The notes beneath the pieces are model-generated. The model was given only the letters and a program-made list of their open reading frames with translations. It had not been told where the DNA came from and made no database searches. A stretch of DNA of 64,000 bases from Symmachiella dynata (GTDB lineage: Bacteria; Planctomycetota; Planctomycetia; Planctomycetales; Planctomycetaceae), in assembly GCF_007747995.1 (NCBI RefSeq), contig NZ_CP036276.1, positions 7,182,001-7,246,000 of the forward strand, in the 5' to 3' direction. Positions 1 to 64,000 of the stretch are shown in pieces (within the stretch, counting starts at the first letter, position 1; every line of letters starts with the position of its first letter). A program made the position numbers and the translations under genes.

Positions 1-754
1 CCCGGATTTTATCCAGCGCTTTTTCGGTGACAATCGCATCGAAGGGATTGGCGGGCGGAGCCTCGTATTCGACTGGCGAATTTCCAACCTTTTCGATGAG
101 CTCTTCTTGAATTTCGCACAGCGTTTTGATGTGCTTGTGAGCAAACATAATCGCTTCGGACATGCGCTCTTCGTCCATCTGGGCAGCAAACCCCTCGATC
201 ATCAACACCGAGTCTTTCGAACCGGAAACGATCAAGTCCAAGTCGCTAACATCCAGTTGTTCCTGCGTCGGCAAAACGGCGAATTCGCCATCGACGTGAG
301 CAACGCGGACAGCTGCGATGGGTCCTTGGAAGGGCACCGGAGCGATGCACAACGCGGCGCTGGCCCCTAGCATGGCCAGGATGTCCGGGTCGTTTTCATG
401 GTCGAACGCCAAGACGTTGGCCATGACTTGTACTTCTTCGTGGTACCCTTTGGGGAACAAGGGGCGAATCGGACGGTCGATCAAGCGGCTGGTGAGGATT
501 TCCCGTGTTGTGGGCCGTCCTTCGCGTTTGAGGAACCCGCCGGGGAATTTACCGGCTGCCGCCATGCGCTCACGGTAATCGCAAGTCAACGGAAAAAAGT
601 CGATTCCCGGTCGCGGGGGACCGGATTGAGCGGCCACAAGTACGACCGTCTCTCCATATTGCACCAACACACAACCGTCGGCTTGCTTGGCAATTTCGCC
701 AGTTGTGATACTGAGTTTTCTGCCTGCAAATTCTCGTTCGACAACAACTTTCAC
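1..754 (-). CDS. pnp: polyribonucleotide nucleotidyltransferase (PNPase), 5' part, runs off window
   Basis: PNPase degrades RNA 3'-5' by phosphorolysis in the degradosome. The visible N-terminal ~251 residues read KVVVEREFAGRKLSITTGE, then VQYGETVVLVAAQ, YRERMAAAGKFPGGFLKREG and TSRLIDRPIRPLF, the typical first RNase PH-like domain (seen; family known). The start is taken as GTG at 754 because a GGTGAGG stretch lies 8 nt upstream. GTG at 763 is in frame but abuts that same motif, and an in-frame stop lies at 785-787. The 3' part with the KH/S1 domains is outside the window. It lies downstream of rpsO on the same strand, the classical rpsO-pnp order. Confidence 0.96.
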   Translation of the reverse strand, partial: MKVVVEREFAGRKLSITTGEIAKQADGCVLVQYGETVVLVAAQSGPPRPGIDFFPLTCDYRERMAAAGKFPGGFLKREGRPTTREILTSRLIDRPIRPLFPKGYHEEVQVMANVLAFDHENDPDILAMLGASAALCIAPVPFQGPIAAVRVAHVDGEFAVLPTQEQLDVSDLDLIVSGSKDSVLMIEGFAAQMDEERMSEAIMFAHKHIKTLCEIQEELIEKVGNSPVEYEAPPANPFDAIVTEKALDKIR

Positions 755-1078
755 TGCATTCACCTCACCCGGCCCAGCCGGTACCTAACGACACAAATTT
801 CCGCTGATGCAACCACTTTCGACGGGTCACACCGGTAATCCAACACAAAAGCCAACACATTTTTCCTGACCAACCCAATTGATACCGCGTTGCTCGCAAT
901 ACTTTGGGGTGGGTATATATCGCGCATGGCCAACTGGCGCCGAAACGCATGTGCAACCAAACGGCGGAGACGAGTGCATTTCAGTTTTGATAACTGGAAC
1001 TCGTCTGTCTCGAACAGCATCGCCGCCGGAGCTTGATTCCGCGCAGCCGGAAACCGCGCGGCGTTCCGGACGGAATCT
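755..1078 (-). promoter_or_regulatory. rpsO-pnp intergenic region / pnp leader
   Basis: This 324-nt stretch separates rpsO from pnp and holds no convincing gene. Its rpsO-proximal end carries the strong hairpin described separately (1035-1077). The remainder would be the pnp 5' leader. In E. coli the equivalent leader holds a promoter and an RNase III-processed stem for pnp autoregulation; that role here is inference. Confidence 0.5.
1035..1077 (-). terminator. stem-loop immediately after rpsO (attenuator or processing hairpin)
   Basis: Outer arms GATTCCG (1035-1041) and CGGAATC (1071-1077) pair perfectly. Inside them CCGGAA (1047-1052) pairs with TTCCGG (1064-1069), and the loop contains the self-complementary CCGCGCGG. 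The structure starts one base after the rpsO stop codon. No U-tract follows on the minus strand, so partial termination or an RNase processing site is likelier than a classical terminator (inference). Confidence 0.6.
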
Positions 1079-1348
1079 TTACTTACGAATCGACAATTTC
1101 CCGATGATGTCGACGTATTTCTGTTGATTCTTCCCTTTCAGGTAATCCAACAGTCCCCGTCGACGGCTGACCAGCATCAACAAACCGCGCCGACTAGCGT
1201 GATCCTTGGGATGCGTCTGCAAGTGTGAGGTCAACTCATTGATCCGTTCGGTCAATACGGCGATTTGTACTTCCGGCGAACCGGTATCCCCGTCTGAACG
1301 AGCGTATTCTTTAATCAATTCCGACTTACGATCCTTGGTAATCGACAT
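1079..1348 (-). CDS. rpsO: 30S ribosomal protein S15
   Basis: S15 is an 89-residue primary binder of 16S rRNA in the platform of the small subunit. The full family signature is visible: an N-terminal [12 protein letters not shown], then [32 protein letters not shown] and [12 protein letters not shown]. Length is exactly that of typical bacterial S15. It precedes pnp on the same strand, with a hairpin directly after its stop. Confidence 0.99.
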
Positions 1349-1957
1349 CCATCATTTCCTAGTTTTCCCGCAACGGCATAGTGAGTCCGGGTGCCCAAGT
1401 CGCGGGGTCAGGCAGCCCGTTTCCAGCATTTGGAAGTGAAGTTCCGGCCCCGGTAAAAATCGGGGTCGAAGAATTGCTTTAACTCTATCAATGCTGGGGG
1501 AATATGCAACGGTAAAACCAACCCCGGCAGCTCAAGGCAGCAAGTTTCAACCGGTCCGCCGGACACCCCCAACGACGAAGAAATCGGCCATTCCCCCCAC
1601 TGCCCCACCGCACAGGAAATCACGCATAAACAACTACTATCATTGGGCTTACATCGCGCCTCATACTCGTTGAAATACTCAACGACACCTGAAAATGACT
1701 CCGCGCAGCAGTTCGGGGAGGCAACCAGAACCGGAGAACCTGTGGCAAAGTCGCTAATTTGACTCTCCCGTACATCCGGGTCATCGCTGGGCAGGTTTTG
1801 GGCTAAGGGTGCGGGTTACCTGTGGTCTACTACAGTTACGGCTTGAGCAGCACCGATACGATTAGTGTTATCCAAACGAAACCTACGACACGACCGCCAC
1901 GCACGTGTCTGCAGGGAACGTATTGAAATCCAGAATAATGATCGGTGGGAATCTTCC
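1349..1957. other. 609-nt gap, divergent rpsO / histidine kinase
   Basis: This must contain the rpsO promoter (minus) and the kinase promoter (plus). I do not see a clear -35/-10 pair, a tRNA fold or a convincing small gene; the short open frames here lack ribosome binding sites and family resemblance. Confidence 0.4.
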
Positions 1958-2767
1958 ATGACGGACCAACACGATTGCCAAAAACACCTTGCTGAAATCA
2001 AAGCCCTCCGCGAGGAATTGATGCAAGCGCAAAAGATGAGTTCCGTCGGCGCACTCGCCTCTTCGGTGACGCATGAATTCAACAACATTCTCACCACCGT
2101 CATCAATTACGCCAAAATGGGCCTGCGGCATAAGAACGAAGAGACACGCGAGAAGGCATTCAACAAGATTCTGGCCGCCGGGCAGCGCGCCAGCAAAATC
2201 ACGACCGGCATGCTCTCCTACGCCCGCAACGGCAGTGATCGCCGAGAAGTGATGGATCTTGTGGAACTCGTCCAAGATGTCTTGGTGTTGGTGGAAAAAG
2301 ACCTGCAGAATCATCGGGTACGCATGCAGACGCATGTCGAAGGCCAACCGGTTGCCGAAGTGAACGCCAGCCAAATCCAACAGGTCTTGTTGAACATGAT
2401 CATCAATGCCCGCCAAGCGATGGATGGCGGGGGACGGTTGGATATCGGGATCCGAGCGAATCCGGAGTCGAATTGTGCCGAAATTTCGATCCGCGACTCG
2501 GGACAGGGAATTCCTGCCGACCAACTGCGAAAGATATTCGACCAGTTCTATACCACCAAGACCGTCGATGAGCAGGGACAAGGTGGCACGGGGCTGGGAC
2601 TAGCGATGGCCCGCGACGTCATCGAGGCGCACAACGGTCGGTTGCGAGTCGATTCGGCCGTCGGCAAAGGGACGACCTTTACGCTGAAATTCCCCTTGGC
2701 TCAGGCGAGCGACGTCAAAAAGCCAACCAACATCTTCCGTGGTCCCGCTGCGACATCAAAATCGTAA
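1958..2767 (+). CDS. soluble sensor histidine kinase, NtrB-like transmitter
   Basis: 269-residue kinase core without membrane segments or a recognisable sensor domain; a short N-terminal helix (EIKALREELMQAQKMSSVG) leads into the H-box SSVTHEFNNILTTV, phospho-accepting His about residue 50. The ATPase part follows: N box (LLNMIINARQAMDGGG), G1 (IRDSGQGIP) and G2 (GGTGLGLAMARDV). This is a HisKA/HATPase_c protein of the NtrB-like type. The ATG at 1958 is chosen because upstream in-frame sequence looks non-coding. No response regulator is adjacent, so its partner is unknown; the cytosolic design suggests an intracellular cue or a connector role (inference). Confidence 0.9.
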   Translation: MTDQHDCQKHLAEIKALREELMQAQKMSSVGALASSVTHEFNNILTTVINYAKMGLRHKNEETREKAFNKILAAGQRASKITTGMLSYARNGSDRREVMDLVELVQDVLVLVEKDLQNHRVRMQTHVEGQPVAEVNASQIQQVLLNMIINARQAMDGGGRLDIGIRANPESNCAEISIRDSGQGIPADQLRKIFDQFYTTKTVDEQGQGGTGLGLAMARDVIEAHNGRLRVDSAVGKGTTFTLKFPLAQASDVKKPTNIFRGPAATSKS

Positions 2768-2797
2768 CGCAGCCCAAAATGGCCGGGTTTTCTTAGC

Positions 2798-2830
2798 CAC
2801 AGATGGAACACAGATGAAACACGGATTTTC
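2798..2830 (+). repeat. 11-bp degenerate tandem repeat
   Basis: Three successive units CACAGATGGAA, CACAGATGAAA and CACGGATTTTC lie just downstream of the kinase gene. From memory, similar CACAGATG-type strings are common dispersed repeats in Planctomycetes and Verrucomicrobia; I could not check this. Confidence 0.55.
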
Positions 2831-2966
2831 GGGTATGACTCCCGAGAATCCCAAACCGACCGCTTGCGGTCGCATTGTGCGAGTGGATCGACAGAAATTC
2901 CCCCACGAATTTCACGCACGACGCACAAGCTTTGACTGTTTGCCATGTAGCAGCCCACCCGAAAAA

Positions 2967-2995
2967 GGGTACCACCGGCGGCTTGTCCGCCAGTG
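2967..2995 (-). repeat. 29-bp palindromic repeat, copy 1 (inverted)
   Basis: On the minus strand it reads left arm CACTGGCGG, loop ACAAG, right arm CCGCCGGTGGTACCC. It aligns without gaps to the copy at 3017-3045. Stem GGCGG/CCGCC is intact. Confidence 0.8.
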
Positions 2996-3016
2996 TGGAA
3001 CAGGTGATCGGCAAAA

Positions 3017-3045
3017 CACTGCTGGACAAGCCAGCAGTGGCACCC
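3017..3045 (+). repeat. 29-bp palindromic repeat, copy 2
   Basis: Left arm CACTGCTGG, loop ACAAG, right arm CCAGCAGTG, then the conserved tail GCACCC. This is a perfect 9-bp stem. Copies 1 and 2 form an inverted pair 21 bp apart. Confidence 0.85.
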
Positions 3046-3205
3046 GACTCTTGATTATTTTGCGATATTTCAATGGGCTGTTCGTGGTGTCACTGCTCTC
3101 AATTACCATGAAACCCGGTGCGATTGCCGTACGACGCTATTCATGAATTGCGCCCAGGGGCCCCTGCCATGATCCGGCTCTGGCGACGCTTCCCGGTGAT
3201 TTCTC

Positions 3206-3248
3206 TTGACGGCAGCCTGTGCGGGCGTGTAGCTTTGTACTACAAAGC
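3206..3248 (+). promoter_or_regulatory. promoter with 17-bp palindromic operator
   Basis: A TTGACG box (3206-3211) is followed after 18 nt by TAGCTT (3230-3235). A perfect palindrome, GCTTTGTA-C-TACAAAGC (3232-3248), overlaps and follows the -10 box. This geometry suits a repressor site. The second gene of the downstream pair is a winged-helix regulator, so autoregulation is a reasonable inference. Confidence 0.55.
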
Positions 3249-3281
3249 AAGCATGTTCGCCACTTGAGGGTTGTCCCCGCT

Positions 3282-3905
3282 ATGGAACTCCAGGAAGCAC
3301 TGGTTCAGATATCCGAGATCCGCCAACAGATGGCGCGGGCGGAGGTGTTTCGTGGTTTTCGCGCGCTTCCCGTTGCCTGCTCCGGCGGACTGGCGATTGC
3401 CGCAGCCGTTGCGCAGGCCAGTTGGATCGAGAATCCGCTGGCACAATCGACGCACTATCTCAGTTTGTGGATCGGCGTGGCGGCGATCAGCCTGGGAGCG
3501 CAAGCGATCGAGATGTGGATGCGTTCCCGCACCTCGCAATCGGCTTATTCCAAAAGCATTATGCTGTTGGCGGCGGAGCAATTCTTTCCCAGTGTGATCG
3601 CCGGTGCGCTGCTGACATTTGTCTTGGTCAATTTCGCCGAAGAAACGATTTGGATGCTGCCCGGTTTGTGGCAAATGCTGATTGGGCTGGGAATGTTCGC
3701 CACCTATCGCTTGTTGCCCAAAGCTGTGTTTTGGGTAGCTGCATTTTATGTGATTAGCGGCATTGTCTGTTTGGCCGTGGCGCGGGGCGACTTGGCGCTC
3801 TCGCCGTGGGCGATGGGTATGCCATTCGGATTGGGCCAATTGGCGACCGCTGCTGTCTTGTATTGGACGTTGGAACGAAACGATGACGAAGCCCTCAAAA
3901 ACTGA
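3282..3905 (+). CDS. small multi-pass membrane protein of unknown function
   Basis: 207 residues. A short N-terminal amphipathic helix (MELQEALVQISEIRQQMARA) precedes about five to six hydrophobic segments (LAIAAAVAQ, LWIGVAAISLGAQAIEMW, VIAGALLTFVLV, LWQMLIGLGMFATY, VFWVAAFYVISGIVCLAVA and a C-terminal segment). The ATG at 3282 is preferred over an upstream start because GAGGG lies 11 nt before it. Its end overlaps the start of the winged-helix regulator by 23 nt, indicating translational coupling. I do not recognise the family; membrane partners of this regulator class may act as sensors or effectors (inference). Confidence 0.75.
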   Translation: MELQEALVQISEIRQQMARAEVFRGFRALPVACSGGLAIAAAVAQASWIENPLAQSTHYLSLWIGVAAISLGAQAIEMWMRSRTSQSAYSKSIMLLAAEQFFPSVIAGALLTFVLVNFAEETIWMLPGLWQMLIGLGMFATYRLLPKAVFWVAAFYVISGIVCLAVARGDLALSPWAMGMPFGLGQLATAAVLYWTLERNDDEALKN

Positions 3906-4284
3906 ATCCGCCGCCGAGAACGGACGTTTCGCCTACAACGGTTTGGAACGCGTGATCCACGAACGCGCCCGGTTGAGCATTATGACCTCGCTCGTCGCGC
4001 ATCCGCACGGCTTGCTGTTCTCGGACTTGAAGGATTTCTGCGCACTGACCGACGGCAACCTCAGCCGACACATCGACGTCCTTAAAGAAGCTGGGTTGAT
4101 CGAAGTCTGGAAAGGGCTGAAGAACAACCGCCCGCAAACGCTCTGCCGGTTGTCAGACGTGGGACGTCAACGGTTCACGGAATATATCAACGTGCTAGAA
4201 AACGTGGTCTCCGACGCCGTCAATTCCGAAGCCGCCGAGCGTGCGGCGGATAAAACCATCACCGAAGGTTGGTCGCCGGTGTGA
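3883..4284 (+). CDS. winged-helix transcriptional regulator (HTH_34/MarR-like)
   Basis: 133 residues. The DNA-binding domain spans about residues 18-105: LERVIHERARLSIMTSL, then the recognition helix region LTDGNLSRHIDVLKEAGLIEV and a wing with KNNRPQTLCRLSDVGRQRF. This matches the PF13601-type winged helix domain. The ATG at 3883 lies inside the 3' end of the membrane-protein gene (23-nt overlap), so the two are coupled. The palindrome at 3232-3248 upstream of the pair is a candidate binding site (inference). Confidence 0.85.
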   Translation: MTKPSKTESAAENGRFAYNGLERVIHERARLSIMTSLVAHPHGLLFSDLKDFCALTDGNLSRHIDVLKEAGLIEVWKGLKNNRPQTLCRLSDVGRQRFTEYINVLENVVSDAVNSEAAERAADKTITEGWSPV

Positions 4285-4530
4285 GTGCTGGCTGTCGACC
4301 GCCAAATGACCAACGTCGAGTTGTCGGGGTGCCAACGAAGCCGCAGGAATGTTCTCCGGCCATTTGAGCAAAGGTTTGGGGCTAGAAACCAACCTCAAGG
4401 GCAATTCGGCTGCCGCGCTAAAATAACGGCCTCATGCGATTCTTGTCCTATCTGACGACTCATTGGCTCATGAATTTGCATTCCTGACGAAGTAACCACG
4501 ATTTACGCCAACATATTTGTAAGCGCCCCA

Positions 4531-5538
4531 ATGACCGATCACGAATACCCGACGGTTGCCGACGATGATGTCGTTTATAACCTTCAAAAGCAGTCTCGCG
4601 ATCCAAACGGAGTGCTTGAAGGGCTTCGTTATTTTCAGACGGTTCAAAAGCTCCCGGACTGCACATCCGAACAATTGATCGAAGAATGGACACAATTTCA
4701 CGAAGCCATCTCCGGATTGTTACCACCCCGATACCTAGCTGGAGAAAGGTATCCTAATCTTACACCTTTAGGGCACTGGGAAACGGTTTTCGAGGTCGAT
4801 TATTACTCAAATTTCGATCTTCCGAGGGGGCGAACGGTTTGGTTGATTCTGTTTCATGAATTGATTCGAGAAGAATTCATCACGCTTTTGCAGAATGATA
4901 TTCTAGCGAAATATCCTTTATGGAGAGTGTACGTAAAGACAACCGATATCGACTTGGATTTGCTTACAGGAGCTGCGAAGGCTTGTGACATACTTGTCTA
5001 CCCCAATGCGGTACGTTACGGAAACCTCGCTTCTGGAATGGACAAGGCGTCCGACTTTTCGAATTGGAAGACGGAAGCGGCTCGCCTGTATTGGGAGATT
5101 GCTGGCTCAGAAATCAGACAATTCGAGTGGGTTAAGTCGCGGGTACCGAAACTCTTGCCAATGATGCAAGAAAATGAGATTGAGGTGGTCGGTGCGGTTG
5201 ACTGCGGAAGTGAATGGTCATTGTGGTATTTAGAAGAGGAGTCACAAGACTACCATTATTTTGTCATGGATCACGGCAGCCTCGCACGTGGAGAAGTCTC
5301 CAAAGTCATGCCCGGTGACAACTTTTCGATCAATCGTCACGGGGAGGTAGGGGGACGTGATGTATATGGTTCTAACAATACGAAAACCATATTGAAAAAT
5401 TGTAGCTTTCCGAAATCAATTCTTGATGACCTGGAGGTGCATCGCAAATCGCGCCAAGGGGAATCAGGGGATTCTTACAAAAAGTGGCGGTTGATCGTTG
5501 ATTCCGATTTGATTGCGAAGGAATCTGATTTTGCTTGA
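4531..5538 (+). CDS. hypothetical protein, AT-richer orphan
   Basis: 335 residues, no signal peptide and no membrane segment. It is rich in aromatic and acidic residues (for example WETVFEVDYYSNFDLPRG, QDYHYFVMDHGSLARG). I recognise no family or catalytic motif. The coding sequence uses noticeably more A/T-ending codons than its neighbours, and no good ribosome binding site precedes the ATG. Composition and isolation between a regulator and gad suggest recent acquisition (inference). An immunity or effector-type protein is possible, but nothing proves it. Confidence 0.65.
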   Translation: MTDHEYPTVADDDVVYNLQKQSRDPNGVLEGLRYFQTVQKLPDCTSEQLIEEWTQFHEAISGLLPPRYLAGERYPNLTPLGHWETVFEVDYYSNFDLPRGRTVWLILFHELIREEFITLLQNDILAKYPLWRVYVKTTDIDLDLLTGAAKACDILVYPNAVRYGNLASGMDKASDFSNWKTEAARLYWEIAGSEIRQFEWVKSRVPKLLPMMQENEIEVVGAVDCGSEWSLWYLEEESQDYHYFVMDHGSLARGEVSKVMPGDNFSINRHGEVGGRDVYGSNNTKTILKNCSFPKSILDDLEVHRKSRQGESGDSYKKWRLIVDSDLIAKESDFA

Positions 5539-5662
5539 TATCGAATGGGCTGATGTGATTGGTTTGTGAATCGCAAGTCACGCAGAACGATTCTCTCGTG
5601 CCTCCCCAATTAAACGGCCTGCACCATCGCGACTTGTTGTTCTTTTAACCTGCGTGCTGGCA

Positions 5663-7051
5663 TCAATGGTGAAAATTTGAGCCGCTTACTTTGGCGGTGT
5701 GCTCTGGCTGCGATTGGAAATGTTCTACCGCCCGCCGCAGATCGATCAATAGCATGTTGGCCATATCGCGGGTGAAGCCTTCTTTGCAAACTGCGCGCAG
5801 CACGGCCAAGTCATCGCGGTTTTTGGGGAACGTGTAGGCAGGGAGCAGCCAGCCTCGTTCGCGCATTTTGTCGGAAATGTCGAACACGGAAAAATTGTTT
5901 CTCGGTTTGACGGCGAAGGCGAACACGGGAATATCGCTGCCGTCGGAAATCAATTCAAACGGGCCGATCTTGGCGATTTCTCCGGAGAGAAACATAGCGA
6001 CTTCCCGCGAGGCTTCGTGGATCTGCCGGTAGCCTTCTTGGCCTAACCGCAGAAAGTTGTAGTACTGTGCGACGACCTGATTACCTGGCCGCGAGAAATT
6101 GAGCGCGAAGTTTGGGAGATCGCCTCCCAGGTAATTGCAGTGGAACACCAGATCGTCGGGCAACTCCGCTTGGTCCCGCCAAATGATCCAACCCACGCCG
6201 GGATAGACCAGTCCGAATTTATGTCCCGAGGTGTTGATCGATTTCACCAACGGAAGACGGAAATCCCACTCCAGGTCCGGCTGCAAAAAGGGCGCGACCA
6301 TGCCGCCGCTGGCACCGTCGACATGAATGGGGACCTCCCAACCAGTGTCGGCATTCAGTTTTTCCAGGGCGTCGTTGACCTCTTTCACGTTTTCATAACG
6401 ACCGTCGAACGTGCTGCCCATGATGACGACGACACCGATGGTGTTTTCGTCGACCAGCTTGAGGGCTTCCTCAGCGTTGAGGCAGTAGCGGTCCCCTTCC
6501 ATCGGCACGAAGCGCGGTTCGATCTCCCAGTACCGACAGAATTTTTCCCAGCAGACCTGCACGTTGATGCCCATCACCATGTTGGGTTTATCGTGCGGCT
6601 TGCCTTGGGCTTTGCGGCGGTCGCGCCATTTCCATTTCAGCGCCATCCCGCCCAACATTGCGGCTTCGCTGGAACCGATCGTGGAACAACCGGTGGCGGT
6701 CGCCTGTTTGGGGGCATTCCATAAGCGGGAAAGAATATTTACGCACCGCAGTTCAATCTCAGCGGTTTGCGGATATTCGTCTTTGTCGATCATGTTCTTA
6801 TCGAACGTCTCGGCCATCAGCTTGGCGGCTTGCGGCTCCATCCAAGTGGTGACGAACGTTGCCAGATTCAGCCGCGAATTGCCATCGAGCATTAATTCGT
6901 CGTGGATCAGGTTGTAGACGGTCTCAGGGGGCAACTCTCCGGCGGGCATTTCGTATTTGGGCACAGGTTCATTGACCGCTCGCCCCCCGTATGCCGGGGT
7001 GAGCATCGTATCGGCCGGAGATAATTCGCTGAGATCGACTTTTTTATGCAT
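5663..7051 (-). CDS. gadB: glutamate decarboxylase (PLP-dependent)
   Basis: 462 residues, the normal length for GAD, converting glutamate to GABA and CO2 with proton consumption. Visible landmarks: SRLNLATFVTTWMEP near residue 60, GCSTIGSSEAAMLGG (PLP phosphate-binding region, ~121-135), HVDGASGG with the cofactor-binding Asp about 245, and SINTSGHKFG with the Schiff-base Lys about 278. The C-terminus (SQPEHTAKVSGSNFHH) is comparable to the pH-responsive tail of E. coli GadB. No GABA antiporter is adjacent; a TMEM175-type channel gene is divergent from it. Confidence 0.95.
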   Translation of the reverse strand: MHKKVDLSELSPADTMLTPAYGGRAVNEPVPKYEMPAGELPPETVYNLIHDELMLDGNSRLNLATFVTTWMEPQAAKLMAETFDKNMIDKDEYPQTAEIELRCVNILSRLWNAPKQATATGCSTIGSSEAAMLGGMALKWKWRDRRKAQGKPHDKPNMVMGINVQVCWEKFCRYWEIEPRFVPMEGDRYCLNAEEALKLVDENTIGVVVIMGSTFDGRYENVKEVNDALEKLNADTGWEVPIHVDGASGGMVAPFLQPDLEWDFRLPLVKSINTSGHKFGLVYPGVGWIIWRDQAELPDDLVFHCNYLGGDLPNFALNFSRPGNQVVAQYYNFLRLGQEGYRQIHEASREVAMFLSGEIAKIGPFELISDGSDIPVFAFAVKPRNNFSVFDISDKMRERGWLLPAYTFPKNRDDLAVLRAVCKEGFTRDMANMLLIDLRRAVEHFQSQPEHTAKVSGSNFHH

Positions 7052-7224
7052 AATGCTTTTGCCTTGAAAACTATTTCAGTGGGACTCGTTATCGTGCAAG
7101 TGTTGGTGGCTGTCAGCTCGACGGTCATTGTGCGCCGTCGATGCAGGCTTGGCAACTTACTTTCTTTGTTGGCCGGGCCATCGGCACAATGACCGGCAAT
7201 CGAATTTCACGCAAGGTGAGATGT

Positions 7225-7836
7225 ATGAAATCGAATAACGATGCAAGGTGGACCTCTTCTCCGGTCCGATTATGTTCACTGACCGACGGCGTCTACGCGA
7301 TTGTATTGACGTTGCTCGTGTTGGACCTCAAGCCGCCGCAGGATGCCAACCTCTCGAATGACGCACTGGTGGAAGACGTCTTGCAGCAATTCCCCACATT
7401 CTTGGCCTATATTGCCAGTTTCACCGTGGTGGCTCAAATCTGGCAGCGGCACCACCGGCTGTTTACGCATCAGCGCGAGTGCGACTTAACAATCGTCAGC
7501 CTGAATTTCTTGCACATATTTTTGGTGACTTTGATTCCGTATACAGCTTCACTGGTCGGACATTACGACAATGATCGCTTTGCCGTGATCTTGTTCAATG
7601 TCGACTTAGCCACAGGCGGAGGCTCGCTGATGCTCATTGCCCATCGTATGGCCAGCCGGCCCGATTTGCGCGACCCGGGGAAACCGCCCCCCTTGCTGAC
7701 GTATCCTTGGGCAGCACGACACGTTTATGGAATATCCGGTGCGCTGTCGGTGCTGATTTCTTTTATCAGTTTGCACTTCTCGCTGCTGGTGTGGATTTTC
7801 GGAGCGGTGATTATGGTCAAAGCCAAACGGCAATGA
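7225..7836 (+). CDS. TMEM175 (DUF1211)-family ion channel
   Basis: 203 residues with about six hydrophobic segments. Segment 1 carries LTDGVYAIVLTLLVLDL, the TMEM175 FSDG..AI-type pore motif with Leu-Thr in place of Phe-Ser. Bacterial TMEM175 proteins form K+-permeable or proton-activated channels. The ATG at 7225 is chosen because AAGGTGAG sits just upstream; an overlapping ATG at 7221 meets a stop after five codons. It is divergent from glutamate decarboxylase across ~170 nt, so shared control is plausible (inference). Confidence 0.85.
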   Translation: MKSNNDARWTSSPVRLCSLTDGVYAIVLTLLVLDLKPPQDANLSNDALVEDVLQQFPTFLAYIASFTVVAQIWQRHHRLFTHQRECDLTIVSLNFLHIFLVTLIPYTASLVGHYDNDRFAVILFNVDLATGGGSLMLIAHRMASRPDLRDPGKPPPLLTYPWAARHVYGISGALSVLISFISLHFSLLVWIFGAVIMVKAKRQ

Positions 7837-7925
7837 CCCAATAAATTTGTTGTCACGGGAATTGCAGCGGGTATGATGAACCGCTGCTGCCGTTCACCTA
7901 TCTGCTTATCCTGGAGCGACTCAAG

Positions 7926-8780
7926 ATGAAGACCTGCCCGTTTTGTGCTGAAGAGATTCAAGAGGCGGCGGTCAAATGCCGGTATTGCAACTCGGACCTG
8001 ACCGGTGCGCCGGCGGTCCAGGGAGACGCTGCCTATGCCTCCAGTGATCCTCCGCCGAAATCGTCTACTTCGACAGCATGGATTTTAGTCGCTGTATTGG
8101 GCGGTGGCGCATTACTAGTCGTTCCCTGCATGATCGCGATGTTGTTGCCGGCGGTTCAGCAAGCGCGTGAAGCGGCGCGGCGGACGCAGTGCCGGAATAA
8201 CCTGAAACAGATCGGTCTGGCTCTGCACAACTATCACGATGTTTGGGGGTCGTTTCCGCCCGCTTATATCGCTGACGAAACCGGCCGCCCGATGCACAGT
8301 TGGCGGGTGTTGATCCTGCCGTACCTGGACCAACAGGCGCTGTACGATCAATACGATTTCGACGAACCGTGGGACGGCCCCAACAACAGCCGCTTGTTAG
8401 CGAACCGCCCACCCGTTTACGCCTGTCCCAGCAGTGACTTGGACGCGACCTCGACATATTACGCGGCGATCGCGGGGGAACCATGCGTCTTTGCCGGCGC
8501 GGAGCCGATCGCTATCAGGGACATCACTGACGGCGCGAGTAACACGATCCTGGTTGGGGAGGTCTCCGGCATGGGGATCCCCTGGATGGAGCCGCGGGAC
8601 GTGGAGTTTGACACGTATACGAATATCGGCGACCCGGCGGGATTCAGCAGCGACCACAGCGGCGGCGCTTTCTTTTTGTTTGCCGATGGCAGCGTACAGT
8701 TTCTGTCCGAAGAGACAGACCCGGACGTGGCGCGGTCGCTGTTCACGCATGCGGGGGGAGAAATGATACCGGTGTGGTAG
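7926..8780 (+). CDS. DUF1559 protein with N-terminal zinc ribbon
   Basis: 284 residues. It begins with a small double-CxxC zinc ribbon (MKTCPFCAEEI...CRYCNSDL), then a membrane segment (AWILVAVLGGGALLVVPCMIAMLL), then the DUF1559 signature AVQQAREAARRTQCRNNLKQ and [10 protein letters not shown]. The C-terminal part has ITDGASNTILVGE and ADGSVQFLSE, the usual DUF1559 end. DUF1559 proteins are an expanded planctomycete pilin-like family of unknown precise function. The usual GFTLIE prepilin motif is replaced by the ribbon/TM. It is the first of four tandem paralogues. Confidence 0.92.
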   Translation: MKTCPFCAEEIQEAAVKCRYCNSDLTGAPAVQGDAAYASSDPPPKSSTSTAWILVAVLGGGALLVVPCMIAMLLPAVQQAREAARRTQCRNNLKQIGLALHNYHDVWGSFPPAYIADETGRPMHSWRVLILPYLDQQALYDQYDFDEPWDGPNNSRLLANRPPVYACPSSDLDATSTYYAAIAGEPCVFAGAEPIAIRDITDGASNTILVGEVSGMGIPWMEPRDVEFDTYTNIGDPAGFSSDHSGGAFFLFADGSVQFLSEETDPDVARSLFTHAGGEMIPVW

Positions 8781-8782
8781 GA

Positions 8783-9523
8783 ATGGATGACATGGACAGG
8801 CAATCGATCGATAAGCGGGGTTTCACAACAATCGAATTGGTCGTGGTGGTTGTGATCATCATCGTGCTGATTCTGCTGTTACTCCCAGTGCTACAGTCTT
8901 CACGTGGTGGCGACTCGTTATTTCGTGGCCAACGTCGAAACAGTCTCAAGCAGATCGGTCTGGCATTACATAACTATCACGACGACTATGGAGCGTTTCC
9001 CCCTGCTTATGTCGCGGATGAAAACGGACGCCGGCTGCACAGTTGGCGGGTGCTCATTCTCCCTTATCTTGGGGAACAGCAGGCGCAAGAATTGTATGAG
9101 CAATACGATTTCTCCGAACCCTGGAACGGCCCGAACAACGTCAAGTTGCTGACGCAGCGTCCTAATATTTACCGCGGTCCCGGCCAACAGGGAGATACTA
9201 CCATGACGGCGTATGCCGCCATCGTCGGGGAACCGTGCGTATTGCAAGGGACGGAACCGGTGGCGATCAAGGACATCCGGGACGGCACGTCAAACACGCT
9301 CGTTGCAGGCGAGGCCGTTGGGGCAGGGATTCCGTGGACCAAGCCGCAGGACGTGGACTTCGATCAATTCACGCATTGGGGCGACGCGAATGGTTTCAGC
9401 GGCGGCTTTCCCGTCGGAGGAGCATATATGCTGTCCGCCGATGGATCTGTGCACTTTCTTAGCGACGAGGCGCCTGACAAGGAACTGGCCCGGTCGATGT
9501 TTACACGTGCGGGTGGAGATTGA
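8783..9523 (+). CDS. DUF1559 prepilin-like protein
   Basis: 246 residues. It has a genuine type IV prepilin-like N-terminus: [20 protein letters not shown], where cleavage would follow the Gly of RG. Then come [47 protein letters not shown] and [12 protein letters not shown]. Start taken at ATG 8783, just after the stop of the preceding paralogue; ATG 8792 is possible. It is the only one of the four with an intact prepilin motif. Confidence 0.9.
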
Positions 9524-9524
9524 C

Positions 9525-10310
9525 ATGGTTTATTACGAAGGCGAAGGCATAGCCATTCCCCGCAACGAGACGTCCGACTCACGGCCCTTTGTAAAGCGTG
9601 TAATCGTATACGGCATTCTTGCTGGTGTGCTTTTTGTTTTCTTTCTGCTCATGATGCCCTCGGTCGGTCCGCATCCCAAAGCGGCTCGCAGGACGGCCTG
9701 CCGCAACAATCTCAAGCAGATCGGCCTGGCGCTGCACAACTACCACGATGTCTACGGCACCTTTCCGCCCGCATATGTTTCGGACGACCAAGGCCAACCG
9801 ATGCACAGTTGGCGGGTGTTGATTTTGCCGTATTTCTACGATTCAAAATACCGAGCCCTCCACGATCAATATCACTTCGACGAGCCGTGGGACGGGCCGC
9901 ACAATATCGGCCTGTTGGAGAAAACGCCTGAGCTATATCGTTGCCCCAGCCATAAGGACGCGGAAGCGGGGATGACCGACTACGCAGCTGTGGTGGGCGA
10001 TGCGTGCGTGATGCGGGGAACCGTGCCAGTCACAATCCGTGAAATCACCGACGGATCCAGCAACACAGTTGTTCTTGGGGAATCGACCGGGTCGCGCATT
10101 CGCTGGACCGAGCCGCGCGATGTGAGCTTGGGTACCTTCAAGCACATTGGCGATGTCGATGGTTTTAGTAGCGAACACGATGGTGCTTATGGGGGCGCAT
10201 TTATGCTGCACGCTGATGGAAGCGTGCATTTTGTGAGCGAGGAGATGCCTGCGGAGAGCTTGAAAACGCTGTTTACACGCGCCGGTGGGGAAGAGGTGCC
10301 ACCGTACTAG
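9525..10310 (+). CDS. DUF1559 protein, membrane-anchored
   Basis: 261 residues. The N-terminus has a single membrane segment ([19 protein letters not shown]) without the GFTLIE prepilin motif, followed by [47 protein letters not shown] and [15 protein letters not shown] at 9525 is one nucleotide after the previous stop, with GGTGGAG upstream, so it is translated from the same message. Longer upstream extension in this frame only overlaps the preceding gene. Confidence 0.9.
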
Positions 10311-10319
10311 GAGTTCCGA

Positions 10320-11048
10320 ATGGACCATGCCAGTGACTCTGCCAAGCCGAAGCGCCGACGGTGGGTCTACTGGAGCCTCGGCGTTGCCGTGATTTTTGGC
10401 TTTTTGGCGTGGCGTGTGGTTTTGTGGGGCATGCATGGCACCGAGGCAACTTGGAACCGCGGCATGCTCAAACAAATCGGACTGGCGCTACACACTTATC
10501 ATGATGACTATGGTCGCTTTCCGCCGGCTTATGTCACCGACAAGGACGGCAATCCGATGCATAGCTGGCGGGTGTTGATCCTGCCTTATATGGATCAAGG
10601 CGCATTGTACAAAGCCTACGATTTCTCGGAACCGTGGGACGGGCCTCACAATATCCGCTTGCTGGACAAACGGCCCGTAACCTATGGCGGGAGATTTTAT
10701 GATGGAGATAAAACAAAAACGCATTTTGCCGCGATGGTCGGCGATCCATGCATTTTCCGCGGCGCGGTGCCGGTGAGCCTCAGCGAAGTGACCGACGGCT
10801 CATCTAACACATTAATCATCGGCGAGGCTGTAGGAGCGGGGATTCCCTGGACTGAGCCGCGCGATATTGAATTTGAGAAATTCACCCGCTTTGGCGACCC
10901 AAACGGCTTGAACGGCTTCGACAACATTGCCGTTACGGTTTTATGTGCCGATGGCTCGGTATTTCGGATCATTGCTGACCAAATTGATGGCGATGCACGT
11001 GCTTGGTTCACGCGCGCCGGAGGTGAAGAGATTCCGCGAACTGACTGA
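10320..11048 (+). CDS. DUF1559 protein, membrane-anchored, shortened N-terminus
   Basis: 242 residues, with a basic N-terminus (KPKRRRWVYW), one membrane segment, then [47 protein letters not shown] and CADGSVFRIIAD. It lacks both the RNNLKQ cysteine/arginine run and the prepilin motif, so it is the most diverged copy. It ends the four-gene tandem array; GGA-loop hairpins follow directly after. Confidence 0.9.
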   Translation: MDHASDSAKPKRRRWVYWSLGVAVIFGFLAWRVVLWGMHGTEATWNRGMLKQIGLALHTYHDDYGRFPPAYVTDKDGNPMHSWRVLILPYMDQGALYKAYDFSEPWDGPHNIRLLDKRPVTYGGRFYDGDKTKTHFAAMVGDPCIFRGAVPVSLSEVTDGSSNTLIIGEAVGAGIPWTEPRDIEFEKFTRFGDPNGLNGFDNIAVTVLCADGSVFRIIADQIDGDARAWFTRAGGEEIPRTD

Positions 11049-11050
11049 CT

Positions 11051-11118
11051 CGAAGCGGAGCTTCGGGAAATTGCGTTCCCAAACGGAGTTTGGGAACGAG
11101 GTAACAGAGTTTGGGAAC
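11051..11118. terminator. GGA-loop hairpins between convergent genes
   Basis: Two hairpins: CGAAGC-GGA-GCTTCG (11051-11065) and CGTTCCCAAAC-GGA-GTTTGGGAACG (11074-11098). A further right-arm copy, GTTTGGGAACG, follows at about 11108-11118. Both loops are exactly GGA. They fill the gap between two convergent genes and may terminate transcription from both sides, although no long T-tract is present. Confidence 0.6.
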
Positions 11119-11135
11119 GCGGGGACAATCAGTTG

Positions 11136-12632
11136 TTATTCCAGGTTGGCTAACGGGCGCAGGCCGAGTGAGCGGCGGTAGCTGTCGCGGAGGGTTTCCA
11201 TGCCGATTTTTTCGGCGATCTCTTTCCAACGTGTGGAGACCGTCTTGAGCGTTTCTTCGGCGGACTCGGGATGGGACAAGCATGAGGTTAAGCCTGCGGT
11301 CAGGGCGGCGCGAAATTGTTCGCGGCCGATGACCGGCAGTGCTGCCACGAAGGCTTTGTTGTCGAGGCTGCCAGCCACCTCGCCCAAATAACTGCCCCCT
11401 TCGGCGGCGCTCATATCTTCGGGAAGCCACAGTTCAGGATAAGACATCTGCGAGGTGCGGCAGACCGTGCGCGTGTCCGGAGGAAAGGTGGTTGCCATTT
11501 GTTCCAGTGACGTGAGGAACTTGAACAGATTCCAAGCCGCAGCGGTTTCCAACTCAGAACTGCGAGCGGAGACCGCGGCGGTCATGCCGCCAAATCCGGA
11601 GAGCGTGACATAGTTGATGCCGTCGTCCGCTCCGGGCGCCCAAACGTCTTTTGAGCGATGAAACACTTCAGTCGATCCGGGCAAGCGTACGAAACCGATG
11701 GCGATGTCAGCGGCGCGGGGTTGCGGGGTGATGGTTTCTGATTCACGAGGATTCGCCGGCACCAAGACCGGTAACGGGTTTTCAAAGCCGGTTTCAAACG
11801 TGATTGCCATCGCCGCTCGTCCGGCGAAAAATTCGCGGCGACAATCGTAAGTGTCATAAGTCAGTACCTCAGGCGGCATCGCTTGGACGGCTTTGAGGCT
11901 GTCTTCAAGTGCGCGCTGAAAACCTGGGCCATCGATTTGGGGCTCGCCGCTGCGGATGTCGAAAAAGGTTGTGTATTCGTCGGGATGTTTCACATACGAG
12001 ACGGCTCGGGCGAGGTACATCGTAGCGCGAAACTCTTCGCTCCAGGGCTCAATGACCGGCAATCCCCCTGCCCAATCATCAACCGTCTCGGCGAGTTTTT
12101 GGTACTCCTCCCAGGTTCGAGGAGGAGACAGGTTGGCGGCTGCTAAGAGGTCTTCGCGGTAATAGCAGGTCAACACAGGGCAAGAAATCGGCACCGTCGC
12201 CGGGCCGCCGTACCGAGCGCCGACGGTATCGCGCAGCCCTTTAAACAAATCGTTCCAGTCCAAGTGATTCGGCTTGCGGAGTTGCTCGGTGATCACCGGA
12301 AACCATCCCGCATCCCCAAGATCTGAAATTCCGGTCACGGGAAACAGTATCAGGTCGGCGGAATCGGCGTTTCCACCATAGGCCTCAATTAAGGACTGAT
12401 TCCCATCCAGCTCTCGCGGCTTGAGAACGACTTCGGCTCCGGTCCGCTTTTGCCATTCGGCCAAGGCCAATTCCCAATTCTGTTCCAGGCCCAGCCCAGC
12501 GGGAAACGAGACGGTGACTTGGGTGCCGGCAAATGGATTGGTCTCAACGACTGGTTTGTCGTCTTCACAACCAACACAGCCGAACACGATGAACAGACAC
12601 AACGTGGACCAAGAAGCAAGCGGGAATCGCAT
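11136..12632 (-). CDS. extracellular solute-binding lipoprotein (ABC type, family 1-like)
   Basis: 498 residues. The signal peptide ends in a lipobox-like VFGCVGC; a lipidated Cys is expected near residue 22. The mature protein has the layout of large sugar-type binding proteins: an early VTVSFPAGL strand, LALAEWQKRTGAEVVLK, ADLILFPVTGISDL and a mid-protein CPVLTCYYREDLLAAANLSP, then PPRTWEEYQKLAETV. ATG with GGAG 11 nt upstream. No permease or ATPase gene is nearby, so it is an orphan, and its ligand is unknown. It is convergent with the DUF1559 array. Confidence 0.8.
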   Translation of the reverse strand: MRFPLASWSTLCLFIVFGCVGCEDDKPVVETNPFAGTQVTVSFPAGLGLEQNWELALAEWQKRTGAEVVLKPRELDGNQSLIEAYGGNADSADLILFPVTGISDLGDAGWFPVITEQLRKPNHLDWNDLFKGLRDTVGARYGGPATVPISCPVLTCYYREDLLAAANLSPPRTWEEYQKLAETVDDWAGGLPVIEPWSEEFRATMYLARAVSYVKHPDEYTTFFDIRSGEPQIDGPGFQRALEDSLKAVQAMPPEVLTYDTYDCRREFFAGRAAMAITFETGFENPLPVLVPANPRESETITPQPRAADIAIGFVRLPGSTEVFHRSKDVWAPGADDGINYVTLSGFGGMTAAVSARSSELETAAAWNLFKFLTSLEQMATTFPPDTRTVCRTSQMSYPELWLPEDMSAAEGGSYLGEVAGSLDNKAFVAALPVIGREQFRAALTAGLTSCLSHPESAEETLKTVSTRWKEIAEKIGMETLRDSYRRSLGLRPLANLE

Positions 12633-12772
12633 GCGTTCGCTTTCTCCAATGGGGATCGATACGACAGGAACTTAAAGAGAGAAGAATACAGTGCAGAGTG
12701 TAATTGCCCGACACACCCGTTCCTAGTACGACAGTAGGACTTAAAATATTGGGTCATCCCGATTTAGAGTGC

Positions 12773-12801
12773 CACTGGCGAACAAGCTGACAGTGGCACC
12801 C
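12773..12801 (+). repeat. 29-bp palindromic repeat, copy 3
   Basis: Left arm CACTG, middle GCGAACAAGCTGA, right arm CAGTG followed by GCACCC. It is preceded by GTGC, so the outer stem is GTGCCACTG/CAGTGGCAC. It lies between ppc and the solute-binding gene. Confidence 0.8.
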
Positions 12802-12885
12802 TACTGCGTAACCTGTTAAATGACAAGTGGTTACCCACACTCCGGTGATTTAACTTAGCGCTGTCGGACTACCGGGGTCCGCAAA

Positions 12886-15642
12886 TCAGCCGCTGGTTCG
12901 CATGCCGGCAGCAATCCCTTTGATTGTGAGCCGCATGAGATGCCGCAAATTTTCTTCATTCTCGGAATGCTCTGGAGATTGGGGGTTCTGCAAACGCCGC
13001 AACAAATCGACTTGGATCAAATTCAATGGGTCGATGAATTGGTTGCGGAGCTTGATCGACTCTTGCAGCCACTGAATTCCGTCGAGCAATTTTTCGTTGC
13101 CCGAGATGGCAAGCACTGCGTCGCGTGACCGAGCGTACTCTTCGGCGATCCTATCTCCCACCTCAGACGATCCTGAGGCATCGTCGGTCAGATCCGCGTA
13201 CTGCTTGGATATTTCCAAATCCGTCTTGCTCAGCGCCAGTTCGGCGTTATCGATGGTGGCGCGGAAAAACGGCCATTTTTGGTACATCGAGCGCAGTTGC
13301 TCCAAGGCGGCGGGATCGGTCAATGACTCTTGAATCGCTGCGCCAAGCCCATACCAAGCGGGAACCAAACAGCGAGATTGTGTCCAGGAGAAGACCCACG
13401 GGATGGCGCGTAGATCACTGAGACTGCTTCCTCCCCGACGGCGGGACGGTCGCGACCCGATGAGCAACCTTTCGATTTCAGAAATCGGGGTGCACCGCCG
13501 AAAGAAATCGACAAAGTTGGGATGCCTGACGAGTTCGAGATAAGCCTTAAACGATGCCTCGGAAAGTTGACGCATCGATTCAAACCACTCCTCAGGAATA
13601 TCGGCTGGGGGCATTCCCGCCGCCAACAGCGACGACCAGACGACCTGTTCCATATGGCGGTGAGCGATATTGGGATCATCGTAACGATCGGCCAAGACCT
13701 CTCCCTGTTCGGTCAGCCGCATGGCGCCGTGGAAGGTTTGTGGTGGCAGCGAGAGGATACTGCGTGCCGCCGGTCCCCCGCCGCGTCCTAATGATCCGCC
13801 GCGGCCGTGGAAGAATGTCAGTTGCACCCCTTCGCGCAAGGCGATTTGGTATAGCTGTTGCTGCGCGCGATACAGCGACCAGCAGGCGGCCAAATAACCG
13901 CCGTCTTTGGTGCTGTCGGAGTAGCCCAACATAATAATCTGACGATCCTGTTGGCTCCGCACATGTTCCCGATAGCAGGGAATTTCCAGCATGGTTGCAA
14001 AGATGGATGAAGCTTGCCGCAGGTCGTCAATGGTTTCGAACAGCGGAATGATCGGCAGCGGCGGGATGCGGTCGGGTTTGACAAAGGGGAATTCCGAATC
14101 CGCATGCTCCCACAACCACAGCACGTTGAGGATGTCACTCGGCACGTGGCACATGCTGATCACGTATCCCCCCAAAGTCTGTGGGCCGAAAGCGACTTTG
14201 ACCCGTTTGAGCAATTGAAACAACGACAACGTTTCCCGCGTTTCGTCGGAGAGGCCTTCGGTGGAAAACGAGAGGGGTTGGGTTAATGTTTTGGCCAGCA
14301 GTTCTTGTCGCTCGGTTTCGGAGAGCGTCTCGGCGTTTTCACAAACACCCGTATATTGCAGCAGCTCATTCACCACGTCGCCGTTGCGCCGCGAATCTTG
14401 ACGCACATCGAGCCGCGCCAAATGGAATCCGAACACGTTGATTTTATCGATCCACTCAGAGATTTCTTCGGCGATCAATTCGTTGCCGGGTGTCGAGAGC
14501 AGTGCCCGGTAGATGACCGAAACGTCCTCGGCCAACTCTTGCGGAGTGGCATAAGCGCCGTCGACAAAGAAATCATCGAGCCCTACGTTTTGCGTTTGTT
14601 CCAAACGCCGCAGAATCACAGCCAGGTTCCGCCGCAAGATTTCATCCGGCGGAATTTCGCGCAAGATGCCTTGCAAGTGCGGCCAGCGTTCCAGTGCTGC
14701 TGTCAGCGCGTCGTCGATTTCGGTCCCGAGCGAGACTTGACGTTTGGAAACGCTCAGTGATTCAAAGAGATTCCGGCAGGTGGCGATATGCGCGTCCATG
14801 GCAGACTGCCGCAGCCAAAGCAGGGTCTGTTCCGTTACCCGATGCGTGACGAATGGATGCCCGTCTCGGTCTCCGCCGATCCAGGAACCAAAGGTGATGT
14901 AGGGGTGTTCGCGAAAGGTCTCACCGGGATAGACGTCGGCTAATCCAGCGCGGATTTCTTTGAGAATCTGCGGCACGACCTCCCACAACACGGGTTGAAT
15001 AGAAAGGCCGCGTTGGACTTCCTGCAAGACCGTTGGCCGCCAGGGGCGGACGAAATCGGTTTGCCACAATTTGGTGACTTCAGCACGAATGCCGCGACGA
15101 TTGCGGGCGAGTTCGCCGGGGAGCAGGTCGCTGGTATTGACGTCCAACAAGACACGGATCCGTCGTAGTTTTCGGCGAATGGAACGCCGTTTGGCATCTG
15201 TGGGATGTGCGGTGAACACGAGTTCGATTTCCAACTGATCCAACAATTGCTGCATCCGATCGGTCGAACTCCCTTCATCCTTCAACTGCAGCAAAGCATT
15301 CTCAATGGATTCGCTGCGCGGTGCGGATTGTGCATTTCGCGCACGGTCGCGCAGCACACGGACCCGTTGACGGTCTTCGGCAATATTGACTAAGTCCAGA
15401 AAAATGCTAAACGCGCGAATCACCACACGTAGTTGCGGTTCCGTCAATGACGAAATCAGAGTTTTGAGCTCTTCATTGGCGTGTTGCTTATGGTTTCGGC
15501 GATCTTGTGAAATGCGAACGATGGTCGCGACTTGCTGTAACAACTCGGGGCCGGCGATTTCCTCAATGGTGAGTTCGAGCATCTCGCCCAATTCGGCGAT
15601 TTCCCGATGCAATGAACTATTGTCAACGTTTTCAAACAGCAT
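12886..15642 (-). CDS. ppc: phosphoenolpyruvate carboxylase
   Basis: 918 residues, normal PEPC length; carboxylates PEP with bicarbonate to oxaloacetate. Diagnostic segments: FTAHPTDAKRRSI (catalytic His, ~residue 155), GSWIGGDRDGHPFV, GYSDSTKDGGYLAACW and FFHGRGGSLGRGGGPAARSI. AAGGA precedes the ATG. The extreme C-terminus reads GIAAGMRTSG; the usual ending is GMRNTG, so the penultimate residues differ while the terminal Gly is kept. With malic enzyme and pyruvate decarboxylase elsewhere in the window it completes a C4/C3 interconversion set. Confidence 0.97.
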   Translation of the reverse strand: MLFENVDNSSLHREIAELGEMLELTIEEIAGPELLQQVATIVRISQDRRNHKQHANEELKTLISSLTEPQLRVVIRAFSIFLDLVNIAEDRQRVRVLRDRARNAQSAPRSESIENALLQLKDEGSSTDRMQQLLDQLEIELVFTAHPTDAKRRSIRRKLRRIRVLLDVNTSDLLPGELARNRRGIRAEVTKLWQTDFVRPWRPTVLQEVQRGLSIQPVLWEVVPQILKEIRAGLADVYPGETFREHPYITFGSWIGGDRDGHPFVTHRVTEQTLLWLRQSAMDAHIATCRNLFESLSVSKRQVSLGTEIDDALTAALERWPHLQGILREIPPDEILRRNLAVILRRLEQTQNVGLDDFFVDGAYATPQELAEDVSVIYRALLSTPGNELIAEEISEWIDKINVFGFHLARLDVRQDSRRNGDVVNELLQYTGVCENAETLSETERQELLAKTLTQPLSFSTEGLSDETRETLSLFQLLKRVKVAFGPQTLGGYVISMCHVPSDILNVLWLWEHADSEFPFVKPDRIPPLPIIPLFETIDDLRQASSIFATMLEIPCYREHVRSQQDRQIIMLGYSDSTKDGGYLAACWSLYRAQQQLYQIALREGVQLTFFHGRGGSLGRGGGPAARSILSLPPQTFHGAMRLTEQGEVLADRYDDPNIAHRHMEQVVWSSLLAAGMPPADIPEEWFESMRQLSEASFKAYLELVRHPNFVDFFRRCTPISEIERLLIGSRPSRRRGGSSLSDLRAIPWVFSWTQSRCLVPAWYGLGAAIQESLTDPAALEQLRSMYQKWPFFRATIDNAELALSKTDLEISKQYADLTDDASGSSEVGDRIAEEYARSRDAVLAISGNEKLLDGIQWLQESIKLRNQFIDPLNLIQVDLLRRLQNPQSPEHSENEENLRHLMRLTIKGIAAGMRTSG

Positions 15643-15989
15643 ATTCTTCCTTCATGGTCTCGACTGGGGAGCAGTCGTGGCCGATCAAAACAAATTTTGA
15701 GTGGATGTTCAGTGAAGTGTGACCATTGATACAGAGCACGGCAAGCATATCGCGACAAGTATCCCCCGTCCGGTCTTCCCAGCAAGCGAAGCAGCGGCCG
15801 GAAATGGCGGTCATTGCTAATAAAGCTGTTCCTGGCAGCCGTGCAGTTGTGACTCGGTCAGCGACGGTGTGTGAAACATGGTAGTGGTTGTGGTCGAGGG
15901 TTTCGCCGGACCGGCATTTTGTTTTCCTGCGCCGCGTGTATACAATTTCACTCAACATTTCACCTGTGAGCAGACCGAGGATCGCCATT
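15643..15989. other. divergent ppc / msrB intergenic region
   Basis: 347 nt holding promoters for both genes. A good candidate for msrB is listed at 15919-15946. I see no gene or repeat. Confidence 0.5.
15919..15946 (+). promoter_or_regulatory. sigma70-like promoter upstream of msrB
   Basis: TTGTTT (15919-15924), a 16-nt spacer, then TACAAT (15941-15946) within TATACAAT. The start codon is about 45 nt downstream. Confidence 0.5.
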
Positions 15990-16409
15990 ATGAGCAGCCG
16001 CCCGTCAACCGACGCATTGAATGCACTGACGCCGGAGGAAGCACGCGTCATTCTTCACAAAGGGACCGAACGTCCTTTTAGCGGTGAACATGCCGATCGA
16101 AAAACGGCTGGCACGTATCTCTGCCGACACTGCAACGCGCCGCTCTACCGATCAACGGACAAATTCGAAAGCGGCTGCGGTTGGCCCAGCTTCGACGATG
16201 AAATCGCCGGCGCCGTCACCCGTCACGTGGATGCCGATGGTATGCGCACGGAGATCGTTTGTCAGAATTGCGAGGGTCATTTGGGACACGTCTTTCTGGG
16301 CGAACGGATGACCCCGAAGAATACGCGGCACTGTGTGAATTCGGTGTCGCTGACGTTCATTCCCGAAGGGGAGCCACTGCCAGCGGTGATATTGCTGAAC
16401 GGCGAATAG
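15990..16409 (+). CDS. msrB: peptide-methionine (R)-S-oxide reductase
   Basis: 139 residues; reduces methionine-R-sulfoxide in oxidised proteins. Two CxxC zinc pairs are visible (CRHC near 49 and CQNC near 95), the substrate-binding GCGWPSF, GHLGHVF, and the catalytic [11 protein letters not shown] near the C-terminus. ATG 15990 has GAGG upstream. A Cys-Gly-Trp motif and zinc site place it in the zinc-containing MsrB class. It stands alone, without msrA. Confidence 0.96.
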
Positions 16410-16762
16410 CCGACGATCAACTTTCCTATCGGCTGAGAGTCCGAGGCATGCGGACCAGACGCGTGACCCCCGCTGGGGAGGCGACGGCATGCAGAGCTGG
16501 TCGATTTCGCCATGCATGCCCCTGCATCGCTTGAAGAAATTTCTTGACAAGGCGAACGTGCAATTCCAGGATAGAGTGGAGGCGATTTGCCTGAAGTCCT
16601 CGCATGTTCCGCCATGTTGATTGGCATGCCAGATATTAAATGCGGACTGTTCTCAGGAGTTGTCGCCATTGTGGTATGAAATTCCCTGTTTGGTACCGCA
16701 CTTGCTCGCTTCAAACTGGCAAAGCACCCTTTCATGATCCTCATTTCTCGATTGGTGGCAGT
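16410..16762. other. gap upstream of ppk2
   Basis: 353 nt without a convincing gene. A TTGACA box lies at 16544-16549 but no good -10 follows at 16-18 nt (CAGGAT is the best match). Confidence 0.35.
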
Positions 16763-17641
16763 ATGGCGGCGAAAGAAAAACACGAGAAACAAAAGAAGAC
16801 GTCCAAGAAACAGCGAGCGGAAGAGGCTTTGACGAACGGGACCGGCGACGTTAAAGCAGAGAAGCACGCCATTGATTCCAAGATCTATGAAAAGGAATTG
16901 GCCCGCCTACAAATTGAATTGGTGAAGCTGCAAGAGTGGGTCAAGCATGAAAAACTGAAAGTGGTGGTGATTTTTGAAGGTCGCGACGCCGCCGGCAAAG
17001 GGGGCGTGATCAAACGGATCACTGAAAGCCTGAACCCCCGGATCTGCCGCGTTGTGGCATTGGGAACGCCGACCGAGCGGGAAAAAACGAGTTGGTATTT
17101 CCAGCGCTACGTTGCCCATTTGCCCGCTGCGGGAGAAATCGTGTTGTTCGACCGCAGTTGGTACAACCGTGCGGGCGTAGAACGGGTGATGGGATTTTGC
17201 AGTGATGCGCAGTATCAGGAGTTTCTCCGCTCCTGCCCAGAGTTTGAACGGATGTTGGTCCGCTCAGGAATCATGGTCATTAAGTATTGGTTTTCGGTGA
17301 GCGATGCGGAACAAGAACGCAGATTTCAGAAGCGGATGAATGATCCGACCCGCAGTTGGAAGCTCAGTCCGATGGATGTAGAATCGCGCTCGCGCTGGAT
17401 CGAGTACTCCAAAGCCAAGGATGTGATGTTCGCGCACACCGACATCAAACAAGCTCCGTGGTTTGTGGTCAAAGCCGACGTTAAAAAGTGCGCTCGGTTG
17501 AATTGCATCAGCCATTTTCTCAGCATGGTTCCTTATAAGGATTTGACCCCCACGCCTCCCGAATTGCCGCCGCGGCCCGAAGGAACCGGCTATATGCGTC
17601 CGCCGATTGAGGATCAGACATTCATCGACGAAATCTGGTGA
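16763..17641 (+). CDS. ppk2: polyphosphate kinase 2 family protein
   Basis: 292 residues; PPK2 enzymes transfer phosphate between polyphosphate and nucleotides. Walker A is FEGRDAAGKGGVIKRI, followed by LGTPTEREKTSWYFQRYV, the Walker B/lid region LFDRSWYNRAGVERVMGF and LVRSGIMVIKYWFSVSDAEQ. A Lys-rich N-terminal stretch (KEKHEKQKKTSKKQR) precedes the domain. ATG 16763 has GGTGG nearby. The subclass (nucleoside mono- versus diphosphate substrate) cannot be settled by eye. An adenylate-kinase-like gene follows 137 nt downstream, consistent with a nucleotide-energy role. Confidence 0.93.
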   Translation: MAAKEKHEKQKKTSKKQRAEEALTNGTGDVKAEKHAIDSKIYEKELARLQIELVKLQEWVKHEKLKVVVIFEGRDAAGKGGVIKRITESLNPRICRVVALGTPTEREKTSWYFQRYVAHLPAAGEIVLFDRSWYNRAGVERVMGFCSDAQYQEFLRSCPEFERMLVRSGIMVIKYWFSVSDAEQERRFQKRMNDPTRSWKLSPMDVESRSRWIEYSKAKDVMFAHTDIKQAPWFVVKADVKKCARLNCISHFLSMVPYKDLTPTPPELPPRPEGTGYMRPPIEDQTFIDEIW

Positions 17642-17778
17642 GCCTTTCATTACGTTGCGACTCGGAGTAATGTTTTGATCGGCTTCTCGGCTGGTTGGCG
17701 ATGTTGTGTTCCGGTATTCCTGAAAACAGCCGCCGATGCGCGCTGAACGAATCACGTCACCTTGAAATTGAGTAGAAC

Positions 17779-18417
17779 ATGCACAAGTACGTCATCATGG
17801 GTGTTCAAGGCTGCGGCAAGGGGACGCAAGCCAAAATGCTCGCTGAAACCCTGGACTTGGTGCATATCAGCGTGGGCGATATTTTCCGCTGGCTCATCAA
17901 GAATCACACAAAACTGGGAGCACAGGTCAAGCGTATTGTCGCCTCCGGAAACCTCGTCGGCGACGATGTCGTGGAGCCAATTGTGCGACGCCGGCTGAAC
18001 GAGCATGATTGGAATTACGGTTTTATCCTCGACGGCTTTCCCCGGAGCGTCTCTCAGGCAGGTTTTTTCTTGGAAAGTTACGACATCGACGCCGTGATTC
18101 ATATTCAGGTGCCCGATGCGGTCGTGAGCGAGCGGGTCTTATCGCGGCGGCTGTGCAGCCAATGTGGGTTGGACTACAACCTGATCTCGCACCGCCCGGA
18201 AGTGGAGAACGTCTGTGACGTCTGTGGAGGCCAACTGGTTTCCCGCCCCGACGATACGCCCGAAGCATTGGCCGAACGCTTGAAGGATTACCACGAAAAA
18301 ACAAAGCCAGTCCTGGAACTATTCCGCCGCAAGGAGTTAGTGCTAGACATTGACGGCACGCGTCCTCCCCAGGAAGTTCAACAGGATATCCGTTCGCAGC
18401 TCGGTGTTTCTGTATAG
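17779..18417 (+). CDS. adenylate kinase-like nucleoside monophosphate kinase
   Basis: 212 residues. The P-loop is GVQGCGKGTQAKML rather than the usual GAPGAGKGTQ, followed by HISVGDIFRWLI, the NMP-binding GFILDGFPRSVSQA, and an LID with four cysteines (CSQC...CDVC) typical of zinc-lid adenylate kinases. The P-loop changes (Pro to Gln, Ala to Cys) and a reduced NMP helix suggest a diverged paralogue rather than the housekeeping adk, which usually lies near secY (not in this window). Substrate could be AMP or another NMP. Confidence 0.88.
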   Translation: MHKYVIMGVQGCGKGTQAKMLAETLDLVHISVGDIFRWLIKNHTKLGAQVKRIVASGNLVGDDVVEPIVRRRLNEHDWNYGFILDGFPRSVSQAGFFLESYDIDAVIHIQVPDAVVSERVLSRRLCSQCGLDYNLISHRPEVENVCDVCGGQLVSRPDDTPEALAERLKDYHEKTKPVLELFRRKELVLDIDGTRPPQEVQQDIRSQLGVSV

Positions 18418-18703
18418 CGCGGCAATGCAAGTTTTTGCTTTGAACTCATTCGAGCATTTGATTTCTCCTCCTGCGGAATCAAGGCGGCGGTCCACACCAC
18501 CCGATGCAGCGACTTCTCGGTGTCGATAAAATCCGTTCATCTCCCAACAACAATTCAAATTCGTAGTTGCCGCAAAAGGAATTTGTTTGTACTTTGCAGC
18601 AATGAAGGATAGACCCGTTGCACAGGATGGATTTCAATTGCAACGCTCGAACGGCACAAATCAGCCGAACGAGGGACGCCGCTCTTGCGCGAATGGAGTG
18701 TTG

Positions 18704-19756
18704 ATGACGGCCAAGCGCCCTTCACGAATCGTCGCCCGCAGCATACGGTGCGTCTTGCTAACGGCTCTGGTTTTGCTCGGAACCGACAATGTCGTACTGG
18801 CCGAAAGCACGTCGATTTTCGATACGGCTTCGTACAACTCCGAAAAGATCAGCGAGATCTTCATGCTGGTGTTGGCGATCACCGGGTTGATTTTTGTGCT
18901 GGTGATTGCCGCCATCGCGGTTTTTGTCGTGCGGTTCCGTGCACGGCGCAGTGAAACCGAAGATGAGCCGGAACCCCCGCAAATATACGGCAGTTGGCCG
19001 ATCGAGATCGCCTGGACGATTGCGCCGCTGTTAATCATTTTTGTTTTGTTCCTCGTGGTCGTCCGATCCGTCAATGAACAACGGCCTACGCAGGCTCCGG
19101 GCGATGCCGTGCAGGTGCGGGTGATTGGGAACCAATGGTGGTGGTCCTTCGAATATCCCGAATTGGGTTTCACCACCGCGAATGAATTGCATGTCCCGCT
19201 GGACGAATCTGCAGATCCCAGTTCGGTCTTTATGCAATTGGAATCGGCGGATGTGGCGCACAGTTTTTGGGTCCCGCGACTGGCCGGCAAGACCGATCTG
19301 ATTCCTAACAGAATCAACACGATGTGGTTTACACCGAACGCGACTGGCATCTATTACGGACAATGCGCGGAGTATTGCGGGACACAACACTCGAAAATGT
19401 TGCTGCGGGTGATTGTAGAAACCCCCAGTGAATTCGCAGCTTGGGTGGAAAACGAAAAGAAGCCAGCGGTGAACGACCCTGCGGTCGCCGACGGGCGGGC
19501 GCTGTTTTTGGAACATTCCTGCGCCAGTTGTCATACGATTCGCGGCACCAACGCGCGGGGCACTTTTGGGCCGGACCTGACGCATTTGATGAGCCGTCAA
19601 ACGATCGGTGCCGGGGCCGCTGAGAACAATCACGACAATCTGATCACTTGGATCACGAATCCACATGTTTTCAAAACGGGATGTTATATGCCCGAGATGA
19701 AACTGACTGCTGAAAACGTCAAAACCATCGTCTCTTATCTGGAATCCCTTCGTTAG
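18704..19756 (+). CDS. ctaC: cytochrome c oxidase subunit II with fused cytochrome c (caa3 type)
   Basis: 350 residues. Signal/TM helix, two membrane helices (IFMLVLAITGLIFVLVIAAI and APLLIIFVLFLVVVRSV), then the CuA cupredoxin with VIGNQWWWSFEYPE, the His of DVAHSFWVPRL and the CuA loop CAEYCGTQHSKM. A C-terminal class I cytochrome c has CASCH and a distal Met in YMPEM. This marks a caa3-type oxidase that receives electrons through its own haem c. ATG 18704 has GGAG five nt upstream. It opens the respiratory operon. Confidence 0.95.
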   Translation: MTAKRPSRIVARSIRCVLLTALVLLGTDNVVLAESTSIFDTASYNSEKISEIFMLVLAITGLIFVLVIAAIAVFVVRFRARRSETEDEPEPPQIYGSWPIEIAWTIAPLLIIFVLFLVVVRSVNEQRPTQAPGDAVQVRVIGNQWWWSFEYPELGFTTANELHVPLDESADPSSVFMQLESADVAHSFWVPRLAGKTDLIPNRINTMWFTPNATGIYYGQCAEYCGTQHSKMLLRVIVETPSEFAAWVENEKKPAVNDPAVADGRALFLEHSCASCHTIRGTNARGTFGPDLTHLMSRQTIGAGAAENNHDNLITWITNPHVFKTGCYMPEMKLTAENVKTIVSYLESLR

Positions 19757-19771
19757 CGGGCAATTGTTGTC

Positions 19772-21436
19772 ATGGAAGCAGACGCCTACACCGCCCTCCC
19801 GAACCGTCGCCCCGCTACAGCGGTGGCGCACGATTGGGTGACGACGGTGGACCACAAACAAATCGGCATCCTGTATATTGTGGCGAGTTGTTTTTTCCTG
19901 ACGCTGGGCGGCGTGGAAGCGTTGTTGATGCGGCTGCAATTGTGGATGCCCGATCTAGAGATCGTCAGCCCGCAAACATTTAACCAATTGTTCACAATGC
20001 ACGGCACGACGATGATTTTTTTCGTCGTGATGCCGGTCGAAGCGGGCATGGCTAACTATTTGGTGCCGCTGATGATCGGCGCGCGGGATATGGCTTTTCC
20101 CCGGTTGAACGCGTTCGGCTTTTGGATGTTTCTGTTCGGCGGGTTTTTGTTGTACTTCAGCTATTTCGGCGCGATGGGCTTATACGGCGCCGGATCGGCT
20201 CCCGACATCGGTTGGTACGCCTACGCTCCACTGACCTCGCCGGCATTTTCGCGCGGGAATAGCACCGATTATTGGCTGCTGGGGACAATGATTTCGGGCG
20301 TGGGAAGCGTTTCATTCGCCGTGAATATGATCGCTACGATCATCACCATGCGGGCACCCGGCATGCGGTTGTCGACGATGCCGTTGTTCGCTTGGATGAT
20401 TTTGGTTACGTCCGGTTTGATTGTGTTCGCGTTTCCGCCCTTTACGGCGGCAGAAATCATGATGTTGTTCGACCGGCACCTCGGCGCGCATTTCTTTGAT
20501 ACGCAAGCCGGGGGCGACGGTCTGCTGTGGCAGCATCTGTTTTGGTTCTTCGGACACCCGGAAGTCTATATTTTGGCGCTGCCGGCCTTTGGCATTGTTT
20601 CAGAAGTCATTCCTGTGTTTTCGCGTAAGGTGATCTTCGGCTATGCCTCGATGGTGGCAGCCACGGTGAGCATTGGCTTTATCGCCATGGGGGTGTGGGC
20701 GCATCACATGTTCACGGTGGGGATGAGCAGTACGGTCGATCTGTTCTTCAGCGCTGCCACATTCCTGATTGCCGTACCGACCGGAATTAAAATGTTCAAC
20801 TGGACGGCAACGCTCTACGGCGGCAGGATCCGTCTGACCGTGCCGATGCTGTTTTCGCTGGGCTTTCTCTCGTTGTTTCTTATCGGGGGATTGACCGGCA
20901 TCATGCTGGCGATTGTGCCGATGGACTGGCAACTCAGCGACAGTTATTTCCTGATCGGCCACTTCCACTTTGTGGCCTTTGGCGGGATCTTTTTCGCGGT
21001 GATGTCGGCTTATTACTATTGGTATCCCAAGGCCATTGGGCGAAAGATGAACCGCAAATTGGGGCTGTGGCATTTCTGGCTGCAGTTCATTGGGTTCAAT
21101 CTGACGTTCATTCCGATGCACTTCTCAGGCATCCTGGGCATGCCCCGTCGCGTGTATACGTATAAGGCGGGTGTGGGGCTGGAATTTTGGAATCAAGTGA
21201 CCACCGTCGGTGCGATCATCACCGGCATCTCGTTGCTATTTTTCATCGTCAATCTGTGTTACTCCTATTTTTATGGCGAGGAAGCGGGCGACGACCCTTG
21301 GAATGCTTGGACGTTGGAATGGGCGACGACTTCGCCGCCTCCGGCTTATAACTTTGAAGAACTTCCGGTTGTCAAAAGCCGACGGCCGTTGTGGGATTTG
21401 AAACATCCCGACGATCCGGATTGGAAACACGAATAA
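19772..21436 (+). CDS. ctaD: cytochrome c oxidase subunit I
   Basis: 554 residues, twelve hydrophobic segments, the haem-copper catalytic subunit. Visible ligands: low-spin haem His in FTMHGTTMIFF, the CuB His with cross-linked Tyr in FGHPEVYI, the CuB pair in WAHHMF and the two haem His in IGHFHFVAFGG. The YVGMPRRVYTY-like AGILGMPRRVYTYK block is also present. Starts 15 nt after ctaC, SD weak. Confidence 0.98.
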   Translation: MEADAYTALPNRRPATAVAHDWVTTVDHKQIGILYIVASCFFLTLGGVEALLMRLQLWMPDLEIVSPQTFNQLFTMHGTTMIFFVVMPVEAGMANYLVPLMIGARDMAFPRLNAFGFWMFLFGGFLLYFSYFGAMGLYGAGSAPDIGWYAYAPLTSPAFSRGNSTDYWLLGTMISGVGSVSFAVNMIATIITMRAPGMRLSTMPLFAWMILVTSGLIVFAFPPFTAAEIMMLFDRHLGAHFFDTQAGGDGLLWQHLFWFFGHPEVYILALPAFGIVSEVIPVFSRKVIFGYASMVAATVSIGFIAMGVWAHHMFTVGMSSTVDLFFSAATFLIAVPTGIKMFNWTATLYGGRIRLTVPMLFSLGFLSLFLIGGLTGIMLAIVPMDWQLSDSYFLIGHFHFVAFGGIFFAVMSAYYYWYPKAIGRKMNRKLGLWHFWLQFIGFNLTFIPMHFSGILGMPRRVYTYKAGVGLEFWNQVTTVGAIITGISLLFFIVNLCYSYFYGEEAGDDPWNAWTLEWATTSPPPAYNFEELPVVKSRRPLWDLKHPDDPDWKHE

Positions 21437-21452
21437 CCGGCCTCACAAATTC

Positions 21453-22079
21453 ATGAGCGAAATCGCGCACACTACATCCGGCGAACTTGCCGCCCCCCCA
21501 CAGGGTTGGGAGGGGGAAGGAACATCGCATCTGGATCCCAAGAAAGTCGGCATGGCCTGCTTTCTGTGTTCCGAAGCGGCGTTCTTCATGACCTTGCTGG
21601 TGGGTTACGGTTTGTATCTCGGAAGAGACCTGACTGGCCCCACACCGGCAGAAGTGCTCAGCATGCCGCTGGTGATAGTGAATACGATTTTGCTGTTGAG
21701 TAGCAGCATCACAATCGCCCTGGCTATGAAACGGTATGAGAAATCAGAATTCGGACAGTTTCGCCTGTTCCTGGGGCTGACCATCTTTTTGGGCGCAGCA
21801 TTCATTGTGGGAACGGGCATCGAATGGAAAGGGCTGATTGAAGATCACGGACTGACGATCAGCCGCAATCTGTTTGGCACGACGTTCTATACGCTGATCG
21901 GCTTTCATGCGACGCATGTGACGATCGGTTTGATCATGATGTCGACGTTGTTGGGCATCCAAGCGGCTGGACGTTTGGGAACTGACAGTCCGGCAGCGGA
22001 ACTGATTTCGTGGTATTGGCACTTTGTGGATGGCGTGTGGATTGTGGTCTTTTGTCTGGTTTATGTGTTTGGCCGTTGA
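21453..22079 (+). CDS. ctaE: cytochrome c oxidase subunit III
   Basis: 208 residues with about five membrane helices. Motifs: KVGMACFLCSEAAFFMTLLV (start of the CoxIII domain, usually W.FL.SE..FF), GTTFYTLIGFHATHVTIGL and YWHFVDGVWIVVF, all standard for subunit III. Starts 16 nt after ctaD, and its stop overlaps the next start by one base (TGATG). Confidence 0.96.
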   Translation: MSEIAHTTSGELAAPPQGWEGEGTSHLDPKKVGMACFLCSEAAFFMTLLVGYGLYLGRDLTGPTPAEVLSMPLVIVNTILLLSSSITIALAMKRYEKSEFGQFRLFLGLTIFLGAAFIVGTGIEWKGLIEDHGLTISRNLFGTTFYTLIGFHATHVTIGLIMMSTLLGIQAAGRLGTDSPAAELISWYWHFVDGVWIVVFCLVYVFGR

Positions 22080-22984
22080 TGGCATCAGAAAGCGGATTTG
22101 ACGCATTGAATTCTTCTCCCGAACAACATGAAGGCTCCGCCGAACGTGGCGACGCACCGGTGCGTGAAGAGGTGGTGGAAATGCCCAACGCCACAGCTGC
22201 GCCGATGGTGATGGCATTCGGGCTGACCTTGGCGCTTTCCAGCGTGGTGATGCATTTGGCCTTTGCCGTCGTCGGCTTGGTGATTGCAGTGGGCGGATTG
22301 GTGTATTGGATTCGCCACCTGACCCCAGGAGCGGGTGTGCACTGGGAAGAATGGGTTCCCAAAAGCAACCGCCCCCAACCGGTACGGGTCTCACCAGGTG
22401 GCGTATCATCGATTCAATCCGGGATGCCGGGCCATCGGCTGCGTGTTCCCGCGGAGATTTATCCCTACTCGGCAGGTCTCAAGGGAGGACTTGTCGGCGG
22501 GTTGATGATGGCGCTCACGGCGCTGGCCTATGGGCATTTCAGCGGGCATGGCATTTGGTATCCCGTCAATCTGCTCTCGGCAATGGTCATCCCCGCTTTC
22601 AATAACATGGGCGCTGAGGACCTCGACAAATTCCACCTGATGGGCTTGATCGTGGGAACGATCATTCATGTGGTGACATCAATCATCGTGGGTCTGTTCT
22701 TTGGCATCATTTTACCGATGTGCCCGCGCTGGCCGCTGTTGTGGGGCGGGTTGGTCGCTCCATTGTTGTGGTCAGGATTTGTGTACGGATTCATGGGCGT
22801 CCTCAATCCAGTGATGAGTGAGCAGGTGGATTGGCCCTGGTTCTTCGTTTCGCAATTCGCTTTCGGAATCACCATGGGGTTTGTCGTGATGCAATCGACC
22901 AAAGTTCAAATCCAACAGGTCTTGGAAGTGGAAACCCAACAGCCGGCGGACAACAGCCAACACTCGCAACCGGACGAATCGTGA
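22079..22984 (+). CDS. membrane protein of the oxidase operon, unknown
   Basis: 301 residues. N-terminal soluble tail (~45 residues, Ser/Glu-rich), two helices (MVMAFGLTLALSSVVMHLAF and VVGLVIAVGGLVYWI) resembling a subunit IV/CtaF hairpin, then a second block with about five helices (GGLVGGLMMALTALAY, HLMGLIVGTIIHVVTSI, WGGLVAPLLWSGFVYGFMG, FFVSQFAFGITMGFVVM). I know no named family for the second block. Its tight coupling (one-base overlap on both sides) argues for a structural or assembly role in this oxidase/bc system (inference). Confidence 0.8.
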   Translation: MASESGFDALNSSPEQHEGSAERGDAPVREEVVEMPNATAAPMVMAFGLTLALSSVVMHLAFAVVGLVIAVGGLVYWIRHLTPGAGVHWEEWVPKSNRPQPVRVSPGGVSSIQSGMPGHRLRVPAEIYPYSAGLKGGLVGGLMMALTALAYGHFSGHGIWYPVNLLSAMVIPAFNNMGAEDLDKFHLMGLIVGTIIHVVTSIIVGLFFGIILPMCPRWPLLWGGLVAPLLWSGFVYGFMGVLNPVMSEQVDWPWFFVSQFAFGITMGFVVMQSTKVQIQQVLEVETQQPADNSQHSQPDES

Positions 22985-23754
22985 TCAGACAACGCATTCA
23001 ACAAATTCGCAGGAAAGTCCCCCGACCGTCGCACGGTGTCTTGCGACGATGGTGCGGTCGCTTGTGTCTGCTCTCACTGTTTTTCTCCGTGGGGTGTTTC
23101 GACTCACTGCCGGGCAAACCGACGGAAGCAGATCGCTATAAGCGTCCCGACACGGTTATGGATTTTCACACGCTCTACAAAACCAATTGCTCGGGTTGCC
23201 ATGGTGCCGACGGCACAATGGGACCGGCGCCGCCTTTGAATGATCCGCTGTTTTTGGCGATTTGTTCCGATGCGGACATCAAGCAGATCGTCATGCACGG
23301 TCGAGACAACACACCGATGCCAGCCATGGACCACAAAACGAGTGGGCCGCTGACGGAGAAACAAATCAATGCCATCGTCGCCGGCATTCGCGCGGAATGG
23401 GGCAAAACGCCGCCCCAACTATCACCACCGTTTCCGACCTACCAACTTGCTGAGACACCCGGTGATGCGCAAGCCGGTAAAAAAGTCTTCTCGCAATATT
23501 GCGCCACCTGTCATGGCAAAGACGGCCAAGGGGACACAGCGGGAGCACTGAACGACGCCGGTTTTCTGGGCACGATCAGCAATCAAGCCTTAAGGCGGAT
23601 CATCATCACAGGCCGCAGCGACTTGGGTATGCCGAACTACCATGCGATTGGCGACGATTCGCTGGAAGGCAAACCGCTGACATCCCAACAGATCACAGAC
23701 TTGGTCGCCCTGCTGGCAGAGTGGCGGACCGCTGATGTAGGGGGCAATGAGTAA
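22981..23754 (+). CDS. dihaem cytochrome c lipoprotein
   Basis: 257 residues. It starts at GTG 22981 overlapping the previous stop by 4 nt (GTGA). The signal peptide CLLSLFFSVGC has a lipobox, with lipidated Cys near residue 39. Two class I cytochrome c domains follow with CSGCH (~69) and CATCH (~175), and candidate Met ligands in NTPMPAM and LGMPNY. It probably carries electrons between the Rieske/cytochrome b unit and the caa3 oxidase at the membrane surface. Confidence 0.9.
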   Translation: MIRQRIQQIRRKVPRPSHGVLRRWCGRLCLLSLFFSVGCFDSLPGKPTEADRYKRPDTVMDFHTLYKTNCSGCHGADGTMGPAPPLNDPLFLAICSDADIKQIVMHGRDNTPMPAMDHKTSGPLTEKQINAIVAGIRAEWGKTPPQLSPPFPTYQLAETPGDAQAGKKVFSQYCATCHGKDGQGDTAGALNDAGFLGTISNQALRRIIITGRSDLGMPNYHAIGDDSLEGKPLTSQQITDLVALLAEWRTADVGGNE

Positions 23755-24331
23755 CGGAATGGACGAAGGAACTTGTATGAATTCACAATCCGGCGAACCT
23801 CCGACCATGGAGACGGCAACCACCCGACGGGGGTTTATGGAGTGGTTTAGCTGGGCGCTCCTGGGGCTAGGCAGCGTGGCGATGGCGATCCCGATCTTGG
23901 GATTTTTTCTGGGACCGATTCTCAAGCCGCGGGCCGATGAATGGGTCGATTTCGGGCCGCTCACGGACTTCCCGCAAAATTCGACGCGTTTGGTGGATGT
24001 CTTGAATCCGCTGCGCGGCGCCAACGATGGGATGACCGGCAAGGTGGCTGCTTATGTCCGGCGGATCGAGGGGGAGACGTTTCAAATTTTCTCTACGCAC
24101 TGTACCCATTTGGGCTGTCCGGTGTCGTGGTTCAAGGAATCGGGACTTTACATGTGTCCCTGCCACGGCGGCGTGTACTACGAAGATGGAGGGCATGCCT
24201 CCGGTCCGCCGCCGCGCGGATTATACGAATTCGAGCATCGCGTCGAAAAAGACCGTTTGATGGTCAAGTTGGGACATCTGCCCACGTTGCAAGATCCGGG
24301 AAGCGCACACGTCTCGGGAAAAAACTCATAA
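23747..24331 (+). CDS. Rieske [2Fe-2S] protein of a bc-type complex
   Basis: 194 residues. A twin-arginine-like signal (TTRRGFMEWFSWALLGLGS) with one membrane anchor, then the Rieske cluster motifs CTHLGC and CPCHGGVYYEDG (Cys/His ligands plus the disulfide Cys pair). Start taken as the ATG at 23747, overlapping the cytochrome gene by 8 nt; ATGs at 23759 and 23777 are alternatives. Works with the adjacent cytochrome b. Confidence 0.94.
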   Translation: MSNGMDEGTCMNSQSGEPPTMETATTRRGFMEWFSWALLGLGSVAMAIPILGFFLGPILKPRADEWVDFGPLTDFPQNSTRLVDVLNPLRGANDGMTGKVAAYVRRIEGETFQIFSTHCTHLGCPVSWFKESGLYMCPCHGGVYYEDGGHASGPPPRGLYEFEHRVEKDRLMVKLGHLPTLQDPGSAHVSGKNS

Positions 24332-24359
24332 CGGCAGCGGCGAAGGAATCCGCAACACA

Positions 24360-25823
24360 ATGAAACAGGCAATCGGTAAACTCTTGTGGTGGTTTGAGGA
24401 GCGGCTTGAGCTGCGCACATCGTTGTGGACGGTGATGCGTCACCCCATTCCGCGCGACCTCCGCACACAAGTCGGCTGGCTGTACGTCTTTGGCAGCACG
24501 GCTATGACACTGTTGGTGTTGCAAATCGTGACCGGCATCGGCTTGGGGATGGTCTATGTTCCCTCGGCCGGCGAAGCCTACGAGAGCCTGGAACATATCA
24601 ACTACAACGTCGAACTGGGCTGGATGTTGCGGGCGATTCACAATTGGTCGGCCAACGGCATGGTGGTGCTGGTGGTCGTGCATATGACCCAAGTCTTTTT
24701 GATGGGGGCCTATAAGTATCCTCGCGAATTGACTTGGATGATCGGCGTGGTGCTCTTTTTGCTGACGCTCGGCATGGCATTCACTGGTCAAGTGTTGCGC
24801 TGGGACGCCGATTCCTATTGGGGTCTGGGCGTCGGAGTGGCGATGGTTGGGCGGATTCCCTACATCGGTCCGGAGTTGGTGGAGTTGATGTTGGGCGGCC
24901 CGACGGTAGGAGCGGATACGCTCAGCCGATTCTTTGCGCTACACGTGTTTGTTATGCCCGGCCTGTTGTTTGCCTCGTTAACGGTGCATCTGTATCTGGT
25001 GGTCCGCAAAGGAATCTCAGAACCTCCCAAGCCGGATGACCTCGTCGATCCGGAAACCTATGTTGAAAAATATGAAGAGAAACTAAAAACAGGCGATCCG
25101 TTTTTCCCGGATGTCTTTTTACGGGATGCAGCGTTTATTGGATTGACGTTGTTGGTGATTGTGGGGATGTCCGCCATCTTGGGGCCTGACGGTCCCGGTG
25201 CGCCGCCCGATCCGACTTTGTTGGCCGTCGAACCGTTGCCTGACTGGTATTTCCTGCCCGCGTTCGCCGTGTTGGCGCTCAGTCCGCCCTCGTTGGAGAC
25301 CGGGATTATTTTGATTGCGCCGGTGATCATTGTTGCCATCATGTTCTTGTTTCCGGTCTTCGCCGGAAAAGGACAGCGTAGTCCGCGTCGACGACCGGTG
25401 GCCGTGCTGATCGTCATCGGCTGTTTTCTCAGCTACTGTGTGTTATGGCAGTTGGGCGTGCAGGAACCGTGGTCGCCACACATGACTGCTTGGAGCGGCG
25501 TGCCGGTGCCAACGCACATGATCAAAGGTCGCTCACCCAAAGAGTTGCAAGGGGCGGCCATCCTTCAAGAAAAGACCTGTCGAAACTGCCACGCGCTCGA
25601 TGGACAGGGAGGCCAGCGTGGGCCGGATCTGACCGTGGTGGCGACGCGGTTGACACGGGACCAGTTGATTCGACAAGTCGTTCAAGGAGGCGGAAATATG
25701 CCCGCCTACGGCAAAGAATTGAATCGCTTCGAAGTCGAAGCATTGGTCAGCTTTTTGGAGACATTAAAGCCAGAGGGTTACGCTTCGGCTGAAGCCTCGG
25801 TGGTCACCGATCGGGCTGATTGA
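24360..25823 (+). CDS. cytochrome b/b6 with C-terminal fused cytochrome c
   Basis: 487 residues. Two haem-b His pairs sit in HNWSANGMVVLVVVHM and HVFVMPGLLFASLTVH. The quinol-site motif appears as PDWYF instead of PEWY. Around residue 270 a subunit IV-like block continues, and a C-terminal cytochrome c domain carries CRNCH (~residue 406) with a Met ligand in NMPAYG. Thus cytochrome b, subunit IV and a haem c are on one chain, and no separate cytochrome c1 gene is present. This gene continues the Rieske pair. Confidence 0.94.
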   Translation: MKQAIGKLLWWFEERLELRTSLWTVMRHPIPRDLRTQVGWLYVFGSTAMTLLVLQIVTGIGLGMVYVPSAGEAYESLEHINYNVELGWMLRAIHNWSANGMVVLVVVHMTQVFLMGAYKYPRELTWMIGVVLFLLTLGMAFTGQVLRWDADSYWGLGVGVAMVGRIPYIGPELVELMLGGPTVGADTLSRFFALHVFVMPGLLFASLTVHLYLVVRKGISEPPKPDDLVDPETYVEKYEEKLKTGDPFFPDVFLRDAAFIGLTLLVIVGMSAILGPDGPGAPPDPTLLAVEPLPDWYFLPAFAVLALSPPSLETGIILIAPVIIVAIMFLFPVFAGKGQRSPRRRPVAVLIVIGCFLSYCVLWQLGVQEPWSPHMTAWSGVPVPTHMIKGRSPKELQGAAILQEKTCRNCHALDGQGGQRGPDLTVVATRLTRDQLIRQVVQGGGNMPAYGKELNRFEVEALVSFLETLKPEGYASAEASVVTDRAD

Positions 25824-25863
25824 ACTGTCGCTGCGGATTCGTTTTTCGGACGATTTTTCACCG

Positions 25864-28299
25864 GTGATTTCAGTGGACTCCTCGTTCCAAGCCATTCTCA
25901 GTTCCTGGTCGTTCGACGTTTGGATCGTGGCTCCGATTGTACTGTCCACGCTGCTCTATGTGCGGGGCTGGTACGTACTTCGCCGGCGTGGGTCGCAGCG
26001 ATTTGGTGCCTGGCAATTGGCCGCGTTTGGTTGCGGCATGGCCTTGTTGTCCATCGCCCTACTCTCGCCCATTGAAACCTTCTCGGCGTTGATGTTGCGG
26101 ATGCACATGGTGCAACATCTGCTGCTGATGTTTCTCATTCCGCCGCTGCTTTGGCTCAGCGCCCCGGAGCTGCCGTTGCTGTGTGGATTGCCCTCAGGCC
26201 TGCGTCGTGAATGGATCGCGCCACTTTATCGTTGGAAACCGATCCGTAGCGGTTTTGCCTTTCTCACGCGGCCACCGGTGGCGTGGGGTCTGTTTGTCGC
26301 AGCGACTTGGATTTGGCATCTCCCGCGTTTTTATGATGCTGCGCTAAGCTCTGGAACCTTGCATAACTTGGAGCATGCCTGTTTCTTCTGGGCAGCCATG
26401 CTGTTTTGGTGGCCGGTCGTGCAGCCCTATCCGAGTCGATTGAACTATTCGCGGTGGGTCCTGCTGCCCTATTTGTTTCTGGCAGCAGTTCAAGGGACGG
26501 TTCTGTCGGGGATTTTGTCGTTTGCCAACGATGTGATTTATGACCATTACGAATTGCTGCCGCAGGTCTGGGGCATTACCGCAATCGATGATCAAGCCAT
26601 CGCCGGAACGTTGATGTGGCTGTTTGGCATGCTGGCCTATGTGATTGCCGGAGCATTGGTCGGATATAAATTGCTCTTTGCGCCTCGTTCGAGGCAACTT
26701 CACTTTGCCGTGGCTGGTATGCCAGCAGTGCAGAGTGGAGTAACCGCGTATGGTCCCCCCACAGCAGTGCGGCCGACTCCCCGCCGATTGAATCGCGCTA
26801 AGCATCGCCCACCGGTGCGGCAACAATTGCCGATACTCTCCCCCGATGGGGATTCCTGCCACCGCCCTGCGAGGGACGTACTGAACGTGCCGCTCTTGGG
26901 CCGGTTTCTGCGGTGGAACAAATCGCGGTTGGTGCTGCAAATCTTGATGTTCGCAGCGGCGGCTTTGGTGATCGTCGATGGATTGTTGGGAGCGCAGATT
27001 GTTTCGCTGAATCTGGCGGGCGTGCTGCCGTGGATCCATTGGCGCGGATTTTTGGTGCTGGGGTTACTCGTCGCCGGGAATTTGTTTTGCATGGCTTGTC
27101 CGTTCAAATTGTCGCGAACGTTGGGGAAGACACTCTTCGGCGGTCGTCGACACTGGCCGCGATGGCTACGCTCCAAATGGCTGGCCGTCGGCTTGTTGTT
27201 CGTGTTCTTCTGGGCCTATGAAGTGTTTTCATTGTGGCAAAGCCCGTGGTGGACGGCTTGGATTGCGGTGGGGTATTTTCTGGCGGCGTTTGTGGTGGAT
27301 GGTTTTTTTCGCGGAGCGGCGTTTTGCAAGTACGTCTGCCCGATCGGTCAGTTCAATTTTGTGCAATCACTCGTTTCGCCCTTAGAAGTTCGGGTTCGTG
27401 ACACGTCTGTCTGTGAAGAGTGCACGACCAAGGAGTGCATTCGTGGGGCTGCGGCGACAGCGACGGCTGCGGCGATTCCCGGTTGTGAATTGCATCTGTA
27501 TCAACCGCGCAAGTCGAGTAACTTTGATTGCACGTTTTGCCTCGACTGTGTGCATTCCTGTCCGCATCAAAACGTGGGGATCCTGACAACGCTGCCCGGT
27601 CGGGAACTGCTCCGTGATCCGCGGCGGTCGGGGATCGGTAAATTGGGCAGTCGAACGGATGTAGCGGCGCTGGTGTTCCTGCTGGTTTTCGCCGCTTACG
27701 TGAATGCGGCAGGCATGGTTGCCCCTGTCTTGGATCTAATTGACAAGCTGCAAGCAGAGTGGGGTTTTGCGAGTCGCATTCCCCTTGTCACGGCTGGGTA
27801 TCTGTTGGGTTTGGGAGCAGTACCGTTCTGCTTGGTGGCGATCGCTTCGCTGGCCGGACGCCGATTGAGTGGGGATTCCGAATCCGCCTTGCGCATCGCG
27901 ACGCGATTCTCGTATATGCTTGTCCCACTCGGTTTTTCGATGTGGTTGGCGCATTATAGTTTCCACCTGTTCACCAGCAGTGGCGCGTTTAGCGCTGCGT
28001 TGCGACGATTTCTCAGCGAGTTTGGATGGCGCGACGTCGAGACGGCAGCGTGGGTCTGCTCGTGCGGCTTAGAAACAGCCGATTGGTTATTGCGAATGGA
28101 ACTGATGCTGCTCGATGCCGGATTGTTAATGTCGTTGTATGTCGGATACCGCATTGCCCGCGATCGCTATTTGGGAATGCGGCGCGCCATGGGAGCGTTT
28201 CTGCCTTGGGCGGGGATAGCGGTTATTTTGTTTCTCACGGGTGTTTGGCTCGTGTTCCAGCCGATGCAAATGCGCGGCGTGATGCCGATGGGGATGTGA
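25864..28299 (+). CDS. CtaG (caa3 assembly) fused to NapH/CcoG-like polyferredoxin
   Basis: 811 residues. Residues ~1-270 are a multi-helix CtaG-like domain (PF09678 type: MHMVQHLLLMFLIPPLLWLS, TWIWHLPRFYDAAL, LEHACFFWAAMLFWWPV). A ~70-residue polar linker (~273-343; 26682-26893) follows. The rest is a membrane polyferredoxin: GNLFCMACPFKLSR, CKYVCPIG (~488), CEECTTKEC (~517) and CTFCLDCVHSCP (~556), then several more helices. CtaG proteins help insert copper into oxidases, and CcoG reduces Cu(II) for delivery; a fused reducer-chaperone is inferred. Starts at GTG 25864 (alternative GTG 25873). Confidence 0.88.
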   Translation: MISVDSSFQAILSSWSFDVWIVAPIVLSTLLYVRGWYVLRRRGSQRFGAWQLAAFGCGMALLSIALLSPIETFSALMLRMHMVQHLLLMFLIPPLLWLSAPELPLLCGLPSGLRREWIAPLYRWKPIRSGFAFLTRPPVAWGLFVAATWIWHLPRFYDAALSSGTLHNLEHACFFWAAMLFWWPVVQPYPSRLNYSRWVLLPYLFLAAVQGTVLSGILSFANDVIYDHYELLPQVWGITAIDDQAIAGTLMWLFGMLAYVIAGALVGYKLLFAPRSRQLHFAVAGMPAVQSGVTAYGPPTAVRPTPRRLNRAKHRPPVRQQLPILSPDGDSCHRPARDVLNVPLLGRFLRWNKSRLVLQILMFAAAALVIVDGLLGAQIVSLNLAGVLPWIHWRGFLVLGLLVAGNLFCMACPFKLSRTLGKTLFGGRRHWPRWLRSKWLAVGLLFVFFWAYEVFSLWQSPWWTAWIAVGYFLAAFVVDGFFRGAAFCKYVCPIGQFNFVQSLVSPLEVRVRDTSVCEECTTKECIRGAAATATAAAIPGCELHLYQPRKSSNFDCTFCLDCVHSCPHQNVGILTTLPGRELLRDPRRSGIGKLGSRTDVAALVFLLVFAAYVNAAGMVAPVLDLIDKLQAEWGFASRIPLVTAGYLLGLGAVPFCLVAIASLAGRRLSGDSESALRIATRFSYMLVPLGFSMWLAHYSFHLFTSSGAFSAALRRFLSEFGWRDVETAAWVCSCGLETADWLLRMELMLLDAGLLMSLYVGYRIARDRYLGMRRAMGAFLPWAGIAVILFLTGVWLVFQPMQMRGVMPMGM

Positions 28300-28301
28300 A
28301 C

Positions 28302-28853
28302 ATGATGGCGGCACACTCTTCACGAAAAATTCTCATACTGAGCCTGTGTAGTTTGGCGTGGCTGCCCGCGCTGGCGTACGGGGATGGTGGCACGGCCCGA
28401 TTTTCGGGGAACGTTGGCGACTATCGCATGACTGTCTTCACCGAGCCGACCCCGTTGCGCGCCGGTCCGGTCGATGTCAGTGTCTTGCTACAGGACCGGC
28501 AAACCGGGGGATTCGTAACGGATGCGGCGGTTACTATCTCAGTTTCTCACGCCGACCGACCATTGAACGTCAATCGAGTTACAGCAACGACCGCTTCTGC
28601 GACGAACAAACTATTTCAAGCAGCATCGTTTGAATTCGCGCAGCCGGGCACTTGGAATATCAGTGTCGAGGTGGACGGGAATCAACAAACGGAGAGTAGC
28701 GCGTTCGAACTCAATGTCGCTCCACGTGTTCCCCGTTGGGTCGACTTTATTTTTTGGATTGGGTTTCCGGTCATTCCGATCGCGCTGTTTGGGGTGCGGG
28801 AGTCGGTCCGATATCGCCAAGCTCGCGCACCGAGTCCGGCTACCGCCGGTTGA
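28302..28853 (+). CDS. membrane-anchored periplasmic protein, YtkA-like fold suspected
   Basis: 183 residues. Signal peptide (ILILSLCSLAWLPALAYG), a beta-rich domain of about 110 residues (YRMTVFTEPTPLRAGPVDVS, GTWNISVEVDGNQQ) and a C-terminal helix (WVDFIFWIGFPVIPIALFG). The layout resembles the YtkA/FixH-like class linked to oxidase copper assembly, but the match is by eye only. It starts 2 nt after the CtaG fusion, so it closes the operon and may hand over copper (inference). Confidence 0.7.
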   Translation: MMAAHSSRKILILSLCSLAWLPALAYGDGGTARFSGNVGDYRMTVFTEPTPLRAGPVDVSVLLQDRQTGGFVTDAAVTISVSHADRPLNVNRVTATTASATNKLFQAASFEFAQPGTWNISVEVDGNQQTESSAFELNVAPRVPRWVDFIFWIGFPVIPIALFGVRESVRYRQARAPSPATAG

Positions 28854-29015
28854 CAGCAAATTCACGTTGTATTTCCGCTACAATTCGCGTATTTCTCGTA
28901 GAACCATTCGCGGTCAAATGGCCGTTTTGTTGTTCCACAACGATTGATGTTTTCACCGCAGACGACAGGCCCGGCGTTATTCATTTTCCTTCCCCCCCTG
29001 CAACGTGTTTGAATC

Positions 29016-30638
29016 ATGAGATATTCCGCAGTCATCATCGTTCTGGCCGGCACGTTACTCTGCCTTCTCCTGGGCGTGTTACGCGATTCGGCATGGTATA
29101 TCCCGTTAGTCGTACTCGGGCCGCTCTCGTTGCTCGGCATCTGGGATTTGACGCAGACTAAACATAGTATCTGCCGCAATTATCCCTTATTAGGTCGATT
29201 GCGATTTCTGCAGGAGATGATTCGTCCTGAGATCCATCAGTACTACGTCGAAAGTGACCTGGATGGCCGACCGTACAATCGAGACGAGCGTTCGTTGATT
29301 TATGAGCGAGCCAAGAATGTTTCGGGCCTCAAACCGTTCGGCACCGAGATGGACGTCTATGGCGACGAGTATGAATGGTTGGATCACTCGATTGCACCAC
29401 GTCCCAAGCAGGATGAGCCGTTTCGCATCACCGTCGGCGGCCCGGATTGCAAGCAGCCGTATTCGTGTTCGGTCTTGAACATCTCGGCCATGAGTTTCGG
29501 GGCGATCAGCCCCAATGCCATCGAAGCACTCAATCGCGGAGCCAAGAAGGGGAACTTCTATCACTGCACCGGCGAAGGGGGACTGAGTTCCTATCACCTG
29601 AAAAACGGTGGAGATTTGGTATGGCAAATCGGCACCGGCTACTTTGGTTGCCGCGACCAAAATGGCGCGTTTGACCCTGGCTTGTTCCGCGAACAGGCGC
29701 TCACTCCACAAGTCAAGATGATTGAGATCAAGATTTCACAAGGAGCCAAGCCGGGACATGGCGGTGTGCTGCCCGCAGCCAAGATCACACCGGAGATCGC
29801 CCGCACGCGGAAAATCCCCATGGGCCGAGACTGCATTTCTCCGCCGGGACACACGACCTTCGACAGCCCCCGCGGTTTGTGTGAATACGTCAAACAGTTG
29901 CGAGAACTCTCCGACGGCAAACCGATTGGCTTTAAGCTGTGCGTGGGACATCGCCACGAGTTTCTTGCCATCTGTAAAGCGATGTTGGAGACCGGCATCC
30001 TCCCCGATTTCATCACCGTCGACGGGGGTGAAGGGGGCACGGGAGCGGCACCGAATGAGTTTTCCGACAGCATTGGCACGCCGCTCAAAATGGGGTTGAT
30101 GTTCGTACACAATGCACTAGTGGGTTGCGGTCTGCGCGATAAAATCCGCATTGCCGCTTCGGGAAAAGTCAGTTCGGCTTTTGCCATTGCCCGCAACCTG
30201 GCCATCGGCGCCGATTGGTGCAACGCGGCTCGGGGCTTCATGATGGCGGTGGGCTGCATCCAAGCGCAATCGTGTCATACCAATCGCTGTCCGGTGGGCG
30301 TCGCCACACAGGACCCCGTCCGTCAGCGGGCGCTGGACGTGGGTGACAAGGGAGAACGGACCTACCATTTCCATCACAATACGATGGAAACGTTGTCGGA
30401 GATCGTCGCGGCCGCCGGCATCGATCATCCCTCAGAATTTCGCCCCTACCACATTCATATCGCCCTCAGTCGCACCAACGTAAAGAACTATCAGGAAGCT
30501 CATCCATTTTTGCAGTCGGGCGAGTTGCTGAAGGGTTGCCAACACCCGGACTTCAAGACGCATTGGGACATTGCTTCAGCGGAGTCATTTCAGGCTCAAG
30601 GTGCGGACGTGAAAATCCAAGAAGAGCTTGCCACATAA
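29016..30638 (+). CDS. FMN-binding glutamate synthase-family protein
   Basis: 540 residues. N-terminal membrane segments (AVIIVLAGTLLCLLLGVL and YIPLVVLGPLSLLGIW) anchor a GltS-type barrel: SCSVLNISAMSFGAIS, GEGGLSSYHLK, KISQGAKPGHGGVLPAAKI, FITVDGGEGGTGAAP and a Cys cluster CIQAQSCHTNRCPVG for a 3Fe-4S centre. It lacks the glutaminase domain, so it is a stand-alone glutamate-synthase-like oxidoreductase. Its exact substrate is not established. It neighbours the HPPD-like gene downstream (41-nt gap). Confidence 0.9.
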   Translation: MRYSAVIIVLAGTLLCLLLGVLRDSAWYIPLVVLGPLSLLGIWDLTQTKHSICRNYPLLGRLRFLQEMIRPEIHQYYVESDLDGRPYNRDERSLIYERAKNVSGLKPFGTEMDVYGDEYEWLDHSIAPRPKQDEPFRITVGGPDCKQPYSCSVLNISAMSFGAISPNAIEALNRGAKKGNFYHCTGEGGLSSYHLKNGGDLVWQIGTGYFGCRDQNGAFDPGLFREQALTPQVKMIEIKISQGAKPGHGGVLPAAKITPEIARTRKIPMGRDCISPPGHTTFDSPRGLCEYVKQLRELSDGKPIGFKLCVGHRHEFLAICKAMLETGILPDFITVDGGEGGTGAAPNEFSDSIGTPLKMGLMFVHNALVGCGLRDKIRIAASGKVSSAFAIARNLAIGADWCNAARGFMMAVGCIQAQSCHTNRCPVGVATQDPVRQRALDVGDKGERTYHFHHNTMETLSEIVAAAGIDHPSEFRPYHIHIALSRTNVKNYQEAHPFLQSGELLKGCQHPDFKTHWDIASAESFQAQGADVKIQEELAT

Positions 30639-30679
30639 ATCACAGACGTTCATTTTTAATCAGCTATGGGGATTCAGCG

Positions 30680-31927
30680 ATGGCCATTGATGAGTTGACG
30701 TACCCGCCTAAAGGGGACAAGAAAAATTCCGCATTTTTTGACGAATATCGCCTGAAAATTTATGAGCGACGACGCGCTGCGGGCTTGGAACAGTTGCTCG
30801 GCAATATGGTGGGCATCGTCGTTCAAGTCGAACATGGTGAAGCGATTCCCTACTTGCGAGAACTTTACCTGCTCGGCCCCTATCGCTTTGAAGCACTCCA
30901 TCAAAACGCGACGCATCGCATTTATACGCTGTGTTCACAGCCGAATTTCCCGCGAATGATCGTGCTGGAGCCACTCACCGCCGACTATGCCGACGAAGTG
31001 ACGTTGCTCAATCGTCTCTATCCCTTGGCGGCTCAAAAACCAAACGCGCGATACATCGGCGAAATCTTCAACACCACTGACACTGGCCAGACACGAGAGA
31101 TTTTGGAATCGCACAACATCCGTTTCAATTATCACCACGAAACGAAAAACCCGTTTTACACCGATTCGGGTGTTCTGTTTACCTTTCCCTCGGATTACAC
31201 CTGCAACCGGATCGGTTATTTCCAAGGTGATATTGAAGACATTGAAGCACTCAAGCTGGGAGACCAGCTTGAATTCGACGCGGCGGAACTGGCGACCTTG
31301 GAAAAAATCGCGGAGTTCGCCCAGGCTGAACGCCTCGACCCCCTCGTGCTGGGTGTCGATCATTTGGCGACACGAATTTTGGCTGGGGAACGCGAAGATG
31401 CGATTCTGGAATTCTTGACGATGACCCACTACTACTTCTGGGGGGCTTACAACATCGCCGAGATGAACTCGTCGACCAACGTCAATCGCAACGGCCATGT
31501 CGAGGACGATAAGGAATCGCCGGCCAAAGTCTTCACCGCCAACAACACGCCTTCGTTCATCAATTCCTTTGAAGGCCTGCCGATGCCGACTGAGGATTTT
31601 GTGCGCAATTACGGACGCCGTTTGCACCATATGGCTTACGAAGTGCAAGACGGCGACCATCGTGGCGGCGAGAAAAACGTCGATTTTGTGGTCAATACCT
31701 TGCGGGATAAAGGGGTCAAGTTTCTGGCCCACGTGGTGGGAGAGTGTCTTGACGATCCGAACCTCAAGCAGATTTTCTCCAAACATTCGGAGTATTCTAT
31801 TCTGATCACCGAATACGTCGAACGCTGCCATGGATATGAAGGGTTCTTTACGAAGTCGAATGTTGCCTCCCTGACCGCTGCTGCCGGCCAAGACGAACGT
31901 TACGAACATGGACATGTGTTCGACTAA
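30680..31927 (+). CDS. 4-hydroxyphenylpyruvate dioxygenase-like (VOC) protein
   Basis: 415 residues. The C-terminal half has a possible facial triad: VLGVDHLATRIL (His228), RRLHHMAYEV (His316/317) and SILITEYVER (Glu378), arranged as in HPPD/HMS-type Fe(II) dioxygenases. The C-terminal helix GFFTKSNVASLTAA resembles the HPPD end. The N-terminal half (to ~200) shows a further pseudo-repeat. ATG 30680 has GGGGA 8 nt upstream. The reaction is not proven; no tyrosine-degradation partner (hmgA etc.) is nearby. Confidence 0.75.
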   Translation: MAIDELTYPPKGDKKNSAFFDEYRLKIYERRRAAGLEQLLGNMVGIVVQVEHGEAIPYLRELYLLGPYRFEALHQNATHRIYTLCSQPNFPRMIVLEPLTADYADEVTLLNRLYPLAAQKPNARYIGEIFNTTDTGQTREILESHNIRFNYHHETKNPFYTDSGVLFTFPSDYTCNRIGYFQGDIEDIEALKLGDQLEFDAAELATLEKIAEFAQAERLDPLVLGVDHLATRILAGEREDAILEFLTMTHYYFWGAYNIAEMNSSTNVNRNGHVEDDKESPAKVFTANNTPSFINSFEGLPMPTEDFVRNYGRRLHHMAYEVQDGDHRGGEKNVDFVVNTLRDKGVKFLAHVVGECLDDPNLKQIFSKHSEYSILITEYVERCHGYEGFFTKSNVASLTAAAGQDERYEHGHVFD

Positions 31928-31987
31928 TCGTCAGCCCCGCCAAATCGTTGTCGCGTCTCTTTATTCGCACTGTTTTTGATCACAAGT

Positions 31988-32065
31988 AGTTTCAAAACCC
32001 TCTGACGCGTCACGCAATCACTTGTGTTATTGATTCCCGAACTGGCGCAACCGGGTTTTGAAACT
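31988..32065. repeat. 13-bp inverted repeat enclosing a TGACGCGTCA palindrome
   Basis: AGTTTCAAAACCC (31988-32000) and GGGTTTTGAAACT (32053-32065) are perfect reverse complements 52 nt apart. Between them lies the 10-bp palindrome TGACGCGTCA (32003-32012). The set sits directly ahead of the malic enzyme start, so it may be a leader structure or regulator site. Confidence 0.6.
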
Positions 32066-32071
32066 GGTTCT
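32048..32071 (-). repeat. repeat flanking the malic enzyme/pdc pair, left copy
   Basis: On the minus strand it reads AGAACCAGTTTCAAAA then CCCGGTTG. It matches, in opposite orientation, the copy at 35498-35522 after pdc. Confidence 0.6.
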
Positions 32072-32088
32072 ATGCAGAAAGCCCTATC

Positions 32089-33777
32089 GTGACATCCAAC
32101 CAACCAACGCAGGCCTGCTCTCCCTTGCACGGTCGGGCCTTAATCGAATCCCCACTCGACAACAAAGGAACCGCCTTTACGGAACAGGAACGTATTGACT
32201 TCGGACTGACCGGACTACTGCCCCCGCATGTGGAGACGCTCCAGGAGCAGTCGGAGCGGGCTTACGAAGCGTTCTGTATGAAACAGTCCGACATCGAAAA
32301 GCACATTTACCTGCGACAACTGCAGGACGAAAACGAAACGCTGTTTTACCGGCTGATGCTCGACCACATCGAAGAAATGATGCCGATCGTTTATACGCCG
32401 GTGGTCGGCGCGGCCTGCGAAAAATTCAGCCATATCTATCGCCGTCCCCGAGGGATTTTCGTCTCCTATCCGGAACGTCATCTCATGGATGGCGTATTGG
32501 ATAACTTGATTCAAGATGTCGACGTCATCGTGGTGACCGACGGGGAACGTATTCTTGGCTTGGGCGACCAGGGTGCGGGCGGCATGGGAATTCCCATCGG
32601 AAAACTTGCTCTCTATACGCTGTGTGGCGGAATTCACCCGGGCAAGACCTTGCCGATTCTGCTGGACCTGGGAACGAATAACCAAGAACGCTTAAACGAT
32701 CCGATGTACATCGGTTGGCGGCATGAGCGCATCAAAGGCAAGGAGTACGACGAGTTCATCGAAAGCTTTGTCACTACAGTCAAGCGGCGTTTCCCCGATG
32801 TGTTGCTGCAATGGGAAGACTTCGCCTCGGTCGATTCTGAGCCGATCTTGGAGCGGTATCGCGATCAGCTCTGCACATTTAATGACGACATCCAAGGGAC
32901 GGCGGCGGTGACGACCGGGACGATTCTGGCCGCCGTGGCTGCGGTGGGAGGCGACCTGGCCGATCAACGCATCGTGATGCTCGGCGCCGGTTCAGCGGGA
33001 TTCGGTATTTGCAGCCAACTCAAACGGACCATGCTTCGCCAGGGATTGAGTGAAGAACAGGCACAGCAACGTTTTTATATTTTGGATGTCGACGGCCTGA
33101 TCTACGATGGCCGTAGCAATCTCAGCGCCGTCGAGAAAAGCCTGGCGCAAAGTGCGGCCAATCTCACCGACTGGGACTGTGATGTGACCGGCTCGATTGC
33201 ATTCGCCGATGTTGTCCGCAATGCCAAACCGACTGTCCTCGTCGGCGCCACTGGGCATGCCGGCGCATTTCCGGAGGAGATTATCCGTGAGATGGCGCAG
33301 CACGTGGAACAGCCGATCATCTTCCCACTGTCGAATCCCACATCCCGCGTGGAAGCAACGCCAGCTGAAATATTGGAGTGGACCGAAGGTCGTGCCTTGA
33401 TCGCGACCGGCAGCCCGTTCGATCCCGTTGAATATGCCGGCAAAACACATGCCATCGCACAATGTAACAACAGCTACATTTTCCCGGCGATGGGATTGGG
33501 CATCCGCGCCTCGGGAGCAACACGTGTGTCGGACGAGATGTTCGCCGTGGCGGCAATCGCGCTGCAGGAAAAATCGCCCGCTTTAGAAGACCCCACGGCA
33601 TCGCTGCTGCCCGCGCTGAAAGATATTCGTGATGTCGCACGGCATATCGCGGTCGCTGTGGCGACCGAAGCCCAAGCCCAGGGACTGGCTGAGAAGACCT
33701 CGCCTGAGGAACTTGAAAAGCGGATTGACCAAACCATTTGGTCACCGACTTATGCGCCTTTGACGCGCTCAAACTAA
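32089..33777 (+). CDS. maeA: NAD-dependent malic enzyme
   Basis: 562 residues, typical malic enzyme length; oxidatively decarboxylates malate to pyruvate. Motifs: MMPIVYTPVVGAACEKFSHI, VTDGERILGLGDQGAGGMGI, LCTFNDDIQGTAAVTTGTIL (metal/substrate sites), the dinucleotide fold IVMLGAGSAGFGI and ALIATGSPF. Start is GTG 32089. Cofactor choice (NAD over NADP) is inferred from similarity to large MaeA-type enzymes. Pyruvate decarboxylase follows 15 nt later, so product and substrate are coupled. Confidence 0.95.
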   Translation: MTSNQPTQACSPLHGRALIESPLDNKGTAFTEQERIDFGLTGLLPPHVETLQEQSERAYEAFCMKQSDIEKHIYLRQLQDENETLFYRLMLDHIEEMMPIVYTPVVGAACEKFSHIYRRPRGIFVSYPERHLMDGVLDNLIQDVDVIVVTDGERILGLGDQGAGGMGIPIGKLALYTLCGGIHPGKTLPILLDLGTNNQERLNDPMYIGWRHERIKGKEYDEFIESFVTTVKRRFPDVLLQWEDFASVDSEPILERYRDQLCTFNDDIQGTAAVTTGTILAAVAAVGGDLADQRIVMLGAGSAGFGICSQLKRTMLRQGLSEEQAQQRFYILDVDGLIYDGRSNLSAVEKSLAQSAANLTDWDCDVTGSIAFADVVRNAKPTVLVGATGHAGAFPEEIIREMAQHVEQPIIFPLSNPTSRVEATPAEILEWTEGRALIATGSPFDPVEYAGKTHAIAQCNNSYIFPAMGLGIRASGATRVSDEMFAVAAIALQEKSPALEDPTASLLPALKDIRDVARHIAVAVATEAQAQGLAEKTSPEELEKRIDQTIWSPTYAPLTRSN

Positions 33778-33792
33778 GCATTGGTTCAATTC

Positions 33793-35499
33793 ATGAATGC
33801 AAGCAATATGGACAACTCCCCAACAACCGTGGGTGGCTATCTGGCTGCGCGGCTGGAACAAATCGGTCTTCGGCAATACTTCGCTGTGCCGGGCGACTAT
33901 AACCTAGTGCTGCTCGATGAGTTCTTGACCAATCGCAACTTGCAGATGATCTCCTGTTGCAACGAACTCAACGCCGGTTACGCCGCCGATGGTTATGCCC
34001 GCGCGACGGGAGGTCCGGCGGCTGCGATTGTGACATTCAGCGTCGGCGGCTTGAGCCTGTTGAATGCGATTGCCGGTGCATATGCCGAAGACTTACCGGT
34101 CATTGCGATCTCCGGTGGGCCGAATACGAACTCCGAAGCGGAATACGAGTTTCTGCACCACACCTTGGGCGATGTCGATTATGGATATCAACGCGAGATC
34201 TTTCGCCGCGTAACGGCCGAAGCGGTGATGATTCAACATCCGACCGAAGCCCCGCGGCAAATCGACCGGGCCATCGAGACGGCACTCGTAAAACAAAAGC
34301 CGGTCTATTTGGAAATTGCCTGCAATATTGCCGGCGCAACAGTCTCCTCGCCGAATCCACGTACGTTCAATGTGCGCTTCTCCAGCGATCCCACGTCGCT
34401 AGATCAAGCCGTCGAACACGCCGCTGAGTTGCTCAACGCAGCCATCAAACCTGTGCTTGTCGCCGGAGTGAAACTTCGTGCTGGCGGGGCGGTTCCCGCA
34501 TTTCAACAACTTGCCGATTCAAGCGGCTATGCGGTCGCCCATATGCCCAACTCGAAAGGTTTTCTGGACGAACAGCATCCCGGTTTTATCGGTAACTATT
34601 GGGGACCGGTCAGTTCGCCCGGTTGTGGAGAAATCGTGGAGTCGGCCGACCTGTGTTTATTCGCCGGCGCCACCTTCACCGACTACACCACCACCGGCCA
34701 CACAGCACTGATCAATCCACAAAAAATGATTCGCGCCACGTCCGATAGCGTGATTCTTCCCACACAAACTTACAACGAAGTTGCACTGGCGGATTTCCTA
34801 GACGGTTTGACCGCCAAACTCAAACCCAATGACGCATCATTGGCCGCCTTTAAGCGTATTCAAGAACCGGCACAACAACCGCAGCCCAACGGAGATGACG
34901 CACCACTCACCACGCGAACCTTGTTTTCCGAAATCCAAGGGCTACTCGATGAACAGAGTGCCGTGATCGCTGAGACGGGTGACTCCTGGTTCAACGGCAT
35001 GCAACTCGACCTCCCCTCGGGAGCTAACTTTGAGATTCAATTGCAGTATGGTTCGATCGGCTGGTCCGTGGGTGCCACGTTGGGCTATTCCATCGGGCTT
35101 CCCGAGCGGCGGGTCGTGGCCTTGATTGGCGACGGGTCGTTTCAGCTGACGGCTCAAGAAGTCTCGACCATGATTCGTTACGAGACGAATCCGATCATCT
35201 TTTTGATCAACAATGGGGGATACACGATCGAAGTCGAGATTCACGACGGTCCGTACAACACAATCAAAAACTGGGACTACGCCGGCTTGGTCGACGTGTT
35301 CAACGCCAACGACGGAAATGGTTGGGGCTGCCGTGTGACGACCGAAAAAGAATTGAGCGACGCAATCGCCCATGCGAAGCAACATGACGGCTTGGCTTTA
35401 ATCGAGGTTGCCATCGACCGGGATGACTGCAGCAAAAACCTGCTGAAATGGGGCGGGCAAGTCGCGAAGAACAATGGACGCCCGCCACGAAGGAACTAG
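33793..35499 (+). CDS. pdc: pyruvate decarboxylase (ThDP-dependent)
   Basis: 568 residues; pyruvate to acetaldehyde and CO2. It aligns by eye along its length with Zymomonas PDC: VPGDYNLVLLDEF (catalytic Asp35), CCNELNAGYAADGYAR (Glu58, ThDP activation), FLHHTLG (His122-His123), AETGDSWFN, the ThDP motif IGDGSFQLTAQE...INN and GYTIEVEIHDGPYN (catalytic Glu). All residues that separate true PDC from other decarboxylases are kept. Indolepyruvate decarboxylase is the alternative. Start ATG 33793; ATG 33808 also possible. Bacterial PDCs are uncommon; no alcohol dehydrogenase is adjacent. Confidence 0.92.
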   Translation: MNASNMDNSPTTVGGYLAARLEQIGLRQYFAVPGDYNLVLLDEFLTNRNLQMISCCNELNAGYAADGYARATGGPAAAIVTFSVGGLSLLNAIAGAYAEDLPVIAISGGPNTNSEAEYEFLHHTLGDVDYGYQREIFRRVTAEAVMIQHPTEAPRQIDRAIETALVKQKPVYLEIACNIAGATVSSPNPRTFNVRFSSDPTSLDQAVEHAAELLNAAIKPVLVAGVKLRAGGAVPAFQQLADSSGYAVAHMPNSKGFLDEQHPGFIGNYWGPVSSPGCGEIVESADLCLFAGATFTDYTTTGHTALINPQKMIRATSDSVILPTQTYNEVALADFLDGLTAKLKPNDASLAAFKRIQEPAQQPQPNGDDAPLTTRTLFSEIQGLLDEQSAVIAETGDSWFNGMQLDLPSGANFEIQLQYGSIGWSVGATLGYSIGLPERRVVALIGDGSFQLTAQEVSTMIRYETNPIIFLINNGGYTIEVEIHDGPYNTIKNWDYAGLVDVFNANDGNGWGCRVTTEKELSDAIAHAKQHDGLALIEVAIDRDDCSKNLLKWGGQVAKNNGRPPRRN

Positions 35500-35522
35500 A
35501 ACCGGTTTCAAATACCCGGTTG
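35498..35522 (+). repeat. repeat flanking the malic enzyme/pdc pair, right copy
   Basis: AGAACCGGTTTCAAA then TACCCGGTTG, overlapping the pdc stop by two bases. It is the inverted partner of 32048-32071. Confidence 0.6.
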
Positions 35523-35618
35523 TGCTTCTACCGAATATTTGTACAGCAGTCTCAGCGGAACGCGACAGAGGATTTTTATAGCGACTTGTAGCAAAATTGG
35601 ACTTGAGGACTCTGCGCT

Positions 35619-36992
35619 ATGGATAGGAACTCCCAACAGAAAAACGGTAACTCCCCGCCGCGTGTGGTCATTGTGGGGGGCGGGTTTGGTGGTCTGCAAA
35701 TCGCCACAGCTCTCAGCAAGTCACAAGCAGCGATCATTCTCATCGATCGCCGCAATTACCACCTGTTTCAACCGATGCTGTATCAGGTGGCGACGGCTGA
35801 ATTGTCACCGGCAAATATCGCCGCTCCGTTGCGATCGATCTTGCGCAAACAAAAAAATACCGATGTCGTGTTGGGTGAAGTCACCTCGGTCGATCTGGAC
35901 CAAAAAGTCGTCCGTTTCAATGGAGGCGAGATAGGCTATGACTATCTGGTCCTGGCCACTGGTGTGCGTCAGTCCTATTTCGGGCACGACGATTTCGCGC
36001 CGTTTGCGCCGGGACTCAAGTCGATCGATGATGCCTTGGAATTGCGGCGACGGATTTTGCTGGCCTTTGAGGAAGCTGAATGGGAAGCAGATGAAGAGGC
36101 GCGACGGGCAAAGCTCACCTTTGTGATTGTGGGGGGAGGCCCGACCGGAGTGGAACTGGCCGGCGCCATTATGGACATCGCCTCCAACACGCTGCCAAGC
36201 GAGTTTCGTAACATCGACACCAAAACGGCGCGGGTGATTCTTATCGAAGGGAGTCCACGTTTAATCGCCGCCATGCCCGAGGACCTGAGCAAACGCGTGC
36301 ACAAGGCCTTGGAAGAGATGCATGTTGAGATCCGTTTACACACCATCGTCACCAATGTTGACGAAACGGGTGTCTATATCGGTGATGAACATTTGCCGGC
36401 GGAGAATGTGTTTTGGGCCGCCGGTGTTCAAGGGCAAGCACTCGCGCATGAATTGGGAGTGGAAATCGATCGCGGCAGTCGCATCGTGGTGGGGCCGGAT
36501 CTTTCAATCCCTGGCCATCCCGACGTGTTTGTCGTGGGAGACGCCGCTCATGCGACCGACGCCACTACTGGAAAGCCGGTCCCCGGAGTCGCACAAGGAG
36601 CGATTCAATCCGGCCGCTTTGTCGCCGCACAAATCAAACGCGAACTGGAGGGTGGCGATCCGAAAAACCGGCCCGCTTTCAGTTATCACGACAAAGGTTC
36701 AATGGCGATGATCGGCCGCGGCAAGGCGGTTGCCGCCATCGGCAAAAGACATTTCGGCGGCCTGTTGGGCTGGCTGACCTGGAGCGTCGTACACGTGATG
36801 TTTCTGGTTGGTTTCGGCAACAAGTTGACGGTGATGTGCGATTGGTTTTGGAATTACATTCGCCACACACGGCAAGCGCGTCTCATTACCGGCGATCCGG
36901 AGTTTCAACTGAAACAATTTGGTACTGGTGGCAAAAAAGATGCGACACCGACCCCTTCGGAAACCGATCAGGTCGATGCCGCGTCTAACTAA
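35619..36992 (+). CDS. ndh: type II NADH dehydrogenase (NDH-2)
   Basis: 457 residues; single-subunit, non-proton-pumping NADH:quinone oxidoreductase. FAD-binding VVIVGGGFGGLQIATAL, YHLFQPMLYQVATAELSP, NADH-binding FVIVGGGPTGVELAGAI, VFWAAGVQG and the FAD-proximal VFVVGDAAH are intact. A C-terminal amphipathic/hydrophobic tail (WLTWSVVHVMFLVGFGNKL) gives membrane attachment. It is convergent with the TraB-like gene, ~30 nt apart. It would feed quinol to the bc/caa3 system at 18.7-28.9 kb. Confidence 0.95.
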   Translation: MDRNSQQKNGNSPPRVVIVGGGFGGLQIATALSKSQAAIILIDRRNYHLFQPMLYQVATAELSPANIAAPLRSILRKQKNTDVVLGEVTSVDLDQKVVRFNGGEIGYDYLVLATGVRQSYFGHDDFAPFAPGLKSIDDALELRRRILLAFEEAEWEADEEARRAKLTFVIVGGGPTGVELAGAIMDIASNTLPSEFRNIDTKTARVILIEGSPRLIAAMPEDLSKRVHKALEEMHVEIRLHTIVTNVDETGVYIGDEHLPAENVFWAAGVQGQALAHELGVEIDRGSRIVVGPDLSIPGHPDVFVVGDAAHATDATTGKPVPGVAQGAIQSGRFVAAQIKRELEGGDPKNRPAFSYHDKGSMAMIGRGKAVAAIGKRHFGGLLGWLTWSVVHVMFLVGFGNKLTVMCDWFWNYIRHTRQARLITGDPEFQLKQFGTGGKKDATPTPSETDQVDAASN

Positions 36993-37022
36993 CCCCACAC
37001 ACATAGAACACGCAGCAGCAAG

Positions 37023-37997
37023 CTATTGCGGTTGCTGCAGGAGCTGCAACAATCCTTCCAAGGCTGATTTCTTGGACGCCCGCGTGATATCCCACGCTTG
37101 CACCCAGCTGACGTCACCTTGCTGCATTTGAAAATCCTCCGTCAATCGCGACGCCATGTCGGGCATGTGCGCTGCTCCGTAATAGACGGCGATGCGTAGC
37201 GGTTTGCCGTTTTTGCGATTCGCCAACTGCTCCTTGAGGACCTTCAGTGCTGCTTCATTGCGATCGACGATGAGGATGGAATCCAACGTCGCTCCCAATC
37301 CCATATCCGGCCCTAGTTCCTCAAGTTTGCCAGCGATCAGCGCTTTCAGTTGTTGGGCTCCCTCCTTGCGGGTTAGGAACGATAGAATCTCCGCGTCCGA
37401 CACATTACCGCTTAGCGATCCGCCGTTCGCCCATTCTTCTTGGTATTGTTGCATCACCTCTTTGACAACCTTGATGAACAGACTCATGCCGGTTTCACCC
37501 CGCTTACGCATCGCTTCGCCGAGTTCGGTCGGCGTGAGGTCGGCATGCACGAAGTTCTTTGGCGTGTAGTCGATCGAGTCGACTTGGAAACTCAAGTCCA
37601 ACATCGAAGGTAGCATCCGTTGCACGAGTGCCAATGGTGTCTGCTGGCGATCTGTGAAGCCGCGAGCCGGTGTGACATCCTTGGGTTTGACCATCTCGTA
37701 TAGCACAATGTCGTAATCCTCGAACAACCGGTTCAAGGCATCGAAGTAAACGTCGTCGCCGATGTGTATGGCGCTGACTAAATCGACCGTGACATTTTTC
37801 TCGCCTGACTTGGGCGCAAACGAAACGACAGCAGTCTCCAGTGCTTCGGGCTTTTGGTCTTTATCGCGTGAGACGCGAAGGTATTTTGTCGGCGAAGATT
37901 CCTCCTGCGGACTTTGGGCCTGCACCGCGGTGCTTCCCAACAACGTGGCGGCACATAACGACGTCGCCACCAGTGCGCGGTTGACTAAACAAGACAT
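37023..37997 (-). CDS. TraB/GumN-like exported protein
   Basis: 324 residues with a signal peptide (ALVATSLCAATLLGSTAVQA). The family hallmarks are SAIHIGDDVYFDALNRLF with the LYEMV following (TraB GX2H..E-type), IVDRNEAALKVL and a late YGAAHMPDM. TraB/Tiki-type proteins are suspected metal-dependent peptidases. Start ATG 37997 (AAGGA, 10 nt upstream); a longer in-frame start would add a poor leader. It is the distal gene after the Bat operon, separated from it by 337 nt. Confidence 0.8.
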   Translation of the reverse strand: MSCLVNRALVATSLCAATLLGSTAVQAQSPQEESSPTKYLRVSRDKDQKPEALETAVVSFAPKSGEKNVTVDLVSAIHIGDDVYFDALNRLFEDYDIVLYEMVKPKDVTPARGFTDRQQTPLALVQRMLPSMLDLSFQVDSIDYTPKNFVHADLTPTELGEAMRKRGETGMSLFIKVVKEVMQQYQEEWANGGSLSGNVSDAEILSFLTRKEGAQQLKALIAGKLEELGPDMGLGATLDSILIVDRNEAALKVLKEQLANRKNGKPLRIAVYYGAAHMPDMASRLTEDFQMQQGDVSWVQAWDITRASKKSALEGLLQLLQQPQ

Positions 37998-38334
37998 AAA
38001 TTCGAGTTCCTTTTGAAGTTTGCGGCGAGAGATCGTGTCCCGCGAACGGCCCAGCGACACGTTACCTGCAGACGATAATTCGCAAACTCCACTCAAACAT
38101 TGATGGAATTCGCGGTTGCGGAGAAAAGATTCCGCTCAATAACTCAGACAACACGTTCTTACGTTCAATACGATGCTGGCCCACAAACCGTTGGGCTCCT
38201 CCCGTTTGAAGGGTCAATCATCGTCGTTCCATACGTCAAGTCTACGTCAATTTGCGAAACCGGGTCGTTGACTCGCTCGTCAACAACCGCGGGTTTCACA
38301 AACGGCTTTGCTCGCATGACGAGCCTCCATCAAA
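37998..38334. other. gap between Bat operon end and TraB-like gene
   Basis: 337 nt on the upstream side of the TraB-like gene (minus). It holds no clear gene, repeat or strong hairpin; it should contain that gene's promoter. Confidence 0.4.
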
Positions 38335-39159
38335 CTAAATCACTTCCAACTGCGAATCGGTTAACCAACCGGTCCGACCATCGTGCAATTGCACATGGAT
38401 CCACTCGCCGCGTTGCTCGACGACCTGAACTCTTTCGCCTTCGATCAGCGACGTCCCCTCTTGGGAACCAAACGCCTCACCGTTGCCTTCGCGTAACGGG
38501 ACTTGATCGGCCGTGATAATTCCCACGGGCAATTGCGGGCCTTGATCGCGGTTGGCCATGATCAATGTGGCGGACAAAAACAGACCGGCAGCTACAACCC
38601 CGATGGTTTTCAACGAGCGTTGCCAATTTGGTATCCGCAGACTCATCGTGATCCAGAAACAAGCCCAGGCGATGGCGGCGACCAACAATAGATTCTTGAG
38701 CGGAACGGCCGCTAGATGTTGTTGGGCGCTCTCCCACGTCGTTTGCGGAATTGCCGCCGGTGCTTCGGTTTTTACCAACGATCGGGCATGCTCCAGATTG
38801 GCGTGCACGGCTTTGTCGCCGGTCATCGCCGCCGCCCGTTCGTAGTTGGCGATGGCTCGCCCCAAAGCACCGCTTTGCAAGTACGCGTTGCCGAGGTTGA
38901 AGTGCATTTGCCAGTTGTTAACGCCGTCGTCGACGAGCGTTTGATACTTCGCCGCAGCCGCTTCGAATGCCTCCTTTGACAGGGCGCGATCGGTTGCGTT
39001 GGCTGTCCCGCTTTCGTACAGCGTGTTGGCTTCGTGCAGGATCGTTTGTTGTTGTTCATGATTCAATTCCCCCGCCCGGGCCTCTCCCGAATCGAAAGTG
39101 GTTGCTAACAGGGCTGCGACCAAAATCGCGAAGCCAGCAATCGTGCGGTTGGTTTTCAT
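38335..39159 (-). CDS. TPR/SH3-domain membrane protein (BatE-like)
   Basis: 274 residues. Signal peptide (AILVAALLATTFDSGEARA), TPR-like repeats in ~40-130 (NWQMHFNLGNAYLQSGALGRAIANYERAAAM), two membrane helices (LLLVAAIAWACFWITMSL and GVVAAGLFLSATLIMA), then a bacterial SH3 domain (VPLREGNGEAFGSQ, GRTGWLTDSQLEVI). The start overlaps the end of batD by 4 nt (ATGA), with AAGGAAC upstream. This TPR-TM-SH3 layout is typical of BatE in CoxR/Bat operons. Confidence 0.85.
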   Translation of the reverse strand: MKTNRTIAGFAILVAALLATTFDSGEARAGELNHEQQQTILHEANTLYESGTANATDRALSKEAFEAAAAKYQTLVDDGVNNWQMHFNLGNAYLQSGALGRAIANYERAAAMTGDKAVHANLEHARSLVKTEAPAAIPQTTWESAQQHLAAVPLKNLLLVAAIAWACFWITMSLRIPNWQRSLKTIGVVAAGLFLSATLIMANRDQGPQLPVGIITADQVPLREGNGEAFGSQEGTSLIEGERVQVVEQRGEWIHVQLHDGRTGWLTDSQLEVI

Positions 39160-41051
39160 ATTTGAGTTCCTTGTAGTCTCGAATTCATGGTGGTGTTGGA
39201 ATAGTTGGGGGCACTGCCAATGCCGGCAACACACGATTTGGCCGTCTGAATCAAACCAGCGATGTCGACTCCGCCCGAAGCGGCGTAACTACAACGTTCG
39301 CACTGTTCGATCGTCTGCTCGCATTGATCAAGCCCGCTGAAACCGCGTGACCGTAATTCGGCGATCATATCGCGAGGACTCATCGTCGAGTTCGGCTGAT
39401 TCAGGCAGCTTGCCAAATGACTCCGCAGAGCTTCGATGACTTCACCCGGCGATTTGGCCCGGTCCAACATGGCATTCGTCGCCCGCTGGCTTGATCCCGG
39501 CAGGACGCTCATCCAATGGCCCAAGTGCTCACGATTGCGGTACAACACCGTGCCGACAAACAGCAGCGGCGGAAACACAAAGGCGATTGTCCAGGGCCAA
39601 TCTCCCATCGGTCGTGAGACCGTGAGAACATTGTCGCCGGTAAAATTTGCGTAACTAACAAACGACTGCGGCTGTTGAGGATCAGCGGCCGGCTGCGAAC
39701 CGTTTCCTTGTCGACCGACGATGGCGCTGGCGGCCAGGTTATTGCCCGGCGTCACGTTGATCTTGATCGGCTCGCTTTTGACCGTGACAAACTCCTCCCG
39801 GTTGGGATCAAAAAAGGTTAATGGAATCGCTGGAATCTCGGTGATCCCCGCCTTGCGAGGTCGAATGCTGACGGTAAACAGTTTCGTATCATCCTGCACG
39901 ATTCCCGCCAGCGGGTCGTCGGAGACGCGGAAGTCGGACGACAACACACTCAGCGAGGGGGCTTGCACCAATTCCATCGGACCATCGCCGCTGATGCCGA
40001 TATACAGTGTAATCGGATCCCCGGCCTGCACGTCGGTCGGTGTGGCTTGCGTGCCGATTCGATATTGCCCCACCGTTCCACGATAGTCATCAGGACGGTT
40101 TTCCGTGGGGACATCCGAGACGAGCGTCGCATTGACACTGGCCGTGGCCACGATGGGCCGTGCGTCGGCGACGACCAACTTCGGTCCGAACATACTCGGC
40201 ATATCGCCGCCGAACATGCTACTCCGTCCGCCGAAAAACGAATCAAATGGATCGCGCGATTTGCCCAAACGGGTTGGATAGTCGACAACGATTTGTACAT
40301 CTTCGGCGTCAACTTCGCCCGGACGTTTGGGGTAAATCGTGGCGGGGATTTCATACTGGTAGTAGCTATGCTCGTTTCCATCGGCATCGGCGCGAAGTAC
40401 TTCTTCGCCACCGGGTCGCTGGTTGTTTTCAGCCAGCTCCTGCATGCGTTCGCTAAAAACGCCCCATTGGCTGCGGTCGGCGGATATCATCTGCCACATA
40501 TCCCCTTCCCCCAGTTTGATGTCCAGGGAACGGTCGTAGTACGGCTTGACCCAGATTTTCAACGTCAAGTTCATCGGCTGGCCGACGTAGATTTTGTCGT
40601 CATGCCCCACGATTTCAGCGAACAGCAGATCGCCAGTTTCGCTGCGGGTCACGACAAAACGTTGTGGTCGCGTCGAAACGGTTTGGCCGCCGACATTGAC
40701 CTCGAACGAGGGAATTTCAAACGTTCCCGTGCGCCGGGGCACGATCCGCCAGGCGTGTGTTTCGGAAACACGGTGCGATCGCCGTCCGTTGATGATCGTT
40801 GTTTGCGAACTCCGGCTGGGTGATCCCATGGACTTGATTTCCAATCCATCGACCTGCGGAATCTGGGGAACGACGGAGGAATCCGCATTCTCGATCTCCA
40901 CGGACAACGTAATTGGAGAGCCGACATAGGCTTCACGCGTCGATAGGGACGCCCGCACTTGTGCGGCCGAGGCCGGGGTTGCGGCGAAACCGGCGCCGCT
41001 CAGCATGGCAATTGCCAGTGCCGAAATTGTGAAAGAGGATCTTGATTTCAT
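39156..41051 (-). CDS. batD: BatD-like oxygen-tolerance protein
   Basis: 631 residues. Signal peptide (ISALAIAMLSGAGFAATPASA), a large beta-rich region with repeated Ig-like blocks (AYVGSPITLSVEIENADSS, KIYVGQPMNLTLKIWV, VQAGDPITLYIGISGDG), one membrane helix near 500 (WTIAFVFPPLLFVGTVLY), and a cytoplasmic Cys-containing tail. PF13584-type BatD by layout. Start ATG 41051. Downstream of the batC-like gene by 52 nt and coupled to the next. Confidence 0.88.
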   Translation of the reverse strand: MKSRSSFTISALAIAMLSGAGFAATPASAAQVRASLSTREAYVGSPITLSVEIENADSSVVPQIPQVDGLEIKSMGSPSRSSQTTIINGRRSHRVSETHAWRIVPRRTGTFEIPSFEVNVGGQTVSTRPQRFVVTRSETGDLLFAEIVGHDDKIYVGQPMNLTLKIWVKPYYDRSLDIKLGEGDMWQMISADRSQWGVFSERMQELAENNQRPGGEEVLRADADGNEHSYYQYEIPATIYPKRPGEVDAEDVQIVVDYPTRLGKSRDPFDSFFGGRSSMFGGDMPSMFGPKLVVADARPIVATASVNATLVSDVPTENRPDDYRGTVGQYRIGTQATPTDVQAGDPITLYIGISGDGPMELVQAPSLSVLSSDFRVSDDPLAGIVQDDTKLFTVSIRPRKAGITEIPAIPLTFFDPNREEFVTVKSEPIKINVTPGNNLAASAIVGRQGNGSQPAADPQQPQSFVSYANFTGDNVLTVSRPMGDWPWTIAFVFPPLLFVGTVLYRNREHLGHWMSVLPGSSQRATNAMLDRAKSPGEVIEALRSHLASCLNQPNSTMSPRDMIAELRSRGFSGLDQCEQTIEQCERCSYAASGGVDIAGLIQTAKSCVAGIGSAPNYSNTTMNSRLQGTQI

Positions 41052-41103
41052 CGCTAATGCTCCAAAATATAATGCGCCAAACCGATCAGGGCCGGGCGGT
41101 GGA

Positions 41104-42510
41104 TTACCAATCTTTGTCAACGGGAACGTAACGGCTTTGCACTTTCTTGAGGTTTTGCATCCGTCGCATCAAGTCGCGATCGCGGACGGCTTGCAACATT
41201 TTTAGTGCTTCCTGCTTGGTCATGGCTTGCTCCATTTCTTCACCGTGCTCTGCTGCTGCAGCGGCTGCGGCCTGGGGTTCGCCTTGTGCTTCTTCGTCGC
41301 CGGCCTGGCCGACGGCGCCGCCCGATTGCTGCTTCTCATGTTGTTCATCAGCGGATTGCGGGTCGGCGCCGTGCGGCTGAGCCGGTTGTTGCTGCTCGTC
41401 CTGTTGCTCATCACCCGGTTGCGGCTCGTTTTGCTGCTCGGATTTGTCTTGCTGTTCCTCAGGAGACTGTGGCTGACCGTCGGACTGTTGATCCTGCTGT
41501 TGCGGATCCTGCTGGTCTTGGTTTTGTTGATCCGACCGGTTTCCCTGGTCGGATTTTTGCTCATCTTGCTTCTCTGAATCCTGTTGGTCGGAGTCCTGTT
41601 CACCAGAGTCCTGCTGGTCAGCTTCGTCTTGTTGGTCCTCCGGCTGAGCATCATCGTTTGATTGCTCATCCTGCTCGCCGGAACCTTGTTGTTCATCCTG
41701 CTTAGATTCTTCTTCATCCTCTCCCTGCTCGCCTTGTTGATCCTGCGATTCGTTCTGTTGATCTTGCGAGTCGGATTCCGATTCCGAGGAATCTTGTTGA
41801 TCTTGGTTTTGCTCCTGTTGTTGATCCTGATTCTGCTGCTGATCTTGTTGTTGCTCTTGATCCTGGTTCTGTTGTTGGTCTTGCTGTTGGTCTTGATTCT
41901 CCGAGTCCTGTTGCTGGTCTTGCTGCTGTTGATCTTGTTGCTGATCTTGCTGTTGCTGCTCGTCTTGCTTTTGTTCTTCCTCTTGTTTTTGTTCTTCTTG
42001 CAGCTTGTTGATCAACAGACTGGCCAATTCGATATTGGCTCGCGCATCGGAGTCGTTGGCGTCGGCGGCTAAGCTGCCACGGTAGTGGGAGATGGCCGAC
42101 CGCGCCTTTTCGATCGCCGCGTCGCGATCTTGTTCGGCTAGTTTCAAGGCATCGGTGTAGTCGCAATTCGCGAGGTTAAACCGTGCTTTCGCTTCCAGTT
42201 TGCCGTTGCGTGTCGCGGTCGCTTCGGCAAACAATTGCCGAGCGCGTTCCGTGTCGCCTTGGCGGTACAGAGCGATGGCTTCGTTGTATTTTAGTTCGTT
42301 ACGATTCGGTGCCAGCGCCGCTGCTTGCTGATAGTCCTCCAGCGCCTTATCCACCTGACCCTCAGTCAGAGCGGCGTTACCGCGATTGACGAGTTTGGCA
42401 AAATCGTTTTCGCCCGCCATCACCGGCTGCCCTGGAGCGAATGCCGCCAGGGCCAGCAACGGCAGGGATGTCTTCACCAGTTTGGATCGAAATATCGTTT
42501 TGATGTTCAT
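41104..42510 (-). CDS. TPR protein with long Gln/Asp/Glu low-complexity tail (BatC-like)
   Basis: 468 residues. Signal peptide (SLPLLALAAFAPGQPVMA), three TPR-like helical pairs (~37-165, e.g. NRGNAALTEGQVDKALEDYQ, KYNEAIALYRQGDTERARQL), then from residue ~171 to ~430 an almost pure Q/D/E/S tract with many DQQQ and EQKQ runs, then a short basic C-terminus (LMRRMQNLKKVQSRYVPVDKDW). The tract looks disordered and highly acidic. ATG 42510. BatC partner of the von Willebrand proteins. Confidence 0.85.
   Translation of the reverse strand: MNIKTIFRSKLVKTSLPLLALAAFAPGQPVMAGENDFAKLVNRGNAALTEGQVDKALEDYQQAAALAPNRNELKYNEAIALYRQGDTERARQLFAEATATRNGKLEAKARFNLANCDYTDALKLAEQDRDAAIEKARSAISHYRGSLAADANDSDARANIELASLLINKLQEEQKQEEEQKQDEQQQQDQQQDQQQQDQQQDSENQDQQQDQQQNQDQEQQQDQQQNQDQQQEQNQDQQDSSESESDSQDQQNESQDQQGEQGEDEEESKQDEQQGSGEQDEQSNDDAQPEDQQDEADQQDSGEQDSDQQDSEKQDEQKSDQGNRSDQQNQDQQDPQQQDQQSDGQPQSPEEQQDKSEQQNEPQPGDEQQDEQQQPAQPHGADPQSADEQHEKQQSGGAVGQAGDEEAQGEPQAAAAAAAEHGEEMEQAMTKQEALKMLQAVRDRDLMRRMQNLKKVQSRYVPVDKDW
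41221..42000 (-). repeat. degenerate CAG/CAA/GAT-rich tandem region in batC-like gene
   Basis: DNA encoding residues ~171-430 is a mosaic of short Gln/Asp/Glu codon repeats (GATCAACAAGAT-like blocks on the coding strand). Long open frames in other phases here are leucine-rich artefacts. Confidence 0.7.
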
Positions 42511-42529
42511 GGTTTGGGTCCTTATCAGG

Positions 42530-43651
42530 TCACGCCGCATGGGTGTGCTTGGAGGTGCGATGGGTTGAGGATTTCGAATGTCTCGTCGGTTTCAAAGGTG
42601 CGTCTTGCGGTGGCGTTTCGACACCGTAACGGTGAGGGACTGCCGAGGCTCGTTTGCTGCCACTCAACAGCGTATCTGTTAAGAGCAATAACAATGCCAA
42701 ACCGACAAACCATTGGTACCGCGGAATGTAACTATTGATACGGGCGGTCTCGAAATCTTGCTCATTCACTTGAGCGACGTATTGACGATAGACGCTCGCC
42801 ATGTCGACTTGCTTCGTTCCCGCCGGAATGTAGGCTCCGTCGGTTTTCAAGGCGATTTGCTTCAGGACTTCGCCGTTCATCTTCGACCAAATCTGCTCGC
42901 CATTGTGCGTCAGGTAACTACGATGCCGCGGAGAAGATTGAACCGGCACCCGCGAACCTTGTTCGCCATCGCCCAGTCCCACGGTGAACATGCGGATTCC
43001 ATTGGCTTGATGCATTGCTTCGGCCACCGCCACAGGGTCACTTTCATGGTCTTCACCGTCGGTAAAGATCACAATGGCCTTGTGGTCGGAGGTTTTATCT
43101 AGAAATGCCTCGGATGCCATGCCGATCGCATCGCCGATTCGCGATCCGCCGCGATCGACTTCGTGCGGACCAACTTCGTCCAGCGTCCGTTTGAAGTCGT
43201 TGTAATGACTGGTCAGCGGAATCTTCTGACGGACGTCCCCGGCGAAGACCACCAGCCCAACACGGTCACCGGCCATTTCGTCGACCATATCCTTAATCTG
43301 TTGCTTCGCCCGCTCCAGACGGTTCGGCGTCACGTCTTCGGCCAACATCGACCGCGAGACGTCCAGCAGGAACATGACCTCGATACCCTTTTGCGGAACC
43401 TCACGCCAGGTCTTGCCCCAACGGACATCGACCAAGGCCAAGACCATGGTGGCCAAGGCGGCCGAGACGATTCCCAATTTGAAAATTCGTCGGCGTCCCG
43501 AAGCGGGAAACAGGAACGGCGTCAGGTTTTTGGTGGCGAATCTTGCCACAGCGCGGCGATTTGCCACGGCTGCGGCGACGGTCACCGCCACAACAGCGGC
43601 CACCAGCCACAAGTAGTTGAAGTTGGCGTAATTGCCGATTTGAATATCCAT
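42530..43651 (-). CDS. batB: von Willebrand factor A protein (BatB-like)
   Basis: 373 residues. Two N-terminal membrane helices (LWLVAAVVAVTVAAAVA and LGIVSAALATMVLALVDV), then a VWA domain with MIDAS DVSRSM (~97), TSHYNDFKRTLDEV, IVIFTDGEDHESD, and a C-terminal helix (WFVGLALLLLLTDTLL). The first MIDAS motif DxSxS is intact. Stop lies 19 nt before the batC-like start. Confidence 0.92.
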   Translation of the reverse strand: MDIQIGNYANFNYLWLVAAVVAVTVAAAVANRRAVARFATKNLTPFLFPASGRRRIFKLGIVSAALATMVLALVDVRWGKTWREVPQKGIEVMFLLDVSRSMLAEDVTPNRLERAKQQIKDMVDEMAGDRVGLVVFAGDVRQKIPLTSHYNDFKRTLDEVGPHEVDRGGSRIGDAIGMASEAFLDKTSDHKAIVIFTDGEDHESDPVAVAEAMHQANGIRMFTVGLGDGEQGSRVPVQSSPRHRSYLTHNGEQIWSKMNGEVLKQIALKTDGAYIPAGTKQVDMASVYRQYVAQVNEQDFETARINSYIPRYQWFVGLALLLLLTDTLLSGSKRASAVPHRYGVETPPQDAPLKPTRHSKSSTHRTSKHTHAA

Positions 43652-43709
43652 GACACGTCTTTCCGGTTATGAGTAAAGCGTCTATGAGGAATGCGGGAAT
43701 TATTAGGTC

Positions 43710-43744
43710 GGGTGCCACTGCTGGAGTCTGCTGCAGTGGCACCC
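43710..43744 (+). repeat. 29-bp palindromic repeat, copy 4 (with extended arms)
   Basis: GGGTGCCACTGC then TGGAGTCTGCT then GCAGTGGCACCC. The 12-bp arms pair perfectly, giving the best stem of the set. It lies in the 108-nt gap between batA and batB, so it would be in the mRNA. Confidence 0.85.
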
Positions 43745-43759
43745 TTTGTCCACGGGTTG

Positions 43760-44836
43760 CTAAACAAGCCGTCGGAACATCGTATGACTAAGCACAACCT
43801 GTGCCACGAGTGCGAAAAGTGCTAACAGGACCAGCGGAGGCATCTTCATGCCGGCGACTTGCACCGGTTCGATCGCCCATTCGCGATAGTCCACATATTG
43901 CTTCTCTTCCACGCGGCTCTTTTCGAGTTCATCAATCTTTTCGTAGATGGCTGCCAACGAGGCTGTGTCGGTGGCTCGGAAGTAGTTGCCGCCGGTCAGC
44001 TCCGCGACTTTGGTCAACGTCTCTTCATCGATATTGACCTCCATCATCCGGTACTCCTTACGCCCAGTGAACGGGTCGACCACCGGCACCGGAGCTTGTC
44101 CTTGGGTGCCGACGCCGATCGTGTAAATCTTTACGCCCAAGGTCGCTGCCAGTTCCGCCGCTTGGATTGGATTCACATCCCCGGCATTATTCTCACCGTC
44201 CGTCAGCAGGATCATGACCTTGCTTTTGACTTTGTCGTCCCGGTCGTTATCCAAGGCAGTCAGTTTTTCGACCGCCAATCCCATGGCATCACCGATGGCG
44301 GTGCCGTCTTCATTGCGGTCGTCGACGATTTCAGATTGATTCAACTGTGCGACGAGAAACGGGTGGTCCAGTGTCGGCGGGCTGATGCCATCGGCATGCC
44401 GTGCGAATGTCACCAAACCGATCAAATCGCTGAACCGTCCTTCCAAAGCCTCGCCGCCGGTAATGAATTTGCCGGCGACGTCTTTGACCGCTGTCAAACG
44501 GTCAACCGGTTGTCCTTCGACTTCAAAATCCATGGCCTGCATACTGCCGCTCCGGTCGACCACCATTTCGATGGCAATCCCTTCAGATTCGCTGACCGTC
44601 TGTTTACGGCCTTCTTGCGGCCGTGCTAAAGCGACGATCAACAGCACCACAGCGGCAATCCGCAATGCGGGCGGGACCCAAGCGAGGCGTTGTTTCCACG
44701 TCTTGGGAAGATTTTGTAATCCGCTCGTATCGCTGAACGCGACCGAGGTCGTTTTGCGTTTTCGCAGGACATACCAGGCCACAAACGGCACGGCTGCCAG
44801 TAGTATGAGAAACCAGCTAGATGCGGTGGTGAACAT
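43760..44836 (-). CDS. batA: von Willebrand factor A protein (BatA-like)
   Basis: 358 residues with an N-terminal helix (WFLILLAAVPFVAWYVL), a second (IAAVVLLIVALARP), a VWA domain with intact MIDAS DRSGSM (~93), VMILLTDGENNAGD and a C-terminal helix (LALFALVAQVVLS). It starts 3 nt after its upstream neighbour's stop; AGGAGG lies upstream. It pairs with batB. Confidence 0.93.
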   Translation of the reverse strand: MFTTASSWFLILLAAVPFVAWYVLRKRKTTSVAFSDTSGLQNLPKTWKQRLAWVPPALRIAAVVLLIVALARPQEGRKQTVSESEGIAIEMVVDRSGSMQAMDFEVEGQPVDRLTAVKDVAGKFITGGEALEGRFSDLIGLVTFARHADGISPPTLDHPFLVAQLNQSEIVDDRNEDGTAIGDAMGLAVEKLTALDNDRDDKVKSKVMILLTDGENNAGDVNPIQAAELAATLGVKIYTIGVGTQGQAPVPVVDPFTGRKEYRMMEVNIDEETLTKVAELTGGNYFRATDTASLAAIYEKIDELEKSRVEEKQYVDYREWAIEPVQVAGMKMPPLVLLALFALVAQVVLSHTMFRRLV

Positions 44837-44839
44837 GAT

Positions 44840-45886
44840 TTATGCCTCCTGAGCGACGGGGTTAGGGTCGGATTGTTTACGCGTCGGAGCGGTCTCCGCC
44901 ACAAAGCGACGCGCCGTTTCCATCGCCTCATTGCCGTCCGACGTCGCCGGGCAGTAACTCGCGAATTTGACGATGTCTGCTTGCGTCAAAAAGTCCTTTA
45001 GTAATTCACAATGTTCGCGGCTGAGTGTTTCCCCGTCGCGAATGTGTGCCAAAAACTCGTCCGTTGTCAGTCGAGGAGCGGCGATTTCAAAACGACGCTC
45101 GATATAGATGCGTACGATGTCGGTCAGGCGCGAATAAAACAGTTGCACCTGTCCTTGCTCAACATGCTGTTCGTCAACCAACCGGTCCATCTCGGCCAAG
45201 GCCCATTGTTCGGCGGTCAACTGTCGGCGATTCCGCAGTGCGACAACCAGTAACAAAGTCGCAATTGCCAATCCGGTTCCCCCGGCGATCCACCAAGCCG
45301 TATAAGTCGGCGGAGCGGTGATCGGCAGATCGACGACCCCTTTCAGGTCACGAAACTGCGTCGGATCCGCCTGGCCTTCCAGAACGCTGGTGATCGAAAT
45401 CGGAATCGACTGCGAGGTAATCACGCCATGTTGCGGGGTCTCCCCCCGTTTGTCGGTGAATGCCACCGCGATCTCGGGAATTTGTTGATCCCCGGAAAGC
45501 AGTGATTCCAACTCGTAGACCCGCGTCCAACTCCGCTGGTCTCCCAACGGAATATCCAGCTTGTCGGTTACGTCGACGACATCCAGTTGCCCCAGCGAAG
45601 TGGGCTGCTCAGGGAACGAGACAGTCACCGATTCGGGAACGACCACCGATAATGTCAGTCGAATCCGCTCCGCAATTTGCGCCGCAGAGCGATCGACCGT
45701 GGTTGTCATTTCCGCGGGACCGCTGTGTGTGGTGAATGCCACACCCTTCCCCGCACCGTCCGCAGGCGTCGATTGGGCCTGCAGTTGGCCTGCCAGCAAC
45801 AGGATGGCCGCCGCTGCGAACGCAGAGCACGTGAACGTTCCGCGTCGTTTCATTTTGTTATGTGATATTTTCATCAGACGGCTCAT
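44840..45886 (-). CDS. DUF4381/BatD-N-like membrane protein of the Bat operon
   Basis: 348 residues. Signal peptide (AAAAILLLAGQLQAQS), a BatD-like beta domain (MTTTVDRSAAQIAERIRLTL, WTRVYELESLL), one helix (AWWIAGGTGLAIATLLLVVAL), and a helical cytoplasmic part (RLTDIVRIYIERRF) resembling DUF4381. Its start overlaps the DUF58 stop by 4 nt (ATGA). Position between DUF58 and batA is the conserved order. Confidence 0.85.
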   Translation of the reverse strand: MSRLMKISHNKMKRRGTFTCSAFAAAAILLLAGQLQAQSTPADGAGKGVAFTTHSGPAEMTTTVDRSAAQIAERIRLTLSVVVPESVTVSFPEQPTSLGQLDVVDVTDKLDIPLGDQRSWTRVYELESLLSGDQQIPEIAVAFTDKRGETPQHGVITSQSIPISITSVLEGQADPTQFRDLKGVVDLPITAPPTYTAWWIAGGTGLAIATLLLVVALRNRRQLTAEQWALAEMDRLVDEQHVEQGQVQLFYSRLTDIVRIYIERRFEIAAPRLTTDEFLAHIRDGETLSREHCELLKDFLTQADIVKFASYCPATSDGNEAMETARRFVAETAPTRKQSDPNPVAQEA

Positions 45887-46758
45887 CGCCGAGCCTCCCG
45901 TTTGTGAAAGAATTTTCGAAGTGGATCGACGAAGTCGTCGCCAGTTTGAATGTGAATCGGGTCCATTTTCAATTTCGTGAACAGTGCGTCCCGTTTCTCA
46001 CCGACCCGTTTGGCATGCTCGGCATACAACGCACGATGCCGGCGGCTGCTCGTATCCAAGGTGACAATCTGGCCGCTTTCCGCATCGCGAAGTTCGACTA
46101 ATCCGACGTTGGGGATTTCCAACTCGCGTTGGTCACCCACAACGACCGGAATCACGTCGTGTTTTCGCGTTGCGATCCGCAAAGTTTTTTCGTAATTGTC
46201 ATCTTGGAAGTCGCTCACCAGAAACACGATCGAACGGCGTTTGACCGTGCGATTGAGGTGTTCCAATGCAGCCTTAATATCCGTGCCGCTCCCCATCGGG
46301 TTGCAGTACATCAATTCCAGAATCAGCCGCATCACGTGACGCGAACCTTTCCCCGGCGGCACCACTTTTTCGATGCCGTCGGTGAATAGATTCAAGCCGA
46401 CCTTGTCATTGTTCTTGATGGCGGAGAATGCGAGCGTTGCTCCCAACTCCGTCACCAATTCCCGTTTTGTCTGATAGTGCGTCCCCAGGCCTTGTGAGGC
46501 ACTGAGGTCGACCAGCAACATGACCGTCAACTCGCGTTCCTCGCGGAACAATTTGACGTATGGCTCGCCGTAGCGGGCCGTCACGTTCCAGTCGATGCTC
46601 CGTACATCGTCACCAACGTGGTAGGGACGCACCTCCTCAAACTCAACGCCGCGGCCTTTGAAGGCCGTATGATATTGGCCGCTCAACATGTCGTCCGCCA
46701 AGTGCGACGTGCGAATCTTGATGCGGCGCAGTTTGTTTAATAATTCCAGGGGAATCAT
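45883..46758 (-). CDS. DUF58 domain protein of MoxR operon
   Basis: 291 residues. DUF58 signature GRGVEFEEVRPYHVGDDVRSIDWNVTARYG and a VWA-like VMLLVDLSASQGLG, then SIVFLVSDFQDD. No signal peptide; acts in the cytoplasm with the MoxR ATPase. Start ATG 46758 with GAGG upstream. Directly upstream lies moxR (86-nt gap). Confidence 0.93.
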   Translation of the reverse strand: MIPLELLNKLRRIKIRTSHLADDMLSGQYHTAFKGRGVEFEEVRPYHVGDDVRSIDWNVTARYGEPYVKLFREERELTVMLLVDLSASQGLGTHYQTKRELVTELGATLAFSAIKNNDKVGLNLFTDGIEKVVPPGKGSRHVMRLILELMYCNPMGSGTDIKAALEHLNRTVKRRSIVFLVSDFQDDNYEKTLRIATRKHDVIPVVVGDQRELEIPNVGLVELRDAESGQIVTLDTSSRRHRALYAEHAKRVGEKRDALFTKLKMDPIHIQTGDDFVDPLRKFFHKREARR

Positions 46759-46843
46759 CGAATTTAGACCTCACTTTCGTTGGCCACGATAAAACTAGAA
46801 CACAACCCGCAGGGCCCGCCATGCGGACTCTCTGCACCTTGGA

Positions 46844-47857
46844 TTAAGGAACAGGGATGTGTTCGATAATCGCCCGGACGATATCATCCGACGTCTTGTC
46901 TTCCGCTTCGGCCTCGTAAGAGATCACCACGCGGTGCCGAAGTACATCCAAGGCAATGTCCTTAATGTCCTGCGGTGTCACATATCCGCGACCATGTAGG
47001 AACGCATTCGCTTTGCCGGCCAACGTCAAATTGATCGTTGCCCGCGGCGAACCGCCGTACTGGATCAACTCGTTGATCGGCAATCCGTATTCACTGGGGT
47101 TCCGGGTCGCCATCACCAAATCGACAACGTACTCTTGGACTTTGCCATCGACATAGATCTCGTCGACCAACTCACGCGCCTGGGCGATTTCTGCCGGTGA
47201 GGTCACCGCACAAATCTCCATCGAACTCTTGGTCTTGGACATCCGCGAGAGGATTTCCAGTTCCTCGCTGCGGCTGGGGTAATCGACCACGACTTTGAGC
47301 ATGAAACGATCCATCTGTGCTTCGGGAAGCGGGTAGGTCCCTTCTTGCTCAACGGGGTTTTGCGTCGCCATGACAAGAAACGGCTCATCCAACAGAAACG
47401 TTTCGGATCCGATCGTGACTTGCCGTTCTTGCATCGCTTCCAACAAGGCACTTTGCACCTTGGCGGGAGCACGGTTGATTTCGTCAGCCAAAATCAGGTT
47501 CGAGAAGATCGGCCCTTTTTGAATGACGAACTTTTGATCTTGGGGTTGATAAATCAACGTTCCCAACAAGTCGGCCGGCAACAGGTCCGGAGTAAACTGC
47601 AAACGCTGAAAGCCGGTGGAGATTCCTTTGGCCAACGTCGCCACAGCTGTGGTCTTTGCCAATCCGGGTACGCCTTCGATCAACAAGTGGCCGTTGCCAA
47701 GCAAGCCGATCAACATGCGGTGCATTAATTGTTTTTGCCCGACAATCACGCGGCCGACTTCGTCCAACAGACGCTGAAACGGTTCGCTACGAATTTTGGC
47801 CTCTTCGGTCAATTCGTTGATTTGAGCATGAGTTTTTGAATCGGTCACAGTCGCCAT
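46844..47857 (-). CDS. moxR: MoxR-family AAA+ ATPase
   Basis: 337 residues, heading the operon. Walker A is GVPGLAKTT, Walker B LILADEINRAPAKVQSALLEAM, sensor 1 ATQNPVEQEGTYPLPEAQMDRF and a lid with YGGSPRATINLTLAGKANAF. MoxR ATPases are chaperone-like partners of VWA proteins. ATG 47857 has GAGG. A hairpin-rich leader lies upstream. Confidence 0.96.
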   Translation of the reverse strand: MATVTDSKTHAQINELTEEAKIRSEPFQRLLDEVGRVIVGQKQLMHRMLIGLLGNGHLLIEGVPGLAKTTAVATLAKGISTGFQRLQFTPDLLPADLLGTLIYQPQDQKFVIQKGPIFSNLILADEINRAPAKVQSALLEAMQERQVTIGSETFLLDEPFLVMATQNPVEQEGTYPLPEAQMDRFMLKVVVDYPSRSEELEILSRMSKTKSSMEICAVTSPAEIAQARELVDEIYVDGKVQEYVVDLVMATRNPSEYGLPINELIQYGGSPRATINLTLAGKANAFLHGRGYVTPQDIKDIALDVLRHRVVISYEAEAEDKTSDDIVRAIIEHIPVP

Positions 47858-47881
47858 GTCATCATTCCTCGCGGAGTATCA

Positions 47882-47908
47882 GGCACCGCCTTGGAGCGAG
47901 GCGGTGCC
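47882..47908. repeat. GGCACCGCC hairpin ahead of moxR
   Basis: GGCACCGCC (47882-47890) and GGCGGTGCC (47900-47908) pair over 9 bp with a 9-nt loop, 25 nt upstream of the moxR start. It could affect moxR translation or end read-through from upstream (inference). Confidence 0.6.
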
Positions 47909-48019
47909 GATGGGAAAGGATTAGGTTTCGTGCTCCGGTGATGACAAAAGCAAAGTGCGTGCCAATGCGAAAACGAACGCAAATCCCCTGAAAAACTGCT
48001 AAAAACACATGTTTTCGCA

Positions 48020-48036
48020 TGGGGCAGAATGCCCCA
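48020..48036. repeat. TGGGGCA-GAA-TGCCCCA hairpin
   Basis: Perfect 7-bp arms with GAA loop. Related strings occur at 54995-55011 (TGGGG...CCCCA) and 56291-56325 (CGGGGCA...TGCCCCG). Confidence 0.6.
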
Positions 48037-48178
48037 CGGGGGAAGTTCGCCCCAAGCGCATCGATGATCGATCGGGGGATGGCGGGAAGCAAATGGGAGC
48101 GGGTGCCTCAGCATGCTTGACGGGTAGTGCGTTTGCTCGCAGGGCGGATAACTTTGGGGAGCGCGCTTGGTCTCACGA

Positions 48179-48207
48179 CACTGCCGGACAAGCCGGCAGT
48201 GGCACCC
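48179..48207 (+). repeat. 29-bp palindromic repeat, copy 5
   Basis: Left arm CACTGCCGG, loop ACAAG, right arm CCGGCAGTG, tail GCACCC. Compensatory changes relative to copy 2 (T to C and A to G) keep the 9-bp stem. Confidence 0.85.
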
Positions 48208-48235
48208 TAACTGGCGAGGCAATTCTTGAAGCGCC

Positions 48236-49600
48236 TCAGTCGTTGTCGACGCCGTATTGTTTCAGCTTGCGATACAGCGTCTTGCGATCCAATCCCAGCA
48301 CGCGAGCAGCGAGCGTTTTGTTCTGGTCGACGGTATCCAGCACATGCAAGATATAGCGGCGCTCGACTTCCTCCATCGAGACCAACTCCATCGGATCGGC
48401 GCCGCCGATGAAGACTTGCGAGGACTGGTAGTTGCGGATTTTCTCCGGCAAGTCCTCCACGGCAATTTTGTCGAACCGCGTTAAGGCGACCGCTCGTTCC
48501 ATGATGTTTCGCAGTTCGCGAATATTGCCCGGCCAGGAATAGCTCAGCAGTTTTTCGGCAGCCTGTTCCGAAATCCCCACGATTTCCTTTTTCGCACGTT
48601 CGGCAAATTGCTCGACGTAGTGTTGCGATAACAACAATACATCCATGCCCCGCGACCGCAGCGGCGGTAGTTCGACTTGGATCACATTGATGCGGTAGTA
48701 CAGATCCTCGCGAAACCGATTTTCCTCGACAGCCGATTCCAGATCTCGATTCGTAGCAGTGAGAATGCGGACATCAAACGGAATTTCCTTGTCACTGCCG
48801 ACGGGACGTACGCGGTTTTCCTCCAGGGCCCGCAGCAACTTCACTTGCATAGCCATCGGCATTTCGCCCATTTCGTCTAGCAGCAACGTGCCCCCTTCTG
48901 CTTCCAGAAACAGTCCTTTGCGCTCGGTCCGTGCATCGGTGAACGCGCCTTTGGAGTGTCCGAACAACTCACTTTCCAGCAAGGTTTCCGACAATGCCGC
49001 ACAGTTCACCGCAACGAATGGCTTCTCAACGCGGCGACTTTTTTGATGAATCGAGCGTGCCACCAACTCCTTACCGGTCCCGCTTTCGCCGGTGATCAGC
49101 ACCGAAGCCTCCGAATCAGCAATCCGCGCCAGTTGATCATACAAACCGTGCATCACCTGGCTATCGCCCAGCATTTCGCCGAACCGCCCGGTTCGCTGCA
49201 CGGCCTCGCTGAGGACCTGCACCTGCTGTTGTAACCGACTGTGTTTGCAGGCCCGCTCGATCGTCAGGGCCAACAGGTCCATTTCGATCGGCTTGGTGAC
49301 AAAGTCATACGCTCCGGCGCGAATCGCAGCGACCGCTGTTTCCAGGCTGCCGAAAGCGGTCATCACGACGACCGGGATGTCGGGGCGGTTATCGGTGATT
49401 TGTCGGCAAAGTTGCAAACCGTCGGTGCCGGGCATCCGTACGTCGGTGAGCACGACGTCGAACTCCTGCTCCTGTACGGTACGCAGCGCATCATTCGCGC
49501 TGGTGCACCACGAGGATTCCATGCCCCGCAAGCGCAGATCGGTGTCGATCAATTCGCACATGCTCTGTTCGTCATCAACAACTAGAACTTTGCCGTTCAT
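48236..49600 (-). CDS. NtrC-type sigma54 response regulator
   Basis: 454 residues. Receiver with phospho-acceptor Asp about residue 53 (VVLTDVRMPG) and conserved acidic pair DD near 9-10; AAA+ domain with Walker A GESGTGKELVA; L1 loop GAFTDA where the canonical form is GAFTGA; Walker B GGTLLLDEMGEM; and a Fis-type HTH at the end (LAARVLGLDRKTLYRKLKQYGV). Start ATG 49600 (GGGAA 6 nt upstream); ATG 49612 possible. It follows its likely sensor kinase by 48 nt. Confidence 0.94.
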   Translation of the reverse strand: MNGKVLVVDDEQSMCELIDTDLRLRGMESSWCTSANDALRTVQEQEFDVVLTDVRMPGTDGLQLCRQITDNRPDIPVVVMTAFGSLETAVAAIRAGAYDFVTKPIEMDLLALTIERACKHSRLQQQVQVLSEAVQRTGRFGEMLGDSQVMHGLYDQLARIADSEASVLITGESGTGKELVARSIHQKSRRVEKPFVAVNCAALSETLLESELFGHSKGAFTDARTERKGLFLEAEGGTLLLDEMGEMPMAMQVKLLRALEENRVRPVGSDKEIPFDVRILTATNRDLESAVEENRFREDLYYRINVIQVELPPLRSRGMDVLLLSQHYVEQFAERAKKEIVGISEQAAEKLLSYSWPGNIRELRNIMERAVALTRFDKIAVEDLPEKIRNYQSSQVFIGGADPMELVSMEEVERRYILHVLDTVDQNKTLAARVLGLDRKTLYRKLKQYGVDND

Positions 49601-49648
49601 GTCGGTTCCCATAACCTGACTGACCACTTCCAACTGGTTTTAGAAAAC

Positions 49649-51103
49649 TTAGGATTCTGCCGGCGCCGATTTCGGGAGATACACGGAGAAACAGCTGCCC
49701 TGTCCGACTTCACTTGTCACCGAAATCCACCCGCCATGCTCCTGCACAATGCCGTAGGAAATCGACAGTCCCAACCCCGTCCCCGCTCCGACATCCTTGG
49801 TGGTAAAAAACGGTTCGAAGATGTCATGCAAACGTTCTTCCGGGATTCCAGAACCATTGTCCGTCACATCGATCTGATAATACTCGCCCGCCGCCAAATT
49901 CACATCTTCCGGCGGTTGCACATTCGTGTCTGCTAATCGCACGTCGACTCGACCGGCATCCTCCATCGACTGGACCGCATTCATCACCAGATTCGTAATC
50001 ACCTGCTGGATTTGCCCCGCGTCGACATGGGCGGGAAAGGCATCGCCATCCGCTTCCACTTTAAGCGTCACGTGGGCTTTGTCGGCATAGGGCCGCAGCA
50101 GATCCACCGCGTGATCGAGCACTTGCCGCAAATCGGCCGCTTCGCGCTGTGGCGTCGACCGCCGCGCGAAATCCAGCAATTCGCGGATTATCTTAGCAAT
50201 GCGATCCGCTTCGGTCTTGATCACGACGGCACTTTTTTGAATTTCCTCGTCGTTCAGTTTTCCGCTGGCAATTAAGCCGGCGCGGCCGGAGACGACGTTG
50301 AGCGGAGTTCCCATTTCATGCGCAATCCCCGCCGCCAAACGGCCGACGGTCTTCAGACGATCCGCATGCCGTAATTGGTGCTCGGTTTCGATGCGGGAGG
50401 CCGTCTCAGCTTGGATGGTGTCGCGCTGCTCGGCCAATTGATCGCACATCTCGTTGAGGGCCATCGCCAATTGGCCCAATTCGTCTTTGCGATTCAGGTG
50501 CAGCGGTTCAGAAAAATCGCCTTGGCCGACGCGTTTGGTCTTTTCCACCAATTGAGTTAGTGGCCGTCCGATCATACGAAGGCCACCGACGATCAGTATC
50601 GCGCCACAGATTGCCGCGACCGCCAACACCGAAAGCACCGAATTGGTGATCGTCTCCCGCATCCGTTCTTCGACCGGATCGGTTGGTTCCGAAACGTCGA
50701 TTTCCCCACGGGTTTTTCCATCGATTTCAAATGGAAATATTGTATGGACACGCCTGTTGCCGTTGCTGTCGGTCACCGTCTCAGTCACGGTCTGATCAAG
50801 CCGCACAAATGCCAGCGCTGCCGGTGTTTCTCCTGGTGCATTGTCGTCCCTACGCAAGTACCGGATCGTTGTTTCTCGTTTGGTCGAAATCCGCACGACA
50901 TGTTCGACCTCGCTATGGCCCCCCTCGTTCCAGGCGTCGAGCAGAAGGTGAGGCTTTATCGATTCGACAAGATCCGCGGCGTGCTGTGCATGATCCTCGG
51001 TAAAATCCGTCGTGTCCTGCTGAATCGTGAGATAGCTGAACAGCCCCGTGATGGCCACCACGGCCAATAAGAACATCAGCATGATTTTCGAAGCAAGTTT
51101 CAT
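49649..51103 (-). CDS. membrane sensor histidine kinase (NtrB-type)
   Basis: 484 residues. TM1 ([19 protein letters not shown]), a ~120-residue periplasmic sensor with dCache-like features, TM2 ([18 protein letters not shown]), HAMP ([20 protein letters not shown]), H-box ([15 protein letters not shown]), N-box ([14 protein letters not shown]), G1 DNGSGIP and G2 [18 protein letters not shown] 51103. It precedes the NtrC regulator on the same strand, so they are a cognate pair. Confidence 0.94.
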
Positions 51104-51431
51104 GACACTTTTCCGCGGTTCCACATCCCAATCTTCATAGCCCTCACTTGTGCCAATGCTACGTGACCCGCTCCAATTTGGGAAGGAGCCAACCGAGACC
51201 CATGGTGCCGCCAAGATGATGTGTTTCTTTTGCCTTTAGAAAAAGCACGGAGAAGCTGCGGCTTCTTGCTCTCATGGCGGCAGGCGGGAGCCTGCCCTAC
51301 AACGACTTACCAACACTACCTATTAAATCGCCGCTGGCAGCGCGAACGGCCGGTCGTACGATCCCCATTGGATCGCCGACCGGTCCGTCGGGCTACAAGG
51401 ACGCACAAGTGAACGTCGAAAAAATCAATAG
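51104..51431. other. gap between protease and sensor kinase
   Basis: 328 nt without a convincing gene. A perfect hairpin lies at 51279-51296. Confidence 0.5.
51279..51296. repeat. GGCAGGC-GGGA-GCCTGCC hairpin
   Basis: Perfect 7-bp stem with a 4-nt loop, followed by CTACAA. I recall similar GGCAGGC/GCCTGCC elements as common in planctomycetes, but did not check. Confidence 0.6.
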
Positions 51432-54071
51432 CTAAGCCGTCTTAGAAATCCCCGCATCCAGGATTTTTCCGATACGAAGGGAAATGTCCTGCAGATGAGA
51501 ACGGGTATAAATATCCAATTCGATCTTGCCGGCCAACAGGTTGTCGATCGTATGCTGCAGTTCGCCGATTTTTGCTGCGGCCACAACCGCCGCATCGCCT
51601 GGTTGTTTCAAGACCAAATGCGACACCCTTTCCAAATAACTCCGCTGCAAGTTGCGGCGAAGACTGCTGATGGCAGGTTTCCGAGCCGTATATTCTCCAG
51701 GTTGGATCGCATCGACTTCACTGAAGACCGATTGGGTCAACCGGGAAATCAATTCCGCAACCGTCAACGCATCCTGATCGGCCGGCGTTTTCAGCTCGTT
51801 GTCCGCCACGCGATCCAAGGTTAACGGAGAGAGTAACTGGTCCAGGATTCGATTTTGCCACAAGGCAATCGTTTCGTGCACCGGAAAATCGGAACGATCC
51901 GCGACATCACTTCCCCAGTGCGACCACCGCGCCGGGCTCATGTGATTGAACAGTTCCGGCGGAATCTCATAAGCCGCGTCGCTGAAGACCGAGTCCTCCA
52001 ACAGTTGCAGCGCCTCTCGCTGTTGGGCGGGCGACACAATTTCCGCCGGATTCTTTGCTCCGGCATCTCCCTGGTGGCTGCGATTCATGCGAACGCCCCC
52101 CACATAACGCGCTGCGAAATGCATGGCTTGTCCTTGAATCGATAACAAATTATTCAGCGACGGACGCACGCGTTGATAACCCTTTCCGTCCGACGTCGCA
52201 CGCTCCACAACTTTTGGCAACAGTTGACGCACCAACTCACTCCGCTGGCGGGCATAACCGATCAGGTCATTTCCCAAATCGAAACGATTCGCATCCGGAT
52301 CGGGATCGATGCCCCGCGTATCTTCGTCTGTCGCGAAGATCAGGCCCGGCTCCCCGCTCCGTGCGGCGATGGCCTGTAATAGCGGAACTTCTCCGCGCGG
52401 ACCGCCCGGTAGCGGCGCGTAACCGTATTGAATGGCCCAGATGTCATAAGGACCAATCGTCGTCGAGAAATAGTCGCCTTGCTTGTCTTTATCCGGCACG
52501 ATGTTGGTCGGCAGATAGTCCATCACCGACGCAGCCAAACCGGTTTGGCTCGTGAGTTCACGATTCTGCAGTTCCTCCAAGCTGCGAAACGTGCTTGCTT
52601 TGAAATTGTGACGTAATCCCAACGTATGGCCGACTTCATGCATCACGACCTCCTTCAGTCCCTGCATGACGGCCGTCTCCTTCAGTTCTTCCAATCGCTC
52701 TCCCTCGGCATGCAACGGCAGTACACTATGCACCAATGCTAACTGGTGGGACATTCCCTGACAGTTGCTGCAGTGGTGCGCGTGTTCGGCGGCGGATTTC
52801 TCTGCTTGCTGCTGCCGATAGGTTTCGATATCCAGCGCTCCGCCAGTCATTCCCGCCACATCCTCTTGCGTGAGCGTTTCAATCTGCTTGCTCCACGATT
52901 TGACAAAGTCGGCGTCGAGAATAATATCGGCATCCAAAATCTCGCCGGTGTACGGATTGATCCGTGATGGTCCCATCGCGAAACCAGCATTGGCCGTCAT
53001 CCAGCGGAAGGTGTTGTAATTGATGTCCTCCGGATCCCAAGTGGCATCGTCGGGCTGCTGACGCACTTCGATCGCGTTGAGAATTCCAGCTGCTTCGAAT
53101 GCCTTATTCCACTCCGCTATTCCTTCGCGGATCGGCTGACGGTATTTGTACGGAACGGTGTTCTCGATCCAGAAGACGATGGGCTTTTTCGCCGGCGACA
53201 ATTTGGCCGACGGATCGGCCTTCTGCACATTCCAACGATTGATCAGCCGCACGAATTGATCGTCGCCATCGTTGTCCGAATAGTCTTTTACTGCTGTCAC
53301 AAAGTACCCCACACGATCATCGGCCAACCGCGGACGGTAATCCGACGGGGTCAACCGGCTGATCGAATAGTGCACGTGAATCGTCACACCGCGCGTATCG
53401 GCCACCGTGTCGATCTTTACATGGCCGCTCGAGGCGTACGTTGCCGCCACTTCCAGCTCGACATTGTTCTTGAAACCCTTAACCCCGGCCCAATTCGAAC
53501 GATCCGCCGCGAATGAGAATCCCGGCAGTACGTGCGAAATCTGGGGCAGATCGGACATGAACACCTTAGTGATATCAACCAAATCGCCGCCGTGCGGGCC
53601 TTTGGTAATCACCGGCAGGCTGAATAGCACGCTATCGGTAAACGCATTGGTGACGGCTGTCGATTCTGGGCTACCGTGATTTGCCCGAAAACGAATATTA
53701 CGGCGGACGATTTGAATGCGGTCGTCGACCTTCTTAAATCGCCACACCCAGTCGTCATCAAATCCCCAAGTCATGCCTCCCAAGAGTGGGGTTTTGCCGA
53801 TACCTCGAGCGATTGAGGTGAGCACTAAGTATTCGCTACCGAGTTGTTGAGGCCCCATTTCCGCATAGAGTTTGCTCCCTTTGCGGTACAGCGGCACGAC
53901 CCCTTCAATGGCCGTTGCCCCTTTGAGGATTTTTTCGTACGACGGTTTGCCGGCTGTATCCGCGGCTTTCGCAGCGCTCTCTCCACCGGCAATAGCGGCG
54001 GGTACCCAGAGTGCCATCGGTACGATTGCGATCGCGACGATGGCACGCTTGGCGAAACTTGTGACTCGCAT
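51432..54071 (-). CDS. DUF5117/DUF5118-type zinc metalloprotease
   Basis: 879 residues. Signal peptide (AIVAIAIVPMALWVPAAIAG), large N-terminal DUF5118/5117-like domains, and a zinc-binding HEVGHTLGLRHNFKAS (metzincin-like HExxHxxGxxH) in the middle, followed by VMDYLPTNIV with a Met-turn candidate. ATG 54071 with GAGGAG upstream. A secreted or periplasmic protease; substrate unknown. It also has a Cys/His patch (EHAHHCSNCQGMSHQ) before the zinc motif. Confidence 0.9.
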   Translation of the reverse strand: MRVTSFAKRAIVAIAIVPMALWVPAAIAGGESAAKAADTAGKPSYEKILKGATAIEGVVPLYRKGSKLYAEMGPQQLGSEYLVLTSIARGIGKTPLLGGMTWGFDDDWVWRFKKVDDRIQIVRRNIRFRANHGSPESTAVTNAFTDSVLFSLPVITKGPHGGDLVDITKVFMSDLPQISHVLPGFSFAADRSNWAGVKGFKNNVELEVAATYASSGHVKIDTVADTRGVTIHVHYSISRLTPSDYRPRLADDRVGYFVTAVKDYSDNDGDDQFVRLINRWNVQKADPSAKLSPAKKPIVFWIENTVPYKYRQPIREGIAEWNKAFEAAGILNAIEVRQQPDDATWDPEDINYNTFRWMTANAGFAMGPSRINPYTGEILDADIILDADFVKSWSKQIETLTQEDVAGMTGGALDIETYRQQQAEKSAAEHAHHCSNCQGMSHQLALVHSVLPLHAEGERLEELKETAVMQGLKEVVMHEVGHTLGLRHNFKASTFRSLEELQNRELTSQTGLAASVMDYLPTNIVPDKDKQGDYFSTTIGPYDIWAIQYGYAPLPGGPRGEVPLLQAIAARSGEPGLIFATDEDTRGIDPDPDANRFDLGNDLIGYARQRSELVRQLLPKVVERATSDGKGYQRVRPSLNNLLSIQGQAMHFAARYVGGVRMNRSHQGDAGAKNPAEIVSPAQQREALQLLEDSVFSDAAYEIPPELFNHMSPARWSHWGSDVADRSDFPVHETIALWQNRILDQLLSPLTLDRVADNELKTPADQDALTVAELISRLTQSVFSEVDAIQPGEYTARKPAISSLRRNLQRSYLERVSHLVLKQPGDAAVVAAAKIGELQHTIDNLLAGKIELDIYTRSHLQDISLRIGKILDAGISKTA

Positions 54072-54149
54072 GACTGCTCCTCTTCGACTCGCTGAGGGGT
54101 TTATTTTAAGTAACCGGCTGGTCGGCCGGATTGGCTGTATCAGGGACTC

Positions 54150-54180
54150 TTGAACCCGGCTCACGTGGAACCGGGTTCAA
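54150..54180. repeat. TTGAACCCGG/CCGGGTTCAA hairpin
   Basis: Perfect 10-bp stem (54150-54159 with 54171-54180) and an 11-nt loop, downstream of the thioredoxin gene and upstream of the protease start. It could act as a terminator for the former. No T-tract. Confidence 0.55.
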
Positions 54181-54240
54181 AAGTCGTTGCACATCAAAAG
54201 GTGCTTGCAACAATGATTCCTTGATTTGTTTGTTGCCGTA

Positions 54241-54855
54241 TTACAGCAACGTCTTGCTCGGTGCGGAGTGAGAATCGATTCTCGCTCGTAACTCCGCTTT
54301 ACGGGCCGCTCCGACAACCTTTTCGACCGGCTGTCCGTCCTTGAAGACCATCAACGTCGGCAGGGCTTTGATGCCGTAGCGGGCCGCGATTTGCGGATTG
54401 TCATCCACATCCACCTGTGCCACCACCGCTTGACCGCCCAGTTCACCCGCCAGTTCATGGATCACCGGTTCGATCATCCGACACGCGCCGCACCAGTCCG
54501 CTCCAAAATCGACCAACACCGGCAAGTCGTTGTCGAGCACCACCGACGAGAACGTCGCATCGGTGACATCCACCGGCTGCCCGGCCGCGGCTTGGGGCAC
54601 TGCTGTGTGCGGGACCCGAGCTTGTGGAGCACGAGCGTGCGAGATGGCATCGCGACGTAACTGTCGTTCGACTTCCCGCGTGGGGTTATTCGTCACAGCG
54701 GGTTGAGCGACTTCGGCTCGCTCTCGTTCAATGATGGTATCCATCGTTGTAAACTGCGGTCGCTGCCGTTGCGGGCTTTGCAGTGACCACCACAACGCCA
54801 ACCCACCCACTGAAACCGCGACTGCCAGATAAAGTTGTATGCCTTGATTCAACAT
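54241..54855 (-). CDS. membrane-anchored thioredoxin
   Basis: 204 residues. N-terminal helix (GIQLYLAVAVSVGGLALWW), a ~75-residue Arg/Gln/Pro-rich linker, then a thioredoxin domain with VLVDFGADWCGACRMIEPVI (active site WCGAC instead of WCGPC) and the cis-Pro segment IKALPTLMVFKDGQP. ATG 54855 has AAGGAG. The Ala for Pro usually raises redox potential, so reductase or isomerase activity is possible (inference). Confidence 0.9.
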   Translation of the reverse strand: MLNQGIQLYLAVAVSVGGLALWWSLQSPQRQRPQFTTMDTIIERERAEVAQPAVTNNPTREVERQLRRDAISHARAPQARVPHTAVPQAAAGQPVDVTDATFSSVVLDNDLPVLVDFGADWCGACRMIEPVIHELAGELGGQAVVAQVDVDDNPQIAARYGIKALPTLMVFKDGQPVEKVVGAARKAELRARIDSHSAPSKTLL

Positions 54856-55092
54856 GTTTTTCTCCTTGTGCCAACCGCGAAATTGCGGTCTGTGGTTGTA
54901 TACAGCAAGCGGCGTGCCTAACCGAGCCAACGTTAAGAAACAGGCAAAACACCCGCGTTTTTACATGTTTTTGCAATCCATCGAGCCATTGCGCTGGGGC
55001 ATAATTCCCCAAGCGACGCCTTCTGCCCCCGACGATCAGTTCCAACGTCCTGTTGTTTGCCGCATGAACTCACGCGACCTCGACGACCGCGC

Positions 55093-55134
55093 AAAAAAAA
55101 CCCGCGCCCGGCAGATTGACTTGCCGGACGCGGG
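55093..55134 (-). terminator. intrinsic terminator of the FKBP gene
   Basis: On the minus strand a 13-bp GC-rich stem (55122-55134 with 55101-55113, one G-U wobble) is followed directly by eight Ts (55100-55093). It lies about 50 nt after the FKBP stop codon. Confidence 0.9.
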
Positions 55135-55183
55135 TAACTGCCAGGAGTTCACCACGCTCCTGTCTCATCATTTGCTCAGCAAA

Positions 55184-56047
55184 TCACTCCGTCGCTGTTT
55201 TGGCTTCGGACAGATTCACCGAAAGCGGTTTGGACGGTTCTTGTTCCATCACGTCCAACAATTCCACTTCAAACACCAACACTTCGTTGGGTCCAATTGC
55301 CCCACCTGCTCCGCGGGGACCGTATGCCAACTCCGCAGGAATATACAATTCCCATTTCGCTCCCGGGGACATCAACTGCAAAGCTTCCGTCCAACCAGGA
55401 ATGACGCCGCCGACGTTGAACTCGACCGGCTCGCCACGCTTGTAGGAGCTGTCAAATTCTTTGCCGTCCATCAATGTGCCGCGATAGTGCACTTTGACGC
55501 GATCCGATTCGGAGGGCTTTTTGCCGTCACCCGCTTTAATGACACGATATTGCAGTCCGCTGGCGGTCTCGGAGACGCCCTCTTTCATTTTGTTTTTCGC
55601 GAGAAAGTCCTCGCCTTTCTTCTTCGCTGCTTCACTCATCTTGGCATGTTCGGCCATCAAGGCTTCCATTTGCTGTTTTTGAAAGGCCGTTAAAACAGCC
55701 GTCATTTCCTCATCGGAATATTTCGAAGCCTTGCCGGCCATTGCATTGCGAAATCCTTCAATGAATTCGTCCGCCTGCAACGGGAGCTTCTGTTCCTGCA
55801 TACCCTGTGCCACATTCGTACCGATGATGTAACTGAGAGCCTTCAAATCGACTCCCGCCTCGGAGGCGTTTGTTGCCTCACCCGCTTTGGATTCGCCAGA
55901 GGACGCTTTCGCCGATGTGGCGGCCGTATCCGCTCGCGCCGTTTGCAAGCTCCCCTGCATTAGTCCTGTACTTGCAGCAACAGCCCCCACACCCAGCAAG
56001 GCGCCCATGGCAATGGGGTACTTCATTTTTGAAAAACTGAAACTCAT
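55184..56047 (-). CDS. FKBP-type peptidyl-prolyl isomerase, exported
   Basis: 287 residues. Signal-like N-terminus (IAMGALLGVGAVAASTGL), an FKBP N-terminal dimerisation region (LSYIIGTNVAQGMQEQKL) and a C-terminal FKBP domain (SDRVKVHYRGTLMDGKEFDS, VIPGWTEALQLM, IPAELAYGPRGAG). Mip/FkpA-like architecture; folds periplasmic proteins. ATG 56047 with AGGAGA upstream. Ends with a strong terminator. Confidence 0.95.
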   Translation of the reverse strand: MSFSFSKMKYPIAMGALLGVGAVAASTGLMQGSLQTARADTAATSAKASSGESKAGEATNASEAGVDLKALSYIIGTNVAQGMQEQKLPLQADEFIEGFRNAMAGKASKYSDEEMTAVLTAFQKQQMEALMAEHAKMSEAAKKKGEDFLAKNKMKEGVSETASGLQYRVIKAGDGKKPSESDRVKVHYRGTLMDGKEFDSSYKRGEPVEFNVGGVIPGWTEALQLMSPGAKWELYIPAELAYGPRGAGGAIGPNEVLVFEVELLDVMEQEPSKPLSVNLSEAKTATE

Positions 56048-56478
56048 CTCAACGTCTCCTGGTTCGTGTTTAGAAGGGAAAGCATAAATGGTTTTGCACC
56101 GGACCAACTTGTTTTGTTGTTGTGCCCCCGTGCGGTTTTAAAACACAAATGCAATCGACGTGCCAAACATCTCAGTCCCGTTCCGCTGGAGATGGCAAGC
56201 ATGCATTTCCACCTAGCCCGCTAGGAGAATATGCGTTTTTTAAATTTCTAATTCGCGTGAATCACTCATCCGCTTCCGGCGTGCTCCCAGCGGGGCAGGC
56301 TTCCCCAACGTGGCGCTTTGCCCCGTTCTCCTCACGGTTCCCTAGGCCAAGTCAATCAACGATCCGCTTTACCGAACCGTTTGCAAATTCTAAACGGCGG
56401 GTGAGGTACCAATTGTCCTGTTCCGGCTAAAACAAATAGCCACCAGGTCACAAATTCATTTGTCTGATCGGGAGACGA
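56048..56478. other. divergent FKBP / hydrolase intergenic region
   Basis: 431 nt with no gene. Hairpins include CCTAG-CCCG-CTAGG (56212-56225) and CGGGGCA/TGCCCCG (56291-56325). Confidence 0.5.
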
Positions 56479-57711
56479 ATGAGTAAACTGGTCAGCGCCG
56501 TTCAGCCGGCGCATCGCAAAAGCGTTGCACAGTCTACGGCCACGCATCTCTGGAGAATGTGCAAGATTTTGAGTGACAACCGATTTCGACATCAGCAATA
56601 CACAAACGCTCCGCCGGCGACGAGATATCACCTCCTCCGCGCGGATCCCGGTCCAGAATTGGACAGCGAAGAGTTTCGCGTGCGCATGCGGGCCGTCGGC
56701 GAGAGATTGCGGGCCGCCGGTGTTTCGTCCCTCTATCTGGTGCATGGAACGTTTGTGGGCGGAGACGCTGCCGGATTGTGGTTGGAATTGTCGCGACTGC
56801 TGCCCGCTTACGGCGATGTGCTGCGACAGTTGAACAAACAATGGGTGGACGCCACCGTCGGCGAACATGGCAACTTTACCGCTCAGTTTGCGCAGAAGCT
56901 CGAAGAGTCACTCAACGATGGCAGCGAACGACAGATTTCAGTCCGCGTCTTCCATTGGTCGAGCGAAAACCACCACATCGGCCGTGCCGACGCTGCCGTC
57001 CGGTTGTTCGATGAATTGGACAATCGAAAGGACCAAGGACGGATTTTGCTTTGGGGTCACAGCCACGCCGGCAACGTCTTCGCGCTGTTGTCACAGCTGC
57101 TCGCGGCTGACAATGCGACAATCGACCTGTTTTTCAATACGGCGCAGGTCTTTTTTCGCAATCCAATGACGCGGCGGATTGATCTCCCCTGGTGGCCGGA
57201 TGTCTGGCGGCGGCTCAACGATCCCCACCGTGTGCTGTCTGCCGACCAATGCGATTTTGTCACGTTCGGGACACCCATTCGTTATGCCTGGGATCCCCAT
57301 GGGAATGCACGACTTTTGCATTTCATCAATCATCGACCGCGCGAGGGATCCCCCGATTACTTGTGCCCTTTTCCACCCACGCTCGACGACATCATACATG
57401 CAGCGGATGGCGACTATATTCAGCAACTAGGCATCGCGGGAACCAACGTGCCTCCCGGCGTCCTTGCGTGGCGGAATTTCTTGGCCGACCGCAGGCTCAA
57501 CCAATTGTTGCAGCACAACCTGCGGCTGCGCGATCTTCACGAGCGTCTCAAGCTGGGAATGCGTGTTCCCGAACAAGGGGTCTCGCTGTTGTGTGACTAC
57601 GGCACACCAACCGGCAACATCGCACGGCACCACGCCGGTCATGCGGTTTATACACAACTACAATGGCTGCTTTTTCACGCTGAACAAACCTGCGCGTATT
57701 TGTATGGGTGA
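56479..57711 (+). CDS. alpha/beta-hydrolase-like protein, unknown substrate
   Basis: 410 residues. An early LYLVHGTFVGGDAAG (oxyanion-type HG) and a nucleophile elbow LLWGHSHAGNVFALL (GHSHAG, nucleophile Ser) indicate an alpha/beta hydrolase fold. The later sequence (FVTFGTPIRYAW, HHAGHAVYTQLQWL) could supply the Asp and His. Start ATG 56479 with GGGAG nearby; an internal ATG at 56557 is possible. I do not recognise the specific family. Convergent with the kinase-WD40 gene. Confidence 0.75.
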   Translation: MSKLVSAVQPAHRKSVAQSTATHLWRMCKILSDNRFRHQQYTNAPPATRYHLLRADPGPELDSEEFRVRMRAVGERLRAAGVSSLYLVHGTFVGGDAAGLWLELSRLLPAYGDVLRQLNKQWVDATVGEHGNFTAQFAQKLEESLNDGSERQISVRVFHWSSENHHIGRADAAVRLFDELDNRKDQGRILLWGHSHAGNVFALLSQLLAADNATIDLFFNTAQVFFRNPMTRRIDLPWWPDVWRRLNDPHRVLSADQCDFVTFGTPIRYAWDPHGNARLLHFINHRPREGSPDYLCPFPPTLDDIIHAADGDYIQQLGIAGTNVPPGVLAWRNFLADRRLNQLLQHNLRLRDLHERLKLGMRVPEQGVSLLCDYGTPTGNIARHHAGHAVYTQLQWLLFHAEQTCAYLYG

Positions 57712-57763
57712 AACCTCAAGGCGTCGCCTTCAAGCAAATAGAGTGTTCAATGCCTACCCAAAT

Positions 57764-60700
57764 TCACTGGGGCGACACTTGAACCGGATTCTCCGTATCA
57801 ATTCGCCAGAGAAAAATATTGCTCGGCTGAGTGCGAACAGCCTCTCGCCAATTGGGGTGATTCCACAGTTCCACCCGACCTGACCATCCACCAGCGATGA
57901 TTGTCTGGCCATCTGGTGAAAAGAGCAGATGTTGGAAACTCCCTCGCCCCCCCGGAATGGGCAGTGAGAGCAGTGCCTCCCAATGACGCAGGCGCCACAA
58001 GCGTATCGCTGTGTCGTCAAATGCACCGGCCACCAGTGCATTCCCGTCCGGTGAAAACTTCACGGATCGGTAAATGGAAAAGCCTCCTTGCAGTATTTCG
58101 ATCTCTTGATTGTTCAAATAGTCCCAAAGAGCGATCTCGCCACGCTTTAATCCCAGTGCAATCGCGTGGCCGTCGGGTGCAAATGCCATAGCTGTTGCCG
58201 CCATGGGAGTATTGAGGCGACTGGGCTGCAAAAATCCTTTGCGCCCGAAAGGGATAATCATGTTTTGGCCGGAATTCGTTGCAATCCATTTGCCGTCACT
58301 CGAAATTGGTATCTGCAAGTTTTCACCATGCAAACTTCCATGCCCCAGGGATTGGTTATCGAGACGGTCGTTTGTCACCATGTCCCACAGCGAAATGGTA
58401 TTCACGTCGCTCTCCCATGCATTGCTGCCAACCAGCAAACGTCGATTGTCGGCCAAAATTGCCAATTGCATAGGGACACCCTCTTCGAGACTTATCTGAG
58501 ACTGTTCCTTATAAGTTAACGAATTGACAATGCGGACGATGCTCTTGACCGATCCATGTTCCAGACCTCCGAGTGCCAGATGTTCGCCATCGGGTGAAAA
58601 TGCTAGCGAGAAAATGGAATCGCCCGTTTCTTGATGGACGAGGCGTGGAATCTCCGCAGCGATGTCCCAAATTTGCCACCCTCCGCTTGCCTGACGCGGG
58701 TCCCTCGTACCGGTATGCTGACCGAGCGCCAAAAACCGACTATTCGGGGAGATCGCGATGCCTTGTAACCCCAATGGTTCCGCGGCAAGTTTCGTACGAT
58801 GAAAACCGGCAGAAATGTCCCACACGCGCAGTCGGCCCGCACTGTCTCCCGCTACGAACAGTCGACCGTCCGGGGAAAAGTCCATTCCCCAAAACGCAAC
58901 GCCGTCATTCTCAATCACATGAGCGATACTTTGCGTTGGCAGATCCCAAAGATAAATCGGCCCATTGCTGCCCACCGATGCCATCGATTGATCGTCCGGC
59001 GCGATCCGGATGGCTTGCGCCGTATCCTCTTGCTGCCCCACTAATGAAATCCAACGAATTCCATTCTCGACGCTATCAAATCTGACATCGCCACTGTCGC
59101 CGCAATAGGCCACATATCTGGAATCGTGTGTAAATACGGCGGAACGGACCGATGTGCCGTAGCGACGTGTTTTATCCAAAGTGTAGTTCGTCGTGTTCCA
59201 GACGATTGACGTGCTGTCGCGGCTAGCGGTGACCAACCACCTCCCATCTTTTGAGAACTCGACCGATTCGATCCGTCCGCGGTGTGCTTGAATCGAGTGA
59301 CGTTCCTCCATACTGTCCAAATCCCAGACCTTGAGCACTCCAGCATCATCGGCCGAGACCACGTCCGATGTCAGCGGCGAAAACGCCACACCGACAACCA
59401 TTGTCTCATGCCCGGTTAATGTGCCGATTTCCTTCCCCGACTCCACTTCCCAGATTCTGACCGTATGGTCGTCGCTTGCCGTTGCCACGCGTGAACCATC
59501 TGCTGAGAACGTTACGCAGTTCACTTCATTCGAATGCCCCTTTAGAGTTTGCAAGCGTTGGCCGCTGGCCGCATCCCAGATATGGGCCAATCCGTCGCTG
59601 CCCGCGGTTGCAAAGGAGCGGCTATCCGGCGAAAACCGGATGAAGTAAATGTTATTGAGATTGTCATCCTCGTGAGCGTGGGCGTCGAAGGAAGTGAGCA
59701 AGACCGGCGGTGGCGCGTAGTCTTGAGGATGCGCAAGTTTCCACAGGTAATGCCATTCAAATCCCCGCAGATCGCTGTTCCCGTCCTGCGGCAAATGGGG
59801 CTTCAGCAATTCTTGTATCGCCGTGGATGTGTTGGGTTGGTCCTTGATACGAAAGTAACTATCGGCCCAGATTTCACCGGCACGTTTGACGTCACTGTAG
59901 TATTGGTCTTCGCGCAACACTTCGGGATCGCTGGCGCTCGCACCGTTTCCATCGAAAACGGAAACCGCTCCGCGAGGCATTGCAAACCAAGCGACCAAGG
60001 AGACCAAAGCGGCAATTGCAACGGCTCCCATCAGGACACTGACGCCCGAAAATTTTCTGCGGTTCACCCAATGCACCGTTTTACGCAGCGTGCCCTGTCC
60101 GCGCGCAAGAATCGGCTCACCACGAAGAAACCGCCGTAAATCAGCTGCCAAATCACCCGCCGTCGCATAGCGTTGCGCAGGTGTTTTCTCCAAACACTTT
60201 AGACAAATCACCGCTAATTCCCGGGGAATCTCCGGCCGCTGTTTGCGGAGCGAAGGAGGTTCTTCGGAAACCACTTTTTGCAATGTCTCGAGGACTGTTG
60301 CTCCCATGATCGGCGGCTTGCCAACCAGCAGTTCATACAGGATCACACCTAGCGCATAAATGTCGCTGGACTCATCAACATCCTTCGTCCGGCCGGCGGC
60401 TTGTTCGGGTGACATGTATTGCGGTGTTCCCAAAATCGCACCGGTTTGTGTCACACTGCTGTCAGCCGCAATAAATTTAGCGATACCGAAGTCTGTGATG
60501 CGCGGAATATATGCGTATTCACTCCTCTTTGGCACTGACGGATCCGGTTCCAACATGATATTGCTGGGTTTCAAGTCGCGATGGACGACCCCCTGACGAT
60601 GGGCATATTCGCTGGCCTCCACCAATTGTGCGACCCATTCGGCTACTTTCCGGGGATCATTCACCAAACCTTGTGCGCAACGCCGCGCGATCCACATTGC

Positions 60701-61249
60701 TAAATTTGGACCCGCGCAGTATGCGGAGAGGATATACCGGCCTTTCTCGAATTTTCCGGCTTCGTACACCGGAATGATATTCGGATGCGTTAGCGCTGCC
60801 GCGGCGCGCCCTTCGCGCAAAAAACGACGATCCATATCATCTGAAATCGAGGCATCCATACGCGGAATCTTGAGCGCGACCTCCCGATTCAACTGCGGAT
60901 CAAACGCCAAGAGGACGACCCCATTTCCTCCCTCGCCAATTTTGTCCAGTACTTTAAATCGGCCAAAATGTTTGGGGAACGTCCGCGGTTCCGAGGACTG
61001 CTGATTTGTCTGGGCATTGGTCAGCGCGACGGTTGCGTCTCGATGAGAGATGAAGCCGGCTAGATCCGTCTCATACAACTCTTTGAGCATCAACAGAATT
61101 TGCAATTGTTCCGAACCGAAGCGTCGCAGGGCGTCGGCTTCGATCGCCGCTGTCTCCCGGCCCTCGCGCAGGGCCTCCTCAAACTCGTCGAGCAAAACAA
61201 GCCATTTGAGATCCTTCGTCGGTGAATCGTCAAAGCTCACAATTCTCAT
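57764..61249 (-). CDS. Ser/Thr protein kinase with C-terminal WD40 repeats
   Basis: 1161 residues. Kinase domain with IGEGGNGVVLLAFD, VALKIP (Lys), VVHRDLKPSNIM and ITDFGIAKF, followed by SSDIYALGVILYELLVGKPP. One membrane helix (VSVLMGAVAIAALVSLVAWF) about 60 residues after the kinase. The outer part is a run of WD40 blades (e.g. LKGHSNEVNCVTFSADGSRV, LTGHETMVVGVAFSPLTSDV). The usual planctomycete sensor-kinase architecture. Start ATG 61249 is chosen; a longer frame back to 61378 exists but has a weak start. Signal unknown. Confidence 0.9.
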   Translation of the reverse strand: MRIVSFDDSPTKDLKWLVLLDEFEEALREGRETAAIEADALRRFGSEQLQILLMLKELYETDLAGFISHRDATVALTNAQTNQQSSEPRTFPKHFGRFKVLDKIGEGGNGVVLLAFDPQLNREVALKIPRMDASISDDMDRRFLREGRAAAALTHPNIIPVYEAGKFEKGRYILSAYCAGPNLAMWIARRCAQGLVNDPRKVAEWVAQLVEASEYAHRQGVVHRDLKPSNIMLEPDPSVPKRSEYAYIPRITDFGIAKFIAADSSVTQTGAILGTPQYMSPEQAAGRTKDVDESSDIYALGVILYELLVGKPPIMGATVLETLQKVVSEEPPSLRKQRPEIPRELAVICLKCLEKTPAQRYATAGDLAADLRRFLRGEPILARGQGTLRKTVHWVNRRKFSGVSVLMGAVAIAALVSLVAWFAMPRGAVSVFDGNGASASDPEVLREDQYYSDVKRAGEIWADSYFRIKDQPNTSTAIQELLKPHLPQDGNSDLRGFEWHYLWKLAHPQDYAPPPVLLTSFDAHAHEDDNLNNIYFIRFSPDSRSFATAGSDGLAHIWDAASGQRLQTLKGHSNEVNCVTFSADGSRVATASDDHTVRIWEVESGKEIGTLTGHETMVVGVAFSPLTSDVVSADDAGVLKVWDLDSMEERHSIQAHRGRIESVEFSKDGRWLVTASRDSTSIVWNTTNYTLDKTRRYGTSVRSAVFTHDSRYVAYCGDSGDVRFDSVENGIRWISLVGQQEDTAQAIRIAPDDQSMASVGSNGPIYLWDLPTQSIAHVIENDGVAFWGMDFSPDGRLFVAGDSAGRLRVWDISAGFHRTKLAAEPLGLQGIAISPNSRFLALGQHTGTRDPRQASGGWQIWDIAAEIPRLVHQETGDSIFSLAFSPDGEHLALGGLEHGSVKSIVRIVNSLTYKEQSQISLEEGVPMQLAILADNRRLLVGSNAWESDVNTISLWDMVTNDRLDNQSLGHGSLHGENLQIPISSDGKWIATNSGQNMIIPFGRKGFLQPSRLNTPMAATAMAFAPDGHAIALGLKRGEIALWDYLNNQEIEILQGGFSIYRSVKFSPDGNALVAGAFDDTAIRLWRLRHWEALLSLPIPGGRGSFQHLLFSPDGQTIIAGGWSGRVELWNHPNWREAVRTQPSNIFLWRIDTENPVQVSPQ

Positions 61250-61445
61250 CCCGTCGCAATACGGTGATGTCACATCAATCGCCGCTGCTCGACCCGGTTG
61301 GTGCTGAGCCGTGGCGCAGCACTCAATTATCGTAACGCGCCCAAGTGAATTCATGAAGCACCACAGCCCTTTTGTCACATCCGGGCCAATTCCCGTCCCA
61401 ATTCGTTAGCGCGCTCCAAATCCCAAAAAACTGTGAAAACACTCA

Positions 61446-61473
61446 TTGACATGTCGCGAGTTGACGATACAAT
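61446..61473 (+). promoter_or_regulatory. sigma70-like promoter of the arsR gene
   Basis: TTGACA (61446-61451), 16-nt spacer, TACAAT (61468-61473); the ATG is 16 nt further with AGGAG in between. Near-consensus. Confidence 0.7.
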
Positions 61474-61489
61474 GAAGTAGGAGCCAATC

Positions 61490-61807
61490 ATGAAAGCAAA
61501 AAAAACAAAAGCAACGATCGCCCCAATGGAAGCGTTTGGACAAGCAGCAGAATGCCTCAAGGCACTGGCGCACCCGGCGCGACTCCGCATGGTGCAGCTG
61601 TTGCTCGATGGCCGGTACACCGTCGGGGAGTTGGCAGAAGACTGTGATATTCCCAACAATGTGGCGTCGGAGCATCTCCGATTGATGCAGCGTTGTGGTT
61701 TTTTGACAAGCCAACGCGAAGGGCGCAAGGTGTTTTACGAAGTCGCTGAACCACACTTGGCTGACATCATGAAGTGCATCGAAAGCCGGTTTCTGGCAGC
61801 CCCCTGA
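61490..61807 (+). CDS. ArsR-family repressor of sulfur operon
   Basis: 105 residues. Winged-helix domain with LKALAHPARLRMVQLLL, TVGELAEDCDIPNNVASEHL, RLMQRCGFLTSQREGRKVFY. Four Cys at 22, 52, 69 and 96. Cys52 lies in the helix used for metal binding in classical ArsR/CadC proteins, not at the usual BigR/SqrR dithiol positions. Context (rhodanese, persulfide dioxygenase, TauE) suggests a persulfide or sulfane-sulfur sensor (inference). Separate promoter upstream. Confidence 0.9.
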   Translation: MKAKKTKATIAPMEAFGQAAECLKALAHPARLRMVQLLLDGRYTVGELAEDCDIPNNVASEHLRLMQRCGFLTSQREGRKVFYEVAEPHLADIMKCIESRFLAAP

Positions 61808-61825
61808 AGGAGACTGCTTATTTTT

Positions 61826-61855
61826 TTGACACATATATCATAACCTTACGATATT
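61826..61855 (+). promoter_or_regulatory. promoter/operator of rhodanese gene
   Basis: TTGACA (61826-61831), 18-nt spacer, GATATT (61850-61855). An interrupted palindrome spans it, ATATC-A-TAA-CC-TTA-C-GATAT (61835-61854), with symmetric arms over the spacer and -10. This is a plausible ArsR-repressor site (inference). Confidence 0.6.
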
Positions 61856-61868
61856 ACGAGGTATTATC

Positions 61869-62429
61869 ATGGCCACGCTAAAAACGATCTCAGTCCAAGA
61901 ACTGGCGGAAATCGGAGACCAAAAGAAGGTCGAATTGATCGACGTCCGCACTCCGGCGGAATTTCGCGAAACACACGCAACCATTGCTCGCAACGTTCCA
62001 CTGGATGCACTCAACCCGGAAAAACTGCTTGCCGACCGAAATGGTTCAGGGGATCAACCGCTGTATGTGATCTGCAATAGCGGCAATCGGTCAAGCAAAG
62101 CGTGCGAGAAACTGATCCATGCCGGTTGCGAAAATGTGGTGAATGTGGAGGGGGGCACGCAGGCTTGGGAACAAGCCAATCTCCCGGTCGTCCGCGGCAA
62201 GAAGACAGTCTCACTGGAGCGGCAAGTCCGCATCGCCGCCGGCAGCTTGGTGTTACTGGGCAGCGTGTTAGCTTTGACGGTGCATCCCTATTTCGCCGGA
62301 CTGGCCGCCTTTGTGGGAGCGGGCTTGGTATTCGCCGGCGTGACCGACACCTGTGGCATGGCCATGCTGCTCGCCAAGATGCCTTGGAACCGCGTCAGCA
62401 GCGACGATCAACAATGCCGTGTTGCTTGA
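61869..62429 (+). CDS. rhodanese with C-terminal membrane hairpin (YgaP-like)
   Basis: 186 residues. Rhodanese domain with LIDVRTPAEF and active-site VICNSGNRSSKA (catalytic Cys about residue 71), then two hydrophobic segments (GSLVLLGSVLALTVHPYFAGL and FVGAGLVFAGVTDTCGMAMLL), matching the DUF2892 end of E. coli YgaP. A membrane-bound sulfurtransferase. GAGG 7 nt upstream. Confidence 0.92.
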   Translation: MATLKTISVQELAEIGDQKKVELIDVRTPAEFRETHATIARNVPLDALNPEKLLADRNGSGDQPLYVICNSGNRSSKACEKLIHAGCENVVNVEGGTQAWEQANLPVVRGKKTVSLERQVRIAAGSLVLLGSVLALTVHPYFAGLAAFVGAGLVFAGVTDTCGMAMLLAKMPWNRVSSDDQQCRVA

Positions 62430-62476
62430 TGCCCGATTCCATCAGCGAACACGAAACAGATGAAAGGAACAATGTC

Positions 62477-63889
62477 ATGTACTTCCAACGTTATTACTTA
62501 GAATGCCTGTCGCATGCCTCCTACATGGTGGCCGACGAACAAACGGGCGTCGCTGCAGTGATTGATCCACAGCGGGATATTGAAATCTATCTCGAGGATG
62601 CGAAAGAGCACGGTTTTAAAATCGAGCATGTGATCCTCACGCATTTCCACGCCGACTTTATCGCCGGGCACATCGAACTGCGAAATCAATGCGGAGCTAA
62701 GATCTATCTCGGCAGTCGCGCCGAGGCCGAATTTGAATTCCAAAGACTGGGTGACGGCGATGCGATTGAATTTGGCAACGTACGGCTGCAGGCGCTGGAA
62801 ACACCGGGGCATACGCCCGAAGGCCTCTCGATCCTGGTCTTCGACAAGAGTGTCGACAGCGAGCAGCCGCAATCGGTTTTAACAGGCGACACGCTGTTCA
62901 TCGGCGACGTCGGTCGGCCCGACTTGTTGGCATCGATCGGTGTCACGGCCGATGAATTGGCAGATATGCTCTACGATTCGTTGCACAACAAATTGATGAA
63001 ATTACCAGATGCGACACTCGTTTATCCTGCGCATGGCGCTGGATCGATGTGTGGTAAAAACTTGAGCGACGCCGCCTCAAGCACGATCGGGGAACAGAAA
63101 CAATACAATTACGCGCTGCAGCCGATGACGCTGGAGGCGTTTAAGGAATTAGTCACCGCCGAACAGCCCGAAGCTCCTGACTACTTCGTGCACGATGCCA
63201 TTTTGAACCGTCAAGAACGACCGGCAATGGACGAAACCATGCGTGACAAGTTGCGTCCGCTGGATGTCGACGAAGTCTTAAGCCTGCAGCACTCCGGCGC
63301 ACAAATTGTCGATGTCCGCAGCGCTTTGGACTTTGCCGGTGGACATCTGCAAGGAGCGCTGAATATCGGCCTGGATGGAAAATATGCCACATGGGCCGGA
63401 ACGATTTTAGACAAAGACCATGAGATTGTGGTCATCGCTGAACCTGGCCAGGAACAGGAAGCTGTCATGCGACTCGGACGGATCGGCTTTGATAACGTTG
63501 TCGGCTATTTACTTGGGGGGCTCAATGCCCTGGACGATCGCCCCGATCTTTTGCAGCGGACCGAACGGATTACGGCACAGGCACTGGCCGAACAACAGTC
63601 GGCGGCCAGTCACTACTTCATCCTCGATATACGTACGCCGACGGAGTATCAGCAGGGGCACATCGAGGGGAGCTACAACATACCGCTGAATCACCTGGAG
63701 GAACGGCTGCAAACCATTCCCAGCGATGAAACTGTGGTGATCCATTGTGCGGGAGGCTATCGCTCATCTCTGGGGGCCAGCTTATTACAAAAACATGGGT
63801 TGGAAAACGTCCTCGACTTAGTCGGCGGATTTGGGGCATGGAAAGCGTCTCAATTGCCGCAAGTCCCCGCGACCGCTTCAACAACTTGA
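62477..63889 (+). CDS. persulfide dioxygenase-rhodanese fusion (CstB-like)
   Basis: 470 residues. N-terminal metallo-beta-lactamase fold with THFHADFIAGH, ETPGHTPEGLSI, LTGDTLFIGDVGRPDL and YPAHGAGS, as in ETHE1/CstB persulfide dioxygenases. Then a rhodanese fold (IVDVRSALDFAGGHLQG) in which the active-site Cys position (VIAEPGQEQEAV) is not Cys, then a second rhodanese with VIHCAGGYRSSLGA (catalytic Cys). MBL, pseudo-rhodanese and active rhodanese in that order match CstB. ATG 62477 has AAGGAA. Confidence 0.93.
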   Translation: MYFQRYYLECLSHASYMVADEQTGVAAVIDPQRDIEIYLEDAKEHGFKIEHVILTHFHADFIAGHIELRNQCGAKIYLGSRAEAEFEFQRLGDGDAIEFGNVRLQALETPGHTPEGLSILVFDKSVDSEQPQSVLTGDTLFIGDVGRPDLLASIGVTADELADMLYDSLHNKLMKLPDATLVYPAHGAGSMCGKNLSDAASSTIGEQKQYNYALQPMTLEAFKELVTAEQPEAPDYFVHDAILNRQERPAMDETMRDKLRPLDVDEVLSLQHSGAQIVDVRSALDFAGGHLQGALNIGLDGKYATWAGTILDKDHEIVVIAEPGQEQEAVMRLGRIGFDNVVGYLLGGLNALDDRPDLLQRTERITAQALAEQQSAASHYFILDIRTPTEYQQGHIEGSYNIPLNHLEERLQTIPSDETVVIHCAGGYRSSLGASLLQKHGLENVLDLVGGFGAWKASQLPQVPATASTT

Positions 63890-63914
63890 GTCACAAGATC
63901 ATATAGGTAAACTC

Positions 63915-64000
63915 ATGGAGACCGTCATTCTCAGCTTGGGCTTTGGTCTCGTCATTGGGTTGGCTTTGGGGCTGACCGGTGGGGGCGGATCGATTTTCGC
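63915..64000 (+). CDS. TauE/SafE-family sulfite exporter, 5' end only
   Basis: Only ~28 residues visible (METVILSLGFGLVIGLALGL then TGGGGSIF), the first helix with its glycine-rich loop, typical of TauE/SafE permeases. Runs off the window. Starts 25 nt after the persulfide dioxygenase gene, so it would export the sulfite or thiosulfate formed. Confidence 0.75.
   Translation, partial: METVILSLGFGLVIGLALGLTGGGGSIF

Follow-up and report, generated by a model that had tools for sequence, protein, structure and literature searches.

A CtaG–polyferredoxin fusion closing a caa3 oxidase operon in Symmachiella dynata: a candidate redox-coupled copper-site assembly factor

The last gene of a ctaC-D-E/bc operon in Symmachiella dynata encodes a single protein in which a CtaG-type copper-insertion domain is followed by a polyferredoxin module and by a further membrane domain. 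With moderate confidence, we interpret this fusion as a single-protein factor that assembles copper sites of the caa3 oxidase of the same operon in a redox-coupled way. Its architecture suggests that one molecule both reduces copper and delivers it, the two steps being coupled, with a predicted cupric reductase activity of the fusion. The window, i.e., the whole stretch of DNA analysed, comprises 64,000 nucleotides, and the features relevant here are listed in Table 1.

Table 1. Features of the operon end and of the fusion protein (positions within the window).
Feature	Position	Strand	Basis
ctaC (with cytochrome c), ctaD, ctaE, TM protein, two-domain cytochrome c, Rieske, cytochrome b with C-terminal cytochrome c	18587..25823	+	ORFs, Pfam, NCBIfam
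CtaG-polyferredoxin fusion, 811 aa, GTG start, TGA stop	25864..28299	+	ORF call, Pfam, NCBIfam, alignment, structure model
CtaG domain, residues 1-275, seven long helices	25864..26688	+	Pfam PF09678 1.3e-55, alignment A2, model
Disordered basic linker, residues 276-333, relaxed selection (dN/dS 0.52)	26689..26862	+	model, alignment, dN/dS
NapH/CcoG-superfamily module, residues 334-592, four long helices	26863..27639	+	NCBIfam, alignments, model
C-terminal membrane bundle, residues 593-811, five long helices	27640..28296	+	model, residue conservation
Secreted/TM YtkA-like protein, 183 aa, ATG 28302	28302..28853	+	2 nt past fusion stop; Pfam

Domains of the fusion protein

A first-pass annotation of the window had described one 811-residue protein with a CtaG domain, a linker and a Cys-rich module. 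All of these parts are present in a single ORF, and the C-terminal membrane domain was missing from that description. Caa3_CtaG (PF09678) covers residues 31-267 with an E-value of 1.3e-55 (188.8 bits against a gathering score of 27.7). This family was matched by 48/48 aligned fused proteins, all of which keep H81, M82, H85, H152, H167, H171 and D243 (alignment A2, built without L093 and L126, two of the 49 fused proteins, which are cut at a contig end). The NCBIfam equivalog for Caa3_CtaG, TIGR02737, gave 60.5 bits for the window protein, which does not reach the cut-off of 279.35. Caa3_CtaG is described as required for active caa3 and as carrying putative metal ligands (parts of PMC9145763 and PMC8239418). 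The fusion resembles CtaG of Bacillus subtilis in the seven-helix membrane domain, the conserved His and Asp and the position in the last gene group of the caa3 operon, whereas it differs by an in-frame extension of about 530 residues that includes 4Fe-4S motifs as well as a further membrane domain. The linker that follows is modelled with a pLDDT below 50.

The module contains a CxxCP motif (409/412), a CxxxCP motif (488/492) and eight ferredoxin-type Cys, and these twelve residues (C409, C412, C488, C492, C517, C520, C525, C541, C556, C559, C562 and C566) are present in 53/53 fused and 33/33 unfused relatives. A NapH/MauN-type match at residues 466-571 (TIGR02163, E 3.3e-8) scored 33.4 bits, under the family cut-off of 213.05; at E≤0.01 the NapH/MauN match is found in 48/48 aligned fused proteins and is the commonest curated-family match of the module. 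The module could also be aligned with NapH (E 1.3e-10) and with YccM, which has been called a CcoG homologue (E 3.4e-11). The second part thus matches redox polyferredoxin families and belongs to the NapH/CcoG superfamily, as the first-pass annotation had proposed, but it is not CcoG proper. It shares with CcoG/RdxA/FixG and YccM the two membrane Cys-Pro motifs and the two ferredoxin-type Cys sets, as seen in the alignment with YccM; nevertheless, CcoG membership was rejected, as the window protein has no FixG_C domain and no match to the CcoG family TIGR02745 at E≤0.01, a family matched by 13/48 fused relatives (best E 9.6e-7). The Cys of CxxCP and those of the first ferredoxin motif are spaced differently in YccM, and the module differs from NapH/MauN in its genomic partners and its C-terminal domain.

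Compared with a congener, dN/dS was 0.05 for the CtaG domain, 0.03 for the NapH-like module and 0.08 for the C-terminal bundle, based on one pair of congeners; purifying selection acts on all three domains.

The C-terminal bundle and the YtkA-like neighbour

The bundle carries M618, H697xxxH701 and M801xM803, and its HxxxH and Met residues are invariant in the compared proteins. No consistent family was found by Pfam in 79 C-bundles, and a PDB search gave no structural relative at E≤0.001: the best hit of the full model had E 0.6, and that of the isolated bundle E 0.54. The bundle is therefore plausibly a membrane domain without known relatives, with a putative copper site.

These residues may also be read in terms of copper transport: the bundle would move copper through the membrane and feed CtaG, in the way proposed for the CopD part of CtiP, while the Fe-S part would keep copper reduced or act in regulation. 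In CtiP of Corynebacterium glutamicum, CtaG is naturally joined to another membrane copper-handling module, CopD, and the CtiP protein is needed for oxidase activity (PMC9145763, in part); the available parts of PMC9145763 and PMC13344008 link CtiP to CopC and to a PCuAC-type protein. The order is, however, different, as CopD lies N-terminal to CtaG while the ferredoxin module here lies C-terminal to it. A CopD identity was rejected, since neither the window protein nor any of the 79 C-bundles matches CopD in Pfam and no structural match reached E≤0.001. In addition, the conservation of all twelve Cys implies genuine electron transfer. Transport as the main role is accordingly considered unlikely, despite the invariant HxxxH and Met.

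The bundle of the window protein also has two loop Cys, C732 and C734. Paired Cys of this kind, arranged as CxC or CC within a loop that is predicted to be periplasmic, occur in 34/53 fused proteins and 0/33 unfused ones. By phylum the pair is found in 31/31 Planctomycetota fusions and in 0/18 fusions of Acidobacteriota and Verrucomicrobiota; among four further proteins, the window protein and two others have it, while that of the planctomycete G085 does not. The pair is thus an addition to the bundle in nearly all Planctomycetota fusions compared. As its distribution follows phylum, the pair does not characterise the fusion in general, and its interpretation as a fusion-linked trait was rejected.

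In CcdA/TlpA-type systems, electrons are sent outward to keep Cys reduced. By analogy, the ferredoxin module could supply reductant to the Cys of CtaC (CuA) or Sco, and both the predicted periplasmic pair and the presence of SCO1 beside copies without CtaG (13/31 loci) are in agreement with this. On the other hand, a pair that is absent from the unfused proteins and from the fusions compared in two phyla cannot be the general output site, and conservation on the outer side concerns His and Met; a role as thiol reductant is consequently judged improbable.

The downstream protein had been suggested as a possible periplasmic acceptor with a signal peptide and TM segment. It is indeed a secreted/TM protein, and the name YtkA/CtaK-like accessory describes it better than the plain term acceptor. 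Its match to PF13115 (E 1.2e-4, 23.1 bits) lies slightly under the gathering score of 25.9, whereas the cut-off is passed by the upstream proteins of two related loci, L168 (54.9 bits) and L110 (40.8 bits); no Pfam match was found for the downstream proteins of L165, L155 and the congener (L078). In a profile search a YtkA-like gene followed in 42/49 fused loci (7/49 were without it) and in 28/31 other loci. The available text of PMC13344008 postulates that YtkA/CtaK works with Sco in CuA assembly, and reports a YtkA domain in the importer YcnJ as well, which would also suit copper transport. Like CtaK of B. subtilis, the small protein is a YtkA-like protein of the outer face tied to caa3 assembly, but a TM segment lies at its C-terminus, visual inspection shows no lipobox, and its YtkA match is below the cut-off.

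Relatives and their genomic context

The same single frame was found in 49 of the best 80 related loci of named genomes, from Planctomycetota (31), Verrucomicrobiota (10) and Acidobacteriota (8); these loci were taken from 341 relatives ranked against a fused query, so that the fused share is biased upward. An assembly or annotation artefact, which the first-pass annotation had raised, is ruled out by these loci in three phyla, by the S. dynata genome, which is a single 7.77-Mb contig, and by the same frame in the chromosome record of Lacipirellula limnantheis (L094). Among 246 genomes drawn from the phylum, most show neither half: the module was detected at E≤1e-10 in 37 and CtaG in 12. In nine of these 12 the CtaG frame is too short for the module, which indicates that CtaG can work without it.

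It could be argued that two copper-assembly steps were joined for co-expression alone, with no coupling between them. Four acidobacterial CtaGs without the tail are nested among fused ones in the CtaG-domain tree and appear to have lost it, and one genome (G400) has a fused and a stand-alone copy. However, the fusion persists in three phyla and both halves are under strong selection in the single congener pair tested, which makes this explanation very improbable. Compensation of the tail-less CtaGs by a stand-alone module is not claimed, the genomes having been sampled for that stand-alone gene. The CtaG matches derive from a search that covered 26 of the 29 loci that are complete and lack CtaG, from which 18 of the 26 matches were fetched, together with two from the 246-genome survey. 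A second CtaG tree was built without L178, which has a long branch, and the module tree without the 5′-truncated L124 and L136; GL054 and L100 in the latter are the same sequence.

The position at the end of a caa3 operon, as annotated, holds for the window, and among relatives it is common, not universal, as caa3 genes are missing upstream of nine fused loci for which several kb of that sequence are present. At least one gene among ctaC/D/E, Rieske and cytb was found on the same strand in 35/49 fused loci, with ctaC/D/E in 28/49. In addition to the loci with SCO1, one locus without the CtaG part has PCuAC beside it, and neither gene was found in the 49 fused loci. The YtkA-like partner and the SCO1 or PCuAC genes near stand-alone homologues constitute a separate line of evidence for a role of the ferredoxin module in copper-site assembly. 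Together with the caa3 genes, they agree with the link to copper-site assembly made in the first-pass annotation.

The NapH/MauN matches could alternatively point to electron input into the bc-caa3 chain by a NapH-like subunit linked to quinol or ferredoxin, with CtaG only positioning this subunit at the oxidase. Distant homologues do lie in molybdopterin-oxidoreductase/ferredoxin clusters that are nap-like in look, so that the ancestral role need not be copper. Yet the copies without CtaG accompany assembly genes (SCO1, YtkA-like, PCuAC), and only 2/29 of them lie near ctaC/D/E. We therefore regard respiratory electron transfer as quite improbable.

Predicted role in copper-site assembly

In the proposed redox-coupled assembly factor, electrons would enter at the cytoplasmic 4Fe-4S clusters and copper would be kept as Cu(I). 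Cu(II) would be reduced at the membrane Cys motifs and/or at the outward His/Met site, and the YtkA-like protein and the bundle would then pass copper to the CtaG domain, which would load CuB (or CuA) of caa3. If the clusters are cytoplasmic and the His/Met residues outward (a topology assigned by hand), no haem or quinone electron carrier across the membrane is visible. The own genome carries one CtaG, that of the fusion, and no match to Cox11 or to FixG_C (PF11614) was found in the whole genome; the fusion may take the place of a Cox11 and a CcoG-type reductase, which are separate proteins in other bacteria. CcoG, whose gene lies next to those of its oxidase, reduces Cu(II) and contains two 4Fe-4S clusters (PMC7558416, in part). 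The fusion gene is likewise oxidase-adjacent, as CcoG is in ccoGHIS, but it has the extra C-terminal bundle and CtaG in place among its domains, no FixG_C Ig domain, and caa3 rather than cbb3 as the oxidase. The novelty is the architecture together with the C-terminal domain; the literature found describes a CtaG-CopD fusion and not a CtaG-polyferredoxin one.

A broader and more tentative proposal, possible although rather doubtful at present, is that the fusion and its stand-alone relatives form a new class of membrane cupric reductases, in which cytoplasmic 4Fe-4S clusters drive copper reduction via a five-helix domain not described before, with outward HxxxH/Met, and the fused form hands Cu(I) directly within one polypeptide to CtaG for CuB insertion. 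If true, this would be a dedicated membrane reductase of the sort that caa3/CtaG organisms without CcoG may need. The available parts of PMC9145763 and PMC13344008 present the mechanism of Caa3_CtaG and its loading of CuA versus CuB as unsettled, and a widespread redox fusion of CtaG with a CcoG/NapH-type module, accompanied by a YtkA-like partner, offers a specific and testable link between these questions.

Architecture and kinship of the fusion protein

The first-pass annotation had proposed a single 811-residue protein, and this frame is real (see table). Residues 31-267 matched Caa3_CtaG in Pfam (1.3e-55), and residues 466-571 matched the NapH/MauN ferredoxin-type family (3.3e-8, under the family cut-off). 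An AlphaFold2 model based on an alignment of 48 fused sequences (mean pLDDT 86 with pTM 0.67, so that individual domains are more reliable than their relative placement) predicts a CtaG half of seven long helices up to residue 272, a disordered linker (276-333), a ferredoxin module (~345-592) comprising four long helices and a less certain ferredoxin part, and a well-predicted C-terminal bundle of five long helices (598-798). Modelled by itself, the bundle reached pLDDT 92.3 and pTM 0.87. Each Pfam family matched at most two of 79 bundle sequences scanned, and comparisons with the PDB by sequence (E<=10) and with structures by Foldseek (E<=0.001) returned no match to the bundle.

The second domain had been described as NapH/CcoG-like, of which the superfamily kinship held; the module is not CcoG proper. 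In profile comparisons the module aligned with E. coli YccM (E 3.4e-11), reported as a CcoG homologue without the Ig domain (PMC7558416), and with NapH (1.3e-10), including both membrane Cys-Pro motifs. At E<=0.01, the 48 aligned fused proteins matched NapH/MauN in 48 cases, NapH in 44, and CcoG and a NosR model in 13 each. Based on these profile alignments and family matches, the module represents a divergent lineage within the NapH/NosR/CcoG superfamily. Two distant homologues (~30% identity; L041 and L046) carry N-terminal YHS metal-binding domains, and the former adjoins molybdopterin oxidoreductase and ferredoxin genes resembling napA/G/H.

A CtaG-CopD fusion has already been described (PMC13344008; PMC9145763, section 10), whereas the partner here is a ferredoxin module; no description of a CtaG-polyferredoxin fusion was found in the open-access passages searched.

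Coordinates of the fusion gene, its neighbours and selected genes of relatives (L-numbers, loci of relatives and of S. dynata elsewhere)
Feature	Locus	Coordinates	Strand	Remarks
CtaG-polyferredoxin fusion, 811 aa	window	25864-28299	+	single frame
YtkA-like small protein, 183 aa	window	28302-28853	+	secreted/TM
Cytochrome b, 487 aa	window	24360-25823		C-terminal cytochrome c domain
TM protein, 324 aa	window	22010-22984		no significant Pfam match
Member of 198-aa family	L160	5710-6306
YtkA-like protein after fusion of planctomycete G085	L033	~10000-10700		His/Met-rich insert
YtkA-like protein of unfused locus	L155	5623-6162		AH(N/E)GPP
SCO1-DUF420/CtaM-like fusion	L171 (S. dynata C1 near 2664287)	859-2253		SCO1 9.9e-28; DUF420/CtaM-like 1.6e-42
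Distant module homologue	L041	8699-10612		YHS domain
Distant module homologue	L046	8553-10643		YHS domain

Distribution, age and selection

The CtaG-polyferredoxin fusion is real and old. The concern that it might reflect an assembly error or genes separate in relatives was settled, as the S. dynata genome is a single contig and the same single frame recurs in two congeners, a second genus of the family, a second family of the class and a genome from a different class. Scanning named genomes yielded 341 module relatives, and among the best 80 of these, 49 carried the CtaG fusion (Planctomycetota 31, Verrucomicrobiota 10, Acidobacteriota 8), 29 were unfused and two had their 5' side cut off. 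In genome draws, CtaG was present in 12 of 246 genomes of the phylum, three of these 12 with the fusion, and both halves shared one frame in 4 of 150 genomes of the family; the fusion is thus widespread but patchy. A CtaG match was also present in 17 of the 26 stand-alone-module genomes searched, and one genome, G400, holds both the fused and the stand-alone form.

In a quick-search module tree with SH-aLRT support, a branch with support 100 separated the 33 unfused rows from all others, so no more than one fusion event is needed. Fused rows also clustered in the CtaG-domain tree, with four tail-less acidobacterial CtaGs nested inside on strongly supported branches, which would most simply represent two losses of the tail. 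Compared with a congener, dN/dS was 0.05 for CtaG, 0.03 for the NapH-like part, 0.08 for the C-terminal bundle and 0.52 for the linker.

Gene neighbourhood and copper-assembly genes

The gene order in the window is ctaC-D-E, TM protein, two-domain cytochrome c, Rieske, cytochrome b, fusion and small protein, the last beginning 2 nt after the fusion. The ctaC of this run also has a C-terminal cytochrome c, and in many fused relatives the TM protein separates ctaE from cytochrome c. The expected association with ctaC-D-E was partly borne out: at least one of same-strand ctaC/D/E, Rieske or cytochrome b occurred at 35 of the 49 fused loci; ctaC/D/E itself was found at 28, compared to only 2 of 29 unfused loci. 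Of the remaining 14 fused loci, five start at the end of a contig or close to it, and for the other nine the upstream sequence read contained none of these genes.

YtkA-like genes, detected with an iteratively built profile, lay downstream in 42/49 fused and 28/31 other loci, and an additional upstream copy was found in 19/31 other loci versus 0/49 fused ones. By eye, most of the seven fused loci without such a gene continue with unrelated genes, and one is followed by a ctaB-like gene. The His/Met-rich insert in the G085 protein is suggestive of copper binding. Many downstream YtkA-like proteins of unfused loci carry AH(N/E)GPP right behind what appears to be a signal peptide, so that processing could expose a His at the N-terminus, a feature of histidine-brace copper proteins.

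In loci without CtaG, SCO1 adjoins the module in 13/31, PCuAC occurs at 1/31, and a 198-aa family (one member scanned, without Pfam match) precedes the stand-alone ferredoxin gene in 14/31; all three were absent from the 49 fused loci. Locus L168 gave Pfam matches to SCO1 (2.5e-44), PCuAC (2.1e-38) and YtkA (1.4e-14).

The S. dynata genome contains one CtaG, namely the fusion, one full and two partial SCO1 matches, and no Cox11 or FixG_C match. The full SCO1 match is itself fused to a DUF420/CtaM-like domain, so two copper-assembly fusions coexist in this genome; a Sco-CtaM fusion has been mentioned for planctomycetes (PMC13344008).

Conserved residues and a possible role in caa3 assembly

Twelve Cys, together with M618, W694, H697, H701 and M803, are kept in all 86 proteins compared (53 fused, 33 unfused), and H81, M82, H85, H152, H167, H171 and D243 of the CtaG half in 48/48 aligned fused proteins. 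Topology was deduced from the helix order of the model and the charge distribution: 16 K/R versus 3 D/E in the linker stretch, 8 positive versus 0 negative residues after the first CxxCP, and near balance (12 versus 10) in the ferredoxin stretch. On this basis the ferredoxin Cys would face the cytoplasm, and the CtaG His/Asp set, M618, H697, H701, M801 and M803 would lie towards the outer face, the CtaG placement agreeing with the outer-side ligands of PMC8239418 (section 13). Most Planctomycetota fusions have a CxC or CC pair in a putatively periplasmic loop, which may be an added copper site, because Cox11, an unrelated protein, has a copper-binding CXC sequence (PMC9145763, section 10).

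CcoG, whose gene adjoins that of its oxidase, is reported as a cupric reductase carrying two 4Fe-4S clusters (PMC7558416), and organisms without it may require a membrane cupric reductase (PMC13344008). Caa3_CtaG is needed for active caa3, CuB insertion being suggested but unconfirmed (PMC9145763, section 10), while CtaK/YtkA has been postulated to act with Sco at CuA (PMC13344008). Relatives of all three are adjacent here, two of them in one chain. Whereas domain anatomy, residue conservation, selection and gene context were established directly, we infer copper as the substrate and, likewise, the direction of electron flow; copper would be handed over to the CtaG domain. An outward reduction site would need a carrier for electrons from the cytoplasmic clusters; copper reduction at the cytoplasmic Cys motifs would need no such transmembrane carrier. 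The fusion is best read as a protein for redox-coupled copper loading of caa3.
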